Of a stretch of DNA of 64,000 nt, positions 1 through 64,000 are shown one piece after another. The stretch is from an uncultured Candidatus Thioglobus sp. (GTDB lineage Bacteria > Pseudomonadota > Gammaproteobacteria > PS1 > Pseudothioglobaceae). The stretch covers positions 1-64,000 of the forward strand of contig CAJQSO010000017.1 of the NCBI GenBank assembly GCA_905614365.1, read 5' to 3'. The notes beneath the pieces are model-generated. The model saw nothing but the letters and a program-made list of their open reading frames with translations. It ran no database searches and was not told the DNA's origin. The translations under genes were made by a program, and so were the position numbers. The stretch's first letter is position 1; each line of letters begins with the position of its first letter.

Positions 1-936
1 ATATCTAAGACTAAGCAGTATGTTTGCGTCATTGGTGGGGCTAACATAGACCTTCAGGGCTCAAGTGATAACGCTCTTTTATTAAACGATTCAAATCCAG
101 GTGAAATCTCTATGTCCTCTGGCGGCGTTGGAAGAAATATTGCTGAAAATATTGCTAGGTTATCCATACCAACTAAGATATTCTCATATGTCGGGTCTGA
201 TGCTATGGGAAATTTTTTAATTGAATCAACTCAAAAAGCCAATGTTGATACTTCATATATAAATAGACATCCTTCTTTACCAACCAGTCAATACCTATCA
301 GTACTTGACGATAATAATGATATGCTAGTATCAATCTCAGATATGAGAATTATTAATGAGATGAGCGTTGATGACATTAAGAGCCATGGTAGTACTTTAA
401 ATCAAAGCTCTGTTATTGTAATTGATACGAATGTTTCAATTGATGTCATTGAGTACGTTACTGAAGAATTTAGCCATATCCCCTTATTTTTGGACACTGT
501 GTCAATTGCGAAATCTGCAAAGATAATTCATCTTATCGGTAAGTTTCATACTGTTAAGCCAAATAGATTAGAGTCGGAGCTCATAACTGGTATCAAAATT
601 ACAGATGAATCAAGTATGCTTAAGGCAGCAAAAAATCTATTTGATAGAGGCTGTAAGCAAATATTTATAACCTTAGGTGAGGATGGCGTTTTTTATTTTG
701 ACGGAAAAAATTTTGGCAAATATACCCAAGAAAAAATTAATGTAGTCAGTGCAAATGGTGCAGGAGATGCTTTTGTTGCTGGTATGGTTTATGGATTTTT
801 AAAGTTAAGTTGCATTCAAGAAACAGTAAAATATGCCTCTACTGCAGCATTGATAGCCCTTAAAAGTAAGAATACGATTAGCAATGAATTATCAGTAGAG
901 AATATTGAACACTTATTAAAGGAACATAAGAAATGA
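1..936 (+). CDS. psuK: PfkB-family sugar kinase, probable pseudouridine kinase (5' truncated)
   Basis: Ribokinase/PfkB carbohydrate kinase, probably phosphorylating pseudouridine to pseudouridine 5'-phosphate in the cytoplasm. The frame is open from the first base. The PfkB N-terminal signature (VIGGANIDLQG, then SSGGVGRN) lies upstream of the first in-window ATG at 112, so the true start is before the window and only a few residues are missing (311 seen). The C-terminal signature ANGAGDAFVAG carries the catalytic Asp. It overlaps psuG by 4 bases, which is the main reason for preferring pseudouridine over other PfkB substrates. The family is sure; the substrate follows from the neighbour. Confidence 0.85.
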   Translation: MSKTKQYVCVIGGANIDLQGSSDNALLLNDSNPGEISMSSGGVGRNIAENIARLSIPTKIFSYVGSDAMGNFLIESTQKANVDTSYINRHPSLPTSQYLSVLDDNNDMLVSISDMRIINEMSVDDIKSHGSTLNQSSVIVIDTNVSIDVIEYVTEEFSHIPLFLDTVSIAKSAKIIHLIGKFHTVKPNRLESELITGIKITDESSMLKAAKNLFDRGCKQIFITLGEDGVFYFDGKNFGKYTQEKINVVSANGAGDAFVAGMVYGFLKLSCIQETVKYASTAALIALKSKNTISNELSVENIEHLLKEHKK

Positions 937-1853
937 AGCTAGATGATTACATAGATTTTCACCCTGACGTTAAAAATGCATTAAAAAATAACCTGCCAAT
1001 TGTGGCTCTTGAGTCTACTATTATTTCACACGGGATGCCTTACCCTAAAAATATAGAAACTGCATTGATGGTTGAAAAAACAGTACGATCAAATAAAGCA
1101 GTTCCAGCAACAATTGCAATTATTAAAGGGCGCTTAAAAATAGGTCTTACTAAAGAAGAAATTGAATTTTTAGCAACGAATGATGAGATTAAAAAGATTT
1201 CCAGGAGAGATCTCGCTGTTGCCGTTTCACAAAAACTATCCGGCTCCACAACAGTTGCGTCAACTATGATTATTGCAGACCTTGCAAAGATAGCAGTATT
1301 TGCAACAGGAGGAATAGGAGGCGTTCATAGAGGCGCTGAGACAACACTTGATATCTCTGCAGATCTTGATGAACTTTCAAGAACAAACGTGTGCGTTGTT
1401 TGTGCTGGAGTAAAGTCAATACTTGATATAGGGCTAACCCTTGAGTATCTTGAAACTAAGGGCGTTCCTGTTATTGGTTACAAAACATCTGAGCTTCCAG
1501 CTTTTTATTCAACAAAATCTGGGTTTAATGTTGACTATAGGATTGATGCCGCAATTGAGATTGCAGGCATATTAAAAACTAAGTGGGACCTCAGCATTGA
1601 TGGAGGCGTTTTAGTTACAAATCCTATTCCAGTAGCATTTGAACTGGAATCAAGCGTTATGAATGAAGCCATAAATATAGCCATTATTGAAGCTGACAAT
1701 GAAAATATCATAGGCAAAAAAATAACGCCTTATTTGTTATCAAAAGTCAATGAAATAACTAAAGGTAAGAGCTTAGATGCCAACATCAAGTTGATTAAAA
1801 ATAATGCAGATCTAGCAGCTAAAATTGCGGTTCATTTTTCAAAAATAGATTAG
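933..1853 (+). CDS. psuG: Pseudouridine-5'-phosphate glycosidase
   Basis: Cleaves the C-C glycosidic bond of pseudouridine 5'-phosphate to uracil and ribose 5-phosphate, the second step of pseudouridine salvage. The 306-residue protein has the family length and diagnostic blocks ALESTIISHGMPYP (about residues 25-38), SRRDLA, and ATGGIGGVHRGAE with the flanking TLDISADL. The start overlaps the kinase stop by 4 bases (ATGA), so the two are translationally coupled. It ends tail to tail with the leftward gene at 1850, the stop regions overlapping by 4 bases. Nothing unusual in the sequence. Confidence 0.95.
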   Translation: MKLDDYIDFHPDVKNALKNNLPIVALESTIISHGMPYPKNIETALMVEKTVRSNKAVPATIAIIKGRLKIGLTKEEIEFLATNDEIKKISRRDLAVAVSQKLSGSTTVASTMIIADLAKIAVFATGGIGGVHRGAETTLDISADLDELSRTNVCVVCAGVKSILDIGLTLEYLETKGVPVIGYKTSELPAFYSTKSGFNVDYRIDAAIEIAGILKTKWDLSIDGGVLVTNPIPVAFELESSVMNEAINIAIIEADNENIIGKKITPYLLSKVNEITKGKSLDANIKLIKNNADLAAKIAVHFSKID

Positions 1854-2242
1854 TTATTCTTTTCTCTAACAAAAAAATTAAACAAAAGAATAAGCCCTAC
1901 AACAAAAAGAATTAGCATAATAAGTATGCCCTGATCTGATTTAAGATACTTGTAAGCTAGCGACTTAACAGAGCTAATTGTTTCTATATCATTAGTATTC
2001 TGACTGACTTCACTTATCGTTTGATTAATAAGTTTTGGCTGAACTATTGCTGAGGCTTCACTTTCATCTGAGAGAGCTAATTCTGAATTGTCTTCCTGAA
2101 GAAAGTTTGGAGTTTCATCATAATCATCATTAAGAGAGTTTAAGGGAAGTACCTGGTCTCTATCATCTCCTCCAGCATAAGAGAAGCTGACAAAAAAGAA
2201 AGATAAAAATAAGATTACAAGTAATTTTTTCATAGTGCACAT
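1850..2242 (-). CDS. Hypothetical exported or membrane-anchored protein
   Basis: I do not recognise this 130-residue protein. It starts with a signal-peptide-like stretch (MKKLLVILFLSFFFVSFSYAGG), followed by an acidic, Ser/Asn-rich low-complexity middle (about residues 25-95) and a C-terminal hydrophobic helix (ILIMLILFVVGLILLFNFFV) ending in basic residues. The layout suggests a periplasmic segment held by a C-terminal anchor. An AAAGG ribosome binding site about 9 bases upstream favours the ATG at 2242; the next ATG (2233) would begin at MKKLL but sits too far from that site. Confidence 0.6.
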   Translation of the reverse strand: MCTMKKLLVILFLSFFFVSFSYAGGDDRDQVLPLNSLNDDYDETPNFLQEDNSELALSDESEASAIVQPKLINQTISEVSQNTNDIETISSVKSLAYKYLKSDQGILIMLILFVVGLILLFNFFVREKNN

Positions 2243-2347
2243 AATAATATACCTTTAGGCAAAAATAATCAAAAATTCTACTCAATAAATTGAGAATTAA
2301 TTACTCCAATTCTGTTACTATATCGTCTTACTTAATCGGAGAAAATT

Positions 2348-2539
2348 ATGGCAACTTATGAATGTAGTAATTGTGGAATGGGCGTTAATGCAAGCTGCGC
2401 TAAATGTGATGAGCCCCTTGTAGATGGTGTACTTAAGCTTGATGATGGCGGCGAAGTTCAGATTTCTGAGTGTCCAAATGGTCATGGCAAAATCAAATCA
2501 CCAATGTGCTGCGGTAATGATATGAGCTGCGCGATCTAA
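2348..2539 (+). CDS. Small Cys-rich, probable zinc-binding protein
   Basis: A 63-residue protein with eight cysteines: C6-x2-C9, C17-x2-C20, C42, C54-C55 and C61, plus H46. The paired CxxC knuckles suggest a zinc ribbon or a related metal site. The start is set by a GGAG box 7-8 bases upstream of ATG 2348. A strong terminator follows (2563-2598), so the gene looks monocistronic. I do not recognise a named family and propose no function; the adjacent Cys54-Cys55 pair and the third half-site SEC42-PNGH46 are unusual for a plain zinc ribbon. Confidence 0.7.
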   Translation: MATYECSNCGMGVNASCAKCDEPLVDGVLKLDDGGEVQISECPNGHGKIKSPMCCGNDMSCAI

Positions 2540-2562
2540 CATCGTTTTAAATCTATTTCAAT

Positions 2563-2598
2563 AACTCCTAGTATTAATAATATTAGGAGTTTTTTTTG
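2563..2598 (+). terminator. Rho-independent terminator
   Basis: Inverted repeat AACTCCTA (2563-2570) / TAGGAGTT (2584-2591) with an AT-rich, partly self-complementary loop, followed by a run of eight T (2590-2597). It follows the Cys-rich gene by about 25 bases and precedes the dioxygenase start at 2624. Confidence 0.85.
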
Positions 2599-2623
2599 CT
2601 AATAATTTAAAATATTCATTTTT

Positions 2624-3457
2624 ATGAAAAACTTACTTACTCCAGTAGAAATTAATCAGTTTAAGTCTGATGGTGCGGTCTTGATAAAGGGTAAATTTGA
2701 TAAACAATGGATAGATAAGCTAAGAAGAGGTATTGATGAAGATATCAAAAACCCCAGTCCAAGGTTTGAGAGGCACACCAAAGATATAAATGCGCCTGGT
2801 TATTTTGAGGATTTCTGGACCTGGGATCTTTATAAGGACTTTAAAGACTTCGTTTTTAACTCACCAACAGCCAAAATAGCCTCTGAGCTCTTGCAGGCTA
2901 AAAAAATAAACTTAGTAATGGACAACTGGTTTTTTAGAGAGGCGGGATCAAAGTCTGGCGCTCCATTCCATCATGACATCTCCTACTTTGATTTTGAGGG
3001 TTCAATGTGTGTTCTTTGGCTCCCTTTAGAGCCTGTATCAAAGGAAGAGGGGATTGCTTGGATTAAGGGCTCTCATCTTTGGGATAAGCTGTTCATTAGA
3101 ACTCGATTTAATGAAGGGCATCTTGTAGATGGAGAGGCTGGCATTGTCAACGGCAAAACTTATGATATTACGCCAGATATCCTTAATAATAAAGATGATT
3201 ATGAGTTTCTTCAATGGGACCTTAAGCTGGGAGATTGCGTCTTTTTTGATATGCGAACGCTGCACGGAAGCTTAAATCAAGTAACGCCAAAAAAAGATAT
3301 TCATCGATATACCTTAAGAATGGCTAAAGAAGGCTCTATGATTGAGTATCGAGGTGATTGGGCTCAAGAAGAAAGAGCAATGATGGAGGCAAATGGTTAT
3401 CAAAATGGCGATGATTTAGATGGCAAAATGTTTCCAACACTCTATGCAGAGGGCTGA
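2624..3457 (+). CDS. Phytanoyl-CoA dioxygenase (PhyH) family protein
   Basis: A non-haem Fe(II)/2-oxoglutarate oxygenase of the PhyH superfamily, 277 residues. The iron facial triad is visible: H116-H-D118 (FHHDIS) and the distal His214 (TLHGS); an Arg in RYTLRMA is placed to bind 2-oxoglutarate. The family hydroxylates small molecules as varied as ectoine, acyl-CoAs and amino acid derivatives, and the substrate cannot be read from the sequence. There is no clear Shine-Dalgarno sequence before ATG 2624. It is followed within 3 bases by a small, apparently frameshifted ORF (3460-3577). Confidence 0.85.
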   Translation: MKNLLTPVEINQFKSDGAVLIKGKFDKQWIDKLRRGIDEDIKNPSPRFERHTKDINAPGYFEDFWTWDLYKDFKDFVFNSPTAKIASELLQAKKINLVMDNWFFREAGSKSGAPFHHDISYFDFEGSMCVLWLPLEPVSKEEGIAWIKGSHLWDKLFIRTRFNEGHLVDGEAGIVNGKTYDITPDILNNKDDYEFLQWDLKLGDCVFFDMRTLHGSLNQVTPKKDIHRYTLRMAKEGSMIEYRGDWAQEERAMMEANGYQNGDDLDGKMFPTLYAEG

Positions 3458-3459
3458 CT

Positions 3460-3577
3460 ATGAAAGATTTTGAATTAACTGTTTTTGATTTAAAAAAACT
3501 TTAAGAAAAAGAACAAAAAATTTGTTCAGGTTGATAAACTTGAACAAGCAATTGCAGCAAAAGAAGCCGGAAACTAA
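3460..3577 (+). pseudogene. Small ORF split by a frameshift at an A7 run
   Basis: From ATG 3460 the frame reads MKDFELTVFDLKKL and stops at 3502-3504. The adjacent frame then stays open from 3494 to a stop at 3575-3577 and ends FVQVDKLEQAIAAKEAGN. Removing one A from the seven-A run at 3492-3498 would join them into one lysine-rich product of about 38 residues. It could be a decayed gene, a sequencing or assembly error, or a gene read through by slippage. It begins 2 bases after the dioxygenase stop. No family is recognised. Confidence 0.4.
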
Positions 3578-3606
3578 ATATTCTTTATTATCTCAACCTA
3601 AATACT

Positions 3607-4854
3607 CTAAATCTTTTTTAAAGCACTTATCAGTTTATTAACATCCTCATGGGTATTGTAATGAACCATACTTGTTCTAACAACGCCGTCATCGGTACTA
3701 ATTCCAAGTGCCTTTAAACATCTCCATGCGTAGAAATTATCATTTCTAGTTGCTATGCCATTTTTTACAAGCTCACTACTTACATCTTTTGAGGATTTGT
3801 TTTTAATCGTAAAGGCTATCGTTGGCGCTCTATCTTTATTCTCTATTTTGTTTTTTCCAATAAGATTAATATCATCTCGAGAGTTGATGTAATCAAGAAG
3901 TGGGTTTGCAATCTCCATTTCGTGAACAGCAATTAACTCATTAACTGCTTCAATTTTTTCTCTAGTTGAGGCCTCTTTGCCGGGAAAATGATGCTCATAT
4001 AAGTTATTAAAGTACTCATAAACGCCTATTAGACAAGATAGCTCTTCATGATTTGGCCCACCAGGGTTAAGTGTGTAAGGAACATCTCCTTCTAGGAATT
4101 CGTGATTTTGATTGGGAAGCTTGCTTAGGATTTCTTTTTTTCCATAAAGAAGTCCAAGGTGAGGGCCAAACGTCTTGTAAAGACTAAATGCGTAAAAATC
4201 GACATCAAGGTCCTTTACGTCTGGAAAACCATGGGGCGCATAGGAGACGCCATCACCAACTATATAAGCGTCATACTCATGAACTAACTTAGCAATTGAT
4301 TTTAAATCATTGATTGACCCAACTATATTCGAGCAGTGCGTAACAGCAACAATTTTAGTTTTATCTGATAGAAGTGCTTTAAGGTCATTAATCTCAAGTT
4401 CTGCAGTATCTGTATTAATTTGCCATTCTTTTATTACGGCGCCATGCTCAGCAAGTCTTCGCCAAGCGCCAACATTAGCCTCATGATCCTGGTTTGTGAC
4501 AATAACCTCATCCCCTGGCTTAAGGAGGCTTTTCATTGCATTGGATAATACGTACATATTCATTGTTGTTGAGCCGCCTATAATTATTTCATCTGTCTTT
4601 GCATTAATCATCTCAGCAAAAAGCTTTGTGGCTTGATCCATATTGTCACCAGCAATGGCAGAGGTATCAAATTCAGCATATGGCTGGACTTTAGTAGACG
4701 TCATAAAATGGTTTAAGTGTTCTATAACGTTAGTAGGAACATAGCTACCTCCAGCGTTTTCAAAGAATGACCATTTTGAACTTTTTGGATCATTAAAGGC
4801 TGGGAATTGTGCTTTGACGTAATCGACGTCTAGTGAGATATTATTACTCGGCAT
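3607..4854 (-). CDS. Class V aminotransferase / cysteine desulfurase-like protein
   Basis: PLP-dependent fold-type I enzyme of 415 residues. The Schiff-base lysine lies in FSLYKTFGPHLG and the PLP-ring Asp in VGDGVSYAPHG; GGSTTMNMY contacts the phosphate. It best resembles the cysteine desulfurase-like subfamily (TIGR01976 type), and I see no obvious catalytic-cysteine loop, so a transaminase or lyase is as likely as a desulfurase. It is the last gene of a leftward unit gntR-aldolase-aminotransferase, 36 bases after the aldolase. The substrate presumably belongs to the pathway fed by the divergent importer. Confidence 0.75.
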   Translation of the reverse strand: MPSNNISLDVDYVKAQFPAFNDPKSSKWSFFENAGGSYVPTNVIEHLNHFMTSTKVQPYAEFDTSAIAGDNMDQATKLFAEMINAKTDEIIIGGSTTMNMYVLSNAMKSLLKPGDEVIVTNQDHEANVGAWRRLAEHGAVIKEWQINTDTAELEINDLKALLSDKTKIVAVTHCSNIVGSINDLKSIAKLVHEYDAYIVGDGVSYAPHGFPDVKDLDVDFYAFSLYKTFGPHLGLLYGKKEILSKLPNQNHEFLEGDVPYTLNPGGPNHEELSCLIGVYEYFNNLYEHHFPGKEASTREKIEAVNELIAVHEMEIANPLLDYINSRDDINLIGKNKIENKDRAPTIAFTIKNKSSKDVSSELVKNGIATRNDNFYAWRCLKALGISTDDGVVRTSMVHYNTHEDVNKLISALKKI

Positions 4855-4890
4855 TGGAACTCCTTATTAAAAAAATACTATTAAATAAAT

Positions 4891-5616
4891 CTAATTTTTA
4901 TAGTCTGCTTCTTCCTTATCTAAAATTCTTTTCAAAGCATCAAAATGCATATCTGATGCATCATATTTTTGCCATTGAGCGGCAGTTTTTGTGGCAATCT
5001 CGTGTGATACTTGATGTATTTTTTTTCCTGTTTGGTAGGCCCCAATAAGAGTTTCACAGGATCTCTCATAATAAAAAAGATCATCAAAGGCTTTAGCAAC
5101 TGTATTTGCAGCAGTTAGAACGCCATGGTTACCCATTAACATTATTGAGTTATCCCCTAATATTGTGCTTAATCTCTCCGCTTCTTTACCAAGACCCATG
5201 CCGTTATATTCATAATCGATCGATACTTTTTCATAAAAGCGCATAGTGTTTTGATCAATCGGCTTCATGGTTTTATCTTCTAAGCAAGACAAGATGGTTG
5301 CGTACTTAGGATGGACGTGGAGGATGCATCTTGCTTGCGGATTATTTCTATGCAAAGCGCCGTGTATTGCCCAGGCTGTTGGATCTGGAGCATTTGGCTT
5401 AGACATTATAGATTCATCTTTTGAATCAACTAGGATAAGATCGCTTGCACAAATCTGTGAGAAGTGCATTCCAATAGGGTTTAGAAGAAATTTTGAACCA
5501 TCTTCTGAAACTGCTAAACTGAAATGATTTGCAACGGCTTCATGCATGTTTAGCCTTGCAGCCCAACGAAAAGCTGCTGCAAGATCAATGCGTTCTTTTT
5601 TGAAGTCATTTGACAT
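4891..5616 (-). CDS. Class II aldolase/adducin family protein
   Basis: 241-residue zinc-dependent class II (FucA-like) aldolase or decarboxylase. The zinc ligands are the HVH pair in CILHVHPKYATIL (about residues 99-101) and the His in MGNHGVLT (about residue 162). Family members cleave or epimerise phosphorylated sugars, decarboxylate oxo-tetronate phosphates, or act on unphosphorylated hydroxy acids; the sequence does not decide. It lies 71 bases after gntR and 36 before the aminotransferase gene on the same strand, so it is probably co-transcribed under GntR control. Confidence 0.85.
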   Translation of the reverse strand: MSNDFKKERIDLAAAFRWAARLNMHEAVANHFSLAVSEDGSKFLLNPIGMHFSQICASDLILVDSKDESIMSKPNAPDPTAWAIHGALHRNNPQARCILHVHPKYATILSCLEDKTMKPIDQNTMRFYEKVSIDYEYNGMGLGKEAERLSTILGDNSIMLMGNHGVLTAANTVAKAFDDLFYYERSCETLIGAYQTGKKIHQVSHEIATKTAAQWQKYDASDMHFDALKRILDKEEADYKN

Positions 5617-5687
5617 AGTTGATAAGTTTAACTGGAAGTCGATTAAATGGCAAAAAAACTAAAAAAAAACTAGATAGCTAGATTAAA

Positions 5688-6410
5688 TTAAGGCTGAGGT
5701 GTTCCAATTGTAGTGGTATAACTGAACATATCCGCTCTTCCTGTTGTAATTCGGAACTCAACGAGCCCTTTATCTTTTGCATAGGAGTGACGATTTAATA
5801 TTACAACTGGATCGCCTTTATTGATATGAAGAATTTTTGCAGTTTCATCATCTGCAATGCCTGCAGTCAAAACTTCTTGAGAAGAGTTAATTTGAGTATC
5901 AAACTCTTTAAAAATAACAGCATAAAGAAGATCAGGTATATGAAGTGAAGGCTTTTGAAGTCCTTCTACAACGTCAGCAACCCACCAAGATTTTTCAATA
6001 ATAATAGGATTTTTTTTATCAATATATCCTCTTCTCTCTAGATAAATAACATCATCAGCTTGATTTATACCTAATTGAAATGAAATCTCAGAGGTCGCTT
6101 TAACTTTTTTTCTGATAGGTGTGGTTTTGTATATTCGAATTGATGACCCAGTCTGGTTTCCATAACTAAAGAAATTAAAAATACTATTATCAAATCCATA
6201 GTCAGATATATAAGTTCCCTTACCATGATGACGATAAAGAACTTTATTATGCTCAAGTTTGTCAATAGCTTTTCTGACAGTACCAACACTTACGTTAAGT
6301 AATTTAGAAAGTTGCGACTCAGATGGAATTAAATCACCAATGGTCAGCTCACCACTGCTTATTTGACTATTTATATAATCTATAACAGTTTGGTATAGCT
6401 TTTTATTCAT
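5688..6410 (-). CDS. GntR/HutC-family transcriptional regulator
   Basis: 240 residues: an N-terminal winged helix (about 1-72; SQLSKLLNVSVGTVRKAIDKLE recognition region) and a C-terminal UTRA ligand-binding domain (about 90-235). HutC-type proteins are usually repressors released by a pathway metabolite. It heads the leftward unit and is divergent from tctABC. Palindromic repeats just downstream of the tctA promoter (6540-6571) are its likely operators, and AGTATACT (6457-6464) closer to its own start fits the GT-N2-AC pattern of GntR sites and could serve autoregulation. Confidence 0.9.
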   Translation of the reverse strand: MNKKLYQTVIDYINSQISSGELTIGDLIPSESQLSKLLNVSVGTVRKAIDKLEHNKVLYRHHGKGTYISDYGFDNSIFNFFSYGNQTGSSIRIYKTTPIRKKVKATSEISFQLGINQADDVIYLERRGYIDKKNPIIIEKSWWVADVVEGLQKPSLHIPDLLYAVIFKEFDTQINSSQEVLTAGIADDETAKILHINKGDPVVILNRHSYAKDKGLVEFRITTGRADMFSYTTTIGTPQP

Positions 6411-6502
6411 TTTAATAAGACTAATTTTGTTAAATTATGATGACAATAGGTCAATCAGTATACTCATTTAGTTTTACACTTTTTAGCATTAAATATTTTT
6501 TA

Positions 6503-6531
6503 TTGACTTTTATATACGTCCGGTGTACGAT
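6503..6531 (+). promoter_or_regulatory. Sigma-70 type promoter of the tctABC unit
   Basis: TTGACT (6503-6508), a 17-base spacer, and TACGAT (6526-6531). The predicted start is near 6538, giving a leader of about 68 bases before the tctA ATG at 6606. Repeats in the first 35 transcribed bases are positioned for repression. Confidence 0.65.
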
Positions 6532-6534
6532 GTT

Positions 6535-6572
6535 TTACACATATATATGAGTTTCATTACACATATATATGA
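6535..6572. promoter_or_regulatory. Tandem palindromic operator candidates
   Basis: The 16-base sequence TTACACATATATATGA occurs twice (6535-6550 and 6557-6572). Each copy contains the perfect palindrome CATATATATG (6540-6549 and 6562-6571), with centres 22 bases apart, close to two helical turns. Directly downstream of the promoter and beside a gntR gene, they are probable repressor sites. AT-rich composition makes single palindromes cheap, but an exact 16-base repeat at this spacing is much less so. Confidence 0.55.
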
Positions 6573-6605
6573 ATAAATGTATGTTTTTATTAAATTGGAT
6601 ATGTA

Positions 6606-8099
6606 ATGGAATTTTTAAACTACTTTGATAATGTCTTCACTGTTTATCATATTGCTCTTCTGGTAGGAGGAACTTTTGCCGGTATTATTCTTGGAGCACT
6701 TCCAGGATTAAGTCCAACAATGTCTGTTGCACTTCTTATTCCATTTACATTTCATATGAAGCCCGAAAGTGGGCTGATATTACTTGGCGCTATGTACACA
6801 GCAACTGTTGCTGGAGGTGCAATTAGTGCAATACTTGTCAACGTTCCTGGCGCTCCTGCAAACATTGCAACTGCATTGGATGGACATAAAATGGCGCAGA
6901 ACGGTAAAGCTAAGAATGCCCTACATTATTGTTTTATTAGTTCATTTGTTGGTGGTATTTTTGGAGTATTTATTCTCATATTTTTTACTCCACCACTTGC
7001 TGCATTGTCATTAAAGTTTATGTCCACAGAGATGTTTTGGGTTGCAATTCTAGGTATCACAATTATTGCGACTCTGGACTCAAAATCAGTCATTAAAGGC
7101 TTATTATCAGGACTATTTGGATTAATGCTTGCAACAATTGGAGAGCACCCTACAAATGCAGTTGAAAGGTTTGTTTTTACAGATCATCTTGAAAGTGGCG
7201 TTCATATTGTGGTTGGGTTAATTGGTTTATTCGCAATGCCTCAAGTCTGGAATCTTTTAGAGAATTTTTATGCTAAGAAGAACCGAGTTTTTTCAGCTAC
7301 TGGTGATGCAACATTGATTCAATCTTTTAAACTTGTTTTTAGCAAACTTAAAGCTTTATCAATTGGATCTATTATTGGCTCAATAATTGGAATTATTCCA
7401 GGTGCGGGTGGACAGATTGCAGGCATTGTTGCTTATGACCAATCTAAAAAGGTAAGCTCAAATAGGGAAAACTATGGAAAAGGAGAGCCTGAAGCAATTA
7501 TTGCTGCTGAGAGTGCTAACAATTCTATGGTTGGCCCTTCTCTAATTCCACTTCTTACTTTAAGTATTCCCGGCAGTCCTACTGCTGCAGTTCTACTAGG
7601 CGGATTATTAATTCATGGGATATTCCCAGGGCACGATATATTTACTAAAAACCCTGAAGTTATATGGACTTTTATTGATTCACTAATAATCGCACAAATT
7701 CTAATGTTGATTATTGGTTTATTCCTTAGTAGACATAGTAAATGGATTATGAAAGTGCCAGATAACTATATGGCAGTTGGTATTTTATTACTAGCTGTAT
7801 TTGGAACTTATAGCATTCAAAATAACTATTCTGATGTTTTGATTATGTTTACATTGGGAACTCTAATGTATTTTGGAAGTAAAGCTGGATTTAGCCCAGT
7901 TCCAGTTGTATTAGGCTTAATACTAGGAACAATGACAGAGGAAAAATTTCTACTTGGTAACCTTATAGGAAACGCAAAAGGAAGCTCTTTTCAACACTTT
8001 ACGTCAGGAACAATAAATATTGTTTTAATTTTGCTATGTATTGCTTCCATTGTGTACGGAGTATATTCCAGTAGAAAATCTAAAAAAATTAAAGCATGA
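6606..8099 (+). CDS. tctA: Tripartite tricarboxylate transporter, large membrane subunit TctA
   Basis: The 12-TM-type permease of a TTT family secondary importer, 497 residues, which is the family length. TctA hallmarks include LGALPGLSPTMSVALLIPFTF near the N terminus and the matching IGIIPGAGGQIAGIVAYDQSK at about residues 262-282, plus SIPGSPTAAVLLGGLLIHG. It sits in the inner membrane and works with TctB and the periplasmic TctC. TTT systems import carboxylates (citrate, tartrate, aromatic acids) and some sulfonates. The stop overlaps the tctB start by 4 bases. Substrate is unknown from the sequence. Confidence 0.95.
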   Translation: MEFLNYFDNVFTVYHIALLVGGTFAGIILGALPGLSPTMSVALLIPFTFHMKPESGLILLGAMYTATVAGGAISAILVNVPGAPANIATALDGHKMAQNGKAKNALHYCFISSFVGGIFGVFILIFFTPPLAALSLKFMSTEMFWVAILGITIIATLDSKSVIKGLLSGLFGLMLATIGEHPTNAVERFVFTDHLESGVHIVVGLIGLFAMPQVWNLLENFYAKKNRVFSATGDATLIQSFKLVFSKLKALSIGSIIGSIIGIIPGAGGQIAGIVAYDQSKKVSSNRENYGKGEPEAIIAAESANNSMVGPSLIPLLTLSIPGSPTAAVLLGGLLIHGIFPGHDIFTKNPEVIWTFIDSLIIAQILMLIIGLFLSRHSKWIMKVPDNYMAVGILLLAVFGTYSIQNNYSDVLIMFTLGTLMYFGSKAGFSPVPVVLGLILGTMTEEKFLLGNLIGNAKGSSFQHFTSGTINIVLILLCIASIVYGVYSSRKSKKIKA

Positions 8100-8527
8100 A
8101 TAGTCAAATAAAAATATCAACCGTTATTGTTACACTAGTTAGTGCCTTTCTAGTTTATTCATCATTTATTTTAGGTGATTCAGAGAACTATCTATTTCCA
8201 AGACTCATATCTGCAACTATTGCTATCTTAACGATAATGCTTTGGTTTGAGAAGGGTGAGGCTGACAAATCAACTAATTTCAAAGATTTAATGCCAGGCA
8301 TAGCAATCGCTTCAGCATTTATCTTACTACTAAAAATACTGGGCTTCTACTTAGCCTCAATGATCGTATTCTTTACGCTTGTAATGTACTACACCAAGCC
8401 TACGGAATCAAAAGACTTTTGGCGTGTGTTACTCATAAAATTGGGTGTCGCATTTGTGTTTACTTTTGCACTATATGGATTGTTTACACTACTTTTAAAA
8501 GTTCATACACCAGAAGGTTTGTTTTAA
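8096..8527 (+). CDS. tctB: Tripartite tricarboxylate transporter, small membrane subunit TctB
   Basis: 143-residue protein with four predicted TM helices (about 8-28, 36-54, 68-90 and 110-135), the usual TctB layout. It overlaps tctA by 4 bases and is followed 16 bases later by tctC. TctB is poorly conserved in sequence, so the call rests on size, topology and position in a complete tctABC set. It assists TctA in the inner membrane. Confidence 0.88.
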   Translation: MNSQIKISTVIVTLVSAFLVYSSFILGDSENYLFPRLISATIAILTIMLWFEKGEADKSTNFKDLMPGIAIASAFILLLKILGFYLASMIVFFTLVMYYTKPTESKDFWRVLLIKLGVAFVFTFALYGLFTLLLKVHTPEGLF

Positions 8528-8543
8528 CAAAAAAGGAGAAAAA

Positions 8544-9503
8544 ATGAAAATTATTAATATAACTAAAGTGGCCTTGTTGGCTGTAGCATCTATGATGTTA
8601 TTGCCAGCTCAGGCTGATTACCCTGAAAAGCCAATTGGCGTAATGGTAGCTTATGGACCTGGTGGAGCGACAGATTTCCAAGCTAGAATTGCAACACTTG
8701 CCTCAGGTAAAGAGGCGCTTATTGGTCAGCCAATCTACATCCTAAATAAGCCAGGTGCTGGTGGAAGAACAGGTTGGAATTGGTTTGCAGGTGAGGCTTC
8801 ACAAGATGGCTACATGCTTGGTGCTTATAATGTTCCACACTTTATAGCACAGTCTATTGTTTTTGATACTAAGTACAACATCAACAACCTTGAACCTCTT
8901 GGAAATTGGGGTGCAGATCCTGCAGTCTTAATTGTTGGTAAAGATAGTCCATTTAATACGGTAGGGGAACTGCTTGCTCACGCTGAAGCAAATCCAGGTG
9001 CTGTTACAATTAGTGGCGCTGGAAAATTTGTTGGACATCATATTGCTTTCTTGCAGTTTGCAAAAGCATCTGGTGCAAATCTAACTTATATTCCTGCTTC
9101 GGGTGGTGTAGATGCTCTTAGAATGGTTAAGGCTGGTGAAACAGTTGCTGGCTTTAATAATCTTTCTGACTCTGCAAGAAGCGCAGCTGATCTTAAAATA
9201 CTAGCAGTTGCAGACCTTACAAGACATGCGTATTTACCTGATGTTCCTACACTTATGGAAAGCGGTGTTGACGTTGACGATTCAAGTGTCAATTTCCGTG
9301 GGCTAATGGTTCCTTCTGGAACACCTCAAGATGTTGTAGATTACCTTGCGAGCAAAGTTCCTGCAATGTTTAATGACAAGAAAACACAAGGAAAAATGAA
9401 GTCTACTAACTCACCATCAAGAGTGATGTCTAGAGATGAAGTTATTACCATGTGGAATGAAAGACAGGCTTATCTTACCGAACTCCTAGCGGGTCTGAAG
9501 TAA
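8544..9503 (+). CDS. tctC: Tripartite tricarboxylate transporter, periplasmic substrate-binding protein TctC
   Basis: Bug/TctC-family solute receptor of 319 residues, with a signal peptide (about residues 1-24, ending PAQA-DYP) for export to the periplasm. Typical family blocks are VMVAYGPGGATDFQAR and YILNKPGAGGRTGWN near the N terminus and the VPTLMESGVDV region near the C terminus. A strong AAGGAG site precedes ATG 8544. In this island the gene order is B-to-C rather than receptor first. A long stem-loop without a T tract follows (9526-9558). Ligand unknown; a small carboxylate or sulfonate is inferred from the downstream enzymes. Confidence 0.93.
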   Translation: MKIINITKVALLAVASMMLLPAQADYPEKPIGVMVAYGPGGATDFQARIATLASGKEALIGQPIYILNKPGAGGRTGWNWFAGEASQDGYMLGAYNVPHFIAQSIVFDTKYNINNLEPLGNWGADPAVLIVGKDSPFNTVGELLAHAEANPGAVTISGAGKFVGHHIAFLQFAKASGANLTYIPASGGVDALRMVKAGETVAGFNNLSDSARSAADLKILAVADLTRHAYLPDVPTLMESGVDVDDSSVNFRGLMVPSGTPQDVVDYLASKVPAMFNDKKTQGKMKSTNSPSRVMSRDEVITMWNERQAYLTELLAGLK

Positions 9504-9525
9504 AGTAAAATTTGCTGAAATATTT

Positions 9526-9558
9526 TTTACTGGAGGGCTATTAAAGCTCTCCAGTAAA
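9526..9558 (+). other. Long stem-loop between tctC and the fusion gene
   Basis: A near-perfect 14-pair stem: TTTACTGGAGGGCT (9526-9539) with AGCTCTCCAGTAAA (9545-9558), one G-T wobble and a 5-base loop. There is no T tract on the 3' side, so it is not a classic terminator. It may protect the tctC 3' end or reduce read-through, giving more receptor than enzyme. Confidence 0.6.
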
Positions 9559-9583
9559 TTCCTATAACACATATAAATAAGTA

Positions 9584-12493
9584 ATGACTATTAAACAAAA
9601 ATCATCCATAGAAAGTATTGTCATTGAGGCAAAAAAAGCACAATCAATTATTAATGATTACTCTCAAGAACAGATTGATGAATTAATCCTGGCAGTTGCC
9701 TGGGAAGTAATTCAGCCTGAAAATAATCAAGAACTTTCTGAGATGGCAGTAAAACATACTGGTCTTGGAAATGTTGAAGACAAGATGAGAAAAAATCGAC
9801 GAAAAACTATTGGACTCCTTAGAGATTTAAAAAGCGTTAAAACTGTTGGAGTTATTAATCAAGATATTAAAAAAGGCCTAACTGAGATTGCCAGGCCGGT
9901 AGGGGTGGTTGGCGCAATTGTGCCCTCAACAAACCCTATTGCAACTCCCTTAAATAAAGCAATTAATGCACTTAAATGTAGAAATGCAATCATATTAGCG
10001 CCATCACCAAAAGGTGCATTTATTTGCAGTAAAGTAGTAGAACTGATGCAAAAAGCCCTTCAGCGTATTGGGGCGCCTAAAAATATCGTTCAATCATTGC
10101 CTGAACCAATAAGTAAAGATGATACGAGTGAATTATCAAAACTTGTTGATTTAATTGTGGCAACTGGATCACAAAATAATATACAAAGAGCATTACAAAG
10201 CGGCACCCCAACGCTAGGTGTTGGAGTTGGCAACGTTCCTGCAATAGTAGACGATAGCGCCAATTTAGATGACGCATCTCACAAAATTATGACTTCAAAG
10301 ACTTTTGATAATGCAACAAGTTGCTCTTCTGAGAACAGTATTATTGTTCTTGATAGTATTTATGATGGACTAATTAAATCACTTAAAAAAGAGGGTGGTT
10401 CATTGTTAAATTCAAAGGAAAAAGTCATCCTTGAAAAAAATATGTGGAGCAAAGAAGGCGTCATTAACCGAAATATAATTGCAAAAAAATCTAATGAAAT
10501 TGCCTCCATAGCAGGTCTTAGTGAGCAACATGTAAACTCTAAATTCCTTATGGTTGAAGAAGAAAATGTTGGTAATGACCACCCATTTTCAATGGAAAAA
10601 CTTTCACCTGTTTTAGCAGTTTATAGAGCCAATAATTTTGATCATGCCGTTGAAATTGCAACGACCATTCTTGAGAACCAAGGTAAAGGACATTCTTGCA
10701 GTATCCATAGTGAAAATAAAGACAATATTTTGAGGCTTGGAAATGAGCTGCCTGTCTGTAGAATTATAGTAAATCAAGCACATTGTTTTGCAACTGGCGG
10801 TAACTTTGATAATGGACTTCCATTTTCATTATCGATGGGCTGTGGAACATGGGGTAATAATATTACAGATGAAAACTTAAACTATAAGCACTACCTAAAT
10901 ATAACCAAAATAGTTAAGACCATTAAAGCTGATGAGCCCTCTGAAGATGATATCTTTTCTAGTTACTGGGAAAAATATTCATTAACGCCTTCTACTATTA
11001 CAGAGCTGGTTAATCAATTTGCAGAAACTACGCCAAATAAAAACTATTTGATTGATGCAGATTTAGACCTTCATATTTCATATGGCCAACTTAAAAAAGA
11101 TATTTTGAAGCTAGGTATCTTTTTTCAGCAAAACAATATTCATACGCGTGATAAAGTTGGATTTATGCTTGATAATGGCTATGCATCTTCACTTCTTTTT
11201 ATTGCGGCAATGTATCATGGCATAACAATTGTGCCATTAAATGTGCTGGCAGGAGCTAAACAAATTAAGTACACAATAGAACACTCAGAGTGCAAGCTAA
11301 TACTTGCCTCTAAGATCTATATTGATAAGTTCAGTGATACTCTTAAAGCTTCAAATGTCCAAGTAACATGTCATGAAAAAGCGAATGACTTTGAAATTAG
11401 TAGTCAGAAGATTTCTAATTCAACTACCAAGACTTTATTGTCAGATACGCCAGCAGTATTGATTTATACCTCAGGAACAACTGGCGTACCAAAAGGGGTT
11501 CTCCTTTCACATAAAAATGTTTTAGCTGGTGGAAAAAATACCGCTTTAGCACATGAAATTAAAAAAGACGATGTGTCTTTTTGCGTGCTGCCTCTTTATC
11601 ATATTAACGCTGAAATGGTTTCCATTGCATGCGCCTTAGTAAGTAATAGCTGTGTTGTTATTGTTAGCAAGTTTAGCGTTAGTAATTTTTGGAATATTAT
11701 TGATAAATATAAATGCACTTGGTTTAGTGTTGTTCCTACGATTATTAATTATTTGCTTAATGATAATTTTGATGTAAGTTCATTAAATCTTAAAAATCTT
11801 CGCTTTGGTAGGTCTGCATCAGCACCTCTTTCTCCAGAGGTCCATAAGAAGTTTGAAAAAGTGTTTAATGTTAAAATTATTGAAACAATGGGCCTTACTG
11901 AAACGTCAGCTCAAATCCTTTCAAACCCTATGGATCAATGTAAGCATGGCTCTGCAGGAAGACCTTATGGCAATGAAGTTAAAATTATAGATAACTCTGG
12001 AAATTACCTAGTTTTTGGAAACGCTGGAGAGCTTGTTATTAAGGGCGATAATGTTCTTTTAGAATACTTCAAGAACGAAGAGGCAACAACAAAAGCTTTT
12101 AATAAAGATGGTTATTTTTTGACTGGTGATCTTGGTGTTGAAGATGAGGACGGCTTCTTTTTTATAACTGGCAGAAAGAAAGAGTTAATTATTAAAGGTG
12201 GGGAAAACATATCACCTAGAGAGATTGATGACACGCTTTATAAGCATAATGCCGTATTGGAGGCGTGTACATTTGGCATTAAAGATAAAAACTATGGTGA
12301 AGAAATTTCAGCTTGTGTGTTTTTGAAAGATAATTTGATTGCTAATGAAGAGGAATTGCTTGCTCTTTGTAAAGCAGATCTTGGAGAATATAAGACGCCC
12401 AGTCAAATAATTTTTGTTGATGAGCCATTACCCAAAGGTCCATCTGGAAAAATTCAACGTCTTAAAATTGCAAGCCAGTATAGTCCTAACTAA
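9584..12493 (+). CDS. Fused acylating aldehyde dehydrogenase / AMP-forming acyl-CoA ligase (SauS-SauT-like)
   Basis: 969 residues joining two enzymes that are normally separate. Residues 1-445 are a CoA-acylating aldehyde dehydrogenase of the SauS/AdhE type: nucleophile Cys247 in KTFDNATSCSSENS, cofactor region VGAIVPSTNPIATP, and the C-terminal block SMGCGTWGNN. Residues 465-969 are an adenylate-forming ligase: P-loop YTSGTTGVPKG near 627, MGLTETS near 770, hinge GRKKELIIKGGENISPREID near 862-881, and the catalytic Lys in PKGPSGKIQ. Such a fusion could activate an acid to acyl-CoA and reduce it to the aldehyde on one chain, as separate SauT and SauS do for sulfoacetate. The substrate is inferred. 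It sits between tctABC and pta on one strand. Confidence 0.85.
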   Translation: MTIKQKSSIESIVIEAKKAQSIINDYSQEQIDELILAVAWEVIQPENNQELSEMAVKHTGLGNVEDKMRKNRRKTIGLLRDLKSVKTVGVINQDIKKGLTEIARPVGVVGAIVPSTNPIATPLNKAINALKCRNAIILAPSPKGAFICSKVVELMQKALQRIGAPKNIVQSLPEPISKDDTSELSKLVDLIVATGSQNNIQRALQSGTPTLGVGVGNVPAIVDDSANLDDASHKIMTSKTFDNATSCSSENSIIVLDSIYDGLIKSLKKEGGSLLNSKEKVILEKNMWSKEGVINRNIIAKKSNEIASIAGLSEQHVNSKFLMVEEENVGNDHPFSMEKLSPVLAVYRANNFDHAVEIATTILENQGKGHSCSIHSENKDNILRLGNELPVCRIIVNQAHCFATGGNFDNGLPFSLSMGCGTWGNNITDENLNYKHYLNITKIVKTIKADEPSEDDIFSSYWEKYSLTPSTITELVNQFAETTPNKNYLIDADLDLHISYGQLKKDILKLGIFFQQNNIHTRDKVGFMLDNGYASSLLFIAAMYHGITIVPLNVLAGAKQIKYTIEHSECKLILASKIYIDKFSDTLKASNVQVTCHEKANDFEISSQKISNSTTKTLLSDTPAVLIYTSGTTGVPKGVLLSHKNVLAGGKNTALAHEIKKDDVSFCVLPLYHINAEMVSIACALVSNSCVVIVSKFSVSNFWNIIDKYKCTWFSVVPTIINYLLNDNFDVSSLNLKNLRFGRSASAPLSPEVHKKFEKVFNVKIIETMGLTETSAQILSNPMDQCKHGSAGRPYGNEVKIIDNSGNYLVFGNAGELVIKGDNVLLEYFKNEEATTKAFNKDGYFLTGDLGVEDEDGFFFITGRKKELIIKGGENISPREIDDTLYKHNAVLEACTFGIKDKNYGEEISACVFLKDNLIANEEELLALCKADLGEYKTPSQIIFVDEPLPKGPSGKIQRLKIASQYSPN

Positions 12494-12518
12494 TTGAGTA
12501 TTAAGTTTTAGAGTTTAA

Positions 12519-12537
12519 GCCTTAATTGAATTAAGGC
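12519..12537 (+). other. Hairpin upstream of pta, with an alternative partner at the pta ribosome site
   Basis: GCCTTAA (12519-12525), a 5-base loop and TTAAGGC (12531-12537), followed by ATTTTC, form a weak terminator-like hairpin. The same TTAAGGC recurs at 12566-12572, just before the pta ATG, so the left arm can pair with either copy. Confidence 0.45.
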
Positions 12538-12578
12538 ATTTTCGGGTAAACTATGATGAACTTAATTAAGGCAAAATA

Positions 12579-13541
12579 ATGGCGTTATTAGAAGATTTAT
12601 CCAACAAGGCTAAAGCTAAATTCCCACGAATCTTATTACCTGAATCTAGTGACTCTCGAGTCTTAGAGGCGGCGCAAATCCTTACAAGTCAAAAAATTGC
12701 TCAAATTGTTCTTTTTGATACAAATGCAGACACTTCTCTTGGTATAGAGACAATAAACCGTGAAAACGAAGATTTGAAGGCCGAGTATGCCCAAACCTTG
12801 TTTGAGAGAAGAAAGCATAAAGGTGTTACTTTAGAAGTTGCTCTTGAAATGGTATCAAATCCAAATGTATTTGCAATGATTGCCTTATATAGAGGTGATG
12901 TTGATGGCGTTGTCACGGGAGCTATAACTCCAAGTCAAGAGGTACTTAGTAATGCACTACGAATTATTGGCGTTTCTGAAGACAGCAAACTTGTATCGAG
13001 CTTGTTTTTAATGGCGTTTGATCAGAATCACAAAATGTATGGCGAAAATATGATTTTTTCAGATTGTGCAATGAATATTAATCCAAAGTCTGAAGAGCTT
13101 GCAGAAATTGCTAATAGTGCTTATGAAACTGCAAAATTGTTTTTAGAGGAAGAGCCTAAGTTGGCTATGCTTTCATTTTCAACAAATCAAAGTGCTAAAC
13201 ATTTAGAGGTTGATAAAATTAAAAATGCAACCGATATCCTAAAGTCTAAGCTTCCAGATGCTCAAATAATAGGCAATATTCAGCTTGATGCTGCGCTAGA
13301 CCAAGAAGTTTTAAAGATTAAATATCCTGAGGCATCATTCACAACGCCTGCGAACGTCTTAATTTTTCCAAATCTTGATGCTGCAAATATAGGTTATAAG
13401 CTAGTTCAGAGGTTCTCAGGAGCTAAAGCAATAGGCCCAATTCTTCAGGGATTAGCAAAACCAGTTAATGATTTATCAAGGGGTTGTAGCGTGGATGAGA
13501 TCGTTAATACTGTGGTAGTTACTGCAAATCAATGTAGATAG
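12579..13541 (+). CDS. pta: Phosphate acetyltransferase
   Basis: Interconverts acetyl phosphate and acetyl-CoA in the cytoplasm. The 320-residue protein has the short single-domain form of Pta, lacking the long N-terminal part of the E. coli enzyme. PTA_PTB family blocks: ILLPESSDSRVLEAA near residue 20, DGVVTGAITPSQEVLSNAL near residue 108, MLSFSTNQSAKH and IFPNLDAANIGYKLVQR near residue 267. Short Pta proteins commonly accompany sulfoacetaldehyde acetyltransferase (Xsc), whose product is acetyl phosphate. There is no ackA or xsc nearby. It lies 85 bases after the fusion gene and meets the leftward ETF-QO gene tail to tail. Confidence 0.93.
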   Translation: MALLEDLSNKAKAKFPRILLPESSDSRVLEAAQILTSQKIAQIVLFDTNADTSLGIETINRENEDLKAEYAQTLFERRKHKGVTLEVALEMVSNPNVFAMIALYRGDVDGVVTGAITPSQEVLSNALRIIGVSEDSKLVSSLFLMAFDQNHKMYGENMIFSDCAMNINPKSEELAEIANSAYETAKLFLEEEPKLAMLSFSTNQSAKHLEVDKIKNATDILKSKLPDAQIIGNIQLDAALDQEVLKIKYPEASFTTPANVLIFPNLDAANIGYKLVQRFSGAKAIGPILQGLAKPVNDLSRGCSVDEIVNTVVVTANQCR

Positions 13542-13544
13542 TTT

Positions 13545-15164
13545 TTACATCCCAATATAATTTGGCCCACCACCACCTTCAGGAGGCACCCAGTTAATAT
13601 TTTGTGAAGGGTCTTTGATATCACAGGTTTTACAATGAAGACAGTTTTGCGCATTAATTTGGAAATAATCTTCACCATCTTTTTCGATTATTTCATAAAC
13701 ACCTGCAGGGCAGTACCTTTGAGCTGGCTCGTCATAGAGCTTTTTATTGCGAGTTAAAGGAATTGATGCATCAGTAAGCTTTAAATGGACAGGCTGATCT
13801 TCCTCATGATTTGTTCCAGATAAGAACAAAGAAGAGGTAATATCAAAGCTCAAAACATTGTCTGGAGCGGGATACTCTTTTAGAGGCGAAGCTTTACTTA
13901 GGCTAAGTGAATCACAGTCTCTATTCTCATCTTTAATAGTGAACGGTAGCTTATTTTGAAAAATATTTGATTCAATAAAGTTATACATTGCACCAAGATA
14001 AAAACCAAATTTGTGCATAGCAGCGCTAAAGTTTCTAGATTCATAGAGTTCTTTATAAAGAGCACTTTTTTTAAATAAATCATCAAAATCACAGTTTTCC
14101 TCTAAAAGCACCTTGTTAATATACTCAGCAGCTAATATTCCAGATTGGAGTGCACAGTGACTTCCTTTGATCTTACTAGGGTTTAAAGTTCCAGCATCAC
14201 AGCCAACAATCATACCTCCATCGAACTCCATTTTCACCAGGGAGTTAATACCACCTTTAGTAATTGCTCTTGCGCCATAAGAAACACGCTTCCCAGATTC
14301 AAGGTATTGTTTAATGGATGGATGCTGCTTAAATTGCTGAAATTCTTGAAAAGTATTATGACTAGGATTACTATAATTAAGATCAATAATTAAGCCAACA
14401 GCAATTCTGTTATTCTCGAAGTGATATAAGAATCCTCCACCAGATGTTCCGCCTTTAAGAGGCCATCCCATACTATGAACAACATCTCCGGGACTATGCT
14501 TATTATTATCAACTTCCCAGACTTCTTTAAAGCCTATCGCAAAATGTTGAGGTGTTTTTCCCTCGTCAAGGTTAAATTCTTTTATTAGTCGCTTCCCTAA
14601 ATGACCTCTTGCACCTTCTGCAAAAATTGTTTGCTTAGCAAGGATATCCATTCCAGGAGTATAAGTCCCTTTTTGATTTCCTTCTTTGTCGATACCCATG
14701 TCACCCGTTGCAATTCCAATAACTCTTCCACTTTCATCAGTAAGGTAGTTTTGGGCGGGAAACCCTGGAAAGATATCAACGCCTAACTCCATTGCTTTTT
14801 CAGAGATCCATTGACATAACTCACCGAGTGATATTATGAAATTTCCTTTATTGTGAAGGCTTTTTGGCATTAACCAAGAAGGTATTTTTATACTTTTATT
14901 ATTACTTGTAAGCCAGTAAAGATCATCCTTAGCTACAGGGGTTTTAAGTGTTGGACAGTTCTTGGCGTCTTCTGGAAATAAATCAAAGAGCGTTTGAGGC
15001 TCAAAAACAGCGCCAGAAAGAATGTGAGAACCAATTTCAGCGCCTTTTTCAAGGAGGCATACCGATAGATTAGGATTAAGCTGTTTGAGTTTACAAGCAG
15101 ATGCAAGTCCAGACGGGCCTCCACCAACAACAACTACATCATATTCAATCGACTCTCTTTCCAT
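13545..15164 (-). CDS. etfD: Electron transfer flavoprotein-ubiquinone oxidoreductase
   Basis: Inner-membrane-associated flavoprotein with a 4Fe-4S cluster that passes electrons from reduced ETF to ubiquinone. 539 residues, the family length. FAD dinucleotide-binding motif VVVGGGPSGLASACKL near residue 11; substrate/quinone region KGGTSGGGFLYHF and GGMIVGCDAGTLNPSKIKG; C-terminal cluster ligands in RYCPAGVYE and CLHCKTCDIKDPSQNI; the conserved end PPEGGGGPNY. Twelve bases downstream of etfA on the same strand, so the electron donor and acceptor genes are co-transcribed. Confidence 0.96.
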   Translation of the reverse strand: MERESIEYDVVVVGGGPSGLASACKLKQLNPNLSVCLLEKGAEIGSHILSGAVFEPQTLFDLFPEDAKNCPTLKTPVAKDDLYWLTSNNKSIKIPSWLMPKSLHNKGNFIISLGELCQWISEKAMELGVDIFPGFPAQNYLTDESGRVIGIATGDMGIDKEGNQKGTYTPGMDILAKQTIFAEGARGHLGKRLIKEFNLDEGKTPQHFAIGFKEVWEVDNNKHSPGDVVHSMGWPLKGGTSGGGFLYHFENNRIAVGLIIDLNYSNPSHNTFQEFQQFKQHPSIKQYLESGKRVSYGARAITKGGINSLVKMEFDGGMIVGCDAGTLNPSKIKGSHCALQSGILAAEYINKVLLEENCDFDDLFKKSALYKELYESRNFSAAMHKFGFYLGAMYNFIESNIFQNKLPFTIKDENRDCDSLSLSKASPLKEYPAPDNVLSFDITSSLFLSGTNHEEDQPVHLKLTDASIPLTRNKKLYDEPAQRYCPAGVYEIIEKDGEDYFQINAQNCLHCKTCDIKDPSQNINWVPPEGGGGPNYIGM

Positions 15165-15175
15165 TAATTAGCTTC

Positions 15176-16102
15176 CTAAACTTGATATTCGTTTAATTCT
15201 TTTAAAGCGCCAAATAGATCTGTCTGCCAAACTAAGTCTGCCATTCTTGACATAGGCGCATCAGGATCATTATTGATAACAACGATAACTTGTGAATCTT
15301 TCATACCAGCAAGATGCTGAATCGCGCCAGATATTCCTACAGCTAAGTATAGCTGAGGCGCAACTACTTTTCCAGTTTGTCCAACTTGATAATCATTAGA
15401 GATAAACCCAGCATCTACTGCAGCCCTTGAGGCGCCAACCGCTGCATCAAGTTTGTCGGCTAATTGCTCAATCAAGGCAAAATTTTCTTTTGATCCAAGA
15501 CCTCGTCCACCAGAGACAATTCTTGCTGCTGTTGTTAACTCAGGGCGCTCAGATTGAGACTCTTGGAGTGAAATAAAGGTTGAGTTTGATGCAGGGATTG
15601 ATGTTGATAATATTTCAACCTCAGCTGAGCCTCCATCACCCGAATGTTCAAACGCAGTTGCTCTAACTGTCATGATGATAGTCTCGTCAGAAGACTCTAC
15701 TGTAGCCATAATGTTTCCAGCATACAAAGGCCTAACAAATGTGTTGTTTGACTTAATCTCACAAACATCCGAAATAGGCTGAACATCTAAAAGGGCGCCT
15801 ACACGCGGTAAAATATTTTTACTGTAGGTTGAAGAGCCTGAAACGAGATATTTATAACCGCTCATTGCATCAGCAATTAACTTACTTGCCACTTCAACAT
15901 TTACATTTTCAAGCGAATCATCAACAATCATTTTGACTGAGTTAATTCCAGCTAATTTTGATACAGATTCTGAGTTTGATGAGTCATTAGTAAGAACTAA
16001 AGCATCAATACTATCTGAAAGCTGTGACGCTGCAGTAATAGCAGCTCTGCTACTTGCATTTACTTCTGATCCGTTAAGTTCGATTAATATAAGTGCTGAC
16101 AT
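15176..16102 (-). CDS. etfA: Electron transfer flavoprotein alpha subunit
   Basis: FAD-carrying subunit of the ETF heterodimer, which accepts electrons from acyl-CoA, dimethylglycine or sarcosine dehydrogenases. 308 residues. The C-terminal FAD-binding domain is clear: RIVSGGRGLGSKENF, GASRAAVDAGF, VGQTGKVVAPQLYLAVGISGAIQH and VVINNDPDAPM. The start (ATG 16102) shares one base with the etfB stop. No dehydrogenase that would feed this ETF is adjacent. Confidence 0.97.
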   Translation of the reverse strand: MSALILIELNGSEVNASSRAAITAASQLSDSIDALVLTNDSSNSESVSKLAGINSVKMIVDDSLENVNVEVASKLIADAMSGYKYLVSGSSTYSKNILPRVGALLDVQPISDVCEIKSNNTFVRPLYAGNIMATVESSDETIIMTVRATAFEHSGDGGSAEVEILSTSIPASNSTFISLQESQSERPELTTAARIVSGGRGLGSKENFALIEQLADKLDAAVGASRAAVDAGFISNDYQVGQTGKVVAPQLYLAVGISGAIQHLAGMKDSQVIVVINNDPDAPMSRMADLVWQTDLFGALKELNEYQV

Positions 16103-16863
16103 TACAGGACTCCCATTTGATTTAATTCTGAAAACAACTCTTCAGCAGAATTAATCTGCTTAGAGGCTCTGTCTTTAGTTCCTGACTCCACAACACTAAT
16201 AACTTTAATTCGTGGTGACGTATCAATTCCAAGGCTATCTAGCTCAATTGTTTCTAAAGGCTTAGATCTTGCCTTCATAATGTTTGGAAGTGAAGCATAT
16301 CTTGGCTCATTAAGTCTTAAATCTACCGTTACAATTGCTGGAAGATTAAGCTTTCTAGTTTCAATTCCAGAATCAATTTCACGACTAACTTCAACACTAC
16401 TCGCATCAGAACTAAGATCAAATTTAGAAATAAACGTGCCCAAAGAATAGTCCAAAAGACCCGAAAGAATTTGACCCGTTTGGTTGTTGTCATTATCTAC
16501 AGCTTGTTTACCCATTATTATGAGTTCAGCTTCTTCGCGCTTAATAATATTAGCCAAAATTTTACCAATATGTAAAGGCTGTAAATCAAGCTCAGATTCG
16601 GTCTTAATAAAGATTGCACGATCAACACCCATTGCAAGAGCAGTTCTTAGTGTGTCTACTGTTTTGCCAGTGCCTATACTAACTGCAATAGTTTCAGATG
16701 CAGCGCCACTTTCTTTTAGGGTTAGTGCCTCCTCAACAGCAATCTCACAAAAAGGATTCATAGCCATTTTTGCATTAGTAAGATCAACTTGCTCAGTTTG
16801 CTTATTGACTCGGGCTTGGGTATAAGGATCAAGAACTCGCTTGATAGGAATAATTATTTTCAT
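16102..16863 (-). CDS. etfB: Electron transfer flavoprotein beta subunit
   Basis: AMP-binding subunit of ETF, 253 residues. Family blocks: MKIIIPIKRVLDP at the N terminus, NPFCEIAVEEALTLKE, MGKQAVDNDNNQTGQ (nucleotide site, near 124) and LRLNEPRYASLPNIMKARSKP, the recognition loop that docks into partner dehydrogenases. It is the first gene of the leftward etfB-etfA-etfD unit. The 218 bases to the divergent rhlE gene hold both promoters. Confidence 0.97.
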   Translation of the reverse strand: MKIIIPIKRVLDPYTQARVNKQTEQVDLTNAKMAMNPFCEIAVEEALTLKESGAASETIAVSIGTGKTVDTLRTALAMGVDRAIFIKTESELDLQPLHIGKILANIIKREEAELIIMGKQAVDNDNNQTGQILSGLLDYSLGTFISKFDLSSDASSVEVSREIDSGIETRKLNLPAIVTVDLRLNEPRYASLPNIMKARSKPLETIELDSLGIDTSPRIKVISVVESGTKDRASKQINSAEELFSELNQMGVL

Positions 16864-17081
16864 AGTTGATTAAATTTCGTTATAAAACTCGCGAATAATA
16901 CCATATAAATAACCTTTGTCTACAGCAAGAAAATACAATTTTATTATAACTAAATTATATAAAGTTCGATGTTGAAAAGAGTCATCTTTTCTGGTTGTCA
17001 TTTACACTCATATCTGAGATTAGGAGTTATAGCTCAACTAAGTCCGTAAAATACAAACATATTTTTTTTTGATACTATCAC

Positions 17082-18437
17082 ATGAGTTTTTCAACACTTG
17101 GACTTTCACCACAAATTCTTGAGGCTATTGAAGCGCAAGGCTACTCTGAAGCTACGCCAATTCAAGAAAAATCTATTCCCATTGTTCTGCAGGGAAAAGA
17201 CTTAATGGCTGCAGCTCAAACCGGCACAGGAAAGACTGCAGGCTTCACTTTACCGATCTTACAAATTCTTTCTAATGGAAGAAAGCCTTCATCAAATCAC
17301 ACTCGAACTCTAATATTAACGCCAACCAGAGAGCTCGCCGCGCAGATTCTTGAAAGTGTTAAAACTTACGGCCAGAATTTACCGCTAAGCTCAACAGTTG
17401 TTTTTGGCGGCGTTGGTATTGGCCCACAAATGCAAAAACTTCGTAAGGGAGTTGATATTTTGGTTGCTACTCCTGGAAGGCTGCTCGATCTTCATTCTCA
17501 AAATGCTGTAAATTTTAATGAATTAGAGATATTAGTTTTGGATGAAGCTGACCGCATGCTTGATATGGGATTTATCCATGATATCAAAAGAATTATTAGA
17601 TTATTACCAAAAAAGCGTCAGACATTAATGTTCTCAGCAACTTTTTCTGAGGATATTCGAAAGCTTGCAAAGGGCCTTGTTCATGAGCCAATTGAGATTT
17701 CAGTAACGCCTAGAAACACTACAGTTGAGGCAATTAAGCACTGGATTTGTCCAGTAGACAAAACTAGAAAAACTGCACTTTTGACTCATTTGATTAACAA
17801 AGGAGAGTGGCAACAAGTTCTTGTATTTAGTAGAACCAAGCATGGGGCTAATAGAATTGCTACAAATCTCGAAAAGAAAAATATTAGCGCAACAGCAATT
17901 CATGGCAATAAAAGCCAAGGCGCTAGAACACGCGCTTTAGCAGACTTTAAAGCTGGAAAAGTAAGAGTCCTTGTTGCAACAGATATTGCGGCGCGCGGAA
18001 TTGATATTGACCAGCTCCCGCACGTGATAAATTTTGACTTACCTAGTGTTCCTGAAGACTATGTTCATAGGATTGGGCGAACTGGAAGGGCGGGAAGAGG
18101 CGGCGAAGCAATTTCTTTGGTTAGTGCTGATGAAGCTAAACAATTATTTGATATTGAGCGACTGATCCAAAAAGAATTAGAGCGTGAGTTAATTGATGAC
18201 TTTGCGCCAAATCATGATCTTCCAAAATCGCGCGCACTACTTCCAGCTAAATCTAAAAGACCAAAAAAACCAAACAAGCAAGAGTCTCAAGGAAGAAATA
18301 GAAATAGAAGTAAAAATAACTCTCAAAGTAACGCCGCTAAAATTAATGAAAGTCAAAGTAATGAGAGAGAGAAGCCAAAAAAGGCAAAAAAACGCATATT
18401 TTGGAACAAAAAACCAAACAAAAAGCCTAGTCTGTAA
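17082..18437 (+). CDS. rhlE: DEAD-box ATP-dependent RNA helicase, RhlE type
   Basis: RNA-unwinding enzyme of 451 residues. Helicase motifs in order: Q motif around TPIQEKSIP, motif [10 protein letters not shown], Ia [15 protein letters not shown] ([10 protein letters not shown]), III SAT, then IV-VI including [17 protein letters not shown] and [11 protein letters not shown]. The core ends near residue 370; the remaining 80 residues are a Lys/Arg/Asn-rich tail typical of RhlE and probably bind RNA. The leader is longer than most here (218 bases to the divergent etfB), which would suit cold- or auto-regulation, though I see no specific element. Confidence 0.93.
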
Positions 18438-18438
18438 A

Positions 18439-19899
18439 CTATTTAGTATTAATTGGAAACCTAAGTTTTGCTTCAGCACCTTGCTGTATAAAACGGTTTT
18501 GAAGTGTTACCTCACCTCCATGAAGCTGCATTATCTTTCGGACAAATCGAAGGCCTAAGCCATTCCCTCTAACGCCAGTGTCTGGTCTAGATACGGAAAA
18601 AAATCGGGTAAATAGCTTGCTAAGAACGTGAGGAGGTATTCCTGGGCCATCATCAAGAACTATAATTGAAATAGCTGTATTAGTTTCAGAAACCTTGATG
18701 GTAATGGTTCCTGATTTTGGGCTGAAGTCTAAAGCATTATTTACAATATTACCAATAGCCTGCTCTAGTAGTATTTTTTCAGCTATTAGTAGAGACTTCT
18801 TGCTGATTTCAAGAACTATATTTAAATTTTTATCTAAGATATTTTTTGACCGGCTAGGAGCATTTAAAACGTTGTTAACGATTTGTAAAATATTTATTGA
18901 TTCAATAGTCTTAAGCGTTTCTCGTCTTTCAATTCTTGAGAGGTCAAGAAGTCTATTAACGAGAAGATCCATATGTTTATTTGAATCTAAGATATTTTCT
19001 ATAAACCTTTTTCTTTGCTCATCACTCATTGGAGTTAATAAATTCTCTGCAGTAAGCTGAATACCGGTTATAGGCGTTCTTAATTCATGCGCTAGAGTAT
19101 CGATATACTGCTCAACATCATCCTTTAGCTCAACCTCAGCCCTTGCATTTTCAATAGTTTTTGCAAGTTTATTAAATTGATTATTAAGATCGGGCATATC
19201 TACATCTTCACCACTAAAGAGACTAGTGGTATATTTTTCAATTCGCTTTATATTTCTAGATATTCTATAACTCCCTAACGCGCCAAAAATTAATGAAATT
19301 AGAAAAATATAAAAGATGAATTGCAAAAGATAGTTTTGATCTAATAAGTCCATTAGCGGCGCAACAACAACAACTGCGCCTAAAATCTCACCATTATTTC
19401 CATAGATTGGATTTGAAGCATTTAGATACCTTGACTTATAGAGGTACTCAACTATAGCTCCTCTAGCTTTTTTGGGCCCAGCAATCTTTTCTTCAACAAC
19501 TCTGGTGATGTCATGATCGCCACTCAGGGCAGAATCAACTTCATTATGAGCCCTCATGTCCTTACCAAGAATAAGTCCTCTAGAATCTAACACAAGAAGG
19601 CCGTCCTTATCGGTGACATAAATTGCAAGGTTTTCAAGTTTTTGATTATTGTTAGTATCTATTGTATTTTTTTGTGAGCGCAGATAATTAACAATCAAAC
19701 TCTCAAAGGTTTCTAAATCAATTTCACCATCTTTGTTGTTTTGAGAGGCAACTCGACTCATTAGACTTGAAACTTCAACCATGACTGACTTTGCAGATTC
19801 AAGCGCTGTTCTATGGGCAAATGTCCAAAGTAATGCTGAACTTATGATGAAGTATAGAAGAAAAAGTTTAGTCCCAATATTTAGCTTAAAGTGTCTCAT
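18439..19899 (-). CDS. creC: Two-component sensor histidine kinase, CreC-like
   Basis: Membrane sensor kinase of 486 residues. TM1 is at about 10-28, a periplasmic sensor domain at 30-185 (including the YVTDKDGLLVLDSRG block typical of CreC), and TM2 at about 190-208. The HisKA box LAHELRTPITGIQ holds the phosphorylated His (near residue 272), followed by an HATPase domain with N box, DDGPGIP and GNGLGLRFV. Overall layout and the sensor block match CreC better than PhoR or EnvZ. It overlaps creB by 4 bases and is the second gene of the pair. No creA or creD gene is visible. Confidence 0.85.
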   Translation of the reverse strand: MRHFKLNIGTKLFLLYFIISSALLWTFAHRTALESAKSVMVEVSSLMSRVASQNNKDGEIDLETFESLIVNYLRSQKNTIDTNNNQKLENLAIYVTDKDGLLVLDSRGLILGKDMRAHNEVDSALSGDHDITRVVEEKIAGPKKARGAIVEYLYKSRYLNASNPIYGNNGEILGAVVVVAPLMDLLDQNYLLQFIFYIFLISLIFGALGSYRISRNIKRIEKYTTSLFSGEDVDMPDLNNQFNKLAKTIENARAEVELKDDVEQYIDTLAHELRTPITGIQLTAENLLTPMSDEQRKRFIENILDSNKHMDLLVNRLLDLSRIERRETLKTIESINILQIVNNVLNAPSRSKNILDKNLNIVLEISKKSLLIAEKILLEQAIGNIVNNALDFSPKSGTITIKVSETNTAISIIVLDDGPGIPPHVLSKLFTRFFSVSRPDTGVRGNGLGLRFVRKIMQLHGGEVTLQNRFIQQGAEAKLRFPINTK

Positions 19900-20564
19900 T
19901 CAATCAAGCTATATCCAATTCCTCTATGGGTTTCAATAAAATCGCTGTTTTCATCAACTGCATGTAACCTCTTTCGAATTGACTTAATATGAGTATTAAT
20001 TGTTTTGATATCAGAGCCATGGGGCCTATCCCAAATAATACTCATTAAAAACTCTCTTGAATGAACCCTATTAGGATTTTTAACAAGATGAGATAAGATT
20101 TTAAATTCTGCAGGTGTTAGTGTTAGCTCAATCTCATTAAATACAACTCTTTGCATAGCATGATTAATACTAAACTTTGAAGTACCAGTATTAGTATTTG
20201 GCTGTCCTGTTCTCAGTTGAGCACGAACATGGGCGACAACCAGTCTTGGACTTAATGGTTTAGTCACATAAGCGTTAGCCCCAAGACCTTCAAGGCCTAA
20301 TACTTGATCGGATTCATCATCTCTTGCTGAAATAATAATAACAGGCAAGCTATATTTTTCACGAACCTTTCGAAGCACGTCAAACCCGCTCATATCAGGC
20401 AATCCAACGTCAAGAAGAATCAGGTCAACTTCATTATTATTTATATACTCAAGTGCGCCTTGACCAGTATCAAACCACTTGCAATTAAAAGAGTCTTGCT
20501 CAAGAATGAAAGCGATACTCTCAGCAATTGTTTTATCGTCCTCAACTATTAATATGGTTTGCAT
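19896..20564 (-). CDS. creB: Two-component response regulator, CreB-like (OmpR family)
   Basis: 222 residues: a receiver domain (about 1-118) with the phospho-acceptor Asp in LILLDVGLPDMSG, the acidic pocket EDDK near the start, and Lys in VTKPLS; then an OmpR winged-helix domain (about 130-220). It is the first gene of the pair. Its upstream region holds the direct repeat TTCAT-N6-TTCAT at 20628-20643, which has the 11-base period of OmpR-family sites and resembles the E. coli cre tag TTCAC-N6-TTCAC, so autoregulation is plausible. Confidence 0.88.
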   Translation of the reverse strand: MQTILIVEDDKTIAESIAFILEQDSFNCKWFDTGQGALEYINNNEVDLILLDVGLPDMSGFDVLRKVREKYSLPVIIISARDDESDQVLGLEGLGANAYVTKPLSPRLVVAHVRAQLRTGQPNTNTGTSKFSINHAMQRVVFNEIELTLTPAEFKILSHLVKNPNRVHSREFLMSIIWDRPHGSDIKTINTHIKSIRKRLHAVDENSDFIETHRGIGYSLIE

Positions 20565-20627
20565 TTGAGATAATAATTTCTAATAAAAAAAGATATTGTA
20601 GTTTAAAACAAAAAAATTAAAAGAATA

Positions 20628-20643
20628 TTCATAAAGTCTTCAT
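20628..20643. promoter_or_regulatory. Direct repeat resembling a cre tag or pho box
   Basis: TTCAT (20628-20632), AAAGTC, TTCAT (20639-20643): 11-base direct repeats as bound by OmpR-family regulators. Rightward, a TATATT (20654-20659) lies about 10 bases after the second repeat, the geometry of activated pho-type promoters. Leftward, TACAAT lies closer to creB. Either or both directions are possible. Confidence 0.45.
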
Positions 20644-20665
20644 CAAAACTCCATATATTAAACAT

Positions 20666-20957
20666 TTGAAAGTTTGACGAAGTGGTTAGTATGTGCCTAT
20701 TGTTTTTAGTTTATTAGAGCCGCTGCAATTTCAACCCCTTTAAATTGCAGCCAAACATATTGCTGATAATCTCTTCATTTGTAAACAGATTATACATAAG
20801 CATTATGCGAGTCTCTAGTAGCTAAAAGCAATATTTAAGAATTTTAAGTTTTTTTAAAGAACCTCAAAACTTTTGTCATTCTCTCTCCGTTTGGCATAAG
20901 AGGTACCCGCTTTAGTTGACAGGTCTCTCCTTATCGGTCAACTAAAGCATTTTTCTT
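20666..20957 (+). ncRNA. Candidate small RNA or structured leader
   Basis: The 605 bases between creB and the peroxiredoxin gene hold no large ORF. This part contains three successive stem-loops: GCTGCAATTT/AAATTGCAGC (20722-20751, perfect 10 pairs), AAGTTTT/AAAACTT (20846-20872), and a 12-pair terminator hairpin (20909-20948). A promoter candidate lies near 20654. It could be a free small RNA of about 290 bases or a leader for the small ORF at 20967. I recognise no known RNA family (not tmRNA, RNase P, SRP or 6S by inspection). Confidence 0.4.
20909..20955 (+). terminator. Rho-independent terminator
   Basis: Perfect 12-pair stem GCTTTAGTTGAC (20909-20920) / GTCAACTAAAGC (20937-20948), a 16-base loop, then ATTTTTC. 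It ends 12 bases before a small ORF and over 300 bases from any upstream rightward gene, so it must end a separate transcript or act as an attenuator. Confidence 0.8.
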
Positions 20958-20966
20958 GGAATAACT

Positions 20967-21119
20967 ATGAATCAAATGCATAAGCAATTATCTTTAAAAC
21001 CAACATTAGTAAATAATACTAAATCTTATTGTAAGAGAAATAATATCAATGAAAAGCAATTTTTAAAAGCAATGAAATGGTATCAAAGCGCTATAAGTAA
21101 CTCTAAGAAAAATAAATAA
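20967..21119 (+). CDS. Small basic protein of unknown function (50 aa)
   Basis: An ORF beginning MNQMHKQLSLKPTLVNN and ending AISNSKKNK: 50 residues, about nine lysines, one Cys, a predicted helical C-terminal half (NEKQFLKAMKWYQSAIS). It starts 12 bases after the terminator hairpin and ends 50 bases before the peroxiredoxin gene. The ribosome site is weak (TTGGA about 9 bases upstream). I do not recognise it; the ORF length is modest for an AT-rich region, but the amino acid make-up looks protein-like. Confidence 0.4.
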   Translation: MNQMHKQLSLKPTLVNNTKSYCKRNNINEKQFLKAMKWYQSAISNSKKNK

Positions 21120-21169
21120 ATCTATTTTTTTTTAATTAAAATCAACCTAAATTCAAAGGCTATTTCATA

Positions 21170-21697
21170 ATGTTCATAAAATCCATCAAAAAAGTTTTTC
21201 TTATATCTCTTTTATTAGCATTTTATTCCACGTCGCATGCATCCCTGGAACTAGGCGATAAAGCGCCAAACTTTATTCTTGATGATCAGAATAGTCAAAG
21301 CCATCAATTGAGTGACTATAAGGGTAAATGGGTAATTCTTTATTTTTATCCTAAAGATGACACGCCTGGTTGCACTACCCAGGCTTGTGACTTTAGAGAT
21401 GCGGTTAAAAGGATTATTGCAAGTAAGTCGGTTGTATTTGGTGTAAGTCTTGATAGTGTCGAATCTCACAAACGCTTTTCTGATAAAAATAATTTACCTT
21501 TTTCCCTGCTATCAGATGAAGAGGGCATAGTTGCAAAATCTTATGACTCTCTTAATAGCTTTATAGGCTTTAAGAGCGCAAAGCGAAATACCTTTATTAT
21601 TAATCCTGAAGGGTTACTATCTAAAATTTACTTATCCGTAGATCCTAAAACGCACTCACAGATGGTCTTAAACGATCTGTCTGTATTGCAAGAATAA
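21170..21697 (+). CDS. Exported peroxiredoxin, BCP/AhpC-TSA family
   Basis: Thiol peroxidase of 175 residues with an N-terminal signal peptide (about 1-24, ending SHA-SLELG), so probably periplasmic, unlike cytoplasmic Bcp. Catalytic motif PKDDTPGCTTQACDF: peroxidatic Cys68 and a second Cys73 placed as in atypical 2-Cys Bcp proteins; the Thr two residues before Cp (DTPGC) and a later Arg complete the site. Divergently independent of the two-component genes and convergent with the GIY-YIG gene, their stops being 2 bases apart. Confidence 0.9.
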   Translation: MFIKSIKKVFLISLLLAFYSTSHASLELGDKAPNFILDDQNSQSHQLSDYKGKWVILYFYPKDDTPGCTTQACDFRDAVKRIIASKSVVFGVSLDSVESHKRFSDKNNLPFSLLSDEEGIVAKSYDSLNSFIGFKSAKRNTFIINPEGLLSKIYLSVDPKTHSQMVLNDLSVLQE

Positions 21698-21699
21698 CT

Positions 21700-21978
21700 T
21701 CAGTTTGATTTATTTAAATGAAATAAAGCTGTTTTAGCTTTCCTTGTCATTTTTTTAATAACAATTTCTCTCTTTAAAGCCTCACTTCTTGATATAGCAC
21801 TCTCTTGATAGACTAATTCTAATGGCTGCCTTGATCTGGTGTATTTAGCACCACCTTTAATTTCACCATTGTGCTGTTTAAGACGATTTTCTAGATCATT
21901 AGTAATCCCACAATAGAGGGTTTTATCCTTACACTCAAGAAGGTAAATAAGCCATTTTTTTATAGGAATATCAGTCAT
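21700..21978 (-). CDS. GIY-YIG domain protein, UPF0213 family
   Basis: 92 residues from the ATG at 21978 (MTDIPIKKW). The GIY-YIG signature appears as LIYLLECKDKTLYCGITNDLENRLKQH with the family's C-terminal block REIVIKKMTRKAK. An upstream in-frame ATG (22017) would add 13 residues, but family members begin shortly before the WLIYLL strand, so I chose 21978. These small single-domain nuclease-like proteins are common in bacteria; their role is not established, with DNA nicking reported for relatives. Confidence 0.85.
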   Translation of the reverse strand: MTDIPIKKWLIYLLECKDKTLYCGITNDLENRLKQHNGEIKGGAKYTRSRQPLELVYQESAISRSEALKREIVIKKMTRKAKTALFHLNKSN

Positions 21979-22067
21979 TAAAAACTTTTTAGTATAATTA
22001 TTAAATACAATATACAATTACATTATAATGCGCGTTTTTTATAGTTTTAATATACTTAAAAATAATC

Positions 22068-23339
22068 ATGTTAACTTCTGTAATGCGTTCAATCTGGCCT
22101 CTATTCTTGGGCGTTCTTTTTATAAGTCTAGGTAATGGCCTTCAAGGCACATTAAGTAGCTGGAGGGCTGATTATGAAGGCTTCTCAGTAATAACAACTG
22201 GTTTAGTAATGTCAGGTTACTTTCTAGGTGCTTTTGCTAGCTCCTTGATTTCGCCTAATCAAATTAATAAGACAGGTCAAATTCGAACGTATGCTGCTTA
22301 CGCCTCAATAGCCTCGACAGCAATTTTAATTCAACTTCTTTTTATTGACCCGCCAGTATGGTTTGTTTCAAGATTTTTATCTGGATTTTGTGTAGCCGGA
22401 ATTATGATTATTGTTGAGGGCTGGTTAAACTCAATCTCTTCAAATGAAAATCGAGGTCAATTATTCTCAATTCATATGATGGTTGTATGGGGAGGCCTAG
22501 CAATGGGCCAGGGTTTATTTGTAATTGATAGCCCAGCAGGAGTAAATTTATTTCTACTTGCTTCCATCTTGCTTTCAATATCATTAATTCCTATTCTTTT
22601 AACTGAAATCAAAGCTCCCGAAGTTGAGATGCAGGAACCCTTAGGTTTTAAAGCATTATGGAAAGCCTCACCTTCAGGAGTCGCAACCATTGGCATTTCT
22701 GGTCTTGCATCTGCTGGCTTTTTTGGCGTTGGAACAATTTATGCAATTAAGTCTGGCTTAAGTGTTTCAGAAACCGCACTATTTATGTCCCTTTTTATTG
22801 GTTTTGGCGCTTTATCACAGTGGCCTCTTGGCTGGTTATCTGACAAGATTGATCGAAGAAAGGTAATTTTATTATGCTGCTCAATAGTTGTTGGGGTTTG
22901 CATACTCCTTGCAATGTTTGATTTTTCTAAAACCACTTTCTTAGTTTTAAATGGATTAATTGGCGCAACGACACTTCCTCTATATTCGCTTGGAGTAGCG
23001 CAAACTAATGACCGTTTAAAGCTCAGCCAAATGGTTAGTGCTAGTGGGACAATTGTCTTTGTATATAGTATATTTGCTGCGTTAGGGCCTTTTACAATGA
23101 GTTATTTTTTAAAACTATTTGATAGTTTTGGTTTTTTATTATATCTAAGCCTAGTACATATAGTTATTGGGGTAACAGTATTTGTGATGATGTTTATTAA
23201 AGAAGACGTTGAAGAATCTGATCAATCAGATTTCCAAGTCATGGCGCAAAGGCCAAGTGCGGTTGCAATGGAGGTAATCGCAGAAGAGGCTTTAGAGTCA
23301 CAAATAGACTATGACGTTGAAAACGTTCCAGAAGACTAG
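22068..23339 (+). CDS. Major facilitator superfamily transporter, YcaD-like
   Basis: Inner-membrane secondary transporter of 423 residues with 12 predicted helices in two six-helix halves. MFS loop signatures: the half-1 loop SSLISPNQINKTGQIR is degenerate, and the half-2 loop GWLSDKIDRRKVI matches the DRxGRR consensus. It resembles the YcaD/MFS_1 group, whose substrates are unknown. About 40 acidic residues follow the last helix. It ends immediately against the leftward gene at 23340. No nearby pathway indicates the substrate. Confidence 0.85.
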   Translation: MLTSVMRSIWPLFLGVLFISLGNGLQGTLSSWRADYEGFSVITTGLVMSGYFLGAFASSLISPNQINKTGQIRTYAAYASIASTAILIQLLFIDPPVWFVSRFLSGFCVAGIMIIVEGWLNSISSNENRGQLFSIHMMVVWGGLAMGQGLFVIDSPAGVNLFLLASILLSISLIPILLTEIKAPEVEMQEPLGFKALWKASPSGVATIGISGLASAGFFGVGTIYAIKSGLSVSETALFMSLFIGFGALSQWPLGWLSDKIDRRKVILLCCSIVVGVCILLAMFDFSKTTFLVLNGLIGATTLPLYSLGVAQTNDRLKLSQMVSASGTIVFVYSIFAALGPFTMSYFLKLFDSFGFLLYLSLVHIVIGVTVFVMMFIKEDVEESDQSDFQVMAQRPSAVAMEVIAEEALESQIDYDVENVPED

Positions 23340-23954
23340 TTAAACGCTTGCAGGATTATCAACATCATGACCTAAGTCCTTTAAGTCTTGATATCGATCA
23401 CCAATTCTATGATGAGGTCTGCCTCCAATTGAAGCGCCCAAAGCAATAACCAATTCATCATCTGCAGGTGCGTCTGGGATAGAGAGTTGAATTGTCAAAT
23501 AGTGTGATCTCCGGCCAACATCATTCTTATCCATTAGGGGGATCATAATAGGTGCGTTTGCCCCTCCTCGAGTATTACAAAATGAAAGATAGGACTTAGC
23601 CCCAACAGCTTCTCGGTAGAAATTACCAAAGCGAAGTGTATGAATGATGCCCGAAGCATGCTCAATTTCTCCCTTAAGACCAACAATTGCTGACTTTCCA
23701 TAAGCCTCAACTTTATCACCAGAACCAGCTTCCTTTATTATCATAGCTGTTAAGATCTCTCCTAATTCAGGAGCAACATCTAATATTCCAGGCTTAAGGT
23801 CAGCAATGAAGACAGCTCCCTTTAATAGATCAACCCATGGATTTTTTATTACAGCAACTGCAGCAATTAGAATAAGTGGAGTCTTTGCTTTTTTATTGCC
23901 TTCAATAAGTGTTTCTTCAACGTGTAATAGTGTTTTTCTAATTTCTACAGGCAT
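23340..23954 (-). CDS. Amino acid synthesis family protein (PF06684-like)
   Basis: 204-residue protein matching the poorly understood AA_synth family: IRKTLLHVEETLIEG at the N terminus, AAVAVIKNPW, VEAYGKSAIVGLKGEIEHASGIIH (about residues 82-105), the PDAPADDELVIALG stretch and GGRPHHRIGD near the C terminus. The biochemical role of the family is not firmly known despite its name. It is the last gene of the leftward dadA-alr-dioxygenase-cupin operon, only 3 bases after the cupin gene, which ties it to amino acid or amide metabolism. Confidence 0.8.
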   Translation of the reverse strand: MPVEIRKTLLHVEETLIEGNKKAKTPLILIAAVAVIKNPWVDLLKGAVFIADLKPGILDVAPELGEILTAMIIKEAGSGDKVEAYGKSAIVGLKGEIEHASGIIHTLRFGNFYREAVGAKSYLSFCNTRGGANAPIMIPLMDKNDVGRRSHYLTIQLSIPDAPADDELVIALGASIGGRPHHRIGDRYQDLKDLGHDVDNPASV

Positions 23955-23957
23955 TTT

Positions 23958-24308
23958 TTAATCCTCTAAAGCCTGATTTAAGCCTCTTTGAAAGACAATA
24001 ATTAGGGCGCCTTTTTCTGAGAATGAGGAGTGCTGACTCCCTGGCTCAAATGAAACAAATTCACCTTTTTTAAAAATCATTCCATCAGAGTCAATCAACT
24101 CACCCTCTACAATAAGAAATTCTTCAAAGCCCATATGCGTATGCGGGACAGTTTGTGCGCCAGGATCCATTTTTAAAACATAGCTTCCTTGGCCTGAGGT
24201 TTGATCATAGCTAATAATATGCCAGCTCATAAATGGAACAGGGGCGCCATACCGGTCAAATGGTTTAAATTCAACACTATGAATATCTATTACGTGTCTA
24301 TCAAGCAT
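23958..24308 (-). CDS. Cupin domain protein
   Basis: 116-residue single-domain beta-barrel protein. Cupin motif 1 appears as TVPHTHMGFEEFLIVEGELID with two His and a Glu suited to bind a metal; motif 2, around FEPGSQHSS, supplies the last His. Small cupins act as dioxygenases, isomerases, lyases or sensors, and the sequence does not say which. It lies between a PhyH-type dioxygenase gene (23 bases upstream) and the AA_synth gene (3 bases downstream) in one operon. Confidence 0.85.
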   Translation of the reverse strand: MLDRHVIDIHSVEFKPFDRYGAPVPFMSWHIISYDQTSGQGSYVLKMDPGAQTVPHTHMGFEEFLIVEGELIDSDGMIFKKGEFVSFEPGSQHSSFSEKGALIIVFQRGLNQALED

Positions 24309-24331
24309 AAGCTAATTATTAATTATCTATA

Positions 24332-25147
24332 TCAGATTGAAGATTGTAGCCAGTTATCCTTAGCATATTGACAATTTTGATCAACTAAATGCAGACTAAA
24401 GGCCTGTCGAGAGCGCTTTGAGGTATTAGCAGCGCTATAATGAGGTAACTGACCATGCAGCACAATAAGTGTGCCAGCTTTTACTTCCAGAAGATCAAGT
24501 GATTGATCTGGCCAAGGACTGTCATCCAGTATTTCAAATTCAGTGCCGCCATCAGCAGCTAATTTAAAGCGTTTTTTAAGTGGCGTCGAGTGGCCGCCAG
24601 TAATAGCTTGTAAACAACCATTTTCTATATTTGCATCCTCGAGCGCAACCCAGAAACCTATGCAGCTCATTGGGGTTGTATAGAGGAATGTGGAATCTTG
24701 ATGAAGCCCAACCTCACCGCCAATACTTGGTTGTTTAAAGATGTGCATTGATTGAAGCTGACGAGGGTCCTTAATACCAAGCTGTTTTCCAATAACTGGA
24801 AAGTTTAATTCTTTAATTACTTGCTTATAAACAGGATCTAATGCATGCTGAGCATGACCTATTTTGTTAATTGATTGCTGCTTAGGAACCGTAAAGTTAC
24901 CATTTTTATCTATGGCTTTTTCTTCAAAAAAAAAGCGAATTTGATCACCAGAACTTAAAAAATACTCATCACTAGTGCGCTCTTGTTCATTGGTTGTAAA
25001 AACGGAGTGAGAAGAGGGTGGCTCAAAGTCATCAATTAATTCTTTTGCCCGGTTCATCAAAGCGTCTCTTTGATCTTTATTAATATAATCTTTGATAACT
25101 AGGTAACCATTTTTTTCAAAATTTTCAATTTGTTTTGCAGTGAGCAT
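24332..25147 (-). CDS. Phytanoyl-CoA dioxygenase (PhyH) family protein
   Basis: Fe(II)/2-oxoglutarate oxygenase of 271 residues, starting MLTAKQIENFEKNGYLVIKD at 25147, the usual PhyH N terminus. The open frame extends further upstream to 25294 with a hydrophobic, non-homologous stretch overlapping alr, which I reject. Iron ligands: HxD in VGLHQDSTFLYT and the distal His in VLHGQLPHYSAANTS; the following Arg (SKRSRQAFSLH) binds 2-oxoglutarate. It resembles human PHYHD1-like proteins by the full-length layout. It sits 43 bases after alr and 23 before the cupin gene. Confidence 0.87.
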   Translation of the reverse strand: MLTAKQIENFEKNGYLVIKDYINKDQRDALMNRAKELIDDFEPPSSHSVFTTNEQERTSDEYFLSSGDQIRFFFEEKAIDKNGNFTVPKQQSINKIGHAQHALDPVYKQVIKELNFPVIGKQLGIKDPRQLQSMHIFKQPSIGGEVGLHQDSTFLYTTPMSCIGFWVALEDANIENGCLQAITGGHSTPLKKRFKLAADGGTEFEILDDSPWPDQSLDLLEVKAGTLIVLHGQLPHYSAANTSKRSRQAFSLHLVDQNCQYAKDNWLQSSI

Positions 25148-25190
25148 ATTCTTAACTATAAATAAAAAAATTAATTGTATTATATAAAGT

Positions 25191-26267
25191 TTAAACGTAA
25201 GTCTTATAAACTCTTTGGGTAATTTGAGTAAAAATTTCATATGAAATTGTTTTGCAATGCTCAGCAACCTCATCAACTGAAATATTATTACCAAAAAGCT
25301 CTACTCTATCTCCAATCTTGGGCTCAGGAACATTCGTTAAATCAATTGTAATCATGTCCATTGATACTTTTCCAGCAATACTTGTTTTAACGCCATTAAT
25401 AAAGACTGGTGTTCCGTCTTCTGCACTTCGTGGATAGCCATCACCATAACCAATAGCGACAACTCCAATATCCATATCTTGCTCACATACATAGCGATCC
25501 CCATAACCAATTGAATGGCCTGCTTTAAAGCTTTTTATTGAAATAAGACTTGAGGACAAACTCATTGCCGGAGTAAGCTTATCTAGATTAGATTTATCAG
25601 AAAAGGGTGAAGACCCATAAAGCATAATCCCAGGACGAATATAATCCATATGAGACTGACCCCATTTCATTATTGCCGCAGAATTTGCGAGTGATGAGGC
25701 GTGTGTTTTTGTATTGACGATGTTTTCAAATTTCCTTATTTGTTTGGATGTTGAAGTACTTTCTAAGTTGTCAGCGTTTGAAAAATGAGTCATCATAGTC
25801 ATATTGTTTATCTTTTTGCTCTTTTCTAGCAAATTTACTGCATGAATAAATTCTTCGTCTTGAAAACCTAATCTACCCATTCCTGAGTCGTATTTAACAA
25901 AAATATCAACTGGTTTGTTAAAATCAAAACTAAGGAGCCAGTCAAGTTGTGGTTGGCTACATATGGTTGTAATTAGATTGTATTTTTCAATTAGTTTAAG
26001 CTCTGACTCTTCAAAAATACCTTCCATCAAAAGTAGAGGTGTCTTATCTATTCCACACTCTCTAAGCTCTATAGCTTCCTCGGTGCAAGCAACTCCATAG
26101 AGATCAGCATCATCTTCTAGATATTTTGCTACTGTGATTGCTCCATGACCATAGGCATTCGCCTTTACTACCGCTATTACTTTAGATTGAGGTGATAAGG
26201 ATTTTGCATATAAGTAGTTTTTCTTAATTGCATTGAGATTGATAATGGCAGTGCATTGTCTAGCCAT
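25191..26267 (-). CDS. alr: Alanine racemase
   Basis: PLP enzyme interconverting L- and D-alanine, 358 residues. PLP lysine in VIAVVKANAYGHGA (about residue 34) and the catalytic Tyr in SIGYGDRYVCE (about residue 253); KVSMDMITIDLT is the C-terminal family block. It follows dadA with an 8-base overlap, so the pair is a catabolic dadA-dadX type unit: racemisation of L-alanine then oxidation to pyruvate. It may also supply D-Ala for peptidoglycan if no second racemase exists. Confidence 0.96.
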   Translation of the reverse strand: MARQCTAIINLNAIKKNYLYAKSLSPQSKVIAVVKANAYGHGAITVAKYLEDDADLYGVACTEEAIELRECGIDKTPLLLMEGIFEESELKLIEKYNLITTICSQPQLDWLLSFDFNKPVDIFVKYDSGMGRLGFQDEEFIHAVNLLEKSKKINNMTMMTHFSNADNLESTSTSKQIRKFENIVNTKTHASSLANSAAIMKWGQSHMDYIRPGIMLYGSSPFSDKSNLDKLTPAMSLSSSLISIKSFKAGHSIGYGDRYVCEQDMDIGVVAIGYGDGYPRSAEDGTPVFINGVKTSIAGKVSMDMITIDLTNVPEPKIGDRVELFGNNISVDEVAEHCKTISYEIFTQITQRVYKTYV

Positions 26268-27546
26268 AATTTAAATTTGTTTTATTAGAATATTTATAGC
26301 GACTCATATCAATTCCTTCTAAAGAAATTTCAGACTCAATGCCTGAAACTATATTTGCTAATAGTTTGCCAGAGCCTAGTGACATTGTCCATCCTAGAGT
26401 TCCATGCCCAGTATTTAGATATAAATTTGAGTAAGGCGTTACGCCGATAATAGGAGTTGAGTCAGGAGTGCTGGGCCTAAAACCTGTCCAAAATTTAATA
26501 TCATCAGTTTCTTTTGCCGCATGAGGGAAAAGAATATCAAGGCCTTTTTTTAAAGAATGAAGTGACTGTTTCCTGAGATTGGAGTTATAGTCTGTCAAAT
26601 GGGCAATTCCAGCAACTCTGATAGTATCACCCAGTCTGGTGATACCAACTTTATTCTTATCATCCATTATTGTTGACTGAGGGGCATCTAGATCATTTAA
26701 CACTGGAAGTGAAATGGAGTAACCTTTAACTGGATAAACAGGAATATCAATGCCCACAACAGAGAGAATTTTGGGTGAGTGACTGCCAAGCGAAACTGAA
26801 TAACTATCTGCGGTTAGTTCGCCGTGATTTGTTTTTACTGAAGAAACTTTATTGTTATCAATACGAATAGATTCAATATGAGTATCAAATTCAAATTTAA
26901 CGCCCATCTCTAGGCATTTTTTATGCAATTCACGGGTAAATAAATAACAGTTTCCTGTGTAATCATTAATGAATCGAAGGCCGCCATAAAGTTTATTTTT
27001 AATATATTGAAGTCCAGGTTCAGCATCGACGCAGCCTTGGGCATCAAGCACTTCATATTGAATATTAAATTTCTTTAAGATTACCATATCTTGTTTTGCT
27101 TTTTCAAGATCCTTAGGGCTCCAAAATAACTGAAGTGATCCTTGTTTTCTTTGCTCATAATTAATATCAAATTCACTCTCTAAATCGATTAAAGTTTTTT
27201 GAGAGTAGTTTGCAATTCTAAGCATCCGGCTTTTATTAATTTCATAGCTATTAGAGTTACAGTTTTTATACGTCCGATACATAAACTTAATCATTTCAAG
27301 ACTAACGTTTGGATTGACAACTAAGGGTGAGGTTCCGCCTAGAGTCCATTTAATCAAACTCAGTGGAAGGCTTGGTGATGCCCAAGGTGATGAAAATGCA
27401 TACGATAGCTGACCTGCATTAGCATGACTTGTTTCCATAGCTACGCTCTTTTGCCTATCGATAACAGTAACATTATGTCCCTGCTTAGCAAGAAAATAAG
27501 CTGAAGTTGTGCCAATAATTCCGGCACCTAAAACGAGCACATTCAT
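26260..27546 (-). CDS. dadA: D-amino acid dehydrogenase small subunit
   Basis: FAD enzyme of 428 residues that oxidises D-alanine and other D-amino acids to 2-oxo acids, donating electrons to the respiratory chain from the inner membrane. N-terminal Rossmann motif VLVLGAGIIGTTSAYFLAKQG; DadA blocks ETSHANAGQLSYAFSSPWASPS and TGFRPSTPDSTPIIGVTPYSNLYLNTGHGTLGWT. It heads the leftward five-gene operon. The 200-base region before glyA contains the divergent promoters. Confidence 0.95.
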   Translation of the reverse strand: MNVLVLGAGIIGTTSAYFLAKQGHNVTVIDRQKSVAMETSHANAGQLSYAFSSPWASPSLPLSLIKWTLGGTSPLVVNPNVSLEMIKFMYRTYKNCNSNSYEINKSRMLRIANYSQKTLIDLESEFDINYEQRKQGSLQLFWSPKDLEKAKQDMVILKKFNIQYEVLDAQGCVDAEPGLQYIKNKLYGGLRFINDYTGNCYLFTRELHKKCLEMGVKFEFDTHIESIRIDNNKVSSVKTNHGELTADSYSVSLGSHSPKILSVVGIDIPVYPVKGYSISLPVLNDLDAPQSTIMDDKNKVGITRLGDTIRVAGIAHLTDYNSNLRKQSLHSLKKGLDILFPHAAKETDDIKFWTGFRPSTPDSTPIIGVTPYSNLYLNTGHGTLGWTMSLGSGKLLANIVSGIESEISLEGIDMSRYKYSNKTNLNYG

Positions 27547-27747
27547 TGTTTAAAAAAATAAATATAAAAGGTAATTTTACCACTGAGAAATATCAATGAT
27601 TTACTCAAGAATTGAACTTAATTTCAAATAATAAAACTATATAAAAAACATACTACAATCTTTTAAAAAAAAAGAATAATTTAGTTTAGATATTACTAAA
27701 TAAAGTGGTTAAAATTAACGTTTTAAGATTCCATTTACGGAGCTATT

Positions 27748-29001
27748 ATGTTTGATAAAAACCTAACATTAAATGATGTTGATCCTGAGATTGCAAATGC
27801 AATAAATGCTGAAAATGCAAGACAGGAAGCACACATTGAATTAATCGCATCTGAAAACTATACTTCGCCGGCTGTCATGTTTGCGCAGGGCTGTCAAATG
27901 ACTAATAAATATGCTGAAGGCTATCCTGGTAAGAGGTATTATGGCGGCTGTGAGCACGTCGATGTTGCTGAAACATTAGCTATAAGCAGAGCAAAAGAAT
28001 TATTTGGTGCTGCCTATGCAAATGTCCAGCCTCATTCTGGCTCGACTGCAAATGCTGCTGTCTTTCAAGCGCTCTTAGTCCCTGGAGATACTATATTAGG
28101 AATGAGTCTTGCTCATGGCGGTCACTTAACACATGGCGCTGCACCTTCTTTTTCAGGTAAAAATTTTAATGCTATTCAATATGGTCTGGATGAGTCTACT
28201 GGTGAGATTGATTATGATCAAGTTGAGCGCCTAGCACTAGAGCATAAACCAAAGATGGTTATTGCTGGCTTTTCAGCATACTCAAGGATTGTTGATTGGG
28301 CTCGCTTTAGAGAAATTGCTGATATGGTAGGAGCATACCTTCTTGTTGATATGGCCCATGTTGCGGGTTTAGTGGCAACTGGTGACTATCCATCTCCTAT
28401 TGAATTTGCTGATGTGTGTACTACAACGACTCATAAAACTTTGAGAGGCCCACGTGGTGGCTTAATTGTAGCTAGAGCAAATCCAGAAATTGAAAAAAAA
28501 CTCAACTCTGCTATATTCCCAGGAATACAGGGTGGCCCTTTAATGCACATCATTGCAGCTAAAGCGATTGCCTTTAAAGAGGCTATGAGTGATGACTTCA
28601 AGGCGTATCAAAAACAAGTTGTTATTAATGCTAGAGCTATGGCAAGCGTTTTCCTTGAAAGAGGTTATGACGTTGTTTCAGGCGGCACCGATAATCATGT
28701 TTTCTTAGTAAGTTTTATTGAGCAAGGACTAACAGGAAAGGCCGTTAATAATGCGCTAGGTGAGGCCCACATTACAGTGAATATGAACTCCGTTCCAAAT
28801 GATCCACAGTCGCCTTTTGTTACCAGTGGAATTCGAGTTGGAACTCCTGCTGGAACTACAAGGGGTTTTGGTGAATCTGAGTGTAAAGATATCTCTCATT
28901 GGATCTGTGATATTTGTGATGATCTTGAAAATGAATCTGTAATTGATGAAGTTAGGGCGAAGGTTGGAGAGCTTTGTTCTAGATTTCCAGTCTATAAGTA
29001 A
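27748..29001 (+). CDS. glyA: Serine hydroxymethyltransferase
   Basis: Converts serine and tetrahydrofolate to glycine and 5,10-methylene-THF. 417 residues, standard length. PLP Lys in [14 protein letters not shown] (about residue 228); [14 protein letters not shown] and the GSTANAAVF cofactor region are intact. A CGGAG ribosome site lies 5 bases before ATG 27748. First gene of glyA-nrdR-radA with gaps of 5 and 7 bases; the glyA-nrdR pairing is common in proteobacteria. Confidence 0.98.
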
Positions 29002-29006
29002 CCGCT

Positions 29007-29459
29007 ATGAGATGTCCTTTTTGTCAATCCGATGACACCAAGGTCCTAGATACTAGATTACTTGATGATGGTTCTCAAGTTCGCCGAAGAAGGGAATGTA
29101 TCGCCTGCGGGGAAAGGCATTCGACTCGTGAAACAGTTGATTTAAACCTACCAAGACTGATAAAAAGTGATGAATCCAGACAAGCTTTTAGTGAAGATAA
29201 GCTTCGCTCGGGATTACTAAAAGCTCTCGAAAAACGGCCAGTTGAAATTTCAAAAATTGAAACTGCAATCCAAAAAATTCAGCGAAAACTGATGGCTCAA
29301 AATGATAGAGAGGTGCCATCTTCAATTCTTGGAGAGTGGGTTATGGAAGAGCTAAGAGCTCTTGATGAGGTTGCATACATAAGATTTGCTTCAGTTTATC
29401 GTCAGTTCCAAGACATTGAAGCCTTTAAGAGTGAGATTGATAAATTAATGAATAAGTAA
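29007..29459 (+). CDS. nrdR: Transcriptional regulator NrdR
   Basis: Nucleotide-sensing repressor of ribonucleotide reductase genes, 150 residues. The N-terminal zinc ribbon is MRCPFCQSDDTKVLDTR...RRRECIACGERHSTRE (C3, C6, C31, C34 type spacing), followed by an ATP-cone domain (about 48-138, with LPRLIKSDESRQAFSEDKLRSG). Sits between glyA and radA. Confidence 0.97.
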   Translation: MRCPFCQSDDTKVLDTRLLDDGSQVRRRRECIACGERHSTRETVDLNLPRLIKSDESRQAFSEDKLRSGLLKALEKRPVEISKIETAIQKIQRKLMAQNDREVPSSILGEWVMEELRALDEVAYIRFASVYRQFQDIEAFKSEIDKLMNK

Positions 29460-29466
29460 TCTTAGG

Positions 29467-30828
29467 ATGGCAAAAACTAAAATTGAGTTTGTTTGTAGAG
29501 AATGTGGCTCATCACATCATCAATGGGCAGGGCAGTGCTTAGATTGTAAAGAATGGAATACACTTGAAGAGGTGGTAATATCTCAGGCAACTTCCTCTAA
29601 ACCTGAAAGCCTTAAAGATCTTCCTGCGTCTAAGGTGCAAAACCTATCTGAAATTAAATCACAAAACAATCATCGCCTTTCAACGGGTCTTAGCGAGCTT
29701 GATCGCACCCTTGGTGGGGGGCTTGTGGATGGCTCTGTAGTTCTAATTGGTGGTGATCCTGGTATTGGCAAATCAACTTTAATTCTGCAGGCAATAGCTG
29801 CGATTAATGCCTCAAATACAACCCTTTATGTCAGTGGTGAAGAGTCAGCTGAGCAGGTGAGCGATAGAGCTATTAGGCTTGGGATTAAAGAAGATATACT
29901 CTTTATAGGTGAGACTCATCTAGAGAAAATAATAAAGATTTCAAAAGATACCAGACCTAAGGTTATTGTTATTGATTCCATTCAGACTATGGTTACTGAT
30001 CTTTCAAATTCTGCGCCAGGATCAGTTACTCAAGTTCGTGATTGCGCAGCCCAACTTACCCAATACGCTAAACAGACCAATACAATACTATTGATGATTG
30101 GTCATGTTACAAAGGGTGGGGCACTTGCAGGCCCAAGAATCTTAGAGCATATGGTTGATGCTGTTTTATATTTTGAGGGGGATGCTGGTGGTCGTTATAG
30201 AATAATCAGAGCTGTAAAGAATCGCTTTGGCGCCGTTAATGAAATCAGCGTTTTTGCTATGGGCGAGAAGGGACTGCAGCAAGTAAGCAACCCTTCTTCA
30301 ATATTTCTTTCGAATCAAGAAAACCCCTCATCTGGCTCAATGGTTATGGTCACAAGAGAGGCCACAAGACCTTTACTTGTTGAGATACAGGCGCTCGTGG
30401 ACCAAGCTAATGGAACCCCAAAAAGGGTCAGTGTGGGTCTGGATCAAAACAGATTGTCACTGCAACTGGCAATTCTTCACAAGCACTCAGGCATTGCGAC
30501 ATTTGATCAGGACGTTTTTATAAACGTTGTAGGTGGAATCAAAGTTAGTGAAACCGCATCAGATTTAGTTGTGATGCTGGCAATTGTTTCAAGTTTAAGA
30601 GATAAGGTAATTCCAAGTAAATGGATTGCATTTGGTGAGGTTGGGCTTACCGGCGAGGTGAGGCCAGTTTACAACTCTATGGAAAGGTTATCAGAAGCTC
30701 AAAAGCAGGGCTTTGAAGTGGCAATTATTCCAAAAGGTAACGCGCCTAAAAAACCGATAAAAGGCATGAAAGTTGTAACGGTAGGGTACCTATACCAAGC
30801 AATTCAGTACTTACTAGAGAACAGCTAG
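29467..30828 (+). CDS. radA: DNA repair protein RadA
   Basis: RecA-like branch-migration ATPase of 453 residues. N-terminal C4 zinc finger (CRECGSSHHQWAGQCLDCKEW), Walker A GGDPGIGKSTL near residue 97, RadA-specific KNRFG motif (RAVKNRFGAVNE) near 253, and a Lon-protease-like C-terminal domain (about 290-450). Acts in recombinational repair with RecA. Its stop meets the leftward cobO gene; a 5-pair stem with CTTTTT overlaps the stop. Confidence 0.97.
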   Translation: MAKTKIEFVCRECGSSHHQWAGQCLDCKEWNTLEEVVISQATSSKPESLKDLPASKVQNLSEIKSQNNHRLSTGLSELDRTLGGGLVDGSVVLIGGDPGIGKSTLILQAIAAINASNTTLYVSGEESAEQVSDRAIRLGIKEDILFIGETHLEKIIKISKDTRPKVIVIDSIQTMVTDLSNSAPGSVTQVRDCAAQLTQYAKQTNTILLMIGHVTKGGALAGPRILEHMVDAVLYFEGDAGGRYRIIRAVKNRFGAVNEISVFAMGEKGLQQVSNPSSIFLSNQENPSSGSMVMVTREATRPLLVEIQALVDQANGTPKRVSVGLDQNRLSLQLAILHKHSGIATFDQDVFINVVGGIKVSETASDLVVMLAIVSSLRDKVIPSKWIAFGEVGLTGEVRPVYNSMERLSEAQKQGFEVAIIPKGNAPKKPIKGMKVVTVGYLYQAIQYLLENS

Positions 30829-30833
30829 TCTTT

Positions 30834-31427
30834 TTATAAATCTATACCTTTTTGAGCTCTAATATTAGCTCTAAAAGCGTGCTTTACATCTTTGACTTCA
30901 CTTACAGTGTCTGAAGCCTCAATAATGCCCTCACTGGCAGCTCTTCCAGTAATAACAACATGCTGACCCTTTGGTCTATTAATAAGCGCCTTAAGGATTG
31001 ATATTTCCTCAAGATACTTGTAATTAATCATGTAAGTAATTTCATCAAGAACCACAAGATTAATTTCTGGATCAGCTAGAAACTTTTCAGCTTCTAACCA
31101 TGTTTCATTTGCTAACTTTTTATCAAGTTCTTGGTCTTGAGTATTCCAAGTGAAACCGCTCTCCATATGGGCTGAAACAACATTAGGATTACTATCAAGA
31201 AAAAGATCTTCTCCAGTCTGCTGCTCACCCTTTAAAAAACGCACGAGAGCTACCTTCATTTCATAACCAAGCGCTCTGCAAATCATCCCCATAGCCGAAG
31301 ATGACTTACCTTTCCCATTTCCAGTCAAAAGAACAATGATTCCTTTATCGATATTTGCCTCTTCGATGCGAGAATCAATGTGTTCTTTCTTACGCTGCAT
31401 GCGTTTTTTGTATTTATTATCAATCAT
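30834..31427 (-). CDS. cobO: Corrinoid adenosyltransferase (BtuR/CobO/CobA type)
   Basis: Transfers the adenosyl group of ATP to cob(I)alamin, making adenosylcobalamin. 197 residues; inverted P-loop region VLLTGNGKGKSSSAMGM near residue 32, and family blocks VRFLKGEQQTGED, VVLDEITYMINY, and VVITGRAASEGIIEASDTVSEV. It follows the TonB receptor gene by 22 bases on the same strand, under the same cobalamin riboswitch, so the pair covers B12 uptake and adenosylation. Confidence 0.95.
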   Translation of the reverse strand: MIDNKYKKRMQRKKEHIDSRIEEANIDKGIIVLLTGNGKGKSSSAMGMICRALGYEMKVALVRFLKGEQQTGEDLFLDSNPNVVSAHMESGFTWNTQDQELDKKLANETWLEAEKFLADPEINLVVLDEITYMINYKYLEEISILKALINRPKGQHVVITGRAASEGIIEASDTVSEVKDVKHAFRANIRAQKGIDL

Positions 31428-31449
31428 ATTAAAAAATCATAATACTTAA

Positions 31450-33438
31450 TTAGAACTTACGTGAGACTGATAGTTTAATGTTTCTTGTGAAGTTTGTTGG
31501 GTATATCACATCATCCCTAAGAACAGTTCCATAAGAATTGTCAAATAAGTTCTCTACATCAAAATTTAACTCTAATCCCTTATCAGTTATATAAGCAAAA
31601 TTAAAATCAGTTGAGTTGTAGGCCATCTGTTTCTGAGTAAAGGTATTTGAAAAATCCTCACTTGCAAAACCTTTACTTCGATATTTTTGAGTTAGTGTCA
31701 TGTTAGTTTTATCATTTAAGCTGTACATTGCTGACACTGAAATATTGTGCTTTGAAGTCATCGGATGAGTTTTACCGTTAAAGGCTCCAGAGCCCTTATC
31801 TTCAGAATCGATTTTAGCTACTGTGTATGCATAATTGACATTTGTTGAAAGCTTTGAGTTGACATTGTATTTATTTTGTAGCTCTAAACCATATTTGTGA
31901 GACTTATCAAGATTTGTATTATCTCCAAAATAGCCACATTCTGAGGCAGAGGCTTGCTTGCATAAGTATATTTCATTCTTTAAATTCGCTCTAAATAAGG
32001 TTGCCTTTGTTTTAGAGTTATTAGTTAAGTAATTTAATCCAATATTGATCGTTTTACTCTTTGGAGCTTTAAGATCAGGATCATATATTAATGCAGGCCA
32101 TGCTCCAATTTTAAAATAACGATCTACATCTGGTGATTGAAATGCTTGATTGTAGTTTGAAAAAATAGAGGTAGTTTCACTCAGTTTTGAATTGAAACCA
32201 ATATCAAATGCATTGAACTTAGTTTCTTTTATGTCACCAGTTCCAGAATTTGGCTGATATTTATGATCAACTGTTTCTTTGCGAACACCAATAGAGAAAA
32301 GTGTATTGTTTCGAGTAAGCTGAAGCTGAGAAAAAATACCCATATTATCTTTAGTCAGAGTATTAGATGATCCTTTTCTAAATGCTTTCGATGACTTAAT
32401 TCCACTATCAATTTTAAGATTACCATTTTTAAAGCTTACTATTAAATTGTTGTTTGAGTAGTCATAATCGCTTCGACCCCAAGAGCCATAGCCAGTTGCG
32501 CTGCCGTATCTAGTTTGACTATATTTTTTAACTTTTGAAGCATCAAAAGTTATTTCTAAGTTATCACCAATTGGTGTTGTAATCTTTAACCCTCTATTCC
32601 ATTCAGTAGCTTCACGTTGATTTCTAGCTTTTCCATCATAGTCAAATCCAGGATCAGCATCAAATTCAGCCTTAGTTACTGAGAAAGGATATTTGTTGTT
32701 TACATAATTTTTTGAATAATCGATCTGGATATCTGTGCCATTGCCAAATGAATAACCAACACCTAAATTAGCGTTAGACTGTTCACCCTTATCTTTGTTA
32801 CCAATTGAATCATTAGAGCCATATCCTCCATGATCTAAGCTATCAATTGAAGCATTAATATTAAAATTACCCTCTTGAGTTCCAAAAGAAATATCTCTCT
32901 CTTGAAGACCATAATTACCAATGGATGTTGAAGTTTCAATATCAGTATTGTTTTTAGTGAAGATGTGAATTGCACCAGCCATTGCGTTATCGCCATAAAC
33001 AACTGAACCACTACCCTTGGTGATTTCTATTTTTTCAACATTATTGATGTTAATACCACCAATATTTGAAGTTTGCATATCAACATTATTTAATCTTCTT
33101 CCATTAAGAGTAACCACAATATTTTGGTAACCGTTGGTTAAGCCATAGCCTCTAGCAGCAATTGATTGAGAAAACCTATTTCCACTAGATGGAGCAAGCG
33201 TTAAGGATGTATTTTGAGTTAAAAAATCATAAATACTATTTGATTTTGATGCTTTAATATCCTTTTCAGTATAAACCTCTGATGAGAATGGAGCTAAGGT
33301 ATCCACCTCATTAAAGTAATTTGATGAAATTTCTGTTGGGTTTAAAGTAATTTTAATTGGCCCAATAACAGCATTTGCTGTATTTGAGAATAGAATTGCT
33401 GACAAGGAAGCAGCAAGGATTAGATTTTTAGTAAACAT
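31450..33438 (-). CDS. btuB: TonB-dependent outer-membrane receptor, probable cobalamin transporter
   Basis: Outer-membrane beta-barrel receptor of 662 residues: signal peptide (about 1-23), plug domain (about 45-155; SIAARGYGLTNGYQNIVVTLNGRRLNN and KGSGSVVYGDNAMAGAIHIFTK), then the barrel, ending in an aromatic residue (SRKF). The cobalamin assignment comes from the upstream B12 riboswitch and from cobO downstream; the barrel sequence alone would not show it. An AAGGGG site precedes the ATG at 33438. Confidence 0.88.
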   Translation of the reverse strand: MFTKNLILAASLSAILFSNTANAVIGPIKITLNPTEISSNYFNEVDTLAPFSSEVYTEKDIKASKSNSIYDFLTQNTSLTLAPSSGNRFSQSIAARGYGLTNGYQNIVVTLNGRRLNNVDMQTSNIGGININNVEKIEITKGSGSVVYGDNAMAGAIHIFTKNNTDIETSTSIGNYGLQERDISFGTQEGNFNINASIDSLDHGGYGSNDSIGNKDKGEQSNANLGVGYSFGNGTDIQIDYSKNYVNNKYPFSVTKAEFDADPGFDYDGKARNQREATEWNRGLKITTPIGDNLEITFDASKVKKYSQTRYGSATGYGSWGRSDYDYSNNNLIVSFKNGNLKIDSGIKSSKAFRKGSSNTLTKDNMGIFSQLQLTRNNTLFSIGVRKETVDHKYQPNSGTGDIKETKFNAFDIGFNSKLSETTSIFSNYNQAFQSPDVDRYFKIGAWPALIYDPDLKAPKSKTINIGLNYLTNNSKTKATLFRANLKNEIYLCKQASASECGYFGDNTNLDKSHKYGLELQNKYNVNSKLSTNVNYAYTVAKIDSEDKGSGAFNGKTHPMTSKHNISVSAMYSLNDKTNMTLTQKYRSKGFASEDFSNTFTQKQMAYNSTDFNFAYITDKGLELNFDVENLFDNSYGTVLRDDVIYPTNFTRNIKLSVSRKF

Positions 33439-33537
33439 AATGACCCCTTATTTATAAATAAAAAGAGGGATTTAGAGAAAAGAATTACAAGATATGTAAT
33501 ACATTAACTCACCACCCATCGTAGCTTTAGTAAAACT

Positions 33538-33625
33538 TAATTTGCTATGTATCGGACTTATCTTTATCAGAAATACCGTTGCGAGGGCAGTGTTGGATTT
33601 AAACCAACTTCCACTGTGCAAATTA
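33538..33625 (-). promoter_or_regulatory. Cobalamin riboswitch, compact form
   Basis: On the minus strand, 33625 to 33538: P1 arm TAATTTGC, GTGGAAGTTGG, AAATCCAAC, the B12-box-like ACTGCCCTCGCAACGGTA, then AAGTCCGATACATA and the matching P1 arm GCAAATTA. P1 is a perfect 8-pair stem closing an aptamer of about 88 bases, much smaller than the roughly 200-base class I form; it resembles class II/env8 riboswitches of marine bacteria. It lies about 100 bases upstream of the btuB start. The rest of the 335-base gap (33626-33773) is AT-rich and shows nothing else clear. Confidence 0.88.
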
Positions 33626-33773
33626 TTTTGTGAATTATATCGATTTTTTATAAAACTGCAATAACTTTTTTTATCTTTTTTTTTATTAAGTTATTACTTA
33701 ATAAAAACAATACTTTGAAGTCCGAATAGTCTTAGGTAAAATACCCTTTAAGAATTATCTTTTAACTTATATT

Positions 33774-34853
33774 ATGAAAAGCGATTCACTTGAAAATTTA
33801 AGAAATGATATTGACGCTCTGGATCAAAAAATTCAGCTTCTAATATCTCAGCGAGCAGACTTAGCCGCCAAGGTTGCACTTGTTAAGCAAGAGTCTAACG
33901 CACAAACTGCTTTTTACAGACCTGAGCGTGAAGCAGAGGTTTTAAGTAAGGTCATCCAAAGAAACAAAAGTCTTCTTAAAGATAAAGATATTGCTCTAAT
34001 TTTTAGAGAAATTATGTCTGCCTGCCTTGCACTTGAGCAGCCCCTTAAGATTGCCTTTTTAGGCCCTGAGGGAACGTTTACTCAAGAAGCAGCACTTAAG
34101 CATTTTGGCCATGGTGTCTCACCACTTGACTGCGGAACGGTTGATGAGATTTTTCATCAAGTTGAGACAGATAATGCGCAGTATGGCGTTGTGCCAATAG
34201 AAAACTCGTCAAATGGAGTTATTGGAACTTCCCTTGATATGCTTTATAGTCATGATTTAAATATTTGCGGCGAAGTGGAAATTGCCGTTGCACATCATCT
34301 AATGATGCAAGACCAATCTCAAGAAATTAAAATTATTTACGCGCACCAACAAGCCCTTGATCAATGTCATCGATGGCTCTCTAATCACTATCCTCACACT
34401 GAACTCAGACCTGTTGCATCAAATGCATTAGGCGCTAGAATGGTTAAAGACGAGCCAAATGCAGCGGCTATTGCATCTAAGGCTGCTCTTAGTATTTATG
34501 GCCTTGAAAGAGTTGCTAAAAATATAGAGGACAATGCTGGTAACGTAACTCGCTTTATTGTTATTGGTAAAGATGAAGTTCCAGCTGGCGTTAACGATAA
34601 AACCTCACTCCTAGTTGTTACAAAGCATGAGTCGGGCGCTTTATTTGATTTATTAGAGCCATTCAAAGCCAATAACATTAATATGCTTCAACTTGCGAGG
34701 CATCCTATCCCTGGGGTAAAGTGGGAATATTTGTTCTTCATTGATATAGAAGGGCATCAAAGTGAAAAAAATGTTCAGAAAGCTATTGTAGAGGTCAAAT
34801 CACGCGTCTCTAAATTAGATATTTTAGGCTCTTATCCCGTAGCGATTTTATGA
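33774..34853 (+). CDS. pheA: Chorismate mutase / prephenate dehydratase (P-protein)
   Basis: Bifunctional enzyme of phenylalanine synthesis, 359 residues. N-terminal AroQ chorismate mutase (about 1-88; LRNDIDALDQKIQLLISQR), prephenate dehydratase (about 94-270; IAFLGPEGTFTQEAA, VPIENSSNGVIGTSLD, and GNVTRFIVIGK with the catalytic Thr), and a C-terminal ACT domain (about 280-355) with the Phe-binding ESRP-like segment read here as RHPIPGVKWEYLFFIDIEGH. Heads the operon pheA-hisC-tyrA-aroA with a 4-base overlap to hisC. Confidence 0.97.
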   Translation: MKSDSLENLRNDIDALDQKIQLLISQRADLAAKVALVKQESNAQTAFYRPEREAEVLSKVIQRNKSLLKDKDIALIFREIMSACLALEQPLKIAFLGPEGTFTQEAALKHFGHGVSPLDCGTVDEIFHQVETDNAQYGVVPIENSSNGVIGTSLDMLYSHDLNICGEVEIAVAHHLMMQDQSQEIKIIYAHQQALDQCHRWLSNHYPHTELRPVASNALGARMVKDEPNAAAIASKAALSIYGLERVAKNIEDNAGNVTRFIVIGKDEVPAGVNDKTSLLVVTKHESGALFDLLEPFKANNINMLQLARHPIPGVKWEYLFFIDIEGHQSEKNVQKAIVEVKSRVSKLDILGSYPVAIL

Positions 34854-35914
34854 ACGCCTGTGAGTCAATCCTTGGGTTGAGTCCATACCAAGGTGGAAAG
34901 CCTATAGACGAGCTTGCCCGTGAGCTTGGACTTAAAAATATTACAAAGCTGGCTTCCAATGAAAACCCATTAGGCGTTAGCCCTGCGGTAAAAGAAGCAG
35001 TTTTTAACTCTTTATCAAGTATCAATCGCTATCCAGATGGCAACTGCTTTGAGCTAAAAAAAGCTATCGCTGAGAAGCTTGCAGTAACGCCAGACATGGT
35101 TTCACTAGGTAATGGCTCAAATGAGCTATTAGAGCTTATTGCGAGAGTATTTGTATCCAAAAAAACGGATGAGGTAATTTTCTCCCAGTACGCTTTCGTT
35201 GTATATCCATTAGTTACTCAGGCCTTAGGGGCGACAGCAAAAATCTCTCCAGCTAGCAATTATGGTCATGACTTAAATTCAATGCTGAGCCTAATATCTG
35301 AAAATACAAAACTTATTTTTGTTGCAAATCCTAATAACCCTACGGGTACTCTTCTAAGTGATGACGAACTGTATAGCTTTTTAAACAAAGTCCCTAGCGA
35401 TATCCCAGTGGTTCTTGATCAAGCTTATTTTGAATACTTAAATATTGATGATAATGCAATTAACTGGCTAAAAGAATTTGAGAACCTAATCATTACTCGC
35501 TCCTTTTCTAAAGCGTATGGCTTAGCTGGGCTTCGAGTTGGTTACTCAGTATGCAGCCCTTTGATTGCAGATTTCATAAACCGCGTAAGAGAGCCGTTTA
35601 ACGTTAACTATACCGCTCAAGTTGCAGCCATTGCAGCGCTTTCAGATGATGATCATTTAAAGGACTCTATAGAAGTTAATACTAAAGGTTATCAGCAGCT
35701 AACGAAGAGCTTTGACTCTTTAAAACTAAAATACATCCCATCTCACGCTAACTTCATTGCCGTTGAATTTAATAATGCTATGAGTATCTATAACGACCTC
35801 CTTAAAGAAGGCGTCATTGTTCGCCCAGTTGAAATGAGCGGATATTTAAGGATTTCAATTGGAACCGCTGATGAAAATGAGCACTTGCTTAGCGCATTAA
35901 AAAAAGTTTTATGA
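34850..35914 (+). CDS. hisC: Histidinol-phosphate/aromatic aminotransferase
   Basis: Fold-type I PLP aminotransferase of 354 residues, HisC family. ITKLASNENPLGVSP at the N terminus, FVANPNNPTGT, PLP Lys in TRSFSKAYGLAGLRVGY (about residue 218). It lies inside the aromatic operon rather than with his genes, so it probably transaminates prephenate or phenylpyruvate/4-hydroxyphenylpyruvate, possibly as well as imidazole-acetol phosphate. Overlaps both neighbours by 4 bases. Confidence 0.94.
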   Translation: MNACESILGLSPYQGGKPIDELARELGLKNITKLASNENPLGVSPAVKEAVFNSLSSINRYPDGNCFELKKAIAEKLAVTPDMVSLGNGSNELLELIARVFVSKKTDEVIFSQYAFVVYPLVTQALGATAKISPASNYGHDLNSMLSLISENTKLIFVANPNNPTGTLLSDDELYSFLNKVPSDIPVVLDQAYFEYLNIDDNAINWLKEFENLIITRSFSKAYGLAGLRVGYSVCSPLIADFINRVREPFNVNYTAQVAAIAALSDDDHLKDSIEVNTKGYQQLTKSFDSLKLKYIPSHANFIAVEFNNAMSIYNDLLKEGVIVRPVEMSGYLRISIGTADENEHLLSALKKVL

Positions 35915-36762
35915 TAAATAAAATCACAATAATTGGTGTTGGCTTAATTGGAGGGTCTTTAGCGAAGGCGATTAAAGAAAATAACTTAGCTAAAGTAGTC
36001 TTTGGCTTTGGTAGAGATTCAGAGCGTTTAGAGAAAGCTCAAAAAACAAACGTTATTGATCAGTACTCTACCAACTTAAAAGAAGCAGTAAGTGATTCAG
36101 ATATTGTAGTTATTGCTACTCCTGTAGGCTCTTTTAAAGAAATTCTTACTGAGATAAAACCTTTTCTAACTGGCAAAATAGTAATTACTGATGTTGGCAG
36201 CACTAAAACTAACATTGCCTCATTGGTAAGTCAGACTTTAGGGGAACATTCAAACTCCTTTATTCCAGCACACCCAATTGCAGGTAAGGAGAAAAGTGGC
36301 TTTGAAGCGAGCGAATCTAATTTATTTAACAATAAAAAAGTCATCATTACGCCTCTTGAGGGTAATAGCTCAGATTCAATCAGCCTTATTCAGAAAATGT
36401 GGGAAGGCGCTGGCGCAGATGTTGATTTTATGAGTCCTGAGTCACATGATGAGCTCCTTGGAATGACGTCGCACTTACCTCATATGCTTGCCTTCTCACT
36501 AGTTAATTACTTAATTAGTAAAAACCCTAGTGCGTCAATATACGCCGCTGGCGGCTTTAAAGACTTCTCTAGAATAGCCTCGGGTGATGCAGTAATGTGG
36601 AGAGATATTTGTATTCAAAATAAAGATCAAATCATTGACCATATAAAGGGCTATCAAAAAACATTGGACTCCCTTGTTGATGCGATTAAAAATGAAAATA
36701 GTGATGAATTAGATCTCTTATTTACTAATGCTAAAAAGACCCGTGATTCATGGGTAGGGTAA
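35911..36762 (+). CDS. tyrA: Prephenate dehydrogenase
   Basis: NAD-dependent oxidative decarboxylation of prephenate (or arogenate) for tyrosine synthesis; 283 residues, single-domain form without chorismate mutase. Rossmann motif IIGVGLIGGSLAKAI, DVGSTKTNI, catalytic His region AHPIAGKEKSGFEAS, and MTSHLPHMLAFSL. Third gene of the operon, 8 bases before aroA. Confidence 0.96.
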   Translation: MINKITIIGVGLIGGSLAKAIKENNLAKVVFGFGRDSERLEKAQKTNVIDQYSTNLKEAVSDSDIVVIATPVGSFKEILTEIKPFLTGKIVITDVGSTKTNIASLVSQTLGEHSNSFIPAHPIAGKEKSGFEASESNLFNNKKVIITPLEGNSSDSISLIQKMWEGAGADVDFMSPESHDELLGMTSHLPHMLAFSLVNYLISKNPSASIYAAGGFKDFSRIASGDAVMWRDICIQNKDQIIDHIKGYQKTLDSLVDAIKNENSDELDLLFTNAKKTRDSWVG

Positions 36763-36770
36763 TTTAACTA

Positions 36771-38075
36771 ATGGCAAGTTTTTTAACCTCAAATTGCAGT
36801 CCATTAAAAGGCTCTATTAAAGTCCCTGGTGATAAGTCAATATCTCACAGGTCAATTATGCTTGGATCAATTGCAACTGGAATCACTAAAGTGACGGGGT
36901 TTCTTCAGGGTGAAGATAGCCTAGCAACTTTAAACTCTTTTAAGGAAATGGGCGTTCAAATTGAAAGGAAAGGGTCAAATGTAATTATTAACGGCGTTGG
37001 GATGTATGGATTAAAAGAGCCTTCAAAGCCATTAAATCTAGGTAATTCTGGAACATCTATTCGCTTAATGTCGGGCCTTCTAAGTGCACAAAACTTTGAT
37101 TCTGAGCTTTGTGGAGATGAATCACTCTCCAAAAGACCAATGGCTAGAGTGATCGATCCACTTCGTAAAATGGGTGCAGATATTTCTGGCCCTAATTCAA
37201 AACCTCCTCTTAAAATTAAAGGTGGTAAAAAACTATCCTCTTTGAAGTACACTCTACCTGTTGCTTCAGCTCAAATTAAATCATGCCTTCTATTAGCAGG
37301 GCTTTATGCAGATGGCGTCACTCATATTATTGAAAATGGCATATCAAGAGACCATACTGAAAGAATGCTTCGAGGCTTTGGCTATGAGGTTGATACCTCA
37401 CCTGGTGAGGTCTCTATATTAGGTGGAGGGAGTTTAAAGGGTTGTAATATTGAAGTTCCTAGTGATATATCGTCTTCTGCTTTTTTTATGGTAGCAGCAT
37501 GTATTGCTAAAGAGGCAGACATTAATTTGCAGGCCGTTAATGTCAATCCAACTAGAACTGGGGTGATTGATATTCTTAAGTTAATGGGCGCTAATATTGA
37601 ACTTTCCAATGAAAGGCTAGAAGCTGGTGAATTAATTGCAGATATAAGAGTTTGTTCATCAGAGCTTAAAGGAATTCATATCCCAGAGCACTTAGTCCCT
37701 TTAGCGATTGATGAGTTTCCAGCTATCTTTATTGCAGCAAGCTGTGCTAAGGGAGAGACTGTCCTAACGGGCGCTAAAGAGTTAAGAGTTAAGGAATCTG
37801 ATCGCATTCAAGTAATGGCTGATGGGCTTTTATCTCTAGGCATTGAGAATGAAGTTCTTGATGATGGAATTAAAATTATTGGTGGTGAATTTAAAGAGCA
37901 AGTAGTTCCAATAAAATCACATCATGATCACCGAATCTCTATGGCATTTGCTGTTGCATCAGCTAGATCTAGCTTTGAAATTAATATTGATGGGGTTGAT
38001 AACGTAAAGACATCCTTTCCTAACTTTGTAGAGCTAGCAAACTCAATTGGCATGAATATCATCGAAACTAAATAG
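36771..38075 (+). CDS. aroA: 3-phosphoshikimate 1-carboxyvinyltransferase (EPSP synthase)
   Basis: Joins shikimate 3-phosphate and phosphoenolpyruvate to EPSP, the sixth shikimate step. 434 residues. Signatures: LKGSIKVPGDKSISHRSIML, LGNSGTSIRLMSGLL and, near the C terminus, ELRVKESDRIQVMADGL and SHHDHRISMAFAVA. In the N-terminal loop after LGNSGTS there is no Gly-to-Ala change of the class II type that I can assert by eye. Last gene of the aromatic operon; lepB follows after 77 bases. Confidence 0.97.
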   Translation: MASFLTSNCSPLKGSIKVPGDKSISHRSIMLGSIATGITKVTGFLQGEDSLATLNSFKEMGVQIERKGSNVIINGVGMYGLKEPSKPLNLGNSGTSIRLMSGLLSAQNFDSELCGDESLSKRPMARVIDPLRKMGADISGPNSKPPLKIKGGKKLSSLKYTLPVASAQIKSCLLLAGLYADGVTHIIENGISRDHTERMLRGFGYEVDTSPGEVSILGGGSLKGCNIEVPSDISSSAFFMVAACIAKEADINLQAVNVNPTRTGVIDILKLMGANIELSNERLEAGELIADIRVCSSELKGIHIPEHLVPLAIDEFPAIFIAASCAKGETVLTGAKELRVKESDRIQVMADGLLSLGIENEVLDDGIKIIGGEFKEQVVPIKSHHDHRISMAFAVASARSSFEINIDGVDNVKTSFPNFVELANSIGMNIIETK

Positions 38076-38152
38076 TTTTACTGCTCAATACTAATTTAAG
38101 CATGTCATCCAACACCTTGTTATAATACGCTTTTTGAAAAATACACTAACCT

Positions 38153-39052
38153 ATGACTATTAAAAATGCAGAACCGTTCTTTGCATGGGACGTCCTATCT
38201 TGGCTATTCGTTGCAATGGCTCTTGCAATTATTATTGTATTAGCAGACCAGCTATTATCCAAAAAAAATAATCAAGCCAATACTGTAGATTCTGAAAAAA
38301 AATCAAAAATTGGCAGTTTTTTCTATTTTCTAGTATTCCTTAAATTTTCAAAATCAGAAAAGTATAGTCACAGACCAAAGGTTGTTCAGTGGTCAATTGA
38401 GATGTTTCCAGTTTTGCTGCTGGTTTTAGTATTTAGAGGCTTTATATTTGAGCCTTTTCGTGTGCCTTCAAATTCAATGATGCCGACACTTCTAACGGGA
38501 GATTTTATTATAGTAAATAAGTTCGATTATGGACTAAGGCTACCGATAACAAACACCAAGCTTGTCGAGTTTTCCAGTCCTAATAGGGGAGATGTTATTG
38601 TATTTAGGTATCCAAATTATGAAAAAACTCCTGGGTACTCTGGGGTTGATTTTATTAAGCGTATTGTTGCTCTTCCAGGGGATGTAATTTCTTATAAAAA
38701 GGATCAGTTAACAGTTAATGGAGAATTAGTTGGTGTTAAAAAAATTGGGCCTTATGTTGGAGTGGATTCAGGAAAGTCAATGAATAACTACAGGCTGGTA
38801 CGGGAAGTTATTGACGCAGCTGGCCATGACATACTTCTTAATCCAAAGGGCCACTCAAAAGAGCTGGTCGAAATTACGATTCCTGAAGGGCATTATTTTG
38901 TAATGGGTGATAACAGGTCCCATAGTAGTGATTCAAGATTTTGGGGCTTTGTTCCTGAAGATTATATAATTGGAAGGGCTATTGGAATATGGATGCACTG
39001 GGACTGGAATTACAATACAATGCAGTTTAGCCGAATTGGCAGTTTTGATTAA
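38153..39052 (+). CDS. lepB: Signal peptidase I
   Basis: Inner-membrane serine protease that removes signal peptides of exported proteins. 299 residues with two N-terminal TM helices (about 12-33 and 83-99). Catalytic dyad: Ser108 in VPSNSMMPTL and Lys169 in DFIKRIVALPGD; box E is GDNRSHSSDSRFWG. Followed by a bidirectional terminator shared with the convergent ctpA. Confidence 0.97.
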   Translation: MTIKNAEPFFAWDVLSWLFVAMALAIIIVLADQLLSKKNNQANTVDSEKKSKIGSFFYFLVFLKFSKSEKYSHRPKVVQWSIEMFPVLLLVLVFRGFIFEPFRVPSNSMMPTLLTGDFIIVNKFDYGLRLPITNTKLVEFSSPNRGDVIVFRYPNYEKTPGYSGVDFIKRIVALPGDVISYKKDQLTVNGELVGVKKIGPYVGVDSGKSMNNYRLVREVIDAAGHDILLNPKGHSKELVEITIPEGHYFVMGDNRSHSSDSRFWGFVPEDYIIGRAIGIWMHWDWNYNTMQFSRIGSFD

Positions 39053-39062
39053 ATAATTCTCT

Positions 39063-39096
39063 AAAAACCCCCATAAATTTCTTTATGAGGGTTTTT
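39063..39096. terminator. Bidirectional rho-independent terminator
   Basis: AAAAACCC (39063-39070) pairs with GGGTTTTT (39089-39096), and CATAAA (39072-39077) with TTTATG (39082-39087), with a single mismatch and a 4-base TTTC loop. A and T tracts on each side let it end both lepB (rightward) and ctpA (leftward). Confidence 0.9.
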
Positions 39097-39103
39097 ACAG
39101 TCT

Positions 39104-40465
39104 CTATTTCTTATAGATTTTTAGTGCCTTTAAGACGTTCATCGCCTCGTGCACAAAGTAGTCTTCCTTTAGAAGGTCAACATACTCTTCATCTCTTATA
39201 TCACTAATATCATTTTGTGACTCAATGATTTCTTCAGCAGATAGATCAGTAGGCGCTACTGGAGTTTCTACCTCTTCAGCAGAGAGAGAATTCTTAAGAT
39301 CTTTTTCTTGCTGGCTAAGGTCTATTGAATCTTCATCTTCATCTTTTTTAAGAGAGATATTTTCTAGTTCAATATCAGGCGTTATTCCTTTTGCCTGAAT
39401 AGATCTCCCAGAAGGCGTAAAGTATCTTGCAGTTGTAAGCTTTAATCCAAAGCCGTCTTGTAAATTAAGCACAGACTGGACAGACCCTTTACCAAAAGAC
39501 TCTTCACCCATGATCAAAGCTCTCTTATGGTCCTGAAGGGCACCTGCGACAATCTCAGAAGCAGAAGCAGACCCTCTATTCATTAATACAACAATAGGGG
39601 CACCATTAAGAATATCACCAGGCTTTGTTGGGAATGAACTATTTGAGTAAGGAGTTCTGCCTTCTGTGTAAACGACAATACCAGGCTCATCAATAAATAG
39701 ATTGGATATGTCAATTGATGAATCTAGGAGGCCGCCTGGATTATTTCTTAGATCAATAATTAAAGAATCAAGCTCGCCTTCGTTCTTTTCTACTAAATCT
39801 GCAACAATAGTTTTCACTAGCGCAGCAGTTGGTCTTTGAAATTGAGCAATCCTTAAGTAACCAATACCTTCATCAAGTAAAAGTCCTTTTGCTGAGGTGA
39901 TCGTGATAATTTCACGCGTTATTTCAACTACAAATGGAGCAATATCAGGCCTTCCAATTGTAAGTTTAATAGTGGTCCCTGGTGCACCCCTCATTAACTT
40001 AACACCTTCTGCAAGATTAATTTGACTTACGTTTTGATCACCAATTTGTAAAATAATATCACCAGCCTTAAGGCCTGCTCTGTATGCAGGTGTGTCATCA
40101 ATTGGAGACACAACTTCTATATATTCGCCTTTGGTTCCAATAACAATACCCAGACCACCAAATGCGCCCCTAGTACTTTCACTTAAATCAGACTGGCCGC
40201 TTGGCTCAAGAAAACTAGAATGTGGGTCTAAACCCTCAACTAAGCCTCTAATTGCGTTATTAAATAATGTTTCATCATCAATATCATCAACATAAAGCAG
40301 CTTAATTTGAGAGTAAACAGTTGTAAACGTATTGAGACCTTCAAAGAATGATGGAGAGTCAAGGGGGGAGTAATTTTCTTCTTCAGCTAATGATCCACTT
40401 GTAACTCCAAAAAAGAAAAAAGTAGAAAGAACAGTAGATTTAAATAAGGCTTTTACATTGATCAT
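39104..40465 (-). CDS. ctpA: Carboxy-terminal processing protease, S41 family
   Basis: Exported serine protease of 453 residues: signal peptide (about 1-27), N-terminal helical part, PDZ domain (about 85-175; GGLGIVIGTKGEYIEVVSPIDDTPAYRAGLKAGD), then the S41 core with the catalytic Ser in MNRGSASASEIVAGAL and Lys in GEESFGKGSVQ. The last 80 residues are acidic. Acts in the periplasm on protein C termini, and in other bacteria on peptidoglycan hydrolases. Confidence 0.94.
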   Translation of the reverse strand: MINVKALFKSTVLSTFFFFGVTSGSLAEEENYSPLDSPSFFEGLNTFTTVYSQIKLLYVDDIDDETLFNNAIRGLVEGLDPHSSFLEPSGQSDLSESTRGAFGGLGIVIGTKGEYIEVVSPIDDTPAYRAGLKAGDIILQIGDQNVSQINLAEGVKLMRGAPGTTIKLTIGRPDIAPFVVEITREIITITSAKGLLLDEGIGYLRIAQFQRPTAALVKTIVADLVEKNEGELDSLIIDLRNNPGGLLDSSIDISNLFIDEPGIVVYTEGRTPYSNSSFPTKPGDILNGAPIVVLMNRGSASASEIVAGALQDHKRALIMGEESFGKGSVQSVLNLQDGFGLKLTTARYFTPSGRSIQAKGITPDIELENISLKKDEDEDSIDLSQQEKDLKNSLSAEEVETPVAPTDLSAEEIIESQNDISDIRDEEYVDLLKEDYFVHEAMNVLKALKIYKK

Positions 40466-40638
40466 AATAGATTTAATTAGTATTAAAAAGGAGTTAGTAA
40501 ATATTTTTTAAAGAATTGTACTTGTGTTTTATAAATTTTAGATGAAGAAACCATGTAGTTTTAAATAAAAGCTCAGGTAATCTATATAAGTTTTATTTAT
40601 AAACGTAATGACTCGACTAAAATTATCAGTTAATAATT

Positions 40639-40715
40639 GCGCTCGTAGCTCAGCTGGATAGAGTGTCGGCCTCCGAAGCCGAATGTCGGGTGTTCGAATC
40701 ACCTCGAGCGCACCA
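40639..40715 (+). tRNA. tRNA-Arg (anticodon CCG)
   Basis: Full cloverleaf of 77 bases with encoded CCA: acceptor GCGCTCG (40639-40645) / CGAGCGC (40705-40711), D arm TAGCTCAGCTGGATAGAG, anticodon stem TCGGC/GCCGA with loop CTCCGAA (anticodon CCG at 40673-40675), and T arm GGGTGTTCGAATCACC. It reads CGG codons, which are rare in this AT-rich genome. Confidence 0.97.
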
Positions 40716-40773
40716 ATTTTTATAGTTAAATCAATAATTAAGGTGGAAAACCTCTTAAATAGCTTCTTAGTTA

Positions 40774-41220
40774 TTAACTAAAGTCTTTCAACATGGCTTT
40801 AAGCTCAAGAGAGTGTTGCTCTTCTTCGCCAATCTTACCTCTGGCATACTCTTCTAAGTACACTGATGCGTCTGCAACGCTCATTAATAATTTTTTATAT
40901 AAACTCAACGCATGCAATTCATGTTCTAAGCTTTCCTCTAAAATATCTTTAATTGAGTGCCTATGAGTTTCTTCAATTTTTGCAACTTTAAGGCTTGGGT
41001 GACCATCAAGACCAACTAGTAATTCACCAGCTTGCTGAGCGTGGACCATTGATTCAGCAGCTTGCTCCTTTAGAAATGTAACTATGGGAATTCTATATGG
41101 ACCCGTAACCATTAAAGAGGAGTGTGTGTACCTAACAACACCTGCAAGCTCATATTCAATTATTTCTTTAAGTATATTGCATACTTCATCCGAATTGATT
41201 TCTTTCATTTCCATGTTCAT
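40774..41220 (-). CDS. Bacterioferritin-like protein
   Basis: Four-helix-bundle ferritin-like protein of 148 residues. Candidate di-iron ligands lie in EYELAGVVRY, AAESMVHAQQ, ESLEHELHAL and IGEEEQHSLEL. It is slightly shorter than Bfr, and the second-helix motif reads SMVH where bacterioferritin has EMKH: the usual Glu is replaced by Ser while the haem-ligand Met and the His are kept, and a Glu sits one residue earlier. It may store iron or be a non-storage relative. Located next to a tRNA gene, with no ferredoxin (bfd) neighbour. Confidence 0.75.
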   Translation of the reverse strand: MNMEMKEINSDEVCNILKEIIEYELAGVVRYTHSSLMVTGPYRIPIVTFLKEQAAESMVHAQQAGELLVGLDGHPSLKVAKIEETHRHSIKDILEESLEHELHALSLYKKLLMSVADASVYLEEYARGKIGEEEQHSLELKAMLKDFS

Positions 41221-41307
41221 TCCTATTTGTGAAAATTAAAATATTACTTTATTTTTATATTATATGTAAAGCAATGAATTAAGGTATTTTTTTAGCACGA
41301 ATTAATT

Positions 41308-41406
41308 ATGAAAGTATATAAAATTTATGGGAACTCGGGCTATAGTCTGCTACAACAGGGTCTAAAACACATTCAAATCAACCCGAGTAAACTAACATTC
41401 TATTGA
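41308..41406 (+). other. Inverted repeat inside a very small ORF
   Basis: ACTCGGG (41333-41339) pairs perfectly with CCCGAGT (41382-41388) across a 42-base loop, in a stretch more GC-rich than its surroundings. An ORF covers it (ATG 41308, stop 41404-41406; 32 codons, MKVYKIYGNSGYSLLQQ...), with no ribosome binding site. Whether RNA structure or peptide matters is unclear. The rest of 41221-41593 shows nothing I can assign. Confidence 0.3.
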
Positions 41407-41593
41407 GCTTTATAAGAATTTTTACAATTTTTTATAATGTTGCTTTATATTAAGGTCTTTTATTTGATGTGCTTTTTAAGTCTTTATCTAAACAACTCCT
41501 AATCTTCATTTAATTCCTATAACACATAATTAGAATAGCGCCGTTTTGACAGAAACTCGTTAGACATTACTAAAAAATTAATAGGGATAATCT

Positions 41594-41692
41594 ATGGAAA
41601 CTAAACTAGTCTTATGGACAACTGGATGTATGGCATTTATGCTTAGCTTTATGTATGCTATGGTTAGCATTATAAGTAGTTTTGTAAATTAA
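41594..41692 (+). CDS. 32-residue single-helix membrane peptide
   Basis: ATG 41594 to TAA 41690-41692 encodes a peptide beginning METKLVLWTTGCMAFML and ending VSIISSFVN: one hydrophobic helix of about 20 residues rich in Met and Phe with one Cys. An AGGGAT ribosome site lies about 7 bases upstream. A large hairpin follows 8 bases after the stop (41700-41746), as expected of a short independent transcript. The size and topology recall the small subunits of respiratory oxidases, but I cannot assign it. Confidence 0.5.
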   Translation: METKLVLWTTGCMAFMLSFMYAMVSIISSFVN

Positions 41693-41699
41693 ATACTGA

Positions 41700-41746
41700 A
41701 GTGAGGGTCTTATTAATATTAGCTTTTTATTAATATACTCCTCACT
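41700..41746 (+). terminator. Large hairpin after the 32-residue ORF
   Basis: AGTGAGG (41700-41706) pairs with CCTCACT (41740-41746), and the AT-rich interior (TATTAATAT and ATTAATATA) can extend the stem. No T tract follows, so termination would be weak or the structure may mark a processed 3' end. Confidence 0.5.
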
Positions 41747-41819
41747 CACAAAATTGAATTAACAATCTCAAATTAAGACTTTATTTGACTTAACTATAGT
41801 TGGGGTATTGCTAAATTAA

Positions 41820-41846
41820 TTGACAAAGTTGAAGTTGATATATAAT
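41820..41846 (+). promoter_or_regulatory. Promoter upstream of the 41925 gene
   Basis: TTGACA (41820-41825) and TATAAT (41841-41846), both perfect consensus but with a short 15-base spacer. The expected start is near 41853. The 5' end GGCTTTATA (41850-41858) is complementary over 9 bases to TATAAAGCC (41910-41918) just before ATG 41925, so the leader can fold on itself. Confidence 0.5.
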
Positions 41847-41924
41847 CTCGGCTTTATATGCGTATTCTAAATATTTATAAAATCCATATCACCTAGTAAA
41901 TTAACTACTTATAAAGCCAATAAA

Positions 41925-42230
41925 ATGGAAAAACCAGCAACAAAATTTATAGCAACAAAGCTTTTTTGGCTTGGAGTAATAGGGACATACATCCTTGCAG
42001 GTGTATTACTTAATAGACTTGAAACTAATGCTGGATATGAAGAGCTTAGGCTCACCTCCCTAATTCCAACTCTCTTTTATTTTTTTATCTTATTTCTAAG
42101 TTATAGATCTTTTGAAACTCAAGCTGTTAGAACCACTATTTTACAATTTGTGACTCAAATGTTACTTCTCCTTCCCTTAATGGCTATGTATATGGCGGTA
42201 ATACTTTTTACTACAAAATTTTCAAGTTAA
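41925..42230 (+). CDS. Hypothetical membrane protein (3 TM)
   Basis: 101 residues with three predicted helices (about 12-29, 46-62 and 78-97), little soluble sequence, and no motif I recognise. No Shine-Dalgarno sequence is evident; the leader could pair across its ends. Its stop overlaps the next gene by one base (TAATG), implying coupling. Probably an inner-membrane protein of unknown role. Confidence 0.7.
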   Translation: MEKPATKFIATKLFWLGVIGTYILAGVLLNRLETNAGYEELRLTSLIPTLFYFFILFLSYRSFETQAVRTTILQFVTQMLLLLPLMAMYMAVILFTTKFSS

Positions 42231-42445
42231 TGAATAAAGTTAGTTCTAAAAAATTACTTAACAGTAAATGGACGGCAGTTGCACCGAGTAATAAAGAAAA
42301 GCACTTTCTTATTACTGAACTAAACTTTGATGAAAACAATAACGTAACTCATTGCTTAATAGAGTCAGTAATATCGAATCGAGTAGAACTTATTAATTGG
42401 GAAGACTTAAAGGAGAGTAAACATTGGTTACAGGGCTGGAAGTAA
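42230..42445 (+). CDS. TIGR02450-family small Trp-rich protein
   Basis: 71 residues. The family pattern is clear: LLNSKWTAVAPSNKEKHFLITEL at the N-terminal half, a middle strand HCLIESVISNRVELINWEDLK, and a Trp-containing end HWLQGWK. The family is widespread in gammaproteobacteria and its function is unknown. It sits between the membrane protein (one-base overlap) and a nudix gene (13-base gap). Confidence 0.85.
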   Translation: MNKVSSKKLLNSKWTAVAPSNKEKHFLITELNFDENNNVTHCLIESVISNRVELINWEDLKESKHWLQGWK

Positions 42446-42458
42446 AGAAAAATCAACT

Positions 42459-42836
42459 ATGAAAGTTACAGACGTTGTTGCTGCAATAATCAAGAAAGAT
42501 AATCTATATTTAGTTACCCAAAGAAATAGAAATAAACATATGGGCCTTAAATGGGAATTTCCTGGCGGCAAAGTAGAAGTCAATGAAACTCTTAAAGAGG
42601 CCTTAACTAGAGAGATATATGAGGAATTAAACATAAATATCAATGTTTATGAAAAGCTTGCAGAGGAAAGCTACAAAGACAGTGAAATTAACATTGTTCT
42701 TCATTACTTTCTTTGCTCAATAAAAGATGGTGTTATTAACCTTAATGAGCATGAAGCGATGGAATGGACAGATAAAAAAGATTTTGATAAATATGATTTC
42801 GTTGAGGGTGACGGAAATATTACATCACTAATTTAA
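42459..42836 (+). CDS. NUDIX hydrolase, MutT-like
   Basis: 125-residue pyrophosphohydrolase. The complete Nudix box is present as GGKVEVNETLKEALTREIYE followed by ELNI (G-x5-E-x7-REU-x-EE-x-GU pattern), at about residues 34-57. The sequence around VVAAIIKKDNLYLVTQRNRNKHMGLKWEFPGG matches MutT, so sanitising 8-oxo-dGTP is the likely role. CTP pyrophosphohydrolases of the NudG type are similar and not excluded. Confidence 0.88.
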   Translation: MKVTDVVAAIIKKDNLYLVTQRNRNKHMGLKWEFPGGKVEVNETLKEALTREIYEELNININVYEKLAEESYKDSEINIVLHYFLCSIKDGVINLNEHEAMEWTDKKDFDKYDFVEGDGNITSLI

Positions 42837-42870
42837 TTGTAATGTAATTAATCCTTTATCATTTATTGCT

Positions 42871-43620
42871 ATGAATCACTTATCGTACAAAAGAATTGGA
42901 AAAGGTTACCCATTAGTACTTGTGCATGGCTACTTAGGTGGGCAAGATATGTGGAAATTTCAGGAAAATTTAAAAGATCACTTTGAATTGATTATGCCTT
43001 CACTAGCTGGTTATGGTGAGAGCTCTCAAATGACCGCTCCTTCAACTATTAGAGAAAATGCACTGAAGGTATTTGAGCTCTTAGATTATTTAAAAATTGA
43101 TACCTTTAATTTACTTGGTCATTCCATGGGAGGAATGATTGTCCAAGAAATGGCTGCATTATTCCCAGATCGAGTTAATAAGTTAATATGTTTTGGTACC
43201 GGATCTATAGGAGTATTACCCAGTAGGTTTGAAACTATTGGAGAATCAAGAGCTAAAATTATTGAATTTGGTCTTGAGCGAACTCGAAAAAATATTGCAA
43301 AGACTTGGTTTATGGATTATCTGACTGGAGATGGATACAAATTATGCTTAGATGAAGGCTCAAAAGCAACTACTCAAGCTGCACTGGCTAGCCTTGATGC
43401 ATGGGATTGCTGGGATGGAAGGGCGCAGCTTAGTCAAATCAAATCACCTACTCTAATAATATGGGCAAAAAATGATCGCTCCTATGATTGGAACCAACAA
43501 GAAATTCTAAACAAAGGAATTTCAAATTCTTCTATTAAAGTTATTGAAGGATGCGCCCATAACTCTCATATGGAAAAACCATCTCTAATTAACGATTCAA
43601 TTACTGATTTTTTACTTTAG
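42871..43620 (+). CDS. Alpha/beta-fold hydrolase
   Basis: 249 residues of the alpha/beta hydrolase superfamily. Oxyanion region LVHGYLGGQDMW, nucleophile Ser in LLGHSMGGMIVQEM (about residue 90), acid Asp in LIIWAKNDRSYDW (about 200), and catalytic His in EGCAHNSHMEKP (about 229). No lid or signal peptide. Esterase, lactonase or C-C hydrolase activity is possible; nothing nearby fixes the substrate. The 181 bases to the next gene hold the proX promoter and a weak hairpin. Confidence 0.88.
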   Translation: MNHLSYKRIGKGYPLVLVHGYLGGQDMWKFQENLKDHFELIMPSLAGYGESSQMTAPSTIRENALKVFELLDYLKIDTFNLLGHSMGGMIVQEMAALFPDRVNKLICFGTGSIGVLPSRFETIGESRAKIIEFGLERTRKNIAKTWFMDYLTGDGYKLCLDEGSKATTQAALASLDAWDCWDGRAQLSQIKSPTLIIWAKNDRSYDWNQQEILNKGISNSSIKVIEGCAHNSHMEKPSLINDSITDFLL

Positions 43621-43701
43621 AGTAAAGGTTTTTATGGGTTTTATTGATTATTTTTTTAAGTCTGCAATAAACCTTTCTTTGCTTTTTATCATTATTAAGA
43701 G

Positions 43702-43731
43702 TTGAAACATATATATTAATTGATGTATACT
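43702..43731 (+). promoter_or_regulatory. Promoter of the glycine betaine-type transporter operon
   Basis: TTGAAA (43702-43707), 18-base spacer, TATACT (43726-43731), about 70 bases upstream of the receptor gene start. Confidence 0.6.
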
Positions 43732-43801
43732 AAATTTTTTTCTAGTACCTAAAAAAATAAGTAATAGAGAAAAAAGTAAATTTCATTAAAAGGAGAAATA
43801 C

Positions 43802-44764
43802 ATGAAGTTATTAAATAAAACAGCTATTGCTGCCGTTGTTGCACTGTCTGCGTCTATGGCAACTTATGCAGAAAAAGTAAATATTGGCGATCCAGGTTGG
43901 ACTGGAGCTACTGCAATTGCAAACCTGCTATCTGCGGTAATCACTGATAAGATGGGTGGTGAAGTTGAGCTAATTCCTGGAAATAATACTGCTATCTATG
44001 GAGCAATTGATAGAAGTAAAGGTGAGATTGAAGTTCACCCTGATGTCTGGCTACCAAACCAACAGGCTTACACTAATGAACTTGTTCCAAAAGGAACTCT
44101 TAAATTAAGTTCTTTGAGCTATGAAGGAAATCAAGGTTACTGCGTATCACAAGCCTTTGCAAAAGAGATGAATATAACGTCAATTTTTGACCTTGGAAGA
44201 CCTGAGGTTATTGCTGCAATGGATAGTGATGGTAATGGTAAAGGTGAATTTTGGATTGGTGCTGATGGCTGGGCCTCTGCAAACGTAAATGAGGTAAAAG
44301 TAAGAGATTATGGACTACTAGATCTTGGTATTGAGCCTATTAGAGCTGCTGAAGCAGTAAAAAATGCAAGAGTTTTAGACTCGATCAAAAAAGGTGAGGG
44401 CTATGCATTCTATTGCTATAAGCCACATGCTATATGGGGAATGGCGCCAGTTGTAATGTTGACTGAACCTACTCATGATCCTGCTAAGTACAAAATGATT
44501 CAACCAAAGACTGATGCAGATTGGTATAAAAAGTCTTATGTAGCCTCTAAAGATGCAATGAAAAATATTCAAATTGGTTGGGGTACTTCTCTTGAAGGAA
44601 AGTCTCCAGCAATCGTTGAGTTTTTCAATAACTTCCAGTTAACGTCTGACGATGTATCATGGCTTGCCTATGAAATCTCTGTCAATAAGAGAGATGCAGC
44701 AGAAGTTGCAAGAGATTGGATGTCTAAGAACGAAGGTACAGTTGATGGATGGTTAGGTTTATAA
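43802..44764 (+). CDS. proX: ABC transporter periplasmic binding protein, glycine betaine/proline type
   Basis: OpuAC-family receptor of 320 residues with a signal peptide (about 1-23, ATYA-EKV). The mature protein starts VNIGDPGWTGATAIANLL and keeps the Trp residues that form the aromatic cage for quaternary amines (GDPGWT, HPDVWLPNQ, GADGW). A strong AAGGAG site precedes ATG 43802. It is separated from the ATPase gene by a strong intra-operon terminator (44786-44814). The ligand could be glycine betaine, choline, or a related osmolyte. Confidence 0.9.
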   Translation: MKLLNKTAIAAVVALSASMATYAEKVNIGDPGWTGATAIANLLSAVITDKMGGEVELIPGNNTAIYGAIDRSKGEIEVHPDVWLPNQQAYTNELVPKGTLKLSSLSYEGNQGYCVSQAFAKEMNITSIFDLGRPEVIAAMDSDGNGKGEFWIGADGWASANVNEVKVRDYGLLDLGIEPIRAAEAVKNARVLDSIKKGEGYAFYCYKPHAIWGMAPVVMLTEPTHDPAKYKMIQPKTDADWYKKSYVASKDAMKNIQIGWGTSLEGKSPAIVEFFNNFQLTSDDVSWLAYEISVNKRDAAEVARDWMSKNEGTVDGWLGL

Positions 44765-44785
44765 TCTAACAAGATCGTTATAAAG

Positions 44786-44814
44786 CCGGCGCTTTATATG
44801 CGCCGGTTTTTTTT
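44786..44814 (+). terminator. Intra-operon terminator/attenuator after proX
   Basis: CCGGCGC (44786-44792), a 7-base loop and GCGCCGG (44800-44806), followed by eight T. A strong GC-rich terminator in an AT-rich genome, lying between receptor and ATPase genes of one operon. Partial read-through would yield far more receptor than membrane components. Confidence 0.9.
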
Positions 44815-44831
44815 CAATTAATGTAAATACT

Positions 44832-45896
44832 ATGTCGCAAGAAAACTCCGGAAGTTTTATTCAAATTCAAAATATCTCTAAGATATTTGGAAACACCTCT
44901 CCAGAGGCTCTAAAAGCAATTACTGAAGATCATATTTCAAAGCAAGATGCATTAGAAAATTACAATTCAGTTATTGGCGTTTCAGATGTTTCATTTGACA
45001 TTAAACCTGGTGAAATATTTTGTGTAATGGGCTTATCTGGAAGTGGAAAGTCAACCCTTGTAAGACATATTAATAGGCTTCTAGAGCCAACAATAGGAAA
45101 AATATTAATAGATGGTCAAGACGTAATGGCCCTAGAAAGAAGAGAGTTACAAGATTTTAGAAATAAAAAAATAGGCATGGTCTTTCAAAACTTTGCACTG
45201 ATGCCGCACCGCTCTGTGATTGACAATATTGCAATGCCATTAGAAATTAGAGGCGTTAATAAAAATAAGAGGTATGGAAAAGCAAATGAAATCCTCAATA
45301 CAGTCGAGTTAACAGGCTGGGGAAATAAGTATGCCCATGAACTGTCTGGTGGAATGCAGCAAAGAGTAGGACTTGCAAGGGCATTAGCTGCAGATCCTGA
45401 AATACTATTGATGGATGAGCCTTTCAGCGCATTAGACCCTTTGATTAGAAGGCAACTTCAAAAAGAATTTATAAAATTATCTAAGAAATTAAAAAAAACA
45501 ACGGTCTTTATTACTCATGATTTAGATGAAGCTGTTAAAGTTGGTCACCGTATTGCTATTATGAGAGATGGTAAAGTTATTCAAATTGGCACCCCAGAAG
45601 AGATAGTTATGAATCCAGAGGATGACTATGTTGCAGACTTTGTAAAGGGAATCTCTAGACTTGAAGTTGTTAAAGCAAAATCAATAATGAAGCCAATTGA
45701 TGAGTTTAGTAAACATTATGGCGCAATACCAAAAGATGCCATAAGGATGACAGAAAATGACGATTTAAGCAGCCTCATTGAGAGTTCTGTTACTAGTGAT
45801 AAGCCAATTGTTATCAGTAACGAAAATGGCCAGGATATTGGCGTGGTATCTCAAAAAGACTTACTTGTATCTATTGTTGAGGGCCAGGATGAGTAA
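44832..45896 (+). CDS. proV: ABC transporter ATP-binding protein, glycine betaine/proline type
   Basis: 354-residue ATPase of the ProV/OpuAA family. Walker A GLSGSGKSTLVRHINRLLEPT near residue 65, signature LSGGMQQRVGLARALA, Walker B ILLMDEPFSALDP, switch His in FITHDLDEAVK. The N-terminal 45 residues (including AITEDHISKQDALENY) are typical of ProV, and a C-terminal regulatory tail (about 285-354) resembles a CBS-type module. Its last codons overlap the permease start by 8 bases. Confidence 0.94.
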   Translation: MSQENSGSFIQIQNISKIFGNTSPEALKAITEDHISKQDALENYNSVIGVSDVSFDIKPGEIFCVMGLSGSGKSTLVRHINRLLEPTIGKILIDGQDVMALERRELQDFRNKKIGMVFQNFALMPHRSVIDNIAMPLEIRGVNKNKRYGKANEILNTVELTGWGNKYAHELSGGMQQRVGLARALAADPEILLMDEPFSALDPLIRRQLQKEFIKLSKKLKKTTVFITHDLDEAVKVGHRIAIMRDGKVIQIGTPEEIVMNPEDDYVADFVKGISRLEVVKAKSIMKPIDEFSKHYGAIPKDAIRMTENDDLSSLIESSVTSDKPIVISNENGQDIGVVSQKDLLVSIVEGQDE

Positions 45897-47403
45897 AGAC
45901 AACCTAATACCTAATGATGATTACGCAAACACTGATCAAATTCCAGTTTTCGTAAAAACTAACTCTGAATACTATGTTCATGAGTTTGGCCGCATTAATA
46001 ACAGCTCAAAATTTGTTGTATCCTTTAATTTATTTGCATTTTTATTTGGCTCAGTATGGTTTGGGGTTAGAAACATATGGAACTGGTCTTTAGCTTTTTT
46101 ACTTATTGAAACATTTGCAATTGTTCAGATTGTGAGGGGGTTTTTTGGCAATATTAGCGCCGAAGCCTATAGCAAAATTGAAAAAGTTCAATCAACAATA
46201 GATTTTCGAGAGAAACAACTTCAAGCCGCTATTGAGAACAATTCCGATAAAGTTGAAATGTTCAGAAGAACAATTAAGTCACTTGAAGACTCAATTGGAG
46301 GTTATTTACAGGAAGCTCAAAGCATTGAAGCTTCTGGTTTTGCAATCGCTATTAGTGGTATTTTTCTGTTTATTTTAATAAGGATATTGCAAGGTGTATT
46401 GGCCAACTCTATTTTAGAAAGAAAGTTTTCAGAGTGGCTTTCTAATAAACAAATAAGTCCAGGAATGGAATCTAAAAACTTTCTTTTAAGTATTTCATTT
46501 GTATTAGTAATCATTATTTTTTCAACAATACATTATAGCTTTCCAAATCTCGTTGCTTTGTTTGCAGATTTCCCAACGCATCCTGACATAAGGCTTGCGT
46601 CAATAGATGGAGTAGAAAAGGCTTTTGATTATGCTGTAATTAAAGGTGATGTACTTTTTACTGCAATTACTTTTGGAATAAGGTCAGTCCTTGATGCCCT
46701 AGAGATGCTTTTTGTAACAACTCCTTGGATTGTCGTTATTAGTGCAATAGTATTAATGACTGGCCTCTCTGCTGGACCAAGAGCGGCTGTATATTCTCTA
46801 GCATTCTTAGCATACATGGGTTTTCTAGGTTTTTGGATAAAGGCCATGACAACATTGGCATTGTTAGGAACTGCTGCGATTCTGAGTATATCTATTGGTA
46901 TTCCACTAGGTATATATTGCGCCACTAGGCCTAGGTTTTATGCCTTTATCAGGCCAATTATGGATTTCATGCAAACAATGCCTGCATTTGTATTTATGAT
47001 TCCAGTTATCGCATTCTTTGGAACTGGAAAAGTTTCAGCGGTCATTATTACTATGATTTTTGGAGGAACTCCTGTGGTAAGGCTTACTGTCTTAGGATTA
47101 AAAGGTGTACCTGAAACTATAAGGGAGGCGGCAATAGCTTATGGAGGTTCTAAATGGTACTTATTGACTAAGGTTGATTTACCTCTTGCAATGCCAACTA
47201 TTCTCGCAGGCGTCAACCAAACAGTTATGCTTAGTTTAGCGATGGTTGTTGTTGCATCTTTAATTGGCGCAAAAGGCTTGGGACAAGACGTTCTAGAGGC
47301 CCTACAATATGCTAATGTCGGCCAAGGAATATTGGCTGGAATTGCAATCTTATTTTGCGCTCTAATACTTGATAGAGTTATACAAGGAAAGAAAAGGGAC
47401 TAA
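45889..47403 (+). CDS. proW: ABC transporter permease, glycine betaine/proline type, with long N-terminal extension
   Basis: 504 residues from ATG 45889, which overlaps the ATPase stop by 8 bases; an earlier in-frame ATG (45778) lies inside proV and is rejected. The C-terminal 265 residues are a standard BPD permease with the EAA loop GVPETIREAAIAYGGSKWYLL. The first 240 residues are extra: TM helices near 43-60 and 66-84, a charged predicted coiled coil (about 92-145), then helices near 150-172 and 198-214. The segment SFNLFAFLFGSVWFGVRNIW resembles small DUF2628-type membrane domains. Role of the extension is unknown; osmosensing is a guess. Confidence 0.88.
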   Translation: MSKDNLIPNDDYANTDQIPVFVKTNSEYYVHEFGRINNSSKFVVSFNLFAFLFGSVWFGVRNIWNWSLAFLLIETFAIVQIVRGFFGNISAEAYSKIEKVQSTIDFREKQLQAAIENNSDKVEMFRRTIKSLEDSIGGYLQEAQSIEASGFAIAISGIFLFILIRILQGVLANSILERKFSEWLSNKQISPGMESKNFLLSISFVLVIIIFSTIHYSFPNLVALFADFPTHPDIRLASIDGVEKAFDYAVIKGDVLFTAITFGIRSVLDALEMLFVTTPWIVVISAIVLMTGLSAGPRAAVYSLAFLAYMGFLGFWIKAMTTLALLGTAAILSISIGIPLGIYCATRPRFYAFIRPIMDFMQTMPAFVFMIPVIAFFGTGKVSAVIITMIFGGTPVVRLTVLGLKGVPETIREAAIAYGGSKWYLLTKVDLPLAMPTILAGVNQTVMLSLAMVVVASLIGAKGLGQDVLEALQYANVGQGILAGIAILFCALILDRVIQGKKRD

Positions 47404-47413
47404 GCTATTTAAT

Positions 47414-47434
47414 GCCTTTTAATTATTTAAAGGC
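47414..47434. terminator. Possible convergent terminator
   Basis: GCCTTT (47414-47419) and AAAGGC (47429-47434) form a 6-pair stem with an AT-rich loop between the convergent proW and PLP-enzyme genes, overlapping the latter's stop region. Weak: no clear T tract. Confidence 0.35.
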
Positions 47435-48406
47435 CCATTCAAAGGCTGGGAATGCTGCAGAGCCACCAGTATGAATAAAAAGTATCTTATCTGTTTTTTT
47501 AAAGTGTCTTTTTTGCACCAAGTCTACTAATCCAGCAAAAGCTTTACCTGTGTAAACAGGATCTAATAAAATTGCTTCTTTTCTTGCCATTAATTTAACC
47601 GCACTCATCATGCCTTCTGTCGGAATTGCATAACCACCGCCAACATAGCCATCAAAAGCAATAACTTCATTGCGGCTTACATGGTCCTCACCAACATAGT
47701 CACAGGAATTATTGGTTAACTTAAAAACTTTTTCTTCTTGATCATTTTTATTATCTTTGATACTAATTCCAATAATTTGAGCTTTACTTTTGTAAATATT
47801 TTTGCCTGCTACTAATCCCGCTTGCGTGCCTCCACTGCCTGTAGCAAGTAATATATGAGTAAAAAGTCCATCTTTGTCATACTCTTTGATCTCTCTCATA
47901 CACTCAATATAACCAAGCTCTCCTAGGTGATTACTCCCACCAACAGGAATAAAATAAGGATTTTTACCTTCATTTCTTTTTTTATCCATTATTTCATGGG
48001 CATATTCTTCAACATCTATCCCAATAGGACATAAAACCATTTCTGCATCAAACAATTGATTCAAAAACACGTTACCAGAATTCATATAAGCTTCAGTCGC
48101 ATTAGCAACTCTCTGCTCTAAAACAACAAGACATTTAATACCAAGAATAGCGCAAGAAGCTGCTGTTTGTCGGACGTGATTTGACTGGATCGCACCAACT
48201 GTTACTATAAGATCGGCCTTGGAATTAAGAGCATCAGGCATTATAAATTCAAGTTTTCTTGTTTTATTACCACCTGTAGCAAGACCAGTACAATCATCCC
48301 TTTTAATGAATATTTCAGGACCATCTAAGTATTCAGTAATGTTTGCTAAATACTCAATTGGGGTGGGAAAATGGCCAAGCTTAATTCTTGGAAAATTATC
48401 AATCAT
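47423..48406 (-). CDS. cuyA: PLP-dependent lyase: L-cysteate sulfo-lyase or D-cysteine desulfhydrase
   Basis: 327-residue fold-type II PLP enzyme of the ACC deaminase/D-cysteine desulfhydrase family. PLP Lys lies in GGNKTRKLEF; VGAIQSNHVRQTAA and HTGGSAAFPAF are conserved. The segment KRDDCTGLATGGNKTRKL and CDYVGE...YAIPTEGM match my memory of CuyA (KRDDCTGLSTGGNK) better than DcyD (KRDDVTPMAMGGNK). CuyA splits L-cysteate to pyruvate, sulfite and ammonia. Convergent with the transporter, divergent from the DUF1643 gene. Function moderately sure at family level, substrate uncertain. Confidence 0.75.
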   Translation of the reverse strand: MIDNFPRIKLGHFPTPIEYLANITEYLDGPEIFIKRDDCTGLATGGNKTRKLEFIMPDALNSKADLIVTVGAIQSNHVRQTAASCAILGIKCLVVLEQRVANATEAYMNSGNVFLNQLFDAEMVLCPIGIDVEEYAHEIMDKKRNEGKNPYFIPVGGSNHLGELGYIECMREIKEYDKDGLFTHILLATGSGGTQAGLVAGKNIYKSKAQIIGISIKDNKNDQEEKVFKLTNNSCDYVGEDHVSRNEVIAFDGYVGGGYAIPTEGMMSAVKLMARKEAILLDPVYTGKAFAGLVDLVQKRHFKKTDKILFIHTGGSAAFPAFEWAFK

Positions 48407-48491
48407 AAAAATAAGCTAGAGTTAAAAAAATAAAACTGAATTAAATGCTCATCTAGAACATTAAAATTATTTTATAGATAAACTTACGTAA

Positions 48492-48968
48492 ATGAGCACT
48501 ATAAAGAAAAGCGCAGTATTCTCAACCTGTCGAAAATATCGTTACTCTTTAACAAGGTTGTGGAATTCAGAAAAAGGTTATGTTTTATTTATTGGTCTTA
48601 ATCCCTCTATCGCAGATGAAATTATTGATGATCCAACACTTAAAAGATGTATTAATTTTGCAAAAGACTGGGGTTATGGCGGCCTAATTATGGTTAATTT
48701 ATTTGCTTACATGTCAACGGATCCTAAAGAGCTCAAAAAGACAGAAATACCAATAGGAAAAAGCAATAATAAACATATTTTAAAAAATCATCAAAAGAGC
48801 CAATTAACTGTTGTAGCATGGGGAAATGATGGTCAATTTTTAGAAAGAGATAAAGAAGTATTAAAAATTATCAACAATCCAATGTGCTTAAATATAAATA
48901 AATCAGGCCAACCAGCGCACCCCCTTTACCAAAAAAAAGGCCAAGAATTGATTAATTTTAACAACTAG
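48492..48968 (+). CDS. DUF1643 family protein
   Basis: 158 residues with the family pattern YVLFIGLNPSIADEIIDDPTLKRCINFAKDWGYGGLIMVNLFAY, then TDPKEL and TVVAWGNDG. DUF1643 proteins occur widely in bacteria and phages, and their function is unknown. It is transcribed alone, divergent from the PLP lyase gene (85-base gap) and 133 bases before lgt. Confidence 0.88.
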   Translation: MSTIKKSAVFSTCRKYRYSLTRLWNSEKGYVLFIGLNPSIADEIIDDPTLKRCINFAKDWGYGGLIMVNLFAYMSTDPKELKKTEIPIGKSNNKHILKNHQKSQLTVVAWGNDGQFLERDKEVLKIINNPMCLNINKSGQPAHPLYQKKGQELINFNN

Positions 48969-49101
48969 TTATTTAGCTTAATGTTGGCTATTTTGGCACA
49001 CCAAAACCGCAATACTGCCTATAATTCCACACTTAATGAAATATGCTTTCACCTTTCAATTAAACCAACTTAATCGTTAAATTTATGCACTCATTTAATC
49101 T

Positions 49102-49890
49102 ATGAAATATTTTGTAATAGATCCAGTGATTTTAGATTTAGGCTTTGTGCAGATTTACTGGTATGGAGTCATGTATCTATTGGCATTTTTAGCAGCATAT
49201 TTACTAGCAAAATACCGTGTTAAATCAAGCCCTATATGGAATATAAGTCATGTTGATGATTTAATTTTCTATGGTGCTTTAGGCGCTGTTTTGGGTGGAC
49301 GTTTTGGTTATTTACTTTTCTATAACTTCTCAGTTTTTACTTCAAACCCTTTGACATTTTTTAATTTTCAAAATGGAGGAATGTCCTTTCATGGTGGCTT
49401 CTTAGGAGTTTTGATTGCAATGGTTTTGTTTAATAGGAAATCAAAATTTTCTTTTTTTCAAACGACCGATTTTATTGCCCCACTAGTACCACTAGGACTT
49501 GCTTTTGGAAGAATAGGTAACTATATTAATGGTGAACTTTGGGGGAAAATAACAGAGAGTTCATGGGGAGTTTATGCACCAGACCAAAGTGGTATATGGG
49601 CTCTTAGATACCCAACTCAATTGTACGAAGCATTATTAGAGGGAATAGTCCTATTTATCATATTATGGTTTTTTAGCAAAAAGAATCCGCCAATTAGATC
49701 GACTTCGGCTTTATTCTTAATATTCTACGGCCTCTTTAGATTTATAATTGAATTTATAAGAGTGCCCGACTCACACCTTGGCTACTTAGCTTTTAAATGG
49801 CTGACAATGGGTCAAATATTGAGCTTTCCAATGATTTTTATTGGTCTGTATATATTTTATAAATCCTATTATGTAAAAGGTCAAACATGA
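49102..49890 (+). CDS. lgt: Prolipoprotein diacylglyceryl transferase
   Basis: Inner-membrane enzyme that adds diacylglycerol to lipobox Cys, 262 residues, about seven TM helices. Family blocks: [40 protein letters not shown], and the signature [17 protein letters not shown] with the essential Arg. Substrates in this window include BamD and Pal. First gene of lgt-thyA-rnc-era-recO-pdxJ-acpS, overlapping thyA by 4 bases. Confidence 0.97.
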
Positions 49891-50681
49891 AACAATATCT
49901 AGATTTTTTAAAGCTTGTGCGAGATACTGGTGCTGACAAAACTGATAGGACTGGTACTGGGACTAAGAGTATTTTTGGCCATCAAATGCGATTTAATTTA
50001 AATGATGGATTCCCAATTGTAACTACTAAGAGAGTACATGTTCCTTCGGTCATTCATGAGCTTTTATGGTTTTTAAACGGCGATACAAATATTAAATATC
50101 TAAAAGAAAATAAAGTAAATATTTGGAATGAGTGGGCAGATGAAAATGGTGACTTAGGTCCAGTATATGGAGCTCAATGGAGAAAATGGAAGAACTCTGA
50201 AGGTCTAGAGATTGATCAAATTAAAGAGGCAATTAATCTCATTAAAAACTCCTCAGACTCAAGACGAATAATTGTCTCAAGTTGGAATGTTGGGGAACTA
50301 GATAAAATGGCCCTTGCGCCTTGTCATGCGTTATTTCAATTTTATGTAGCTAATGGAAAGTTATCGTGTCAGCTTTATCAAAGAAGTGCTGATATCTTTC
50401 TGGGAGTTCCTTTTAATATTGCTTCTTACGCATTACTCACTCACATAGTTGCGCAGCAGTGTGGCCTTGAAGTTGGGGATTTTGTTTGGAGTGGCGGCGA
50501 CTGTCACATTTATTCAAATCACTTTGAGCAAGTTGAAACTCAACTCAAACGAACTCCAAAAAAGCTTCCAAAGATCTTAATTCATAGAAAGCCAGAGAGC
50601 ATTTTTGATTATAAATATGAAGATTTTGAACTTTCTGATTATAAGCATGATGATCCAATTAAAGCTCCAGTTGCCATCTAG
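49887..50681 (+). CDS. thyA: Thymidylate synthase
   Basis: Converts dUMP to dTMP with methylene-THF. 264 residues, the E. coli length. Nucleophile Cys146 in [12 protein letters not shown], folate/dUMP residues in [38 protein letters not shown], and the C-terminal end APVAI. Coupled to lgt by overlap and followed by rnc after 3 bases. Confidence 0.98.
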
Positions 50682-50684
50682 CGT

Positions 50685-51350
50685 ATGCAAAAATTACAAA
50701 AAAATATTTCTTACCAATTTAAAGACATTAATCTTCTCAAGCAAGCTTTAACTCATCGAAGTGTTAGTAAAAAAAATAATGAAAGATTGGAGTTTTTGGG
50801 AGATAGTGTATTAGGCTGCGTAATCTCTCTAGAAATTTATCAGCGTTTTCTGTTAATTGATGAAGGGCAGTTATCTAGGCTGCGGTCTAGTCTCGTAAGA
50901 GGTCAGACTTTAGCTCAACTAGCTAAAATACTCAATCTTTCTGAAAGCTTGCTATTGGGTCAAGGAGAGTTAAAAAGTGGTGGGTTCAGACGTGAGTCAA
51001 TCCAGGCAGACGCATTTGAAGCTATTCTAGGGGCTATTTTCTTAGATTCTGATTATGCAACAGTTAGTGAAATTATTTTAAAACTCTATAATGACCTCTT
51101 AAACGAGTCTGGACCTGAAGATTCATTAAAAGACTTTAAAACTCAACTCCAGGAATTATTACAAAAAAAAGGGTACGCTTTGCCAGAATATGAGCTTGTT
51201 AGAACCGAGGGTAAAGACCATAATGCCGTTTTTTATGTTAAATGCTCTATTAAGGAATATAGTCTTAGTGTTGAAGAGAGCGCAAAAAGTATTAAAAGAG
51301 CAGAGCAGGGCTGTGCTGAGTCAATCTTAAAAGGTATATTAAAAAAATGA
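50685..51350 (+). CDS. rnc: Ribonuclease III
   Basis: Double-strand-specific RNase of 221 residues: catalytic domain (about 5-145) with the signature NERLEFLGDSVLG and the second metal site DAFEAILGAIFLD, then a dsRNA-binding domain (about 153-220). Processes rRNA and structured mRNAs. Overlaps era by 4 bases, the usual rnc-era arrangement. Confidence 0.97.
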   Translation: MQKLQKNISYQFKDINLLKQALTHRSVSKKNNERLEFLGDSVLGCVISLEIYQRFLLIDEGQLSRLRSSLVRGQTLAQLAKILNLSESLLLGQGELKSGGFRRESIQADAFEAILGAIFLDSDYATVSEIILKLYNDLLNESGPEDSLKDFKTQLQELLQKKGYALPEYELVRTEGKDHNAVFYVKCSIKEYSLSVEESAKSIKRAEQGCAESILKGILKK

Positions 51351-52231
51351 ATTTTCAATCTGGCTACATTGCAGTAGTAGGGCGGCCGAATGTAGGTAAA
51401 TCAACCCTTGTCAACGAATTAATTGGGCAAAAACTCTCAATCACATCTCATCGACCTCAGACAACTAGACACCGAATTAACGCTATTGATACTCAGGAAA
51501 ACTATCAGATGGTTTTTGTAGATACACCTGGAATTCATATTGGAAATAATAAGGCAATTAATTCATATATGAATAAGGCTGCTAGCTCGAGTTTTGCCGA
51601 TGTTGATATGATAATTTGGCTTGTTGAAATATTTAAGTGGACCAAAGAGGATGCTCGCGTATTAGAGCATTTAAGTAAAGTAGATATTCCTGTTATCATT
51701 TGCGTCAATAAAATTGATAAATCAAGCTCAGTTGATAAGATACTCCCTTACCTAGAGATGCTTGGTGGAAAATTTAAGGCTAATGAGGTCTTTCCTTTGT
51801 CTGCATTTGATCGGTCACATACAAAGCAGCTAAGAAGCTTAATTCTTAAATACTTACCTGAGCAAGATCCTATTTATGATGAGGACTTTATAACCGATCG
51901 CTCTCAAAAATTTGTTGTATCCGAGTTCATTCGTGAGAAGTTGATGAGAAATTTATCTAATGAGCTTCCCTACGATATCACTGTAGAAATAGAAAAATTT
52001 GAATTAGACGGTAAAATGTATAGAATTGCTGCGCGTATATTTGTAGATAAGGCCTCTCAGAAAAGTATTGTAATAGGCCATAAAGGCGAAATGCTAAAAA
52101 AAATTGGTCAAGATTCGCGAATCACTATTGAAGGATTCTTAGAGGCAAAAGTATTTTTAGAGTTGTGGGTTAAGGTTAGACAAGGTTGGTCAGATGATAA
52201 AAGAGCCTTAGCATCTCTAGGCTATGACTAG
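51347..52231 (+). CDS. era: GTPase Era
   Basis: Ribosome-assembly GTPase of 294 residues. G1 VGRPNVGKSTLVN, G2 region TSHRPQTTRHRI, G3 DTPG, G4 NKID, G5 PLSAF; C-terminal KH domain (about 205-290; VIGHKGEMLKKIG) binds 16S rRNA. Overlaps rnc by 4 and recO by 8 bases. Confidence 0.97.
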   Translation: MNFQSGYIAVVGRPNVGKSTLVNELIGQKLSITSHRPQTTRHRINAIDTQENYQMVFVDTPGIHIGNNKAINSYMNKAASSSFADVDMIIWLVEIFKWTKEDARVLEHLSKVDIPVIICVNKIDKSSSVDKILPYLEMLGGKFKANEVFPLSAFDRSHTKQLRSLILKYLPEQDPIYDEDFITDRSQKFVVSEFIREKLMRNLSNELPYDITVEIEKFELDGKMYRIAARIFVDKASQKSIVIGHKGEMLKKIGQDSRITIEGFLEAKVFLELWVKVRQGWSDDKRALASLGYD

Positions 52232-52910
52232 AATTGAGAATTCTCCTGCTTTTTTGATTCATCGAAGAATGTACCAAGGAAGCTCTCTATTGCTAGACTT
52301 CTTTACTAAAGATCATGGAAGAATTCGCTTGATAGCAAGAGGAGCTAGAAGTAGTAAAACGTCGCTTCAAATGTTTCAATGCTTAAGTATTTCATTTAAG
52401 GGAAAAAGTGACCTAAAAAGCCTCTCTCAGTGGGAGATTTCAGATGAACCACGAAGACTTCTTGGTGATGATCTGATATTAGCTATCTATGTAAATGAAC
52501 TTCTTATTAGGCTTATCCCTGAGGGTGATGAGTATAGTGGGCTTTTTAGTGCCTACTGGCACTTCATTAAAAATATTAATCATAAATCTAGTTCTGAAAA
52601 AGAATATGCACTGCGCATATTTGAAAATCAACTAATGCAAGAATTAGGATATGGACTTGACTTTAAAGATGATATTGAAGGGAATCCAATTAAAAGTAAT
52701 GGTCTTTATGATTTTATTGAAGATCAAGGTTTTATTGCACAAACTGAAGGTAAAATTTTGGGTGAAATTCTTTTAAATATTATCACTCCTAACCAAGCAA
52801 TTCCAAGCTCTGAAGGGTTAAATACTTTAAAAAAATTGAATCGAAAAAGGTTAAAGCCTCTTCTAGGTGATAAACCACTTAAAAGTAAAGAGTTATTTTT
52901 TGTTAATTAG
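52224..52910 (+). CDS. recO: DNA repair protein RecO
   Basis: Loads RecA at SSB-coated gaps with RecR. 228 residues: N-terminal OB fold (about 1-80; [38 protein letters not shown] pattern) and a helical C-terminal domain. The four-Cys zinc site found in some RecO proteins is absent, as in E. coli. Position after era supports the call. Confidence 0.93.
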
Positions 52911-52918
52911 GTCTAGTT

Positions 52919-53650
52919 ATGAGTATTTTTTTAGGCGTTAATATTGATCATATAGCAACATTAAGGCAGGCCAGAGGTACAAAGTATCCAAGCTTGATTG
53001 ATGCTGCCCTAATCTGTGAGAATTCTGGTGCTGATAGTATTACACTCCATTTGAGAGAAGATAGGCGTCATATCCAAGATAGCGATGTAATTGAGTTAAA
53101 ATCCAGTTTAAAAACCAAAATGAATTTAGAGATGGCGGCAACAGATGAGATGCTCAAAATTGCCTCTCATGTCCTACCAGAAGACTGCTGCCTTGTTCCA
53201 GAAAAGAGGCAGGAACTTACAACAGAGGGGGGTTTAGATGTTGCCTCTCAACTAGCAAGAATGAAAGAGGTTTGTGCTCAGCTTAGCTCAAATAACATTA
53301 AAACATCCCTTTTTATCGATGCTGATAAAAGACAGATAGATGCTGCAGCTGAGTGTGGAGCGCCAATAATTGAAATTCATACAGGCCACTTTGCAGATGC
53401 AACCACTATAAATGAGACTGAATTAGAACTCAAAAGAATATCTGAGGCTTGCGAATATGCTGTCAGTCTTGGAATACAGGTTAATGCGGGGCATGGCTTA
53501 ACACTTTTAAATACTCCTGCAATAGCCAAAATTGAATCAATTGTTGAGCTAAATATTGGTCACTCAATTATTTCAAGAGCATTATTTGTTGGCCTTGCAA
53601 ATGCAACATCTGAAATGAAAGCTTTACTACTAGAAGCGAGAGTTTTATGA
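52919..53650 (+). CDS. pdxJ: Pyridoxine 5'-phosphate synthase
   Basis: Condenses 1-deoxyxylulose 5-phosphate and 3-amino-2-oxopropyl phosphate to pyridoxine phosphate. 243-residue TIM barrel: [31 protein letters not shown], and VNAGHGLT...[17 protein letters not shown] are the hallmarks. Overlaps acpS by 4 bases, a conserved pair in gammaproteobacteria. Confidence 0.97.
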
Positions 53651-54045
53651 TTTATGGAATTGGAACGGATATAGTTAGTATAGAAAGAGTTCAAACAATT
53701 ATTTTAAAAAATCGTAATGGCTTTATAAAAAGAATATTAACAGAGCATGAACAGGCCTTATTTGCAAATAAGGCTGATAGCGCAGCTTTTCTTGCTAAGC
53801 GTTTTGCCGCAAAAGAAGCATTTTCAAAGGCGCTAGGAACTGGAATTGGAAGGGTAGTTAGCTTTCAGGATTTAACTATTCGAAACAATGAAAATGGAAA
53901 GCCCTATTTTTTACCTAGTGAAAAATTAAGGCTGTATTTATTAGAAAAAGGAATTAAACAAGGGCACCTAAGCATATCTGACGAAAGTCAAAATGCAGTT
54001 GCTTTTGTAGTCCTTGAAAAACTAGATACTGACGAGCAGAGTTAA
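53647..54045 (+). CDS. acpS: Holo-[acyl-carrier-protein] synthase
   Basis: Attaches 4'-phosphopantetheine from CoA to ACP. 132 residues: N-terminal [12 protein letters not shown] with the Mg-binding Asp and [15 protein letters not shown] with the Glu/Lys pair. Last gene of the lgt operon; ends 17 bases from the convergent ssb. Confidence 0.96.
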
Positions 54046-54062
54046 AAAAAACTAGGTCGATT

Positions 54063-54539
54063 TTAAAAAGGGATATCATCCTCAAATTCATCTTGTGCAA
54101 CCGGAGTAATAGTTGGCGCTTGCTGGCCATTTTGAGGTGGTTGCGGTTTAGACTGAGGTTGAGACTGTGATTGCATTGGAGAGTTAGAATCATCGCGACG
54201 ATCAAGCATCTGTAAAGTACCACTAAACCCACTAATTACAACTTCGGTTGTGTAACGGTCTTGTCCACTTTGATCTTGCCATTTTCTAGTTTGTAATTTA
54301 CCTTCAACGTAAACCTTGGAGCCTTTATCTAAATATTGACCCGCTATTTCAGCAACTTTTCCAAATAAACTAACGCGATGCCACTCAGTTCTTTCTTGTT
54401 TTTGACCGGTATTTTTATCAGTCCAAGACTCACTAGTTGCAACTGATAAATTGCTGATTGCGTTTCCATTTGAAGCGTACTTAATCTCAGGCTTTGCACC
54501 TAGATTACCAACCAATATTACTTTATTTATTCCGGCCAT
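54063..54539 (-). CDS. ssb: Single-stranded DNA-binding protein
   Basis: 158 residues: an OB fold (about 1-110; [18 protein letters not shown] and [20 protein letters not shown]), a Gln/Pro/Ser-rich linker, and the acidic tip DEFEDDIPF that docks partner proteins. Third gene of the leftward bamD-MFS-ssb group. Confidence 0.97.
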
Positions 54540-54556
54540 ACTAATATTTACTCCTG

Positions 54557-55714
54557 TTAAGTTTTAGTTTTAAGTGGTGAAAAAAGAACCATAAACCACC
54601 AGATAATTGCTACAAATATGGTGAATAAGAATACACTATTTAAATCGTAAATGTCATAAATCAAACCGCCAATTGCGCCGCCAATAAACGTACCTAAAAA
54701 TTGTGATGTTGAAAAAATACCCATTGCAAGGCCTCTCTTAGAGGTGCTAGCAGTTCTAGATAACAAAGAAGGTAATATTGCTTCAACAGTATTAAATGCA
54801 ACAAAGAAAATTGTCAGAGTAATTAGAAAAACTGAGAAATTTAAGTTTGATGTAAAAAAAATAATTTGACTGACAATTAATAGAAGGATACTGAGCAATA
54901 ATATGTATTTTGTTTTTTTAAACTTCTCTGAAATAATAATAAGGGGAATCATCCCTATAAATGAAAGTAATACTGCTGGAAGATAAAGCTGCCAGTTATC
55001 GATCATACTGACTATTTGATTGTCCATAATAAGTAATGGCATAACTATAAAACCACTTGCAAGAATCAAATGTAGTGAGAAAACGCTAAAATCTAAAGCA
55101 ACTAGCTCTCTTGTAAAGGTTTCTTTGAAGGCTCCAAGAGAAAGTCGATAATAATTAACTGGCTTCGAATGCTGAAGAGACAATACAATTAGCATGGCAA
55201 TAATTGAGAGAAGTCCAATAACCCAAAATAATCCAGAAAGTCCAATTCTTGAGGTTATTATTGGCCCAATAATTAATGAAAGCATAAAAGCTACGCCAAT
55301 TTGAAAGCCGACAAAGGCATTTGCCTTTGCTCGATTATCTTCAGATATGGAGTCCGCTAAAAATGCCATTAAAACTGCTGATATAGCGCCACCACCTTGC
55401 AAAGCCCTTCCAATAACTACAAATATAATATTTGAAGCATTTGCCGCAACAATACTTCCTAACAAAAAGATTAAAAGCCCAATTATTAGAATAGGTTTTC
55501 TTCCAAATCGATCTGAAAGGTAGCCAAAAGGTATTTGCAGTAAAGCCTGAGTCAAACCATAAATACCTATTGCCATTCCAATTAAGAAGGGAGTTGAGCC
55601 ATCATAATCAGCAGCATAAACGCTCATAACAGGAAAAAGCATAAATAAGCCAAGCATTCGAACAGACATAATTAGCGAAACTTTTAAAGCAAATAGTCTT
55701 TCAGTTGAATTCAT
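54557..55714 (-). CDS. MFS transporter, DHA1-type
   Basis: 385-residue inner-membrane transporter with about 12 helices. MFS loop 2-3 motif [16 protein letters not shown] is canonical, and the motif C-like [20 protein letters not shown] marks an antiporter of the drug-efflux class. Just upstream of ssb in the order bamD-MFS-ssb, an arrangement in which the MFS gene is often next to uvrA/ssb in proteobacteria. Substrate unknown. Confidence 0.87.
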
Positions 55715-55738
55715 AACTAAAGATATTAGATTTTGACT

Positions 55739-56509
55739 CTAATCAATTGAGTAGTTTTTAGAATAACTAGGATAACTAGAAGATAAAACTATTCTTGTAT
55801 CACTTGCAAGCTTTGTAGCATTTATTTCATCATAGTTATACGCCATTAGATCAAGACCATCTGGAATAGAAGAGCTATTTGGATAATTTTCAATAATAAA
55901 TTTTGAGCGATTTATTGCAGCAATATGTGATCCAATTTTTGTATAGTATATGGCAACATATAACTCATGTCTAGCAAGAGTATTCATAAGTTTAGTTAGC
56001 TTTGTACTTGCTTCGTTTGCATATTTAGAATTAGGAAAAGCATTGATTAAATCAACAAAGTAAGAATATGCTTCGCGAACACTATCAACATCTCTCTGCG
56101 CGCTATCTGTAACTAAATTATCTAAAATTGAACTAGATTTATCTTCTGCAACTACGCCCTTTAGATAGTAAGCATAGGGAGTAGAGGGTAGATCAGGGTA
56201 TTTTTCAATAAATTTATCTAACTCAACTATAGCTCTTGAATATTTTTTACGTTTGTATAAATTGTATGCCATATCAAGTCTTGATTGAATTGCATATTTA
56301 GAGCCTGGATAAGAGGAAAGAATAAGTTGATATTGATCAATAGCCTGATCTAAAGATCCTGCATCAACCATATCTTCTGCTTGCCCATATAAAGTCTTAG
56401 GTGTGAGACCTTTTGCAACTAATTTTCTAGTCTCTTTATCTCCACCAAAAGGAGAACATCCAGTCAGAAAAACTAAAGCTATAGGTAAAAGAATGAAAGA
56501 TTTAATCAT
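55739..56509 (-). CDS. bamD: Outer-membrane assembly lipoprotein BamD
   Basis: Essential BAM-complex lipoprotein that helps insert beta-barrel proteins. 256 residues, signal peptide with lipobox LTGC (Cys18), followed by five TPR-like repeats; SLDQAIDQYQLILSSYPGSKYA and the DLPSTPYAYYLKGVV segment are typical. Divergent from spoT. Confidence 0.95.
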   Translation of the reverse strand: MIKSFILLPIALVFLTGCSPFGGDKETRKLVAKGLTPKTLYGQAEDMVDAGSLDQAIDQYQLILSSYPGSKYAIQSRLDMAYNLYKRKKYSRAIVELDKFIEKYPDLPSTPYAYYLKGVVAEDKSSSILDNLVTDSAQRDVDSVREAYSYFVDLINAFPNSKYANEASTKLTKLMNTLARHELYVAIYYTKIGSHIAAINRSKFIIENYPNSSSIPDGLDLMAYNYDEINATKLASDTRIVLSSSYPSYSKNYSID

Positions 56510-56646
56510 AGTCTAAATTTGATATTTACTTTTAAACGTTAAATTATACTTATGTGCATTTTTATGTGGAAACCTTTACATAAAGAACTTCTAGTGAATA
56601 ACAACCTGCTTATAATTATACTAAACTTATTTGATTAACAATATTG

Positions 56647-58752
56647 ATGGCAACGACTTTTTTTCAGAAGCACACTAAAATTGATGACTTATGCTTAGTT
56701 TTAAATAGCTACTTATCTCATAAGGAGGTTGAGCTAGTAAAACTTGCTTACAGGACAGCTAACAAAGCACATTCTGGTCAATTTAGAAAGTCAGGTGAAC
56801 CTTATATTCATCACCCACTTTCTGTTGCTTTAATACTTGCTGACCTAAAGCTTGATTATTTTTGTATTGTTGCTGCAATTCTTCATGACTGTATCGAAGA
56901 CACTTCGGTAACTAAAGAAGATGTTCAGGCTCAATTTGGGGAGCAAGTAGCACATATTGTTGAGGGGGTATCAAAGCTGACTAGCTTAGAGTTCACTTCA
57001 AGCTCACAAAAACAAGCTGAAAACTTTCAAAAATTAATATTGGCAATGTCTAAAGATATGAGAGTTATGGTTATTAAATTAGCTGATAGGCTTCATAATA
57101 TGCGCACTTTGGAGTCAATGAGTGATGAAAAAAAAATACAAAAAGCAAAAGAAACTTTTGAGCTTCATGCTCCAATTGCAAGACGTCTTGGGCTTCATAG
57201 CATAAGAGTAGAGTTAGATGACTTATGTTTTAAAACACTCCACCCAAGAAAGCACTTAATAATCAAGAAAAAAATTAGCAAGCAATATGGAAACCAAAAG
57301 AAAACAATAAATCTAATTAAAACAGAAATTGAAAATAGATTAAAGTTTGAAGGCATTGAAGCAACTATTGAAGGTCGTCAGAAACAGCCTTCGAGTGTTT
57401 ACAATAAAATGAAATTCAAATCAAGAAAATTTTCAGAAGTTCTTGATATGCATGCCTTTAGAATTGTAGTCGAAAATACAAATACTTGTTATCAGGCGTT
57501 AGGCCATATTCATAGTCTTTATAAGCCTATTCCACTTAAATTTAAAGACTATATTTCAGCTCCAAAACCAAATGGTTATCAATCTATTCACACTGTTGTG
57601 CTTGGCCCTAGAAAAATGTTTATTGAAGTTCAGATAAGGTCTCAAGAGATGGAATTTATTTCTGAGTACGGAATTGCCGCGCATTGGCACTACAAAAATA
57701 CTGATAAGCCAACAGATAAATTAGCTCAAAATTGGATAGGATCTTTACTAGATATTCAGCAAAATACTGATACCTCAGCTGACTTCCTAGAGAATACTAA
57801 AGCTGACTTATTTTTTGATGAAGTATTTGTATTTACTCCAGCTGGAAAGATAATTCAGCTTCCACTTAGATCGACAGTACTTGATTTTGCATATGCTGTT
57901 CACACTAATGTTGGAAAAAGATCTCAAAAAGCTACAATTAATGGAGTTGAAGCAGAGCTTTCAGATGAACTCAAATCAGGTCAAACAGTAGAAATAATTA
58001 CAAGTCTGTTTGTGAAGCCAAAACCAAGTTGGCTAGACTTTGTTGTGACCTCAAAGGCTAAAACTGCAATAAAGGCAAATCTTAAAGACAATTCAAAGGT
58101 TGAATTGGCAAAACTAGGTAAGCTTTTGATTTCAGATGCACTTAATTATCAAAAAATTAAAATTAATGATGTTCCTCAAGATAAATGGGAACAATGCTTT
58201 AAAGAGCTGAATTGTTTTGATTTTCAAGACCTATATATAAAAGTAGGGTTGTCTGAAATATTTGTTGCTGTGGTTATTAATAAACTTCTCCAGGATATTA
58301 ATAATGAAACAATTAATACCATTTCTATAAATAAAACAAAAGGAATGGCAATAAACTTTGCTCATTGCTGCTACCCCATTCCTGGAGATGAGGTTACAGG
58401 TGTTTTAACGACACAAAAAGGACTAGTTATGCACCGCTCAATCTGCTCAAACCTAGAGCATATTAAAGAAAAAAATGCACAATGGATGGAAATTGAATGG
58501 AACTCAGATGAAGAAGAGGTCTTTGAGGTTGCAATAAGTGCACTAGTTGAAAATAGAAGCGGGCGTTTAGCTGCTATTGCTAACACTATAGCTAATCTAG
58601 GTGTTAATATTGAAAATATTGAACAACAAGAAAGTCAGCATTCAACAAGGTTATTCCATATTGTTGTTGTCATTAAAAATATAATTCAGCTCAATGATGT
58701 ACTGGAGCAGCTAAACAAGCTCCCACACCTTGTTTCAGCAGAAAGAGTTTAA
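56647..58752 (+). CDS. spoT: Bifunctional (p)ppGpp synthetase/hydrolase SpoT
   Basis: 701 residues from ATG 56647 (a TTG codon just upstream at 56644 is an unlikely alternative). HD hydrolase domain (about 25-170) keeps HHPLSVALIL, LHDCIEDT and KLADRLHNMRTL, so hydrolysis should be active. Synthetase domain (about 230-350) has KFKDYISAPKPNGYQSIHTVV. TGS domain (about 385-445; VFTPAGKIIQLP) and a C-terminal ACT (about 625-700) follow. It is the only Rel-type gene in the window. Confidence 0.95.
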   Translation: MATTFFQKHTKIDDLCLVLNSYLSHKEVELVKLAYRTANKAHSGQFRKSGEPYIHHPLSVALILADLKLDYFCIVAAILHDCIEDTSVTKEDVQAQFGEQVAHIVEGVSKLTSLEFTSSSQKQAENFQKLILAMSKDMRVMVIKLADRLHNMRTLESMSDEKKIQKAKETFELHAPIARRLGLHSIRVELDDLCFKTLHPRKHLIIKKKISKQYGNQKKTINLIKTEIENRLKFEGIEATIEGRQKQPSSVYNKMKFKSRKFSEVLDMHAFRIVVENTNTCYQALGHIHSLYKPIPLKFKDYISAPKPNGYQSIHTVVLGPRKMFIEVQIRSQEMEFISEYGIAAHWHYKNTDKPTDKLAQNWIGSLLDIQQNTDTSADFLENTKADLFFDEVFVFTPAGKIIQLPLRSTVLDFAYAVHTNVGKRSQKATINGVEAELSDELKSGQTVEIITSLFVKPKPSWLDFVVTSKAKTAIKANLKDNSKVELAKLGKLLISDALNYQKIKINDVPQDKWEQCFKELNCFDFQDLYIKVGLSEIFVAVVINKLLQDINNETINTISINKTKGMAINFAHCCYPIPGDEVTGVLTTQKGLVMHRSICSNLEHIKEKNAQWMEIEWNSDEEEVFEVAISALVENRSGRLAAIANTIANLGVNIENIEQQESQHSTRLFHIVVVIKNIIQLNDVLEQLNKLPHLVSAERV

Positions 58753-58829
58753 TATTTATTAAAATGTATAAAGCTAGCAATCGAATTGATTAAAATTACT
58801 CTTTTATTAATTATTACTTCTATTACGTA

Positions 58830-59027
58830 ATGCTTTGCTGGACCGACTCACTTGAAATAGCCATCTCACTGGAAGAAACCTCTCCTGATACAGACCCTAA
58901 AACTATTAACTTTGTTGATTTACGTCAACTTGTTATAGATCTGGAAGATTTTGAAGAAGGACAAAGTAAGTGCGGTGAAAGAGTACTTGAAGCTATCCAA
59001 ATGAACTGGATTGAGGAAAGAGAGTGA
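58830..59027 (+). CDS. iscX: Fe-S assembly protein IscX
   Basis: 65-residue acidic protein that binds the cysteine desulfurase IscS and iron. Matches the E. coli protein along its length: CWTDSLEIAISL, DTDPKTINFVDLRQLVIDLEDF, and CGERVLEAIQMNWIEE. It overlaps tolB by 4 bases and is separated here from the isc operon. Confidence 0.95.
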   Translation: MLCWTDSLEIAISLEETSPDTDPKTINFVDLRQLVIDLEDFEEGQSKCGERVLEAIQMNWIEERE

Positions 59028-60304
59028 AATATTTTAAATTTATTTTATTGTTTAATATATTATTTTCATTTCCAGCAAATGCACTTTTAGAAGTAAATAT
59101 TTTAAAATCTAAAGAGGCTGCATTTCCTATTGTTATTGCTCCTTTTGAGGTTATTAGTGACTCAAAAGAAAACATAGATATTGCCAAAATTATTAGAGAC
59201 AATTTGAATAGGTCAGGTCAATTTAGTGCTTTAAGTACTGACGCACTAGTTACAAATCAAATTGATTTTAATTTTTGGAAAAAACATAAAAAAGACGCAG
59301 TTGTTTTTGGAAAGGTTGAGCAAGTAAGTCCAAAGGTTTACAACATTTATATTTATATTTACGATGTCTTTTCTGAAAAAAGCTTATATCAAAAAAAAAT
59401 TACTGTTAGTAACACTGGATTTAGAAGAATGGCTCACTTCTTAAGTGACAAGATTTATTATGTACTTCTTGGGCAAAAAGGCTCATTTAATACAAGACTC
59501 TCATATGTAACAGTTACTGAAAATAATAGTGGTGGCAGAACTTATAGACTTCAAATTTCAGATTCTGATGGAGAAAACCCACAAACAATTGTCAGGCAAT
59601 CAAACCCAATTTTGTCTCCAGCATGGTCAAAAGACCAGAAGAAACTTGCTTATGTTTCTTTTAAAAATAATAGATCAGAAGTTTTTGTTATGACCCCATT
59701 TTTAAAAACAATTCCTATTAAGCTGCCAAAATTTGATGGTATTGCTTCTTCGCCAACTTTTCATCCAAGCGGCGAAAGTATTGCTTTAACAATTTCAAAA
59801 CAAGGAAATAAAGACATATATCTATATAACTTTAAATCTAAAAGCCTTAAAAGACTAACTAAAAATATATCAATCGATACTGAAGCTAGCTTTTCACCTG
59901 ATGGAAATAGTATTGCATTTACATCGAATAGAACAGGCCAAGTTCAAGTTTATATAAAAGACCTTAAGTCTGGAAAAATAACTCGAGCTACTTTTGAAGG
60001 TCGGTACAATGCAAAACCAGTTTTTTCTCCTGATGGAAAAGATTTAGCCCTTATTCATAGAGTTGGCAAAGATTACAGAGTTGCTTTATTAGATATCAAA
60101 TCTAGAGACTTAACCGTAATGACTCGAAATAAATCAGATGAATCTCCTTACTTTTCACCAAATGGAGGTATGATTATTTTTTCAACTAATAGAGACAACA
60201 AAGGAATTTTGTCTATAATTTCACTCTACAATAACCAAATTGTTGAATTAATGCAAAAAACCGGCGAAGTTAGAGAACCAACTTGGTCAAATTATTCAAA
60301 TTAA
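59024..60304 (+). CDS. tolB: Tol-Pal system protein TolB
   Basis: Periplasmic protein of 426 residues with a signal peptide (about 1-21), an N-terminal alpha/beta domain (about 22-160) and a C-terminal beta-propeller with repeated SPAWSKDQKKLAYVSF / SFSPDGNSIAFTSNRTG units. It bridges Pal and TolA during outer-membrane constriction. Followed by pal after 10 bases; tolQRA are not in the window. Confidence 0.96.
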   Translation: MKYFKFILLFNILFSFPANALLEVNILKSKEAAFPIVIAPFEVISDSKENIDIAKIIRDNLNRSGQFSALSTDALVTNQIDFNFWKKHKKDAVVFGKVEQVSPKVYNIYIYIYDVFSEKSLYQKKITVSNTGFRRMAHFLSDKIYYVLLGQKGSFNTRLSYVTVTENNSGGRTYRLQISDSDGENPQTIVRQSNPILSPAWSKDQKKLAYVSFKNNRSEVFVMTPFLKTIPIKLPKFDGIASSPTFHPSGESIALTISKQGNKDIYLYNFKSKSLKRLTKNISIDTEASFSPDGNSIAFTSNRTGQVQVYIKDLKSGKITRATFEGRYNAKPVFSPDGKDLALIHRVGKDYRVALLDIKSRDLTVMTRNKSDESPYFSPNGGMIIFSTNRDNKGILSIISLYNNQIVELMQKTGEVREPTWSNYSN

Positions 60305-60314
60305 GGAAAAAAAA

Positions 60315-61163
60315 ATGTCAAAAAAAATTCTACTATTGTCAAGTGTTATCTTTTTAAGCTCATGCGGTGCTAATAATATTTCTGAACTGGGTGACAAATT
60401 TCTTGATTTAATTAATCCAAGTGATGCTGCTACTGAACAAGCAGACCTTGGTGGTGATGCCACTCTAGTTGCAATGGATGAAGATGGTGGATTTACTATT
60501 GATGAGCTTGAGCAGTTATCTAATGATGAGTTGATAGCTATCGCGAAAGAGAAAGGCTTAGGAGATCTAATAGTCCTTGATGCAGATGGTAACCTTCAAA
60601 ATAGAGATCAAATTATCAATGCTATTGTTGAAAGTGGTGATTTAATGGATGGTAAGACAGCAGAACTAGAATCATTATCAGATGATGCGCTTATAGAGAT
60701 GATCAATGCCAAGGGAATGGGCGACTTAGTTGTTCTTGATGCAGATGGAAATTTAGCAAATAAAGAAGAGCTTATTCAAGCATTAATGGATGATGCAGCA
60801 GCAATGTTAGCAATTATTGAAAACTTCAAAAACTCTAGTGATTCTTTTATTCTTTATTTCTCTTATGATGACACTGAAATTGATGAAGTATCTACCAGAG
60901 CTATTATTGAGCACGCTAACTTTATGCAAGATAATCCTTCACTAAGCTTGAGATTAGAAGGGCACGCAGATGAACGTGGAACACGTGAATATAACCTGGC
61001 TCTTGGTGAAAATCGAGCTTTAAGTGTGAAAGAGGTTTTAAGCCTTTATAACCTTGATGATAGAATTCTGGTCGTAAGCTATGGTGAAGAGTCTCCAGTA
61101 ATGGTTGGAAGCAATGAATTGGCTTGGGAAGAGAATCGAAGAGTAGAATTCTTCTACTACTAG
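60315..61163 (+). CDS. pal: Peptidoglycan-associated lipoprotein Pal, enlarged
   Basis: Outer-membrane lipoprotein that ties the envelope to peptidoglycan. 282 residues, about 110 more than usual. Lipobox LSSC (Cys17). The C-terminal OmpA-like domain (about 170-282) is normal, with LRLEGHADERGTREYNLALGENRA. Between them lies an acidic region with two 43-residue repeats (64-106 and 117-159), seen at 60504-60791. The repeats resemble Rho_N/SAP-like helical folds. An AAGGAAAA site precedes the ATG. Confidence 0.92.
   Translation: MSKKILLLSSVIFLSSCGANNISELGDKFLDLINPSDAATEQADLGGDATLVAMDEDGGFTIDELEQLSNDELIAIAKEKGLGDLIVLDADGNLQNRDQIINAIVESGDLMDGKTAELESLSDDALIEMINAKGMGDLVVLDADGNLANKEELIQALMDDAAAMLAIIENFKNSSDSFILYFSYDDTEIDEVSTRAIIEHANFMQDNPSLSLRLEGHADERGTREYNLALGENRALSVKEVLSLYNLDDRILVVSYGEESPVMVGSNELAWEENRRVEFFYY
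60504..60791 (+). repeat. Two tandem repeats coding an inserted domain in Pal
   Basis: Repeat units encode residues 64-106 (ELEQLSNDELIAIAKEKGLG, then LDADGNL) and 117-159 (ELESLSDDALIEMINAKGMG, then LDADGNL), period 53 residues. Codon choice differs between copies, so the duplication is old or under protein-level selection. Confidence 0.85.
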
Positions 61164-61213
61164 AGGCAGTATTTTCTCAACTCTTTTTTAATTAATCTAC
61201 TTTCTGTCGCTTA

Positions 61214-61867
61214 ATGAAAAAGAACCTACTAATATATTTTATCTTTATAGTCCCTATGTTAATTACTCATGGGGCCTATGCAAGTGAAGGTTTAAATACT
61301 GATCTTGCAATCTTAAAAATCAATAAAAAAGTCAAATCCCTCAATAATGAAATTCTATCATTGAAAGATGAAATTGAACTAATTAAAGAAAACCAAAGAT
61401 TAAACTCTGCAAAAATTTTAGAACTATTTCAATTAATTGAATTAAACCTTTCTAATAATAAGCAAGTTGAAAAAACAACTCAAAAAATTCAAACTAATAG
61501 CTCTGATAAGCTATATTTAGATGGAAAAAATGAATTTCTTCTTGGAAATTATGACAAGGCAATTACTTTATTCATAAACTTTGCAAAAGGGTCTTCCAAT
61601 TCATCCAATATAAAAGACTCAAATCTATGGCTTGCAAGGGCTTATTTTGAAAATAATGAATATCTAAAATCTAAAGATACATTTTTAGACTTTCAATTTA
61701 ACAATAAGGAGAATTCAAAATATGCGAATTCTATGTTTGAATTAACAAGGGTCTTGATTAAGCTGAATGAAGTTAATGAAGCTAAGTTATTGTTATTAGA
61801 TATGATTAAACAATATCCTAGCCACTCTTTGATTAATAAAGCAAACCAATTACTTTTAGACCTTTAA
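61214..61867 (+). CDS. cpoB: Cell division coordinator CpoB (YbgF-like)
   Basis: Periplasmic protein of 217 residues: signal peptide (about 1-23), a coiled coil (about 30-75; NKKVKSLNNEILSLKDEIEL) and C-terminal TPR repeats (about 95-215; YLDGKNEFLLGNYDKAITLFINF). Links peptidoglycan synthesis to Tol-Pal. Gene order tolB-pal-cpoB is standard. It precedes pabB by 4 bases. Confidence 0.92.
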   Translation: MKKNLLIYFIFIVPMLITHGAYASEGLNTDLAILKINKKVKSLNNEILSLKDEIELIKENQRLNSAKILELFQLIELNLSNNKQVEKTTQKIQTNSSDKLYLDGKNEFLLGNYDKAITLFINFAKGSSNSSNIKDSNLWLARAYFENNEYLKSKDTFLDFQFNNKENSKYANSMFELTRVLIKLNEVNEAKLLLLDMIKQYPSHSLINKANQLLLDL

Positions 61868-61871
61868 ATTA

Positions 61872-63164
61872 GTGGAAATGTTAGAAATCCAAAAAGTTGA
61901 TTTAACTTCTTTTTGTTATCATAACAAGGATCGCTACCCCTTCCTACTTGAAAGTGTAAGCCATAATGAAAATAATAGATACTCAATATTGTTTGCGTTT
62001 CCTGGTGAAAATATTATTCTTAAAGACTTTTCTGACTTTGATTTTTTAAAAAAACTTCAAGATAATAGTGAATCAACTACTTTAGATTCTAACCTCCCTT
62101 TTATTGGAGGATGGTTTGTTTACCTTTCTTATGAGTTGATAGGCCAGATTGAGCCAACTTTAGTATCTAAACTTCACAAATCAAAACTACCAATTGCTTA
62201 CGCAGTTCAAATACCATCGGCAATAATCATAGATCATAAGCTAGATAAAACTTTCATTATTGATCAAGACAACAATCAATCTCGTATTAATTTGATATTA
62301 TCTGATATTAAGCTTCTCAGTAAAATGCCAACGCAAAAAATTAAAGTCAGCCAATCTGAAGAAGTTGAAAATAAGTTTATTAATGGCGTTGAAAAAAGCT
62401 TAGATTATATTATTGCAGGTGATGTTTTTCAGGTCAATCTATCAAGACAGTGGCAATATGAGCTAACTGAAAAAACTGATTCAGCATTAATTTATAACGC
62501 TCTGAAAAAGACCAATCCTGCTCCCTTTTCTGCTCTTATTCAATATGAAAATTTCAGCATAATATCCTCTTCTCCAGAAAGGCTTTTTAGTGTGAATGAC
62601 AGGGCCCTAGAGACAAGGCCTATTGCAGGCACTCACCCTAGAGGAAGTGGTGATTCAGATAAGACTCAAAAAGATAATTTAATAAATCACCCTAAAGAAA
62701 TTGCCGAACATGTAATGCTTCTTGATTTAGAGAGAAATGATATGGGAAGAGTGTGTGAATATGGCAGCGTTTTTGTTAATGAAATAATGACATTAGAGAC
62801 TTATCCGTTTGTTCATCATATTGTCTCTAATATAAAAGGAAAGCTACTTGATAGTGTTGGTATTAAAGATATAGTTAGGGCTCTATTTCCAGGAGGAACA
62901 ATCACAGGCTGTCCAAAGGTTCGCTGTATGGAAATCATTAGTGAACTTGAACAGATGCCTAGAGAGGCCTATACTGGCTCAGCAGGGTATATAAGCCAGA
63001 ATGGCAAGATGGATTTCAATATCCTTATACGAAGCTTCATTCATGAAGGAAATACTTTAACCTTTAGGGCAGGTGCTGGCATAGTATATGACTCAATACC
63101 TGAAAAGGAATTAGCTGAAACAAGACATAAGGCTGCAGGACTATTAAAGGTTTTTGAAAGTTAG
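61872..63164 (+). CDS. pabB: Aminodeoxychorismate synthase component I
   Basis: Chorismate-utilising enzyme for folate synthesis, 430 residues from GTG 61872 (or 428 from ATG 61878). Blocks: WFVYLSYELIGQIEPT, DVFQVNLSRQW, ETRPIAGTHPRG, FPGGTITGCPKVRCMEIISELE. Length and N-terminal half fit PabB. But the motif reads PIAGT, as in TrpE, where classical PabB has PIKGT with the covalent Lys; some PabB proteins do lack it. A LLES segment recalls TrpE's Trp site. Anthranilate synthase is the alternative. Confidence 0.83.
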   Translation: MEMLEIQKVDLTSFCYHNKDRYPFLLESVSHNENNRYSILFAFPGENIILKDFSDFDFLKKLQDNSESTTLDSNLPFIGGWFVYLSYELIGQIEPTLVSKLHKSKLPIAYAVQIPSAIIIDHKLDKTFIIDQDNNQSRINLILSDIKLLSKMPTQKIKVSQSEEVENKFINGVEKSLDYIIAGDVFQVNLSRQWQYELTEKTDSALIYNALKKTNPAPFSALIQYENFSIISSSPERLFSVNDRALETRPIAGTHPRGSGDSDKTQKDNLINHPKEIAEHVMLLDLERNDMGRVCEYGSVFVNEIMTLETYPFVHHIVSNIKGKLLDSVGIKDIVRALFPGGTITGCPKVRCMEIISELEQMPREAYTGSAGYISQNGKMDFNILIRSFIHEGNTLTFRAGAGIVYDSIPEKELAETRHKAAGLLKVFES

Positions 63165-63168
63165 AAAA

Positions 63169-64000
63169 TTAAGGTTTAAACTTTGATGTCATCGGATATC
63201 TTCTTTCCTTACCAAAAGCGTTCCCACTTATCTTAGGCCCAGGAGCAGATTGACGCCTTTTGTATTCATTTTTGAGAATCATAGAAGTTATCTTATTAAC
63301 AATCTCAAGACTATGACCTTGCTCGGTAATTTGGGCTACAGAATGCTTTAACTCTACAAATCTTTTTAGAATATCATCTAAAACGTCATATGAAGGAAGT
63401 GTATCTTGATCAACTTGATTAGGCGCAAGCTCAGCAGAAGGGGGCCTTGTTATAACTCGCTCAGGAATAATTTGAGAGATTGTATTTCTATAGCTAGAAA
63501 GCCTATAAACCATTGTTTTAGGAATATCTTTAAGTGGAGCAAAACCACCACACATATCTCCATATAAAGTTGCATAACCAACTGCCATCTCTGATTTATT
63601 ACCAGTTGCAAGAACAATTTTATGATATTTGTTGGAGAGCGCCATTAAAAGGGTGCCTCGAACTCTAGCTTGAATATTTTCTTCAGTTGAATCTGGAGAG
63701 GTGTTTTCAAAAAAATCATTAAGAGAAAAATTAAAAGAGTCAACCATTGAGTGGATATCAATATTTGAAAATTGAACACCTTGGTTTCGCGCTTGAAGTT
63801 CAGAGTCCTCTAGGCTCATGTCAGATGTAAATTGGTAGGGCATCATAACTGCGTGAACATTTTCAGAGCCAATAGCATCAGCTGCAATAGCAAGAGTCAA
63901 AGCTGAATCAATACCTCCTGATAAACCAATTAAAGCGCCTCCAAAAGAGTTCTTTTGAATATAATCTCTTGTCGCTAAAACAAGTGCAGAATAAATAGAC
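63169..64000 (-). CDS. nadE: NAD+ synthetase, C-terminal part (5' truncated)
   Basis: Amidates nicotinate adenine dinucleotide to NAD+. The frame is open to the window end, so the start and any N-terminal glutaminase domain lie outside. Visible: the ATP-binding loop LIGLSGGIDSALTLA (on the minus strand near 63915-63960), LATGNKSEMAVGYATLYGDMCGGFAPLKD, and RPPSAELAPNQVDQDTLPSYDVLD; it ends with the NEYKRRQSAPGPKIS tail of the glutamine-dependent form. Confidence 0.95.
   Translation of the reverse strand, partial: SIYSALVLATRDYIQKNSFGGALIGLSGGIDSALTLAIAADAIGSENVHAVMMPYQFTSDMSLEDSELQARNQGVQFSNIDIHSMVDSFNFSLNDFFENTSPDSTEENIQARVRGTLLMALSNKYHKIVLATGNKSEMAVGYATLYGDMCGGFAPLKDIPKTMVYRLSSYRNTISQIIPERVITRPPSAELAPNQVDQDTLPSYDVLDDILKRFVELKHSVAQITEQGHSLEIVNKITSMILKNEYKRRQSAPGPKISGNAFGKERRYPMTSKFKP

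Follow-up and report, generated by a model that had tools for sequence, protein, structure and literature searches.

The region between a CreB-like response regulator gene and a small open reading frame (ORF) holds a conserved, structured noncoding RNA of 257 nt. Compared with its counterparts in related genera, this RNA looks like the decayed mRNA of an SH3-domain protein that has retained its promoter, the pairing of its 5' end, and its structured 3' untranslated region (UTR). Taken as a whole, we lean slightly toward an mRNA-derived, Hfq-independent, trans-acting RNA that is switched by a CreBC-like system and ends in a leaky terminator. Throughout, "the window" is the entire 64,000-nt stretch of DNA analyzed, which comes from a genome of 1.14 Mb that is 75% complete. 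Its genus is taken to be Pseudothioglobus, as relatives of the regulator at 94-99% identity belong to SUP05-cluster, Candidatus Pseudothioglobus, and uncultured gammaproteobacterial records.

Locus layout and neighboring genes

The features of the locus are as follows, with positions counted from the first letter of the window.

18439 to 19899, minus strand: CreC-like sensor histidine kinase (Pfam HisKA and HATPase_c; top NCBIfam model CreC)
19896 to 20564, minus strand: CreB-like response regulator, divergent from the RNA (Pfam Response_reg and Trans_reg_C; top NCBIfam model CreB)
20595 to 20600, minus strand: putative -10 of the response-regulator gene, TACAAT on the minus strand (ATTGTA is conserved in the alignment of relatives)
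20628 to 20665, plus strand: putative response-regulator site, cre-tag-like with an 11-bp period, TTCAT N6 TTCAT N6 TCCAT N6 AACAT
20665 to 20692, plus strand: predicted promoter (conserved-variable-conserved pattern)
20699 to 20955, plus strand: noncoding structured RNA, 257 nt (fold z, conservation, covariation)
20699 to 20719, plus strand: 5' arm of the long-range stem, ATTGTTTTTAGTTTATTAGAG, putative former SH3 mRNA 5' UTR, pairing with 20813 to 20832
20722 to 20751, plus strand: hairpin 1, loop ACCCC at 20734 to 20738, putative former start-codon region
20813 to 20832, plus strand: 3' arm of the long-range stem, putative former SH3 codons (..KxN..)
20861 to 20904, plus strand: hairpin 2 (ACCTC/GAGGT, TGTCA/TGGCA) with CU-rich loop TTCTCTCTCCGTT (covariation)
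20909 to 20955, plus strand: terminator hairpin with a 12-bp stem, CU-rich loop, and tail ATTTTTC (inverted repeat, covariation)
20967 to 21119, plus strand: 50-aa small ORF, directly behind the RNA in 19 of the first 20 loci
21170 to 21697, plus strand: peroxiredoxin, AhpC/TSA, PrxQ/BCP-like (Pfam/NCBIfam); other genera have no peroxiredoxin at this place

The initial annotation named the two-component pair creBC. CreB and CreC are indeed the top NCBIfam models, with scores under the curated cut-offs (236 versus 273 bits for the CreB model and 303 versus 356 bits for the CreC model). "CreB-like" is thus an approximate name, resting on this ranking below the cut-offs and on the cre-tag-like repeats described below. 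Among the seven neighboring proteins scanned against Pfam and NCBIfam, a local neighborhood rather than the whole genome, none matched CreD.

The response regulator (to 20564) and the 50-aa ORF (from 20967) are separated by 402 bp that contain no ORF of at least 40 aa, and within the RNA itself none of that length occurs on either strand, in agreement with the initial annotation, as is the presence downstream of the small ORF and a PrxQ/BCP-type peroxiredoxin. The 50-aa ORF has no match in Pfam or NCBIfam. It is conserved across the genus and resembles a short ORF found behind the sortase-like gene of other genera. A 93-aa GIY-YIG domain protein is encoded on the minus strand at 21700-21981, convergent with the peroxiredoxin gene.

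RNA structure and covariation

Folding of 20699-20955 yields -69.2 kcal/mol, with a z-score of -6.81 against dinucleotide shuffles. The stem-loops and 12-pair terminator reported earlier were recovered, the latter as a perfect 12-bp inverted repeat (20909-20920/20937-20948). A simple terminator scan omits the hairpin at 20909-20955, the loop of which is 16 nt. Further upstream, the long-range stem formed by 20699-20719 and 20813-20832 encloses hairpin 1.

Covariation is strong in the 3' domain, where 17 of 26 pairs have changed on both sides. The alignment contains 108 such both-sided cells there (shuffles, 30.3, sd 7.8; slid partners, no more than 25), and 91.0% of the cells are able to pair, against at most 41.7% with slid partners. 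In the terminator hairpin, 14 of 15 pairs changed on both sides across relatives. In hairpin 1, both-sided changes affect four of seven pairs, a pair count that 175 of 500 shuffles also reach; its 20 both-sided cells, against 6.4 in shuffles, were reached in none of the 500. Variation in the long 5' stem is mostly one-sided, with 13 of 20 pairs invariant and none changed on both sides; the exception is four sequences (L008, L009, L012, and L013) in which each arm has lost one matching base. We do not claim this stem as proof by covariation.

The loops are preserved too. The ACCCC loop of hairpin 1 is present in 17 of 18 aligned sequences, CTCC occurs in loop 2 of all 31 sequences, and loop 3 contains CTCC in 25 of 31, with the remainder also C- or U-rich. 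In four genomes (L016-L019), the RNA is 307-309 nt rather than 257, and the additional ~50 nt correspond to the SH3 remnant region in its 5' part.

Predicted promoter and tandem repeats

The 11-base direct repeats that the initial annotation compared to a cre tag or pho box are present and cre-tag-like, comprising three to four half-sites rather than two: TTCAT (20628-20632), TTCAT (20639-20643), TCCAT (20650-20654), and a fourth, AACAT (20661-20665), that is a weaker match yet invariant. Three half-sites stand in register at all 29 scored loci, matching at 13-15 of 15 letters with TTCAY allowed. The published cre tag is given in the part of the source consulted as TTCACN6TTCAC (PMC4689548). 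The window carries the TTCAT form and two loci, L016 and L017, the literal TTCACN6TTCACN6TTCAC; by the repeats of the 29 loci, this putative target promoter belongs with cre-tag promoters.

Conserved elements follow in a fixed order: AAACATTTGA, a variable spacer, TAnnAT (20687-20692), six bases, and ATTGTTTTTAG from 20699. The predicted promoter consists of a -35-like TTTGAA (20665-20670), a 16-nt variable spacer, and the -10 TAGTAT (20687-20692), which reads TATTAT or TAAACT in relatives. TATATT (20654-20659), originally proposed as the -10, is unconserved and gives way to this conserved element. From the first repeat to the RNA start ATTG, the distance is exactly 71 bp in 28 of 29 loci from five genera; the 29th, L053, lacks ATTGTTTTTAG, and the truncated or duplicate loci L014, L020, and L061 are excluded from this count.

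The pattern TTCAYN6TTCAYN6TYCAY has 11 matches in eight Pseudothioglobus genomes, against two for the reversed control pattern, and in seven of these eight genomes one of the matches is the RNA promoter. The triple repeat is thus almost confined to this promoter. A second triple repeat, TTCATN6TTCACN6TTCAT, lies at L091 1501-1527 (G000:C25:43295-43321) and also in G002:C34 and G010:C30. It is followed ~10 bp later by TATAAT (L091, L082) and stands upstream of an ORF that we take to be an RND-family transporter by its look; the preceding gene is presumably a TypA-like GTPase. This repeat may mark a second regulator target within the clade to which the window belongs.

Distribution and family searches

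Of 58 relatives searched at the DNA level, 24 contain the region. A 3'-domain covariance model matched 23 of 29 genomes of the genus, including all 11 congeners that are at least 90% complete, and a second model built from 31 sequences matched 37 of 83 Thioglobaceae genomes from five of 11 genera, with one copy each (the order comprises the same 83 genomes as the family). Structural conservation across related genomes, on which the initial annotation had staked its reading, was thereby found. Six loci (L099-L104) came from the second model alone and were absent from its building set, and all have the same architecture. In a class-wide sample of 274 genomes, searched with stricter filters that lose weak matches, the window's own genome alone matched. 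The regulator gene lies beside and divergent from the RNA at all 35 loci whose stretch reaches it, a count that leaves out L014 and L061, whose stretches are too short.

Known RNA families offered no identity for the element. Rfam 15 has no match at the locus, with a tRNA as its sole match in the window, and none in nine related loci. A sub-threshold snoRNA match on the other strand (E 2.1) was taken as chance. We considered 6S RNA because of the long imperfect hairpin and the lack of a 6S match in the window's 75%-complete genome; the 6S family (RF00013) has no match at the locus, and 21 of 29 congeners have 6S elsewhere. A CsrA/RsmA decoy on the opposite strand, where the loops read GGA, was set aside because the promoter and terminator lie on the plus strand. 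The covariance model gives weak matches of 19-29 bits on that strand, which we take to be an echo of the inverted repeats. On the strength of these searches, we regard the element as a genuine, conserved RNA that Rfam does not list, and no description of it was found in the portions of the open-access literature consulted.

Probable descent from an SH3-protein mRNA

In other genera, this promoter and 5' end precede an intact ORF of 208-214 aa, and both of the proteins scanned match TIGR04211 (SH3 domain and anchor) above the cut-off. At the loci measured, the 3' RNA element begins 1-13 bases after the SH3 stop codon. When the coordinates of the RNA and TIGR04211 matches were compared, a TIGR04211 gene on the RNA's strand immediately preceded it in all 14 of the non-Pseudothioglobus genomes that carry the RNA and in none of 23 Pseudothioglobus genomes; where the latter have TIGR04211 genes, these lie elsewhere in the genome. 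This flanking of the SH3 gene by the same promoter and 3' domain outside the genus underlies our reading of the RNA as a decayed mRNA.

Several loci appear to preserve intermediate states. Three early-branching Pseudothioglobus loci (L052, L054, and L063) carry a remnant frame of 73-76 aa with recognizable motifs; L016, L018, and L019 retain part of it, and L017 has an in-frame stop. The SH3 start codon is gone from L001-L013 and L015, except in L010, where a start is immediately followed by a stop. Substitutions at codon positions 1/2/3 number 81/29/137 among the intact ORFs versus 38/38/39 and 12/24/26 in two remnant groups, sums that run over non-independent pairs and leave out L061. By this measure, the remnants have lost coding constraint.

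A tree of the regulator (35 rows, midpoint root) places all intact-ORF rows on one side of a branch with support 100/99. On the genus side, L053, which has a rearranged 5' part and is labelled a remnant, branches first, followed by L052/L054/L063. The noncoding forms are not a single clade and need two changes, so the loss of the last remnants may have occurred more than once.

The 5' end of the transcript offers a further link to the coding ancestor. Its first 11 bases, ATTGTTTTTAG, complement four SH3 codons at 11 of 11 positions (G-U allowed) in all 14 intact loci, counts that are not independent among related loci and are to be read beside chance complements of 9-10 of 11 nearby; L102, with a 5' arm one U shorter, was scored against the 11-base form. 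The residues at the paired codons vary (TKSN, TKDN, AKNN, TEGN, SKNN, and others). Every one of the 14 loci has C as the last base of the third paired codon, RRY, against 38% among the RRY codons of these genes, and AAT as the Asn codon that follows. We read this as an ancestral mRNA with a 5' end that, before the gene was lost, was already tied to the mRNA's own codons near the translation start. In Pseudothioglobus, this stem would have grown to ~20 bp.

Downstream genes and probable read-through

The gap between the RNA and the following start codon is 13-16 bp in all 14 other-genus loci and 12-13 bp in many Pseudothioglobus loci, which leaves no room for a separate promoter in most loci and makes read-through probable. 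The gene in this position is sortase-like in all 14 other-genus loci; in Pseudothioglobus it is a small ORF in 21 of 23 and sortase-like in L052 and L063. The terminator stem is 87.6% paired over 29 distinct sequences, and at least four T follow it in 18 of 31. The proximity of the next start and the 13 of 31 terminators without a four-T run both favor some read-through. From these features we infer that the terminator is probably leaky and that the small ORF and peroxiredoxin are transcribed by read-through.

In two other-genus loci, L055 and L059, the sortase-like gene is followed by a long protein that we take to be a vWA-type sortase target. These loci comprise the CreBC-like pair, the SH3 protein, the sortase-like protein, the small ORF, and the long vWA-type protein, with L055 additionally showing where another sortase-like ORF begins. 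Pseudothioglobus has lost much of such a locus here.

Proposed mechanism and alternatives

Under our proposal, the CreBC-like system would turn on the RNA via the tandem TTCAY half-sites between the divergent promoters. In the sister genera, the mRNA of an exported SH3 protein (TIGR04211) would be made from the same promoter and carry the same structured 3' end; the sensor system would originally have driven the exported protein and the 3' RNA element jointly, a history suggested by analogy with cpxP/CpxQ. In Pseudothioglobus, the coding part would have decayed, with the promoter, the 5' end paired with the former codons, and the 3' element retained. The loops ACCCC, CUCUCC, and CUCC may pair in trans with the G-rich start regions of a few mRNAs, and the RNA would then give the sensor system a noncoding output arm. 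Hfq was found in none of the 29 genomes of the genus, in a search that matched five of 14 control genomes, E. coli included, so pairing would depend on the exposed CU-rich loops. Shine-Dalgarno motifs are scarce among the window's genes (10 of 57 versus six of 57 in a control stretch), and few targets would therefore be expected; this scarcity also weakens the idea of a direct anti-Shine-Dalgarno role on many mRNAs.

Whether the locus records a stepwise and still visible conversion of an mRNA into a regulatory RNA, leaving the sensor with a mainly noncoding output, strikes us as evenly balanced. The ancestor would have been a two-component-activated mRNA structured at both ends, by codon pairing at the 5' end and by covarying hairpins at the 3' end. 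In Pseudothioglobus, the protein would have been lost while selection held the RNA parts, and the former start-codon region may have been rebuilt as a new C-rich hairpin loop. In the end state, the main recognizable output of the sensor system would be a noncoding RNA.

The initial annotation had offered two readings of the region, an activated small RNA (sRNA) divergent from its own two-component genes or a leader for the small ORF and peroxiredoxin. The divergent arrangement (35/35), covariation, fixed promoter spacing, and occurrence in 37/83 genomes bear out much of the former, with activation by this regulator a prediction from the repeats; the sRNA reading is partly supported and, on comparative grounds, better so than the leader. 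We consider a cis-acting leader or attenuator of the small ORF and peroxiredoxin (of the sortase genes in sister genera) possible though rather unlikely. In such an element, the 3' hairpins with CU-rich loops would govern read-through or hide the next ribosome-binding site. A start codon 12-16 bp behind the RNA, with no promoter space, would fit this equally well, the weak T-runs in 13 of 31 sequences would suit a leaky, adjustable terminator, and in sister genera the element is flanked by two genes belonging to a single operon. However, the downstream gene switches between sortase-like, small ORF, and small ORF plus peroxiredoxin while the loops and stems stay unchanged, and L008, L009, L012, and L013 keep the CU-rich loops without a visible G-rich ribosome-binding site before the small ORF. 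The persistence of the loops under both circumstances favors trans action, and a leader would leave unexplained why the 5' domain was kept once the SH3 gene was gone. Trans action and read-through may also coexist.

Two further explanations would assign the region no role as a regulatory RNA or a role as a message. Operon decay is common in reduced genomes, and stable 3' hairpins protect mRNAs. The locus might accordingly hold just a promoter, a pseudogene relic freed from coding selection, and an ordinary terminator or stability hairpin. Erosion would be expected of such a relic, yet hairpin 1 covaries and keeps its loop in 17 of 18 sequences, the CTCC of loop 2, invariant in 31 of 31, would be needless for a mere terminator or protective hairpin, and none of the 11 nearly complete congeners lacks the RNA; we think this explanation improbable. 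It is more improbable still that a remnant ORF of 50-75 aa or another short ORF is translated, making the RNA a small mRNA or dual-function RNA. The 73-76-aa frame of L052, L054, and L063 and the partial frames of L016, L018, and L019 would suit such a message, but substitutions are spread uniformly over codon positions, L017 has its in-frame stop, and L001-L013 and L015 no longer have the start codon or, in L010, have one directly followed by a stop. The substitution pattern and stop codons led us to rule out the remnant ORF as a peptide gene.

Comparison with known systems

A close parallel to the proposed history of this RNA is cpxP, which is arranged divergently from cpxRA. As given in the excerpted account consulted, CpxQ is a ~60-nt, Hfq-dependent sRNA from the 3' UTR of the CpxR-activated cpxP mRNA, the parent gene of which is intact (PMC9438474). 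Both cases would combine a two-component-activated mRNA for an exported protein with a conserved RNA element in the 3' UTR under one shared promoter; the conserved, structured element follows the coding part of the mRNA in all 14 other-genus genomes that have the RNA, and Pseudothioglobus has the element without the gene. Unlike CpxQ as excerpted, the RNA here is 257 nt, Hfq was not found, and the window's genus no longer has the protein part. The same account describes SroC as an sRNA from an intercistronic terminator within the gltIJKL operon (PMC9438474), and here too an early terminator between operon genes would set the 3' end of the RNA. SroC is, by that partial description, Hfq-dependent with no loss of the upstream gene, whereas the operon here lies beside a two-component system, and the likeness is one of layout rather than sequence.

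LhrC/RsaE-type sRNAs carry C-rich anti-Shine-Dalgarno loops. Our RNA resembles them, by form rather than by sequence comparison, in having several unpaired C/U-rich loops, a stable fold, and possible Hfq-free action. The CreBC regulon has protein genes such as creD as its known outputs, and the output here is instead a candidate RNA. Likeness to that regulon lies in the closest regulator models and in sites of the type TTCAC N6 TTCAC, as far as the part of the source consulted describes them (PMC4689548). No sRNA output of CreBC was found in the literature at title and abstract level. The general idea of sRNAs arising from pseudogenes is not new, having been raised as a possibility for Sodalis in the part of that study consulted (PMC7067036).

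Implications

At this one syntenic locus, a coding ancestor, in-between remnants, and a noncoding end state coexist in living relatives. The origins of bacterial sRNAs are poorly resolved, as sRNAs usually change too fast for intermediates to remain visible. With three states coexisting, one can test directly whether an sRNA arose from a decayed mRNA, and judged from sequence this origin appears unusually well documented here. No described sRNA of the SUP05/Pseudothioglobus group was found in the open-access literature at title and abstract level. The RNA is a candidate Hfq-independent riboregulator of these ocean bacteria and may represent a noncoding output for a CreBC-like system.

Follow-up and report, generated by a model that had tools for sequence, protein, structure and literature searches.

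A predicted folded module inserted in the lipoprotein Pal of Ca. Pseudothioglobus is dispersed among other exported proteins

Results

The pal locus and its two repeats

We analyzed a 64,000-nucleotide window (contig CAJQSO010000017.1, assembly GCA_905614365.1) from an uncultured Candidatus Thioglobus sp., in which a 282-residue open reading frame lies between tolB and ybgF/cpoB (Table 1). The protein begins with a lipoprotein signal peptide and ends with an OmpA-like domain (Pfam OmpA, E=3e-12), identifying it as the peptidoglycan-associated lipoprotein Pal, although the full-length protein scores 110.8 bits against the curated TIGR02802 cut-off of 125.4. Two repeats occupy the region between the lipobox and the OmpA-like domain. 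They align over exactly 43 residues with 24 identical (56%) and 35 similar residues (E=2e-16), and the two modules carry net charges of about -8 and -9. Both modules occur in the 94-96% identical Pal proteins of sister species and are under purifying selection, so that they are not a sequencing or chance effect. The original prediction, that Pal carries a duplicated inserted domain at this locus, is thereby confirmed as an observation.

Table 1. Features of the pal locus, in positions of the 64,000-nucleotide window
Feature	Positions	Strand	Residues	Evidence
tolB (context)	59024..60304	+		TIGR02800, E=3.8e-121
pal, lipoprotein with two inserted modules	60315..61163	+	282 aa	TIGR02802 and OmpA domain; gene order tolB-pal-ybgF
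Lipoprotein signal peptide and lipobox (LSSC, Cys17)	60315..60365	+		sequence; S15-S16-C17 invariant in 14 Pal proteins
Module 1, type I, predicted Rho_N-like helix-extended-helix module	60489..60638	+	59-108	structure prediction and repeat alignment; sum dN/sum dS 0.029 across species
Module 2, second copy	60654..60797	+	114-161	56% identity to module 1; sum dN/sum dS 0.144 across species
OmpA-like peptidoglycan-binding domain of Pal	60852..61157	+	180-281	TIGR02802, E=3e-32
ybgF/cpoB (context)	61214..61867	+		TIGR02795, E=4.5e-16

Predicted fold of the module

To better understand the inserted repeats, we predicted the structure of a single module with AlphaFold2, using 20 copies. The model, with a pLDDT of 93, shows a helix-turn-short bridge-helix arrangement and is thus predicted to fold stably, whereas a model of full-length Pal reached a pLDDT of only 62 and supports no claim on how the modules are arranged. 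The closest solved structures found with VIA were the Rho N-terminal domain (Z 6.1, r.m.s.d. of 1.5 Å over 42 of 50 residues) and the emerin LEM domain (Z 5.2), although a Z score under 8 may only mean a common arrangement, and Foldseek alone was not significant (E near 2). At the sequence level, 12 of 25 copies gave weak matches to Pfam Rho_N (PF07498), all below the gathering cut-off, with a best E value of 0.0013 and 13.7 bits against 24.9 for the window module. A PDB sequence search with the module profile returned only short chance matches. The resemblance to Rho_N/SAP folds suggested by the original prediction is therefore reasonable, on moderate evidence.

We also considered a calcium-binding EF-hand or dockerin-like repeat, because the DADGNLxNRDE core contains a DxDGxLxxxD pattern resembling an EF-hand loop, and weak EF-hand matches appeared in the Foldseek results. 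However, position 1 of the loop is not acidic in most copies, a second type of module (type II, see below) replaces the loop by EFGGxxALDPNVPSYEKEL, and the best structural matches are the Rho N-domain and emerin LEM instead of EF-hands. This reading is very unlikely.

Distribution and copy number in Pal

The window belongs to an incomplete 1.14-Mb assembly of a genus whose named members are Ca. Pseudothioglobus and SUP05-cluster records. Of 29 genomes of this genus (numbered with the prefix G in our set, which also covers the genomes of other genera), 18 carry pal with modules, one of them truncated at a contig end, and two (G015 and G028) have a complete pal without any. In one further genome pal is split across contigs, and eight incomplete assemblies gave no pal, so modules are present in 18 of 20 resolvable pal genes. 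Among 54 genomes of ten other genera of the family, we found no credible module, and their Pal matches cover essentially only the OmpA region and its immediate upstream. A sample of 369 genomes of the class gave nothing credible elsewhere. A weak hit in G055 (E 0.006) and one in G121 in a broken frame were treated as chance. In two 1.0-Mb single-contig genomes of another genus of the family, the Pal match is broken by stops (G034, contig C1:495667-496008) or reduced to the last 50 residues (G037, C1:496988-497137), suggesting loss of pal in reduced genomes. Two outcomes named in advance as evidence against the original prediction, the same insert in most gammaproteobacterial Pal proteins and the lack of a stable fold, were thus not observed. 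On a tree of TolB plus the OmpA domain, the two module-free species branch outside the module-bearing ones (support 94/91, midpoint root), consistent with a single gain in Pal.

Pal carries one module in G025, two in eleven genomes and three in G006 and G023, whereas in G010, G013 and G018 a module lies inside the loop of another module. The split outer halves match the intact last module of G023 on both sides. A shifted tandem duplication would give the order A-B-A-B, but the order seen is A-[A-B]-B, so that nested insertion is the simpler explanation, though deletions from a four-module array are not excluded. The inner modules of G010 and G013 group together (88/81), although their hosts do not in the species proxy, so recombination or loss is likely.

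The variable copy number and the position of the modules exactly in the linker would also fit a spacer, in which the repeats only lengthen the Pal stalk between the outer membrane and peptidoglycan, tuned to periplasm width, and copies in other proteins are incidental. This is doubtful, because the modules are predicted to be folded and module 1 is conserved more than the OmpA domain, which has a dN/dS ratio of 0.048 across species compared with the values of the modules in Table 1. As dS is near saturation, these ratios are indicative. Moreover, most of the other hosts described below (the LptA N terminus, the LptD barrel and the ligase loop) do not need a spacer there.

Dispersal into other exported proteins

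Profile searches uncovered modules in genes other than pal, a finding that required the comparison with other genomes. In G008, a single-contig genome of 1,689,404 bp, they lie in a protein with an O-antigen-ligase (Wzy_C) domain, a 525-residue protein beside an MBOAT gene, a 295-residue exported protein and LptM. In G016 they are in LptA and LptD, in G017 in LptD, in G012, G019 and G023 in a marine sortase-target protein, and in G007 and G021 in small secreted proteins. Type II modules share both helices with type I but carry a longer middle loop. Three of the five module-bearing genes of G008 lie in a 62-kb stretch (contig C1, about 597-662 kb, covered by our extracted loci L109 and L110), whose ends hold glycosyltransferase family 25, methyltransferase and MBOAT genes, apparently a surface-polysaccharide region.

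Orthologues of four host families show clean empty sites, indicating that these are insertions and not ancestral domains. LptA of G016 has 237 residues, whereas 22 orthologues in other genomes match only from about residue 95 to 237 and their frames have 162-168 residues. LptM has 115 residues in G008 and 40-45 in the orthologues read. The 295-residue protein of G008 aligns with the G017 orthologue with a gap of about 60 residues exactly at the module and 69-70% identity on both sides. This host (L110:2493-3434) belongs to an exported family without Pfam or NCBIfam match that is present in two or more copies in several genomes (G017 contigs C20 and C38, G029 C52, G020 C5), some in tandem. LptD of G017 has about 105 extra residues in the barrel region, absent from all orthologues that span the site, while LptD of G016 carries two modules after the signal peptide, a different site and hence an independent insertion. 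The LptD match in G024 (C4:708789-711041) is interrupted by many stop codons at low identity and could be a pseudogene, assembly errors or a diverged second copy.

We observed recent copying in G008, in which a 414-bp segment of two modules is 99.3% identical (3 mismatches) between the Wzy_C gene and the gene for the 525-residue protein, 60 kb apart and with unrelated flanks. The insert in the 525-residue protein (L110, about 1351-1404) and the LptD insert of G017 (L105, about 1548-1590) share a proline-rich 5' linker (NNPPLPL..E.EN.E) that the near-identical Wzy_C copy lacks, so either the mobile unit is sometimes longer or host flank was carried along. A DNA search of the 29 genomes with one module found significant copies only in-frame inside open reading frames, with no non-coding or out-of-frame copies. 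No terminal repeat or target-site duplication was recognized by eye at five filled/empty pairs, although the orthologues are diverged and short duplications could be missed, and no transposase was found. Fold energies of nine elements lay within -1.7 to +0.7 SD of dinucleotide shuffles, which rejects a palindrome or hairpin. Searches for a mobile reservoir gave no hit in viral contigs, in phages (type II query) or in plasmids (type I query), and PHROGs matched only at E 0.02.

Selection, direction of copying and compartment

Copies in G008 and G016 mostly differ with dN/dS of 0.16-0.44, but a few within-genome pairs (LptD1/LptD2, LptM/Wzy2) approach 1, consistent with relaxed selection on some inserts. 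In a module tree based on few columns, all type II copies and the LptD copy of G017 form one clade (98/96) with Pal module 2 of G029 at its base, and that Pal module and the LptD copy are 73% identical. Pal is thus the likeliest founder.

All ten host families are Pal, Lpt components or proteins with a signal peptide or membrane segment. A crude hydropathy scan found a signal-peptide-like or TM-like N-terminal segment in all non-Pal hosts but one, the small secreted protein of G021, whose N terminus nevertheless looks like a signal peptide. The Wzy_C insert lies between the main TM bundle and the last two TM segments, where this family has a large periplasmic loop. Four of the eight type II or type II-like insertion sites outside Pal are in Lpt proteins and a further one is in the O-antigen-ligase-domain protein, an enrichment that was noticed after the fact and without a formal test. 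The envelope-only bias may partly reflect tolerance of loops in exported proteins.

Discussion

The insert is best explained as a genus-specific module of 48-60 residues, predicted to fold independently in a Rho_N/LEM-like helix-extended-helix arrangement, which entered Pal within this genus and has since been copied within genomes, as in-frame coding segments, into loops, termini or post-signal-peptide sites of other exported proteins. We place the probability of this reading at roughly 0.7. Our data directly demonstrate the position of the module in Pal, its change in copy number, an arrangement best read as one module nested inside another, independent insertions with empty sites in four host families, the 414-bp near-identical copy in two unrelated genes, the exclusive in-frame placement and purifying selection on the protein. 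In contrast, spread by intragenomic DNA copying from a Pal-type founder, by an unidentified mechanism, is inferred from the tree and the 73% identity. Retention as an acidic protein-protein docking or tethering domain in the periplasm, which could bring LPS-export and polysaccharide enzymes and Pal to a common partner or to each other, is likewise inferred, only from compartment, charge and analogy with protein binding by LEM domains. Nucleic-acid binding as in Rho or SAP is unlikely for a periplasmic acidic module. Because the number of copies per genome is small (at most 8 modules in 5 proteins), ordinary domain shuffling at a raised rate is not excluded.

The interpretation in the original prediction is only partly supported. 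The duplicated, inserted, Rho_N/SAP-like domain is indeed unusual for Pal, whereas the suggestions that it extends reach across the periplasm or adds a binding site in Tol-Pal remain hypotheses. The in-frame spread into LPS-transport and surface-polysaccharide proteins makes a purely Tol-Pal-specific role less likely.

A possible alternative explanation is a selfish protein-coding repeat, a DNA element that spreads for its own sake and survives only where its single open frame matches the host gene and the protein tolerates it, without any function in Pal or elsewhere. The recent 414-bp copy, the module-in-module insertion and the sporadic species-specific sites fit this view, and only one of six frames is open, so that only one insertion frame would survive in genes. 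However, we consider it unlikely because of the lack of non-coding or out-of-frame copies in 29 genomes, the absence of a palindrome, the strong purifying selection in Pal, the retention in nearly all Pal proteins of the genus and the presence only in exported hosts among those seen. More speculative, and also unlikely on present evidence, is a lineage-specific envelope "docking code", in which a module that arose in Pal is being copied by an unknown mechanism into LptA, LptD, LptM and surface-polysaccharide proteins, wiring the Tol-Pal system physically to outer-membrane assembly through a shared or homotypic interaction.

A search of the open-access literature found no earlier report on Thioglobus Pal or on HeH modules in lipoproteins. 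Short coding segments that spread through unrelated genes without breaking them are documented mainly in Rickettsiales and as PARCELs. What looks like a new case of such a spreading insert, non-palindromic, predicted to be folded and envelope-restricted, in a small-genome free-living marine bacterium and with a traceable likely founder, would let one watch protein domains being transplanted. The recurrence in LPS-transport proteins makes a link between Tol-Pal and outer-membrane assembly testable. It also warns that a Pal with a duplicated domain is one outpost of a genome-wide process.

Comparison with known systems

Canonical Pal (TIGR02802) shares the lipobox, the C-terminal OmpA-like domain and the tolB-pal-ybgF gene order, but the Pal proteins described here have about 90-150 extra residues, mostly repeated modules, in the linker. 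The Rho_N (PF07498), SAP (PF02037) and LEM helix-extended-helix domains resemble the module in its predicted fold, on moderate evidence, whereas the module scores below the Pfam cut-off, is mostly strongly acidic and occurs in exported proteins; Rho_N and SAP proteins are intracellular. Rickettsia palindromic elements (RPEs; Ogata et al. 2000, cited in PMC3767692) and the Wolbachia equivalents are short sequences of about 100-150 bp inside pre-existing open reading frames of unrelated genes, and the module resembles them in reaching such genes in-frame, with empty-site orthologues. It differs from RPEs in having no palindrome and no copies outside genes, in its few copies, tandem and nested arrays and predicted folded Rho_N-like domain, in its exclusively exported hosts and in its free-living marine gammaproteobacterial background, whereas RPEs also sit in cytoplasmic enzymes such as DNA polymerase III alpha (PMC3767692). 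PARCELs (PMC2996958) are likewise a repeat protein domain dispersed within genomes with variable copy number and frequent in membrane-targeted proteins and lipoproteins. However, the PARCEL unit is a 25-residue tandem repeat with dyad symmetry found in many clades and in open reading frames of unassigned function, while the present unit has 48-60 residues without dyad symmetry, is found in one genus and is inserted into conserved genes with empty-site orthologues.
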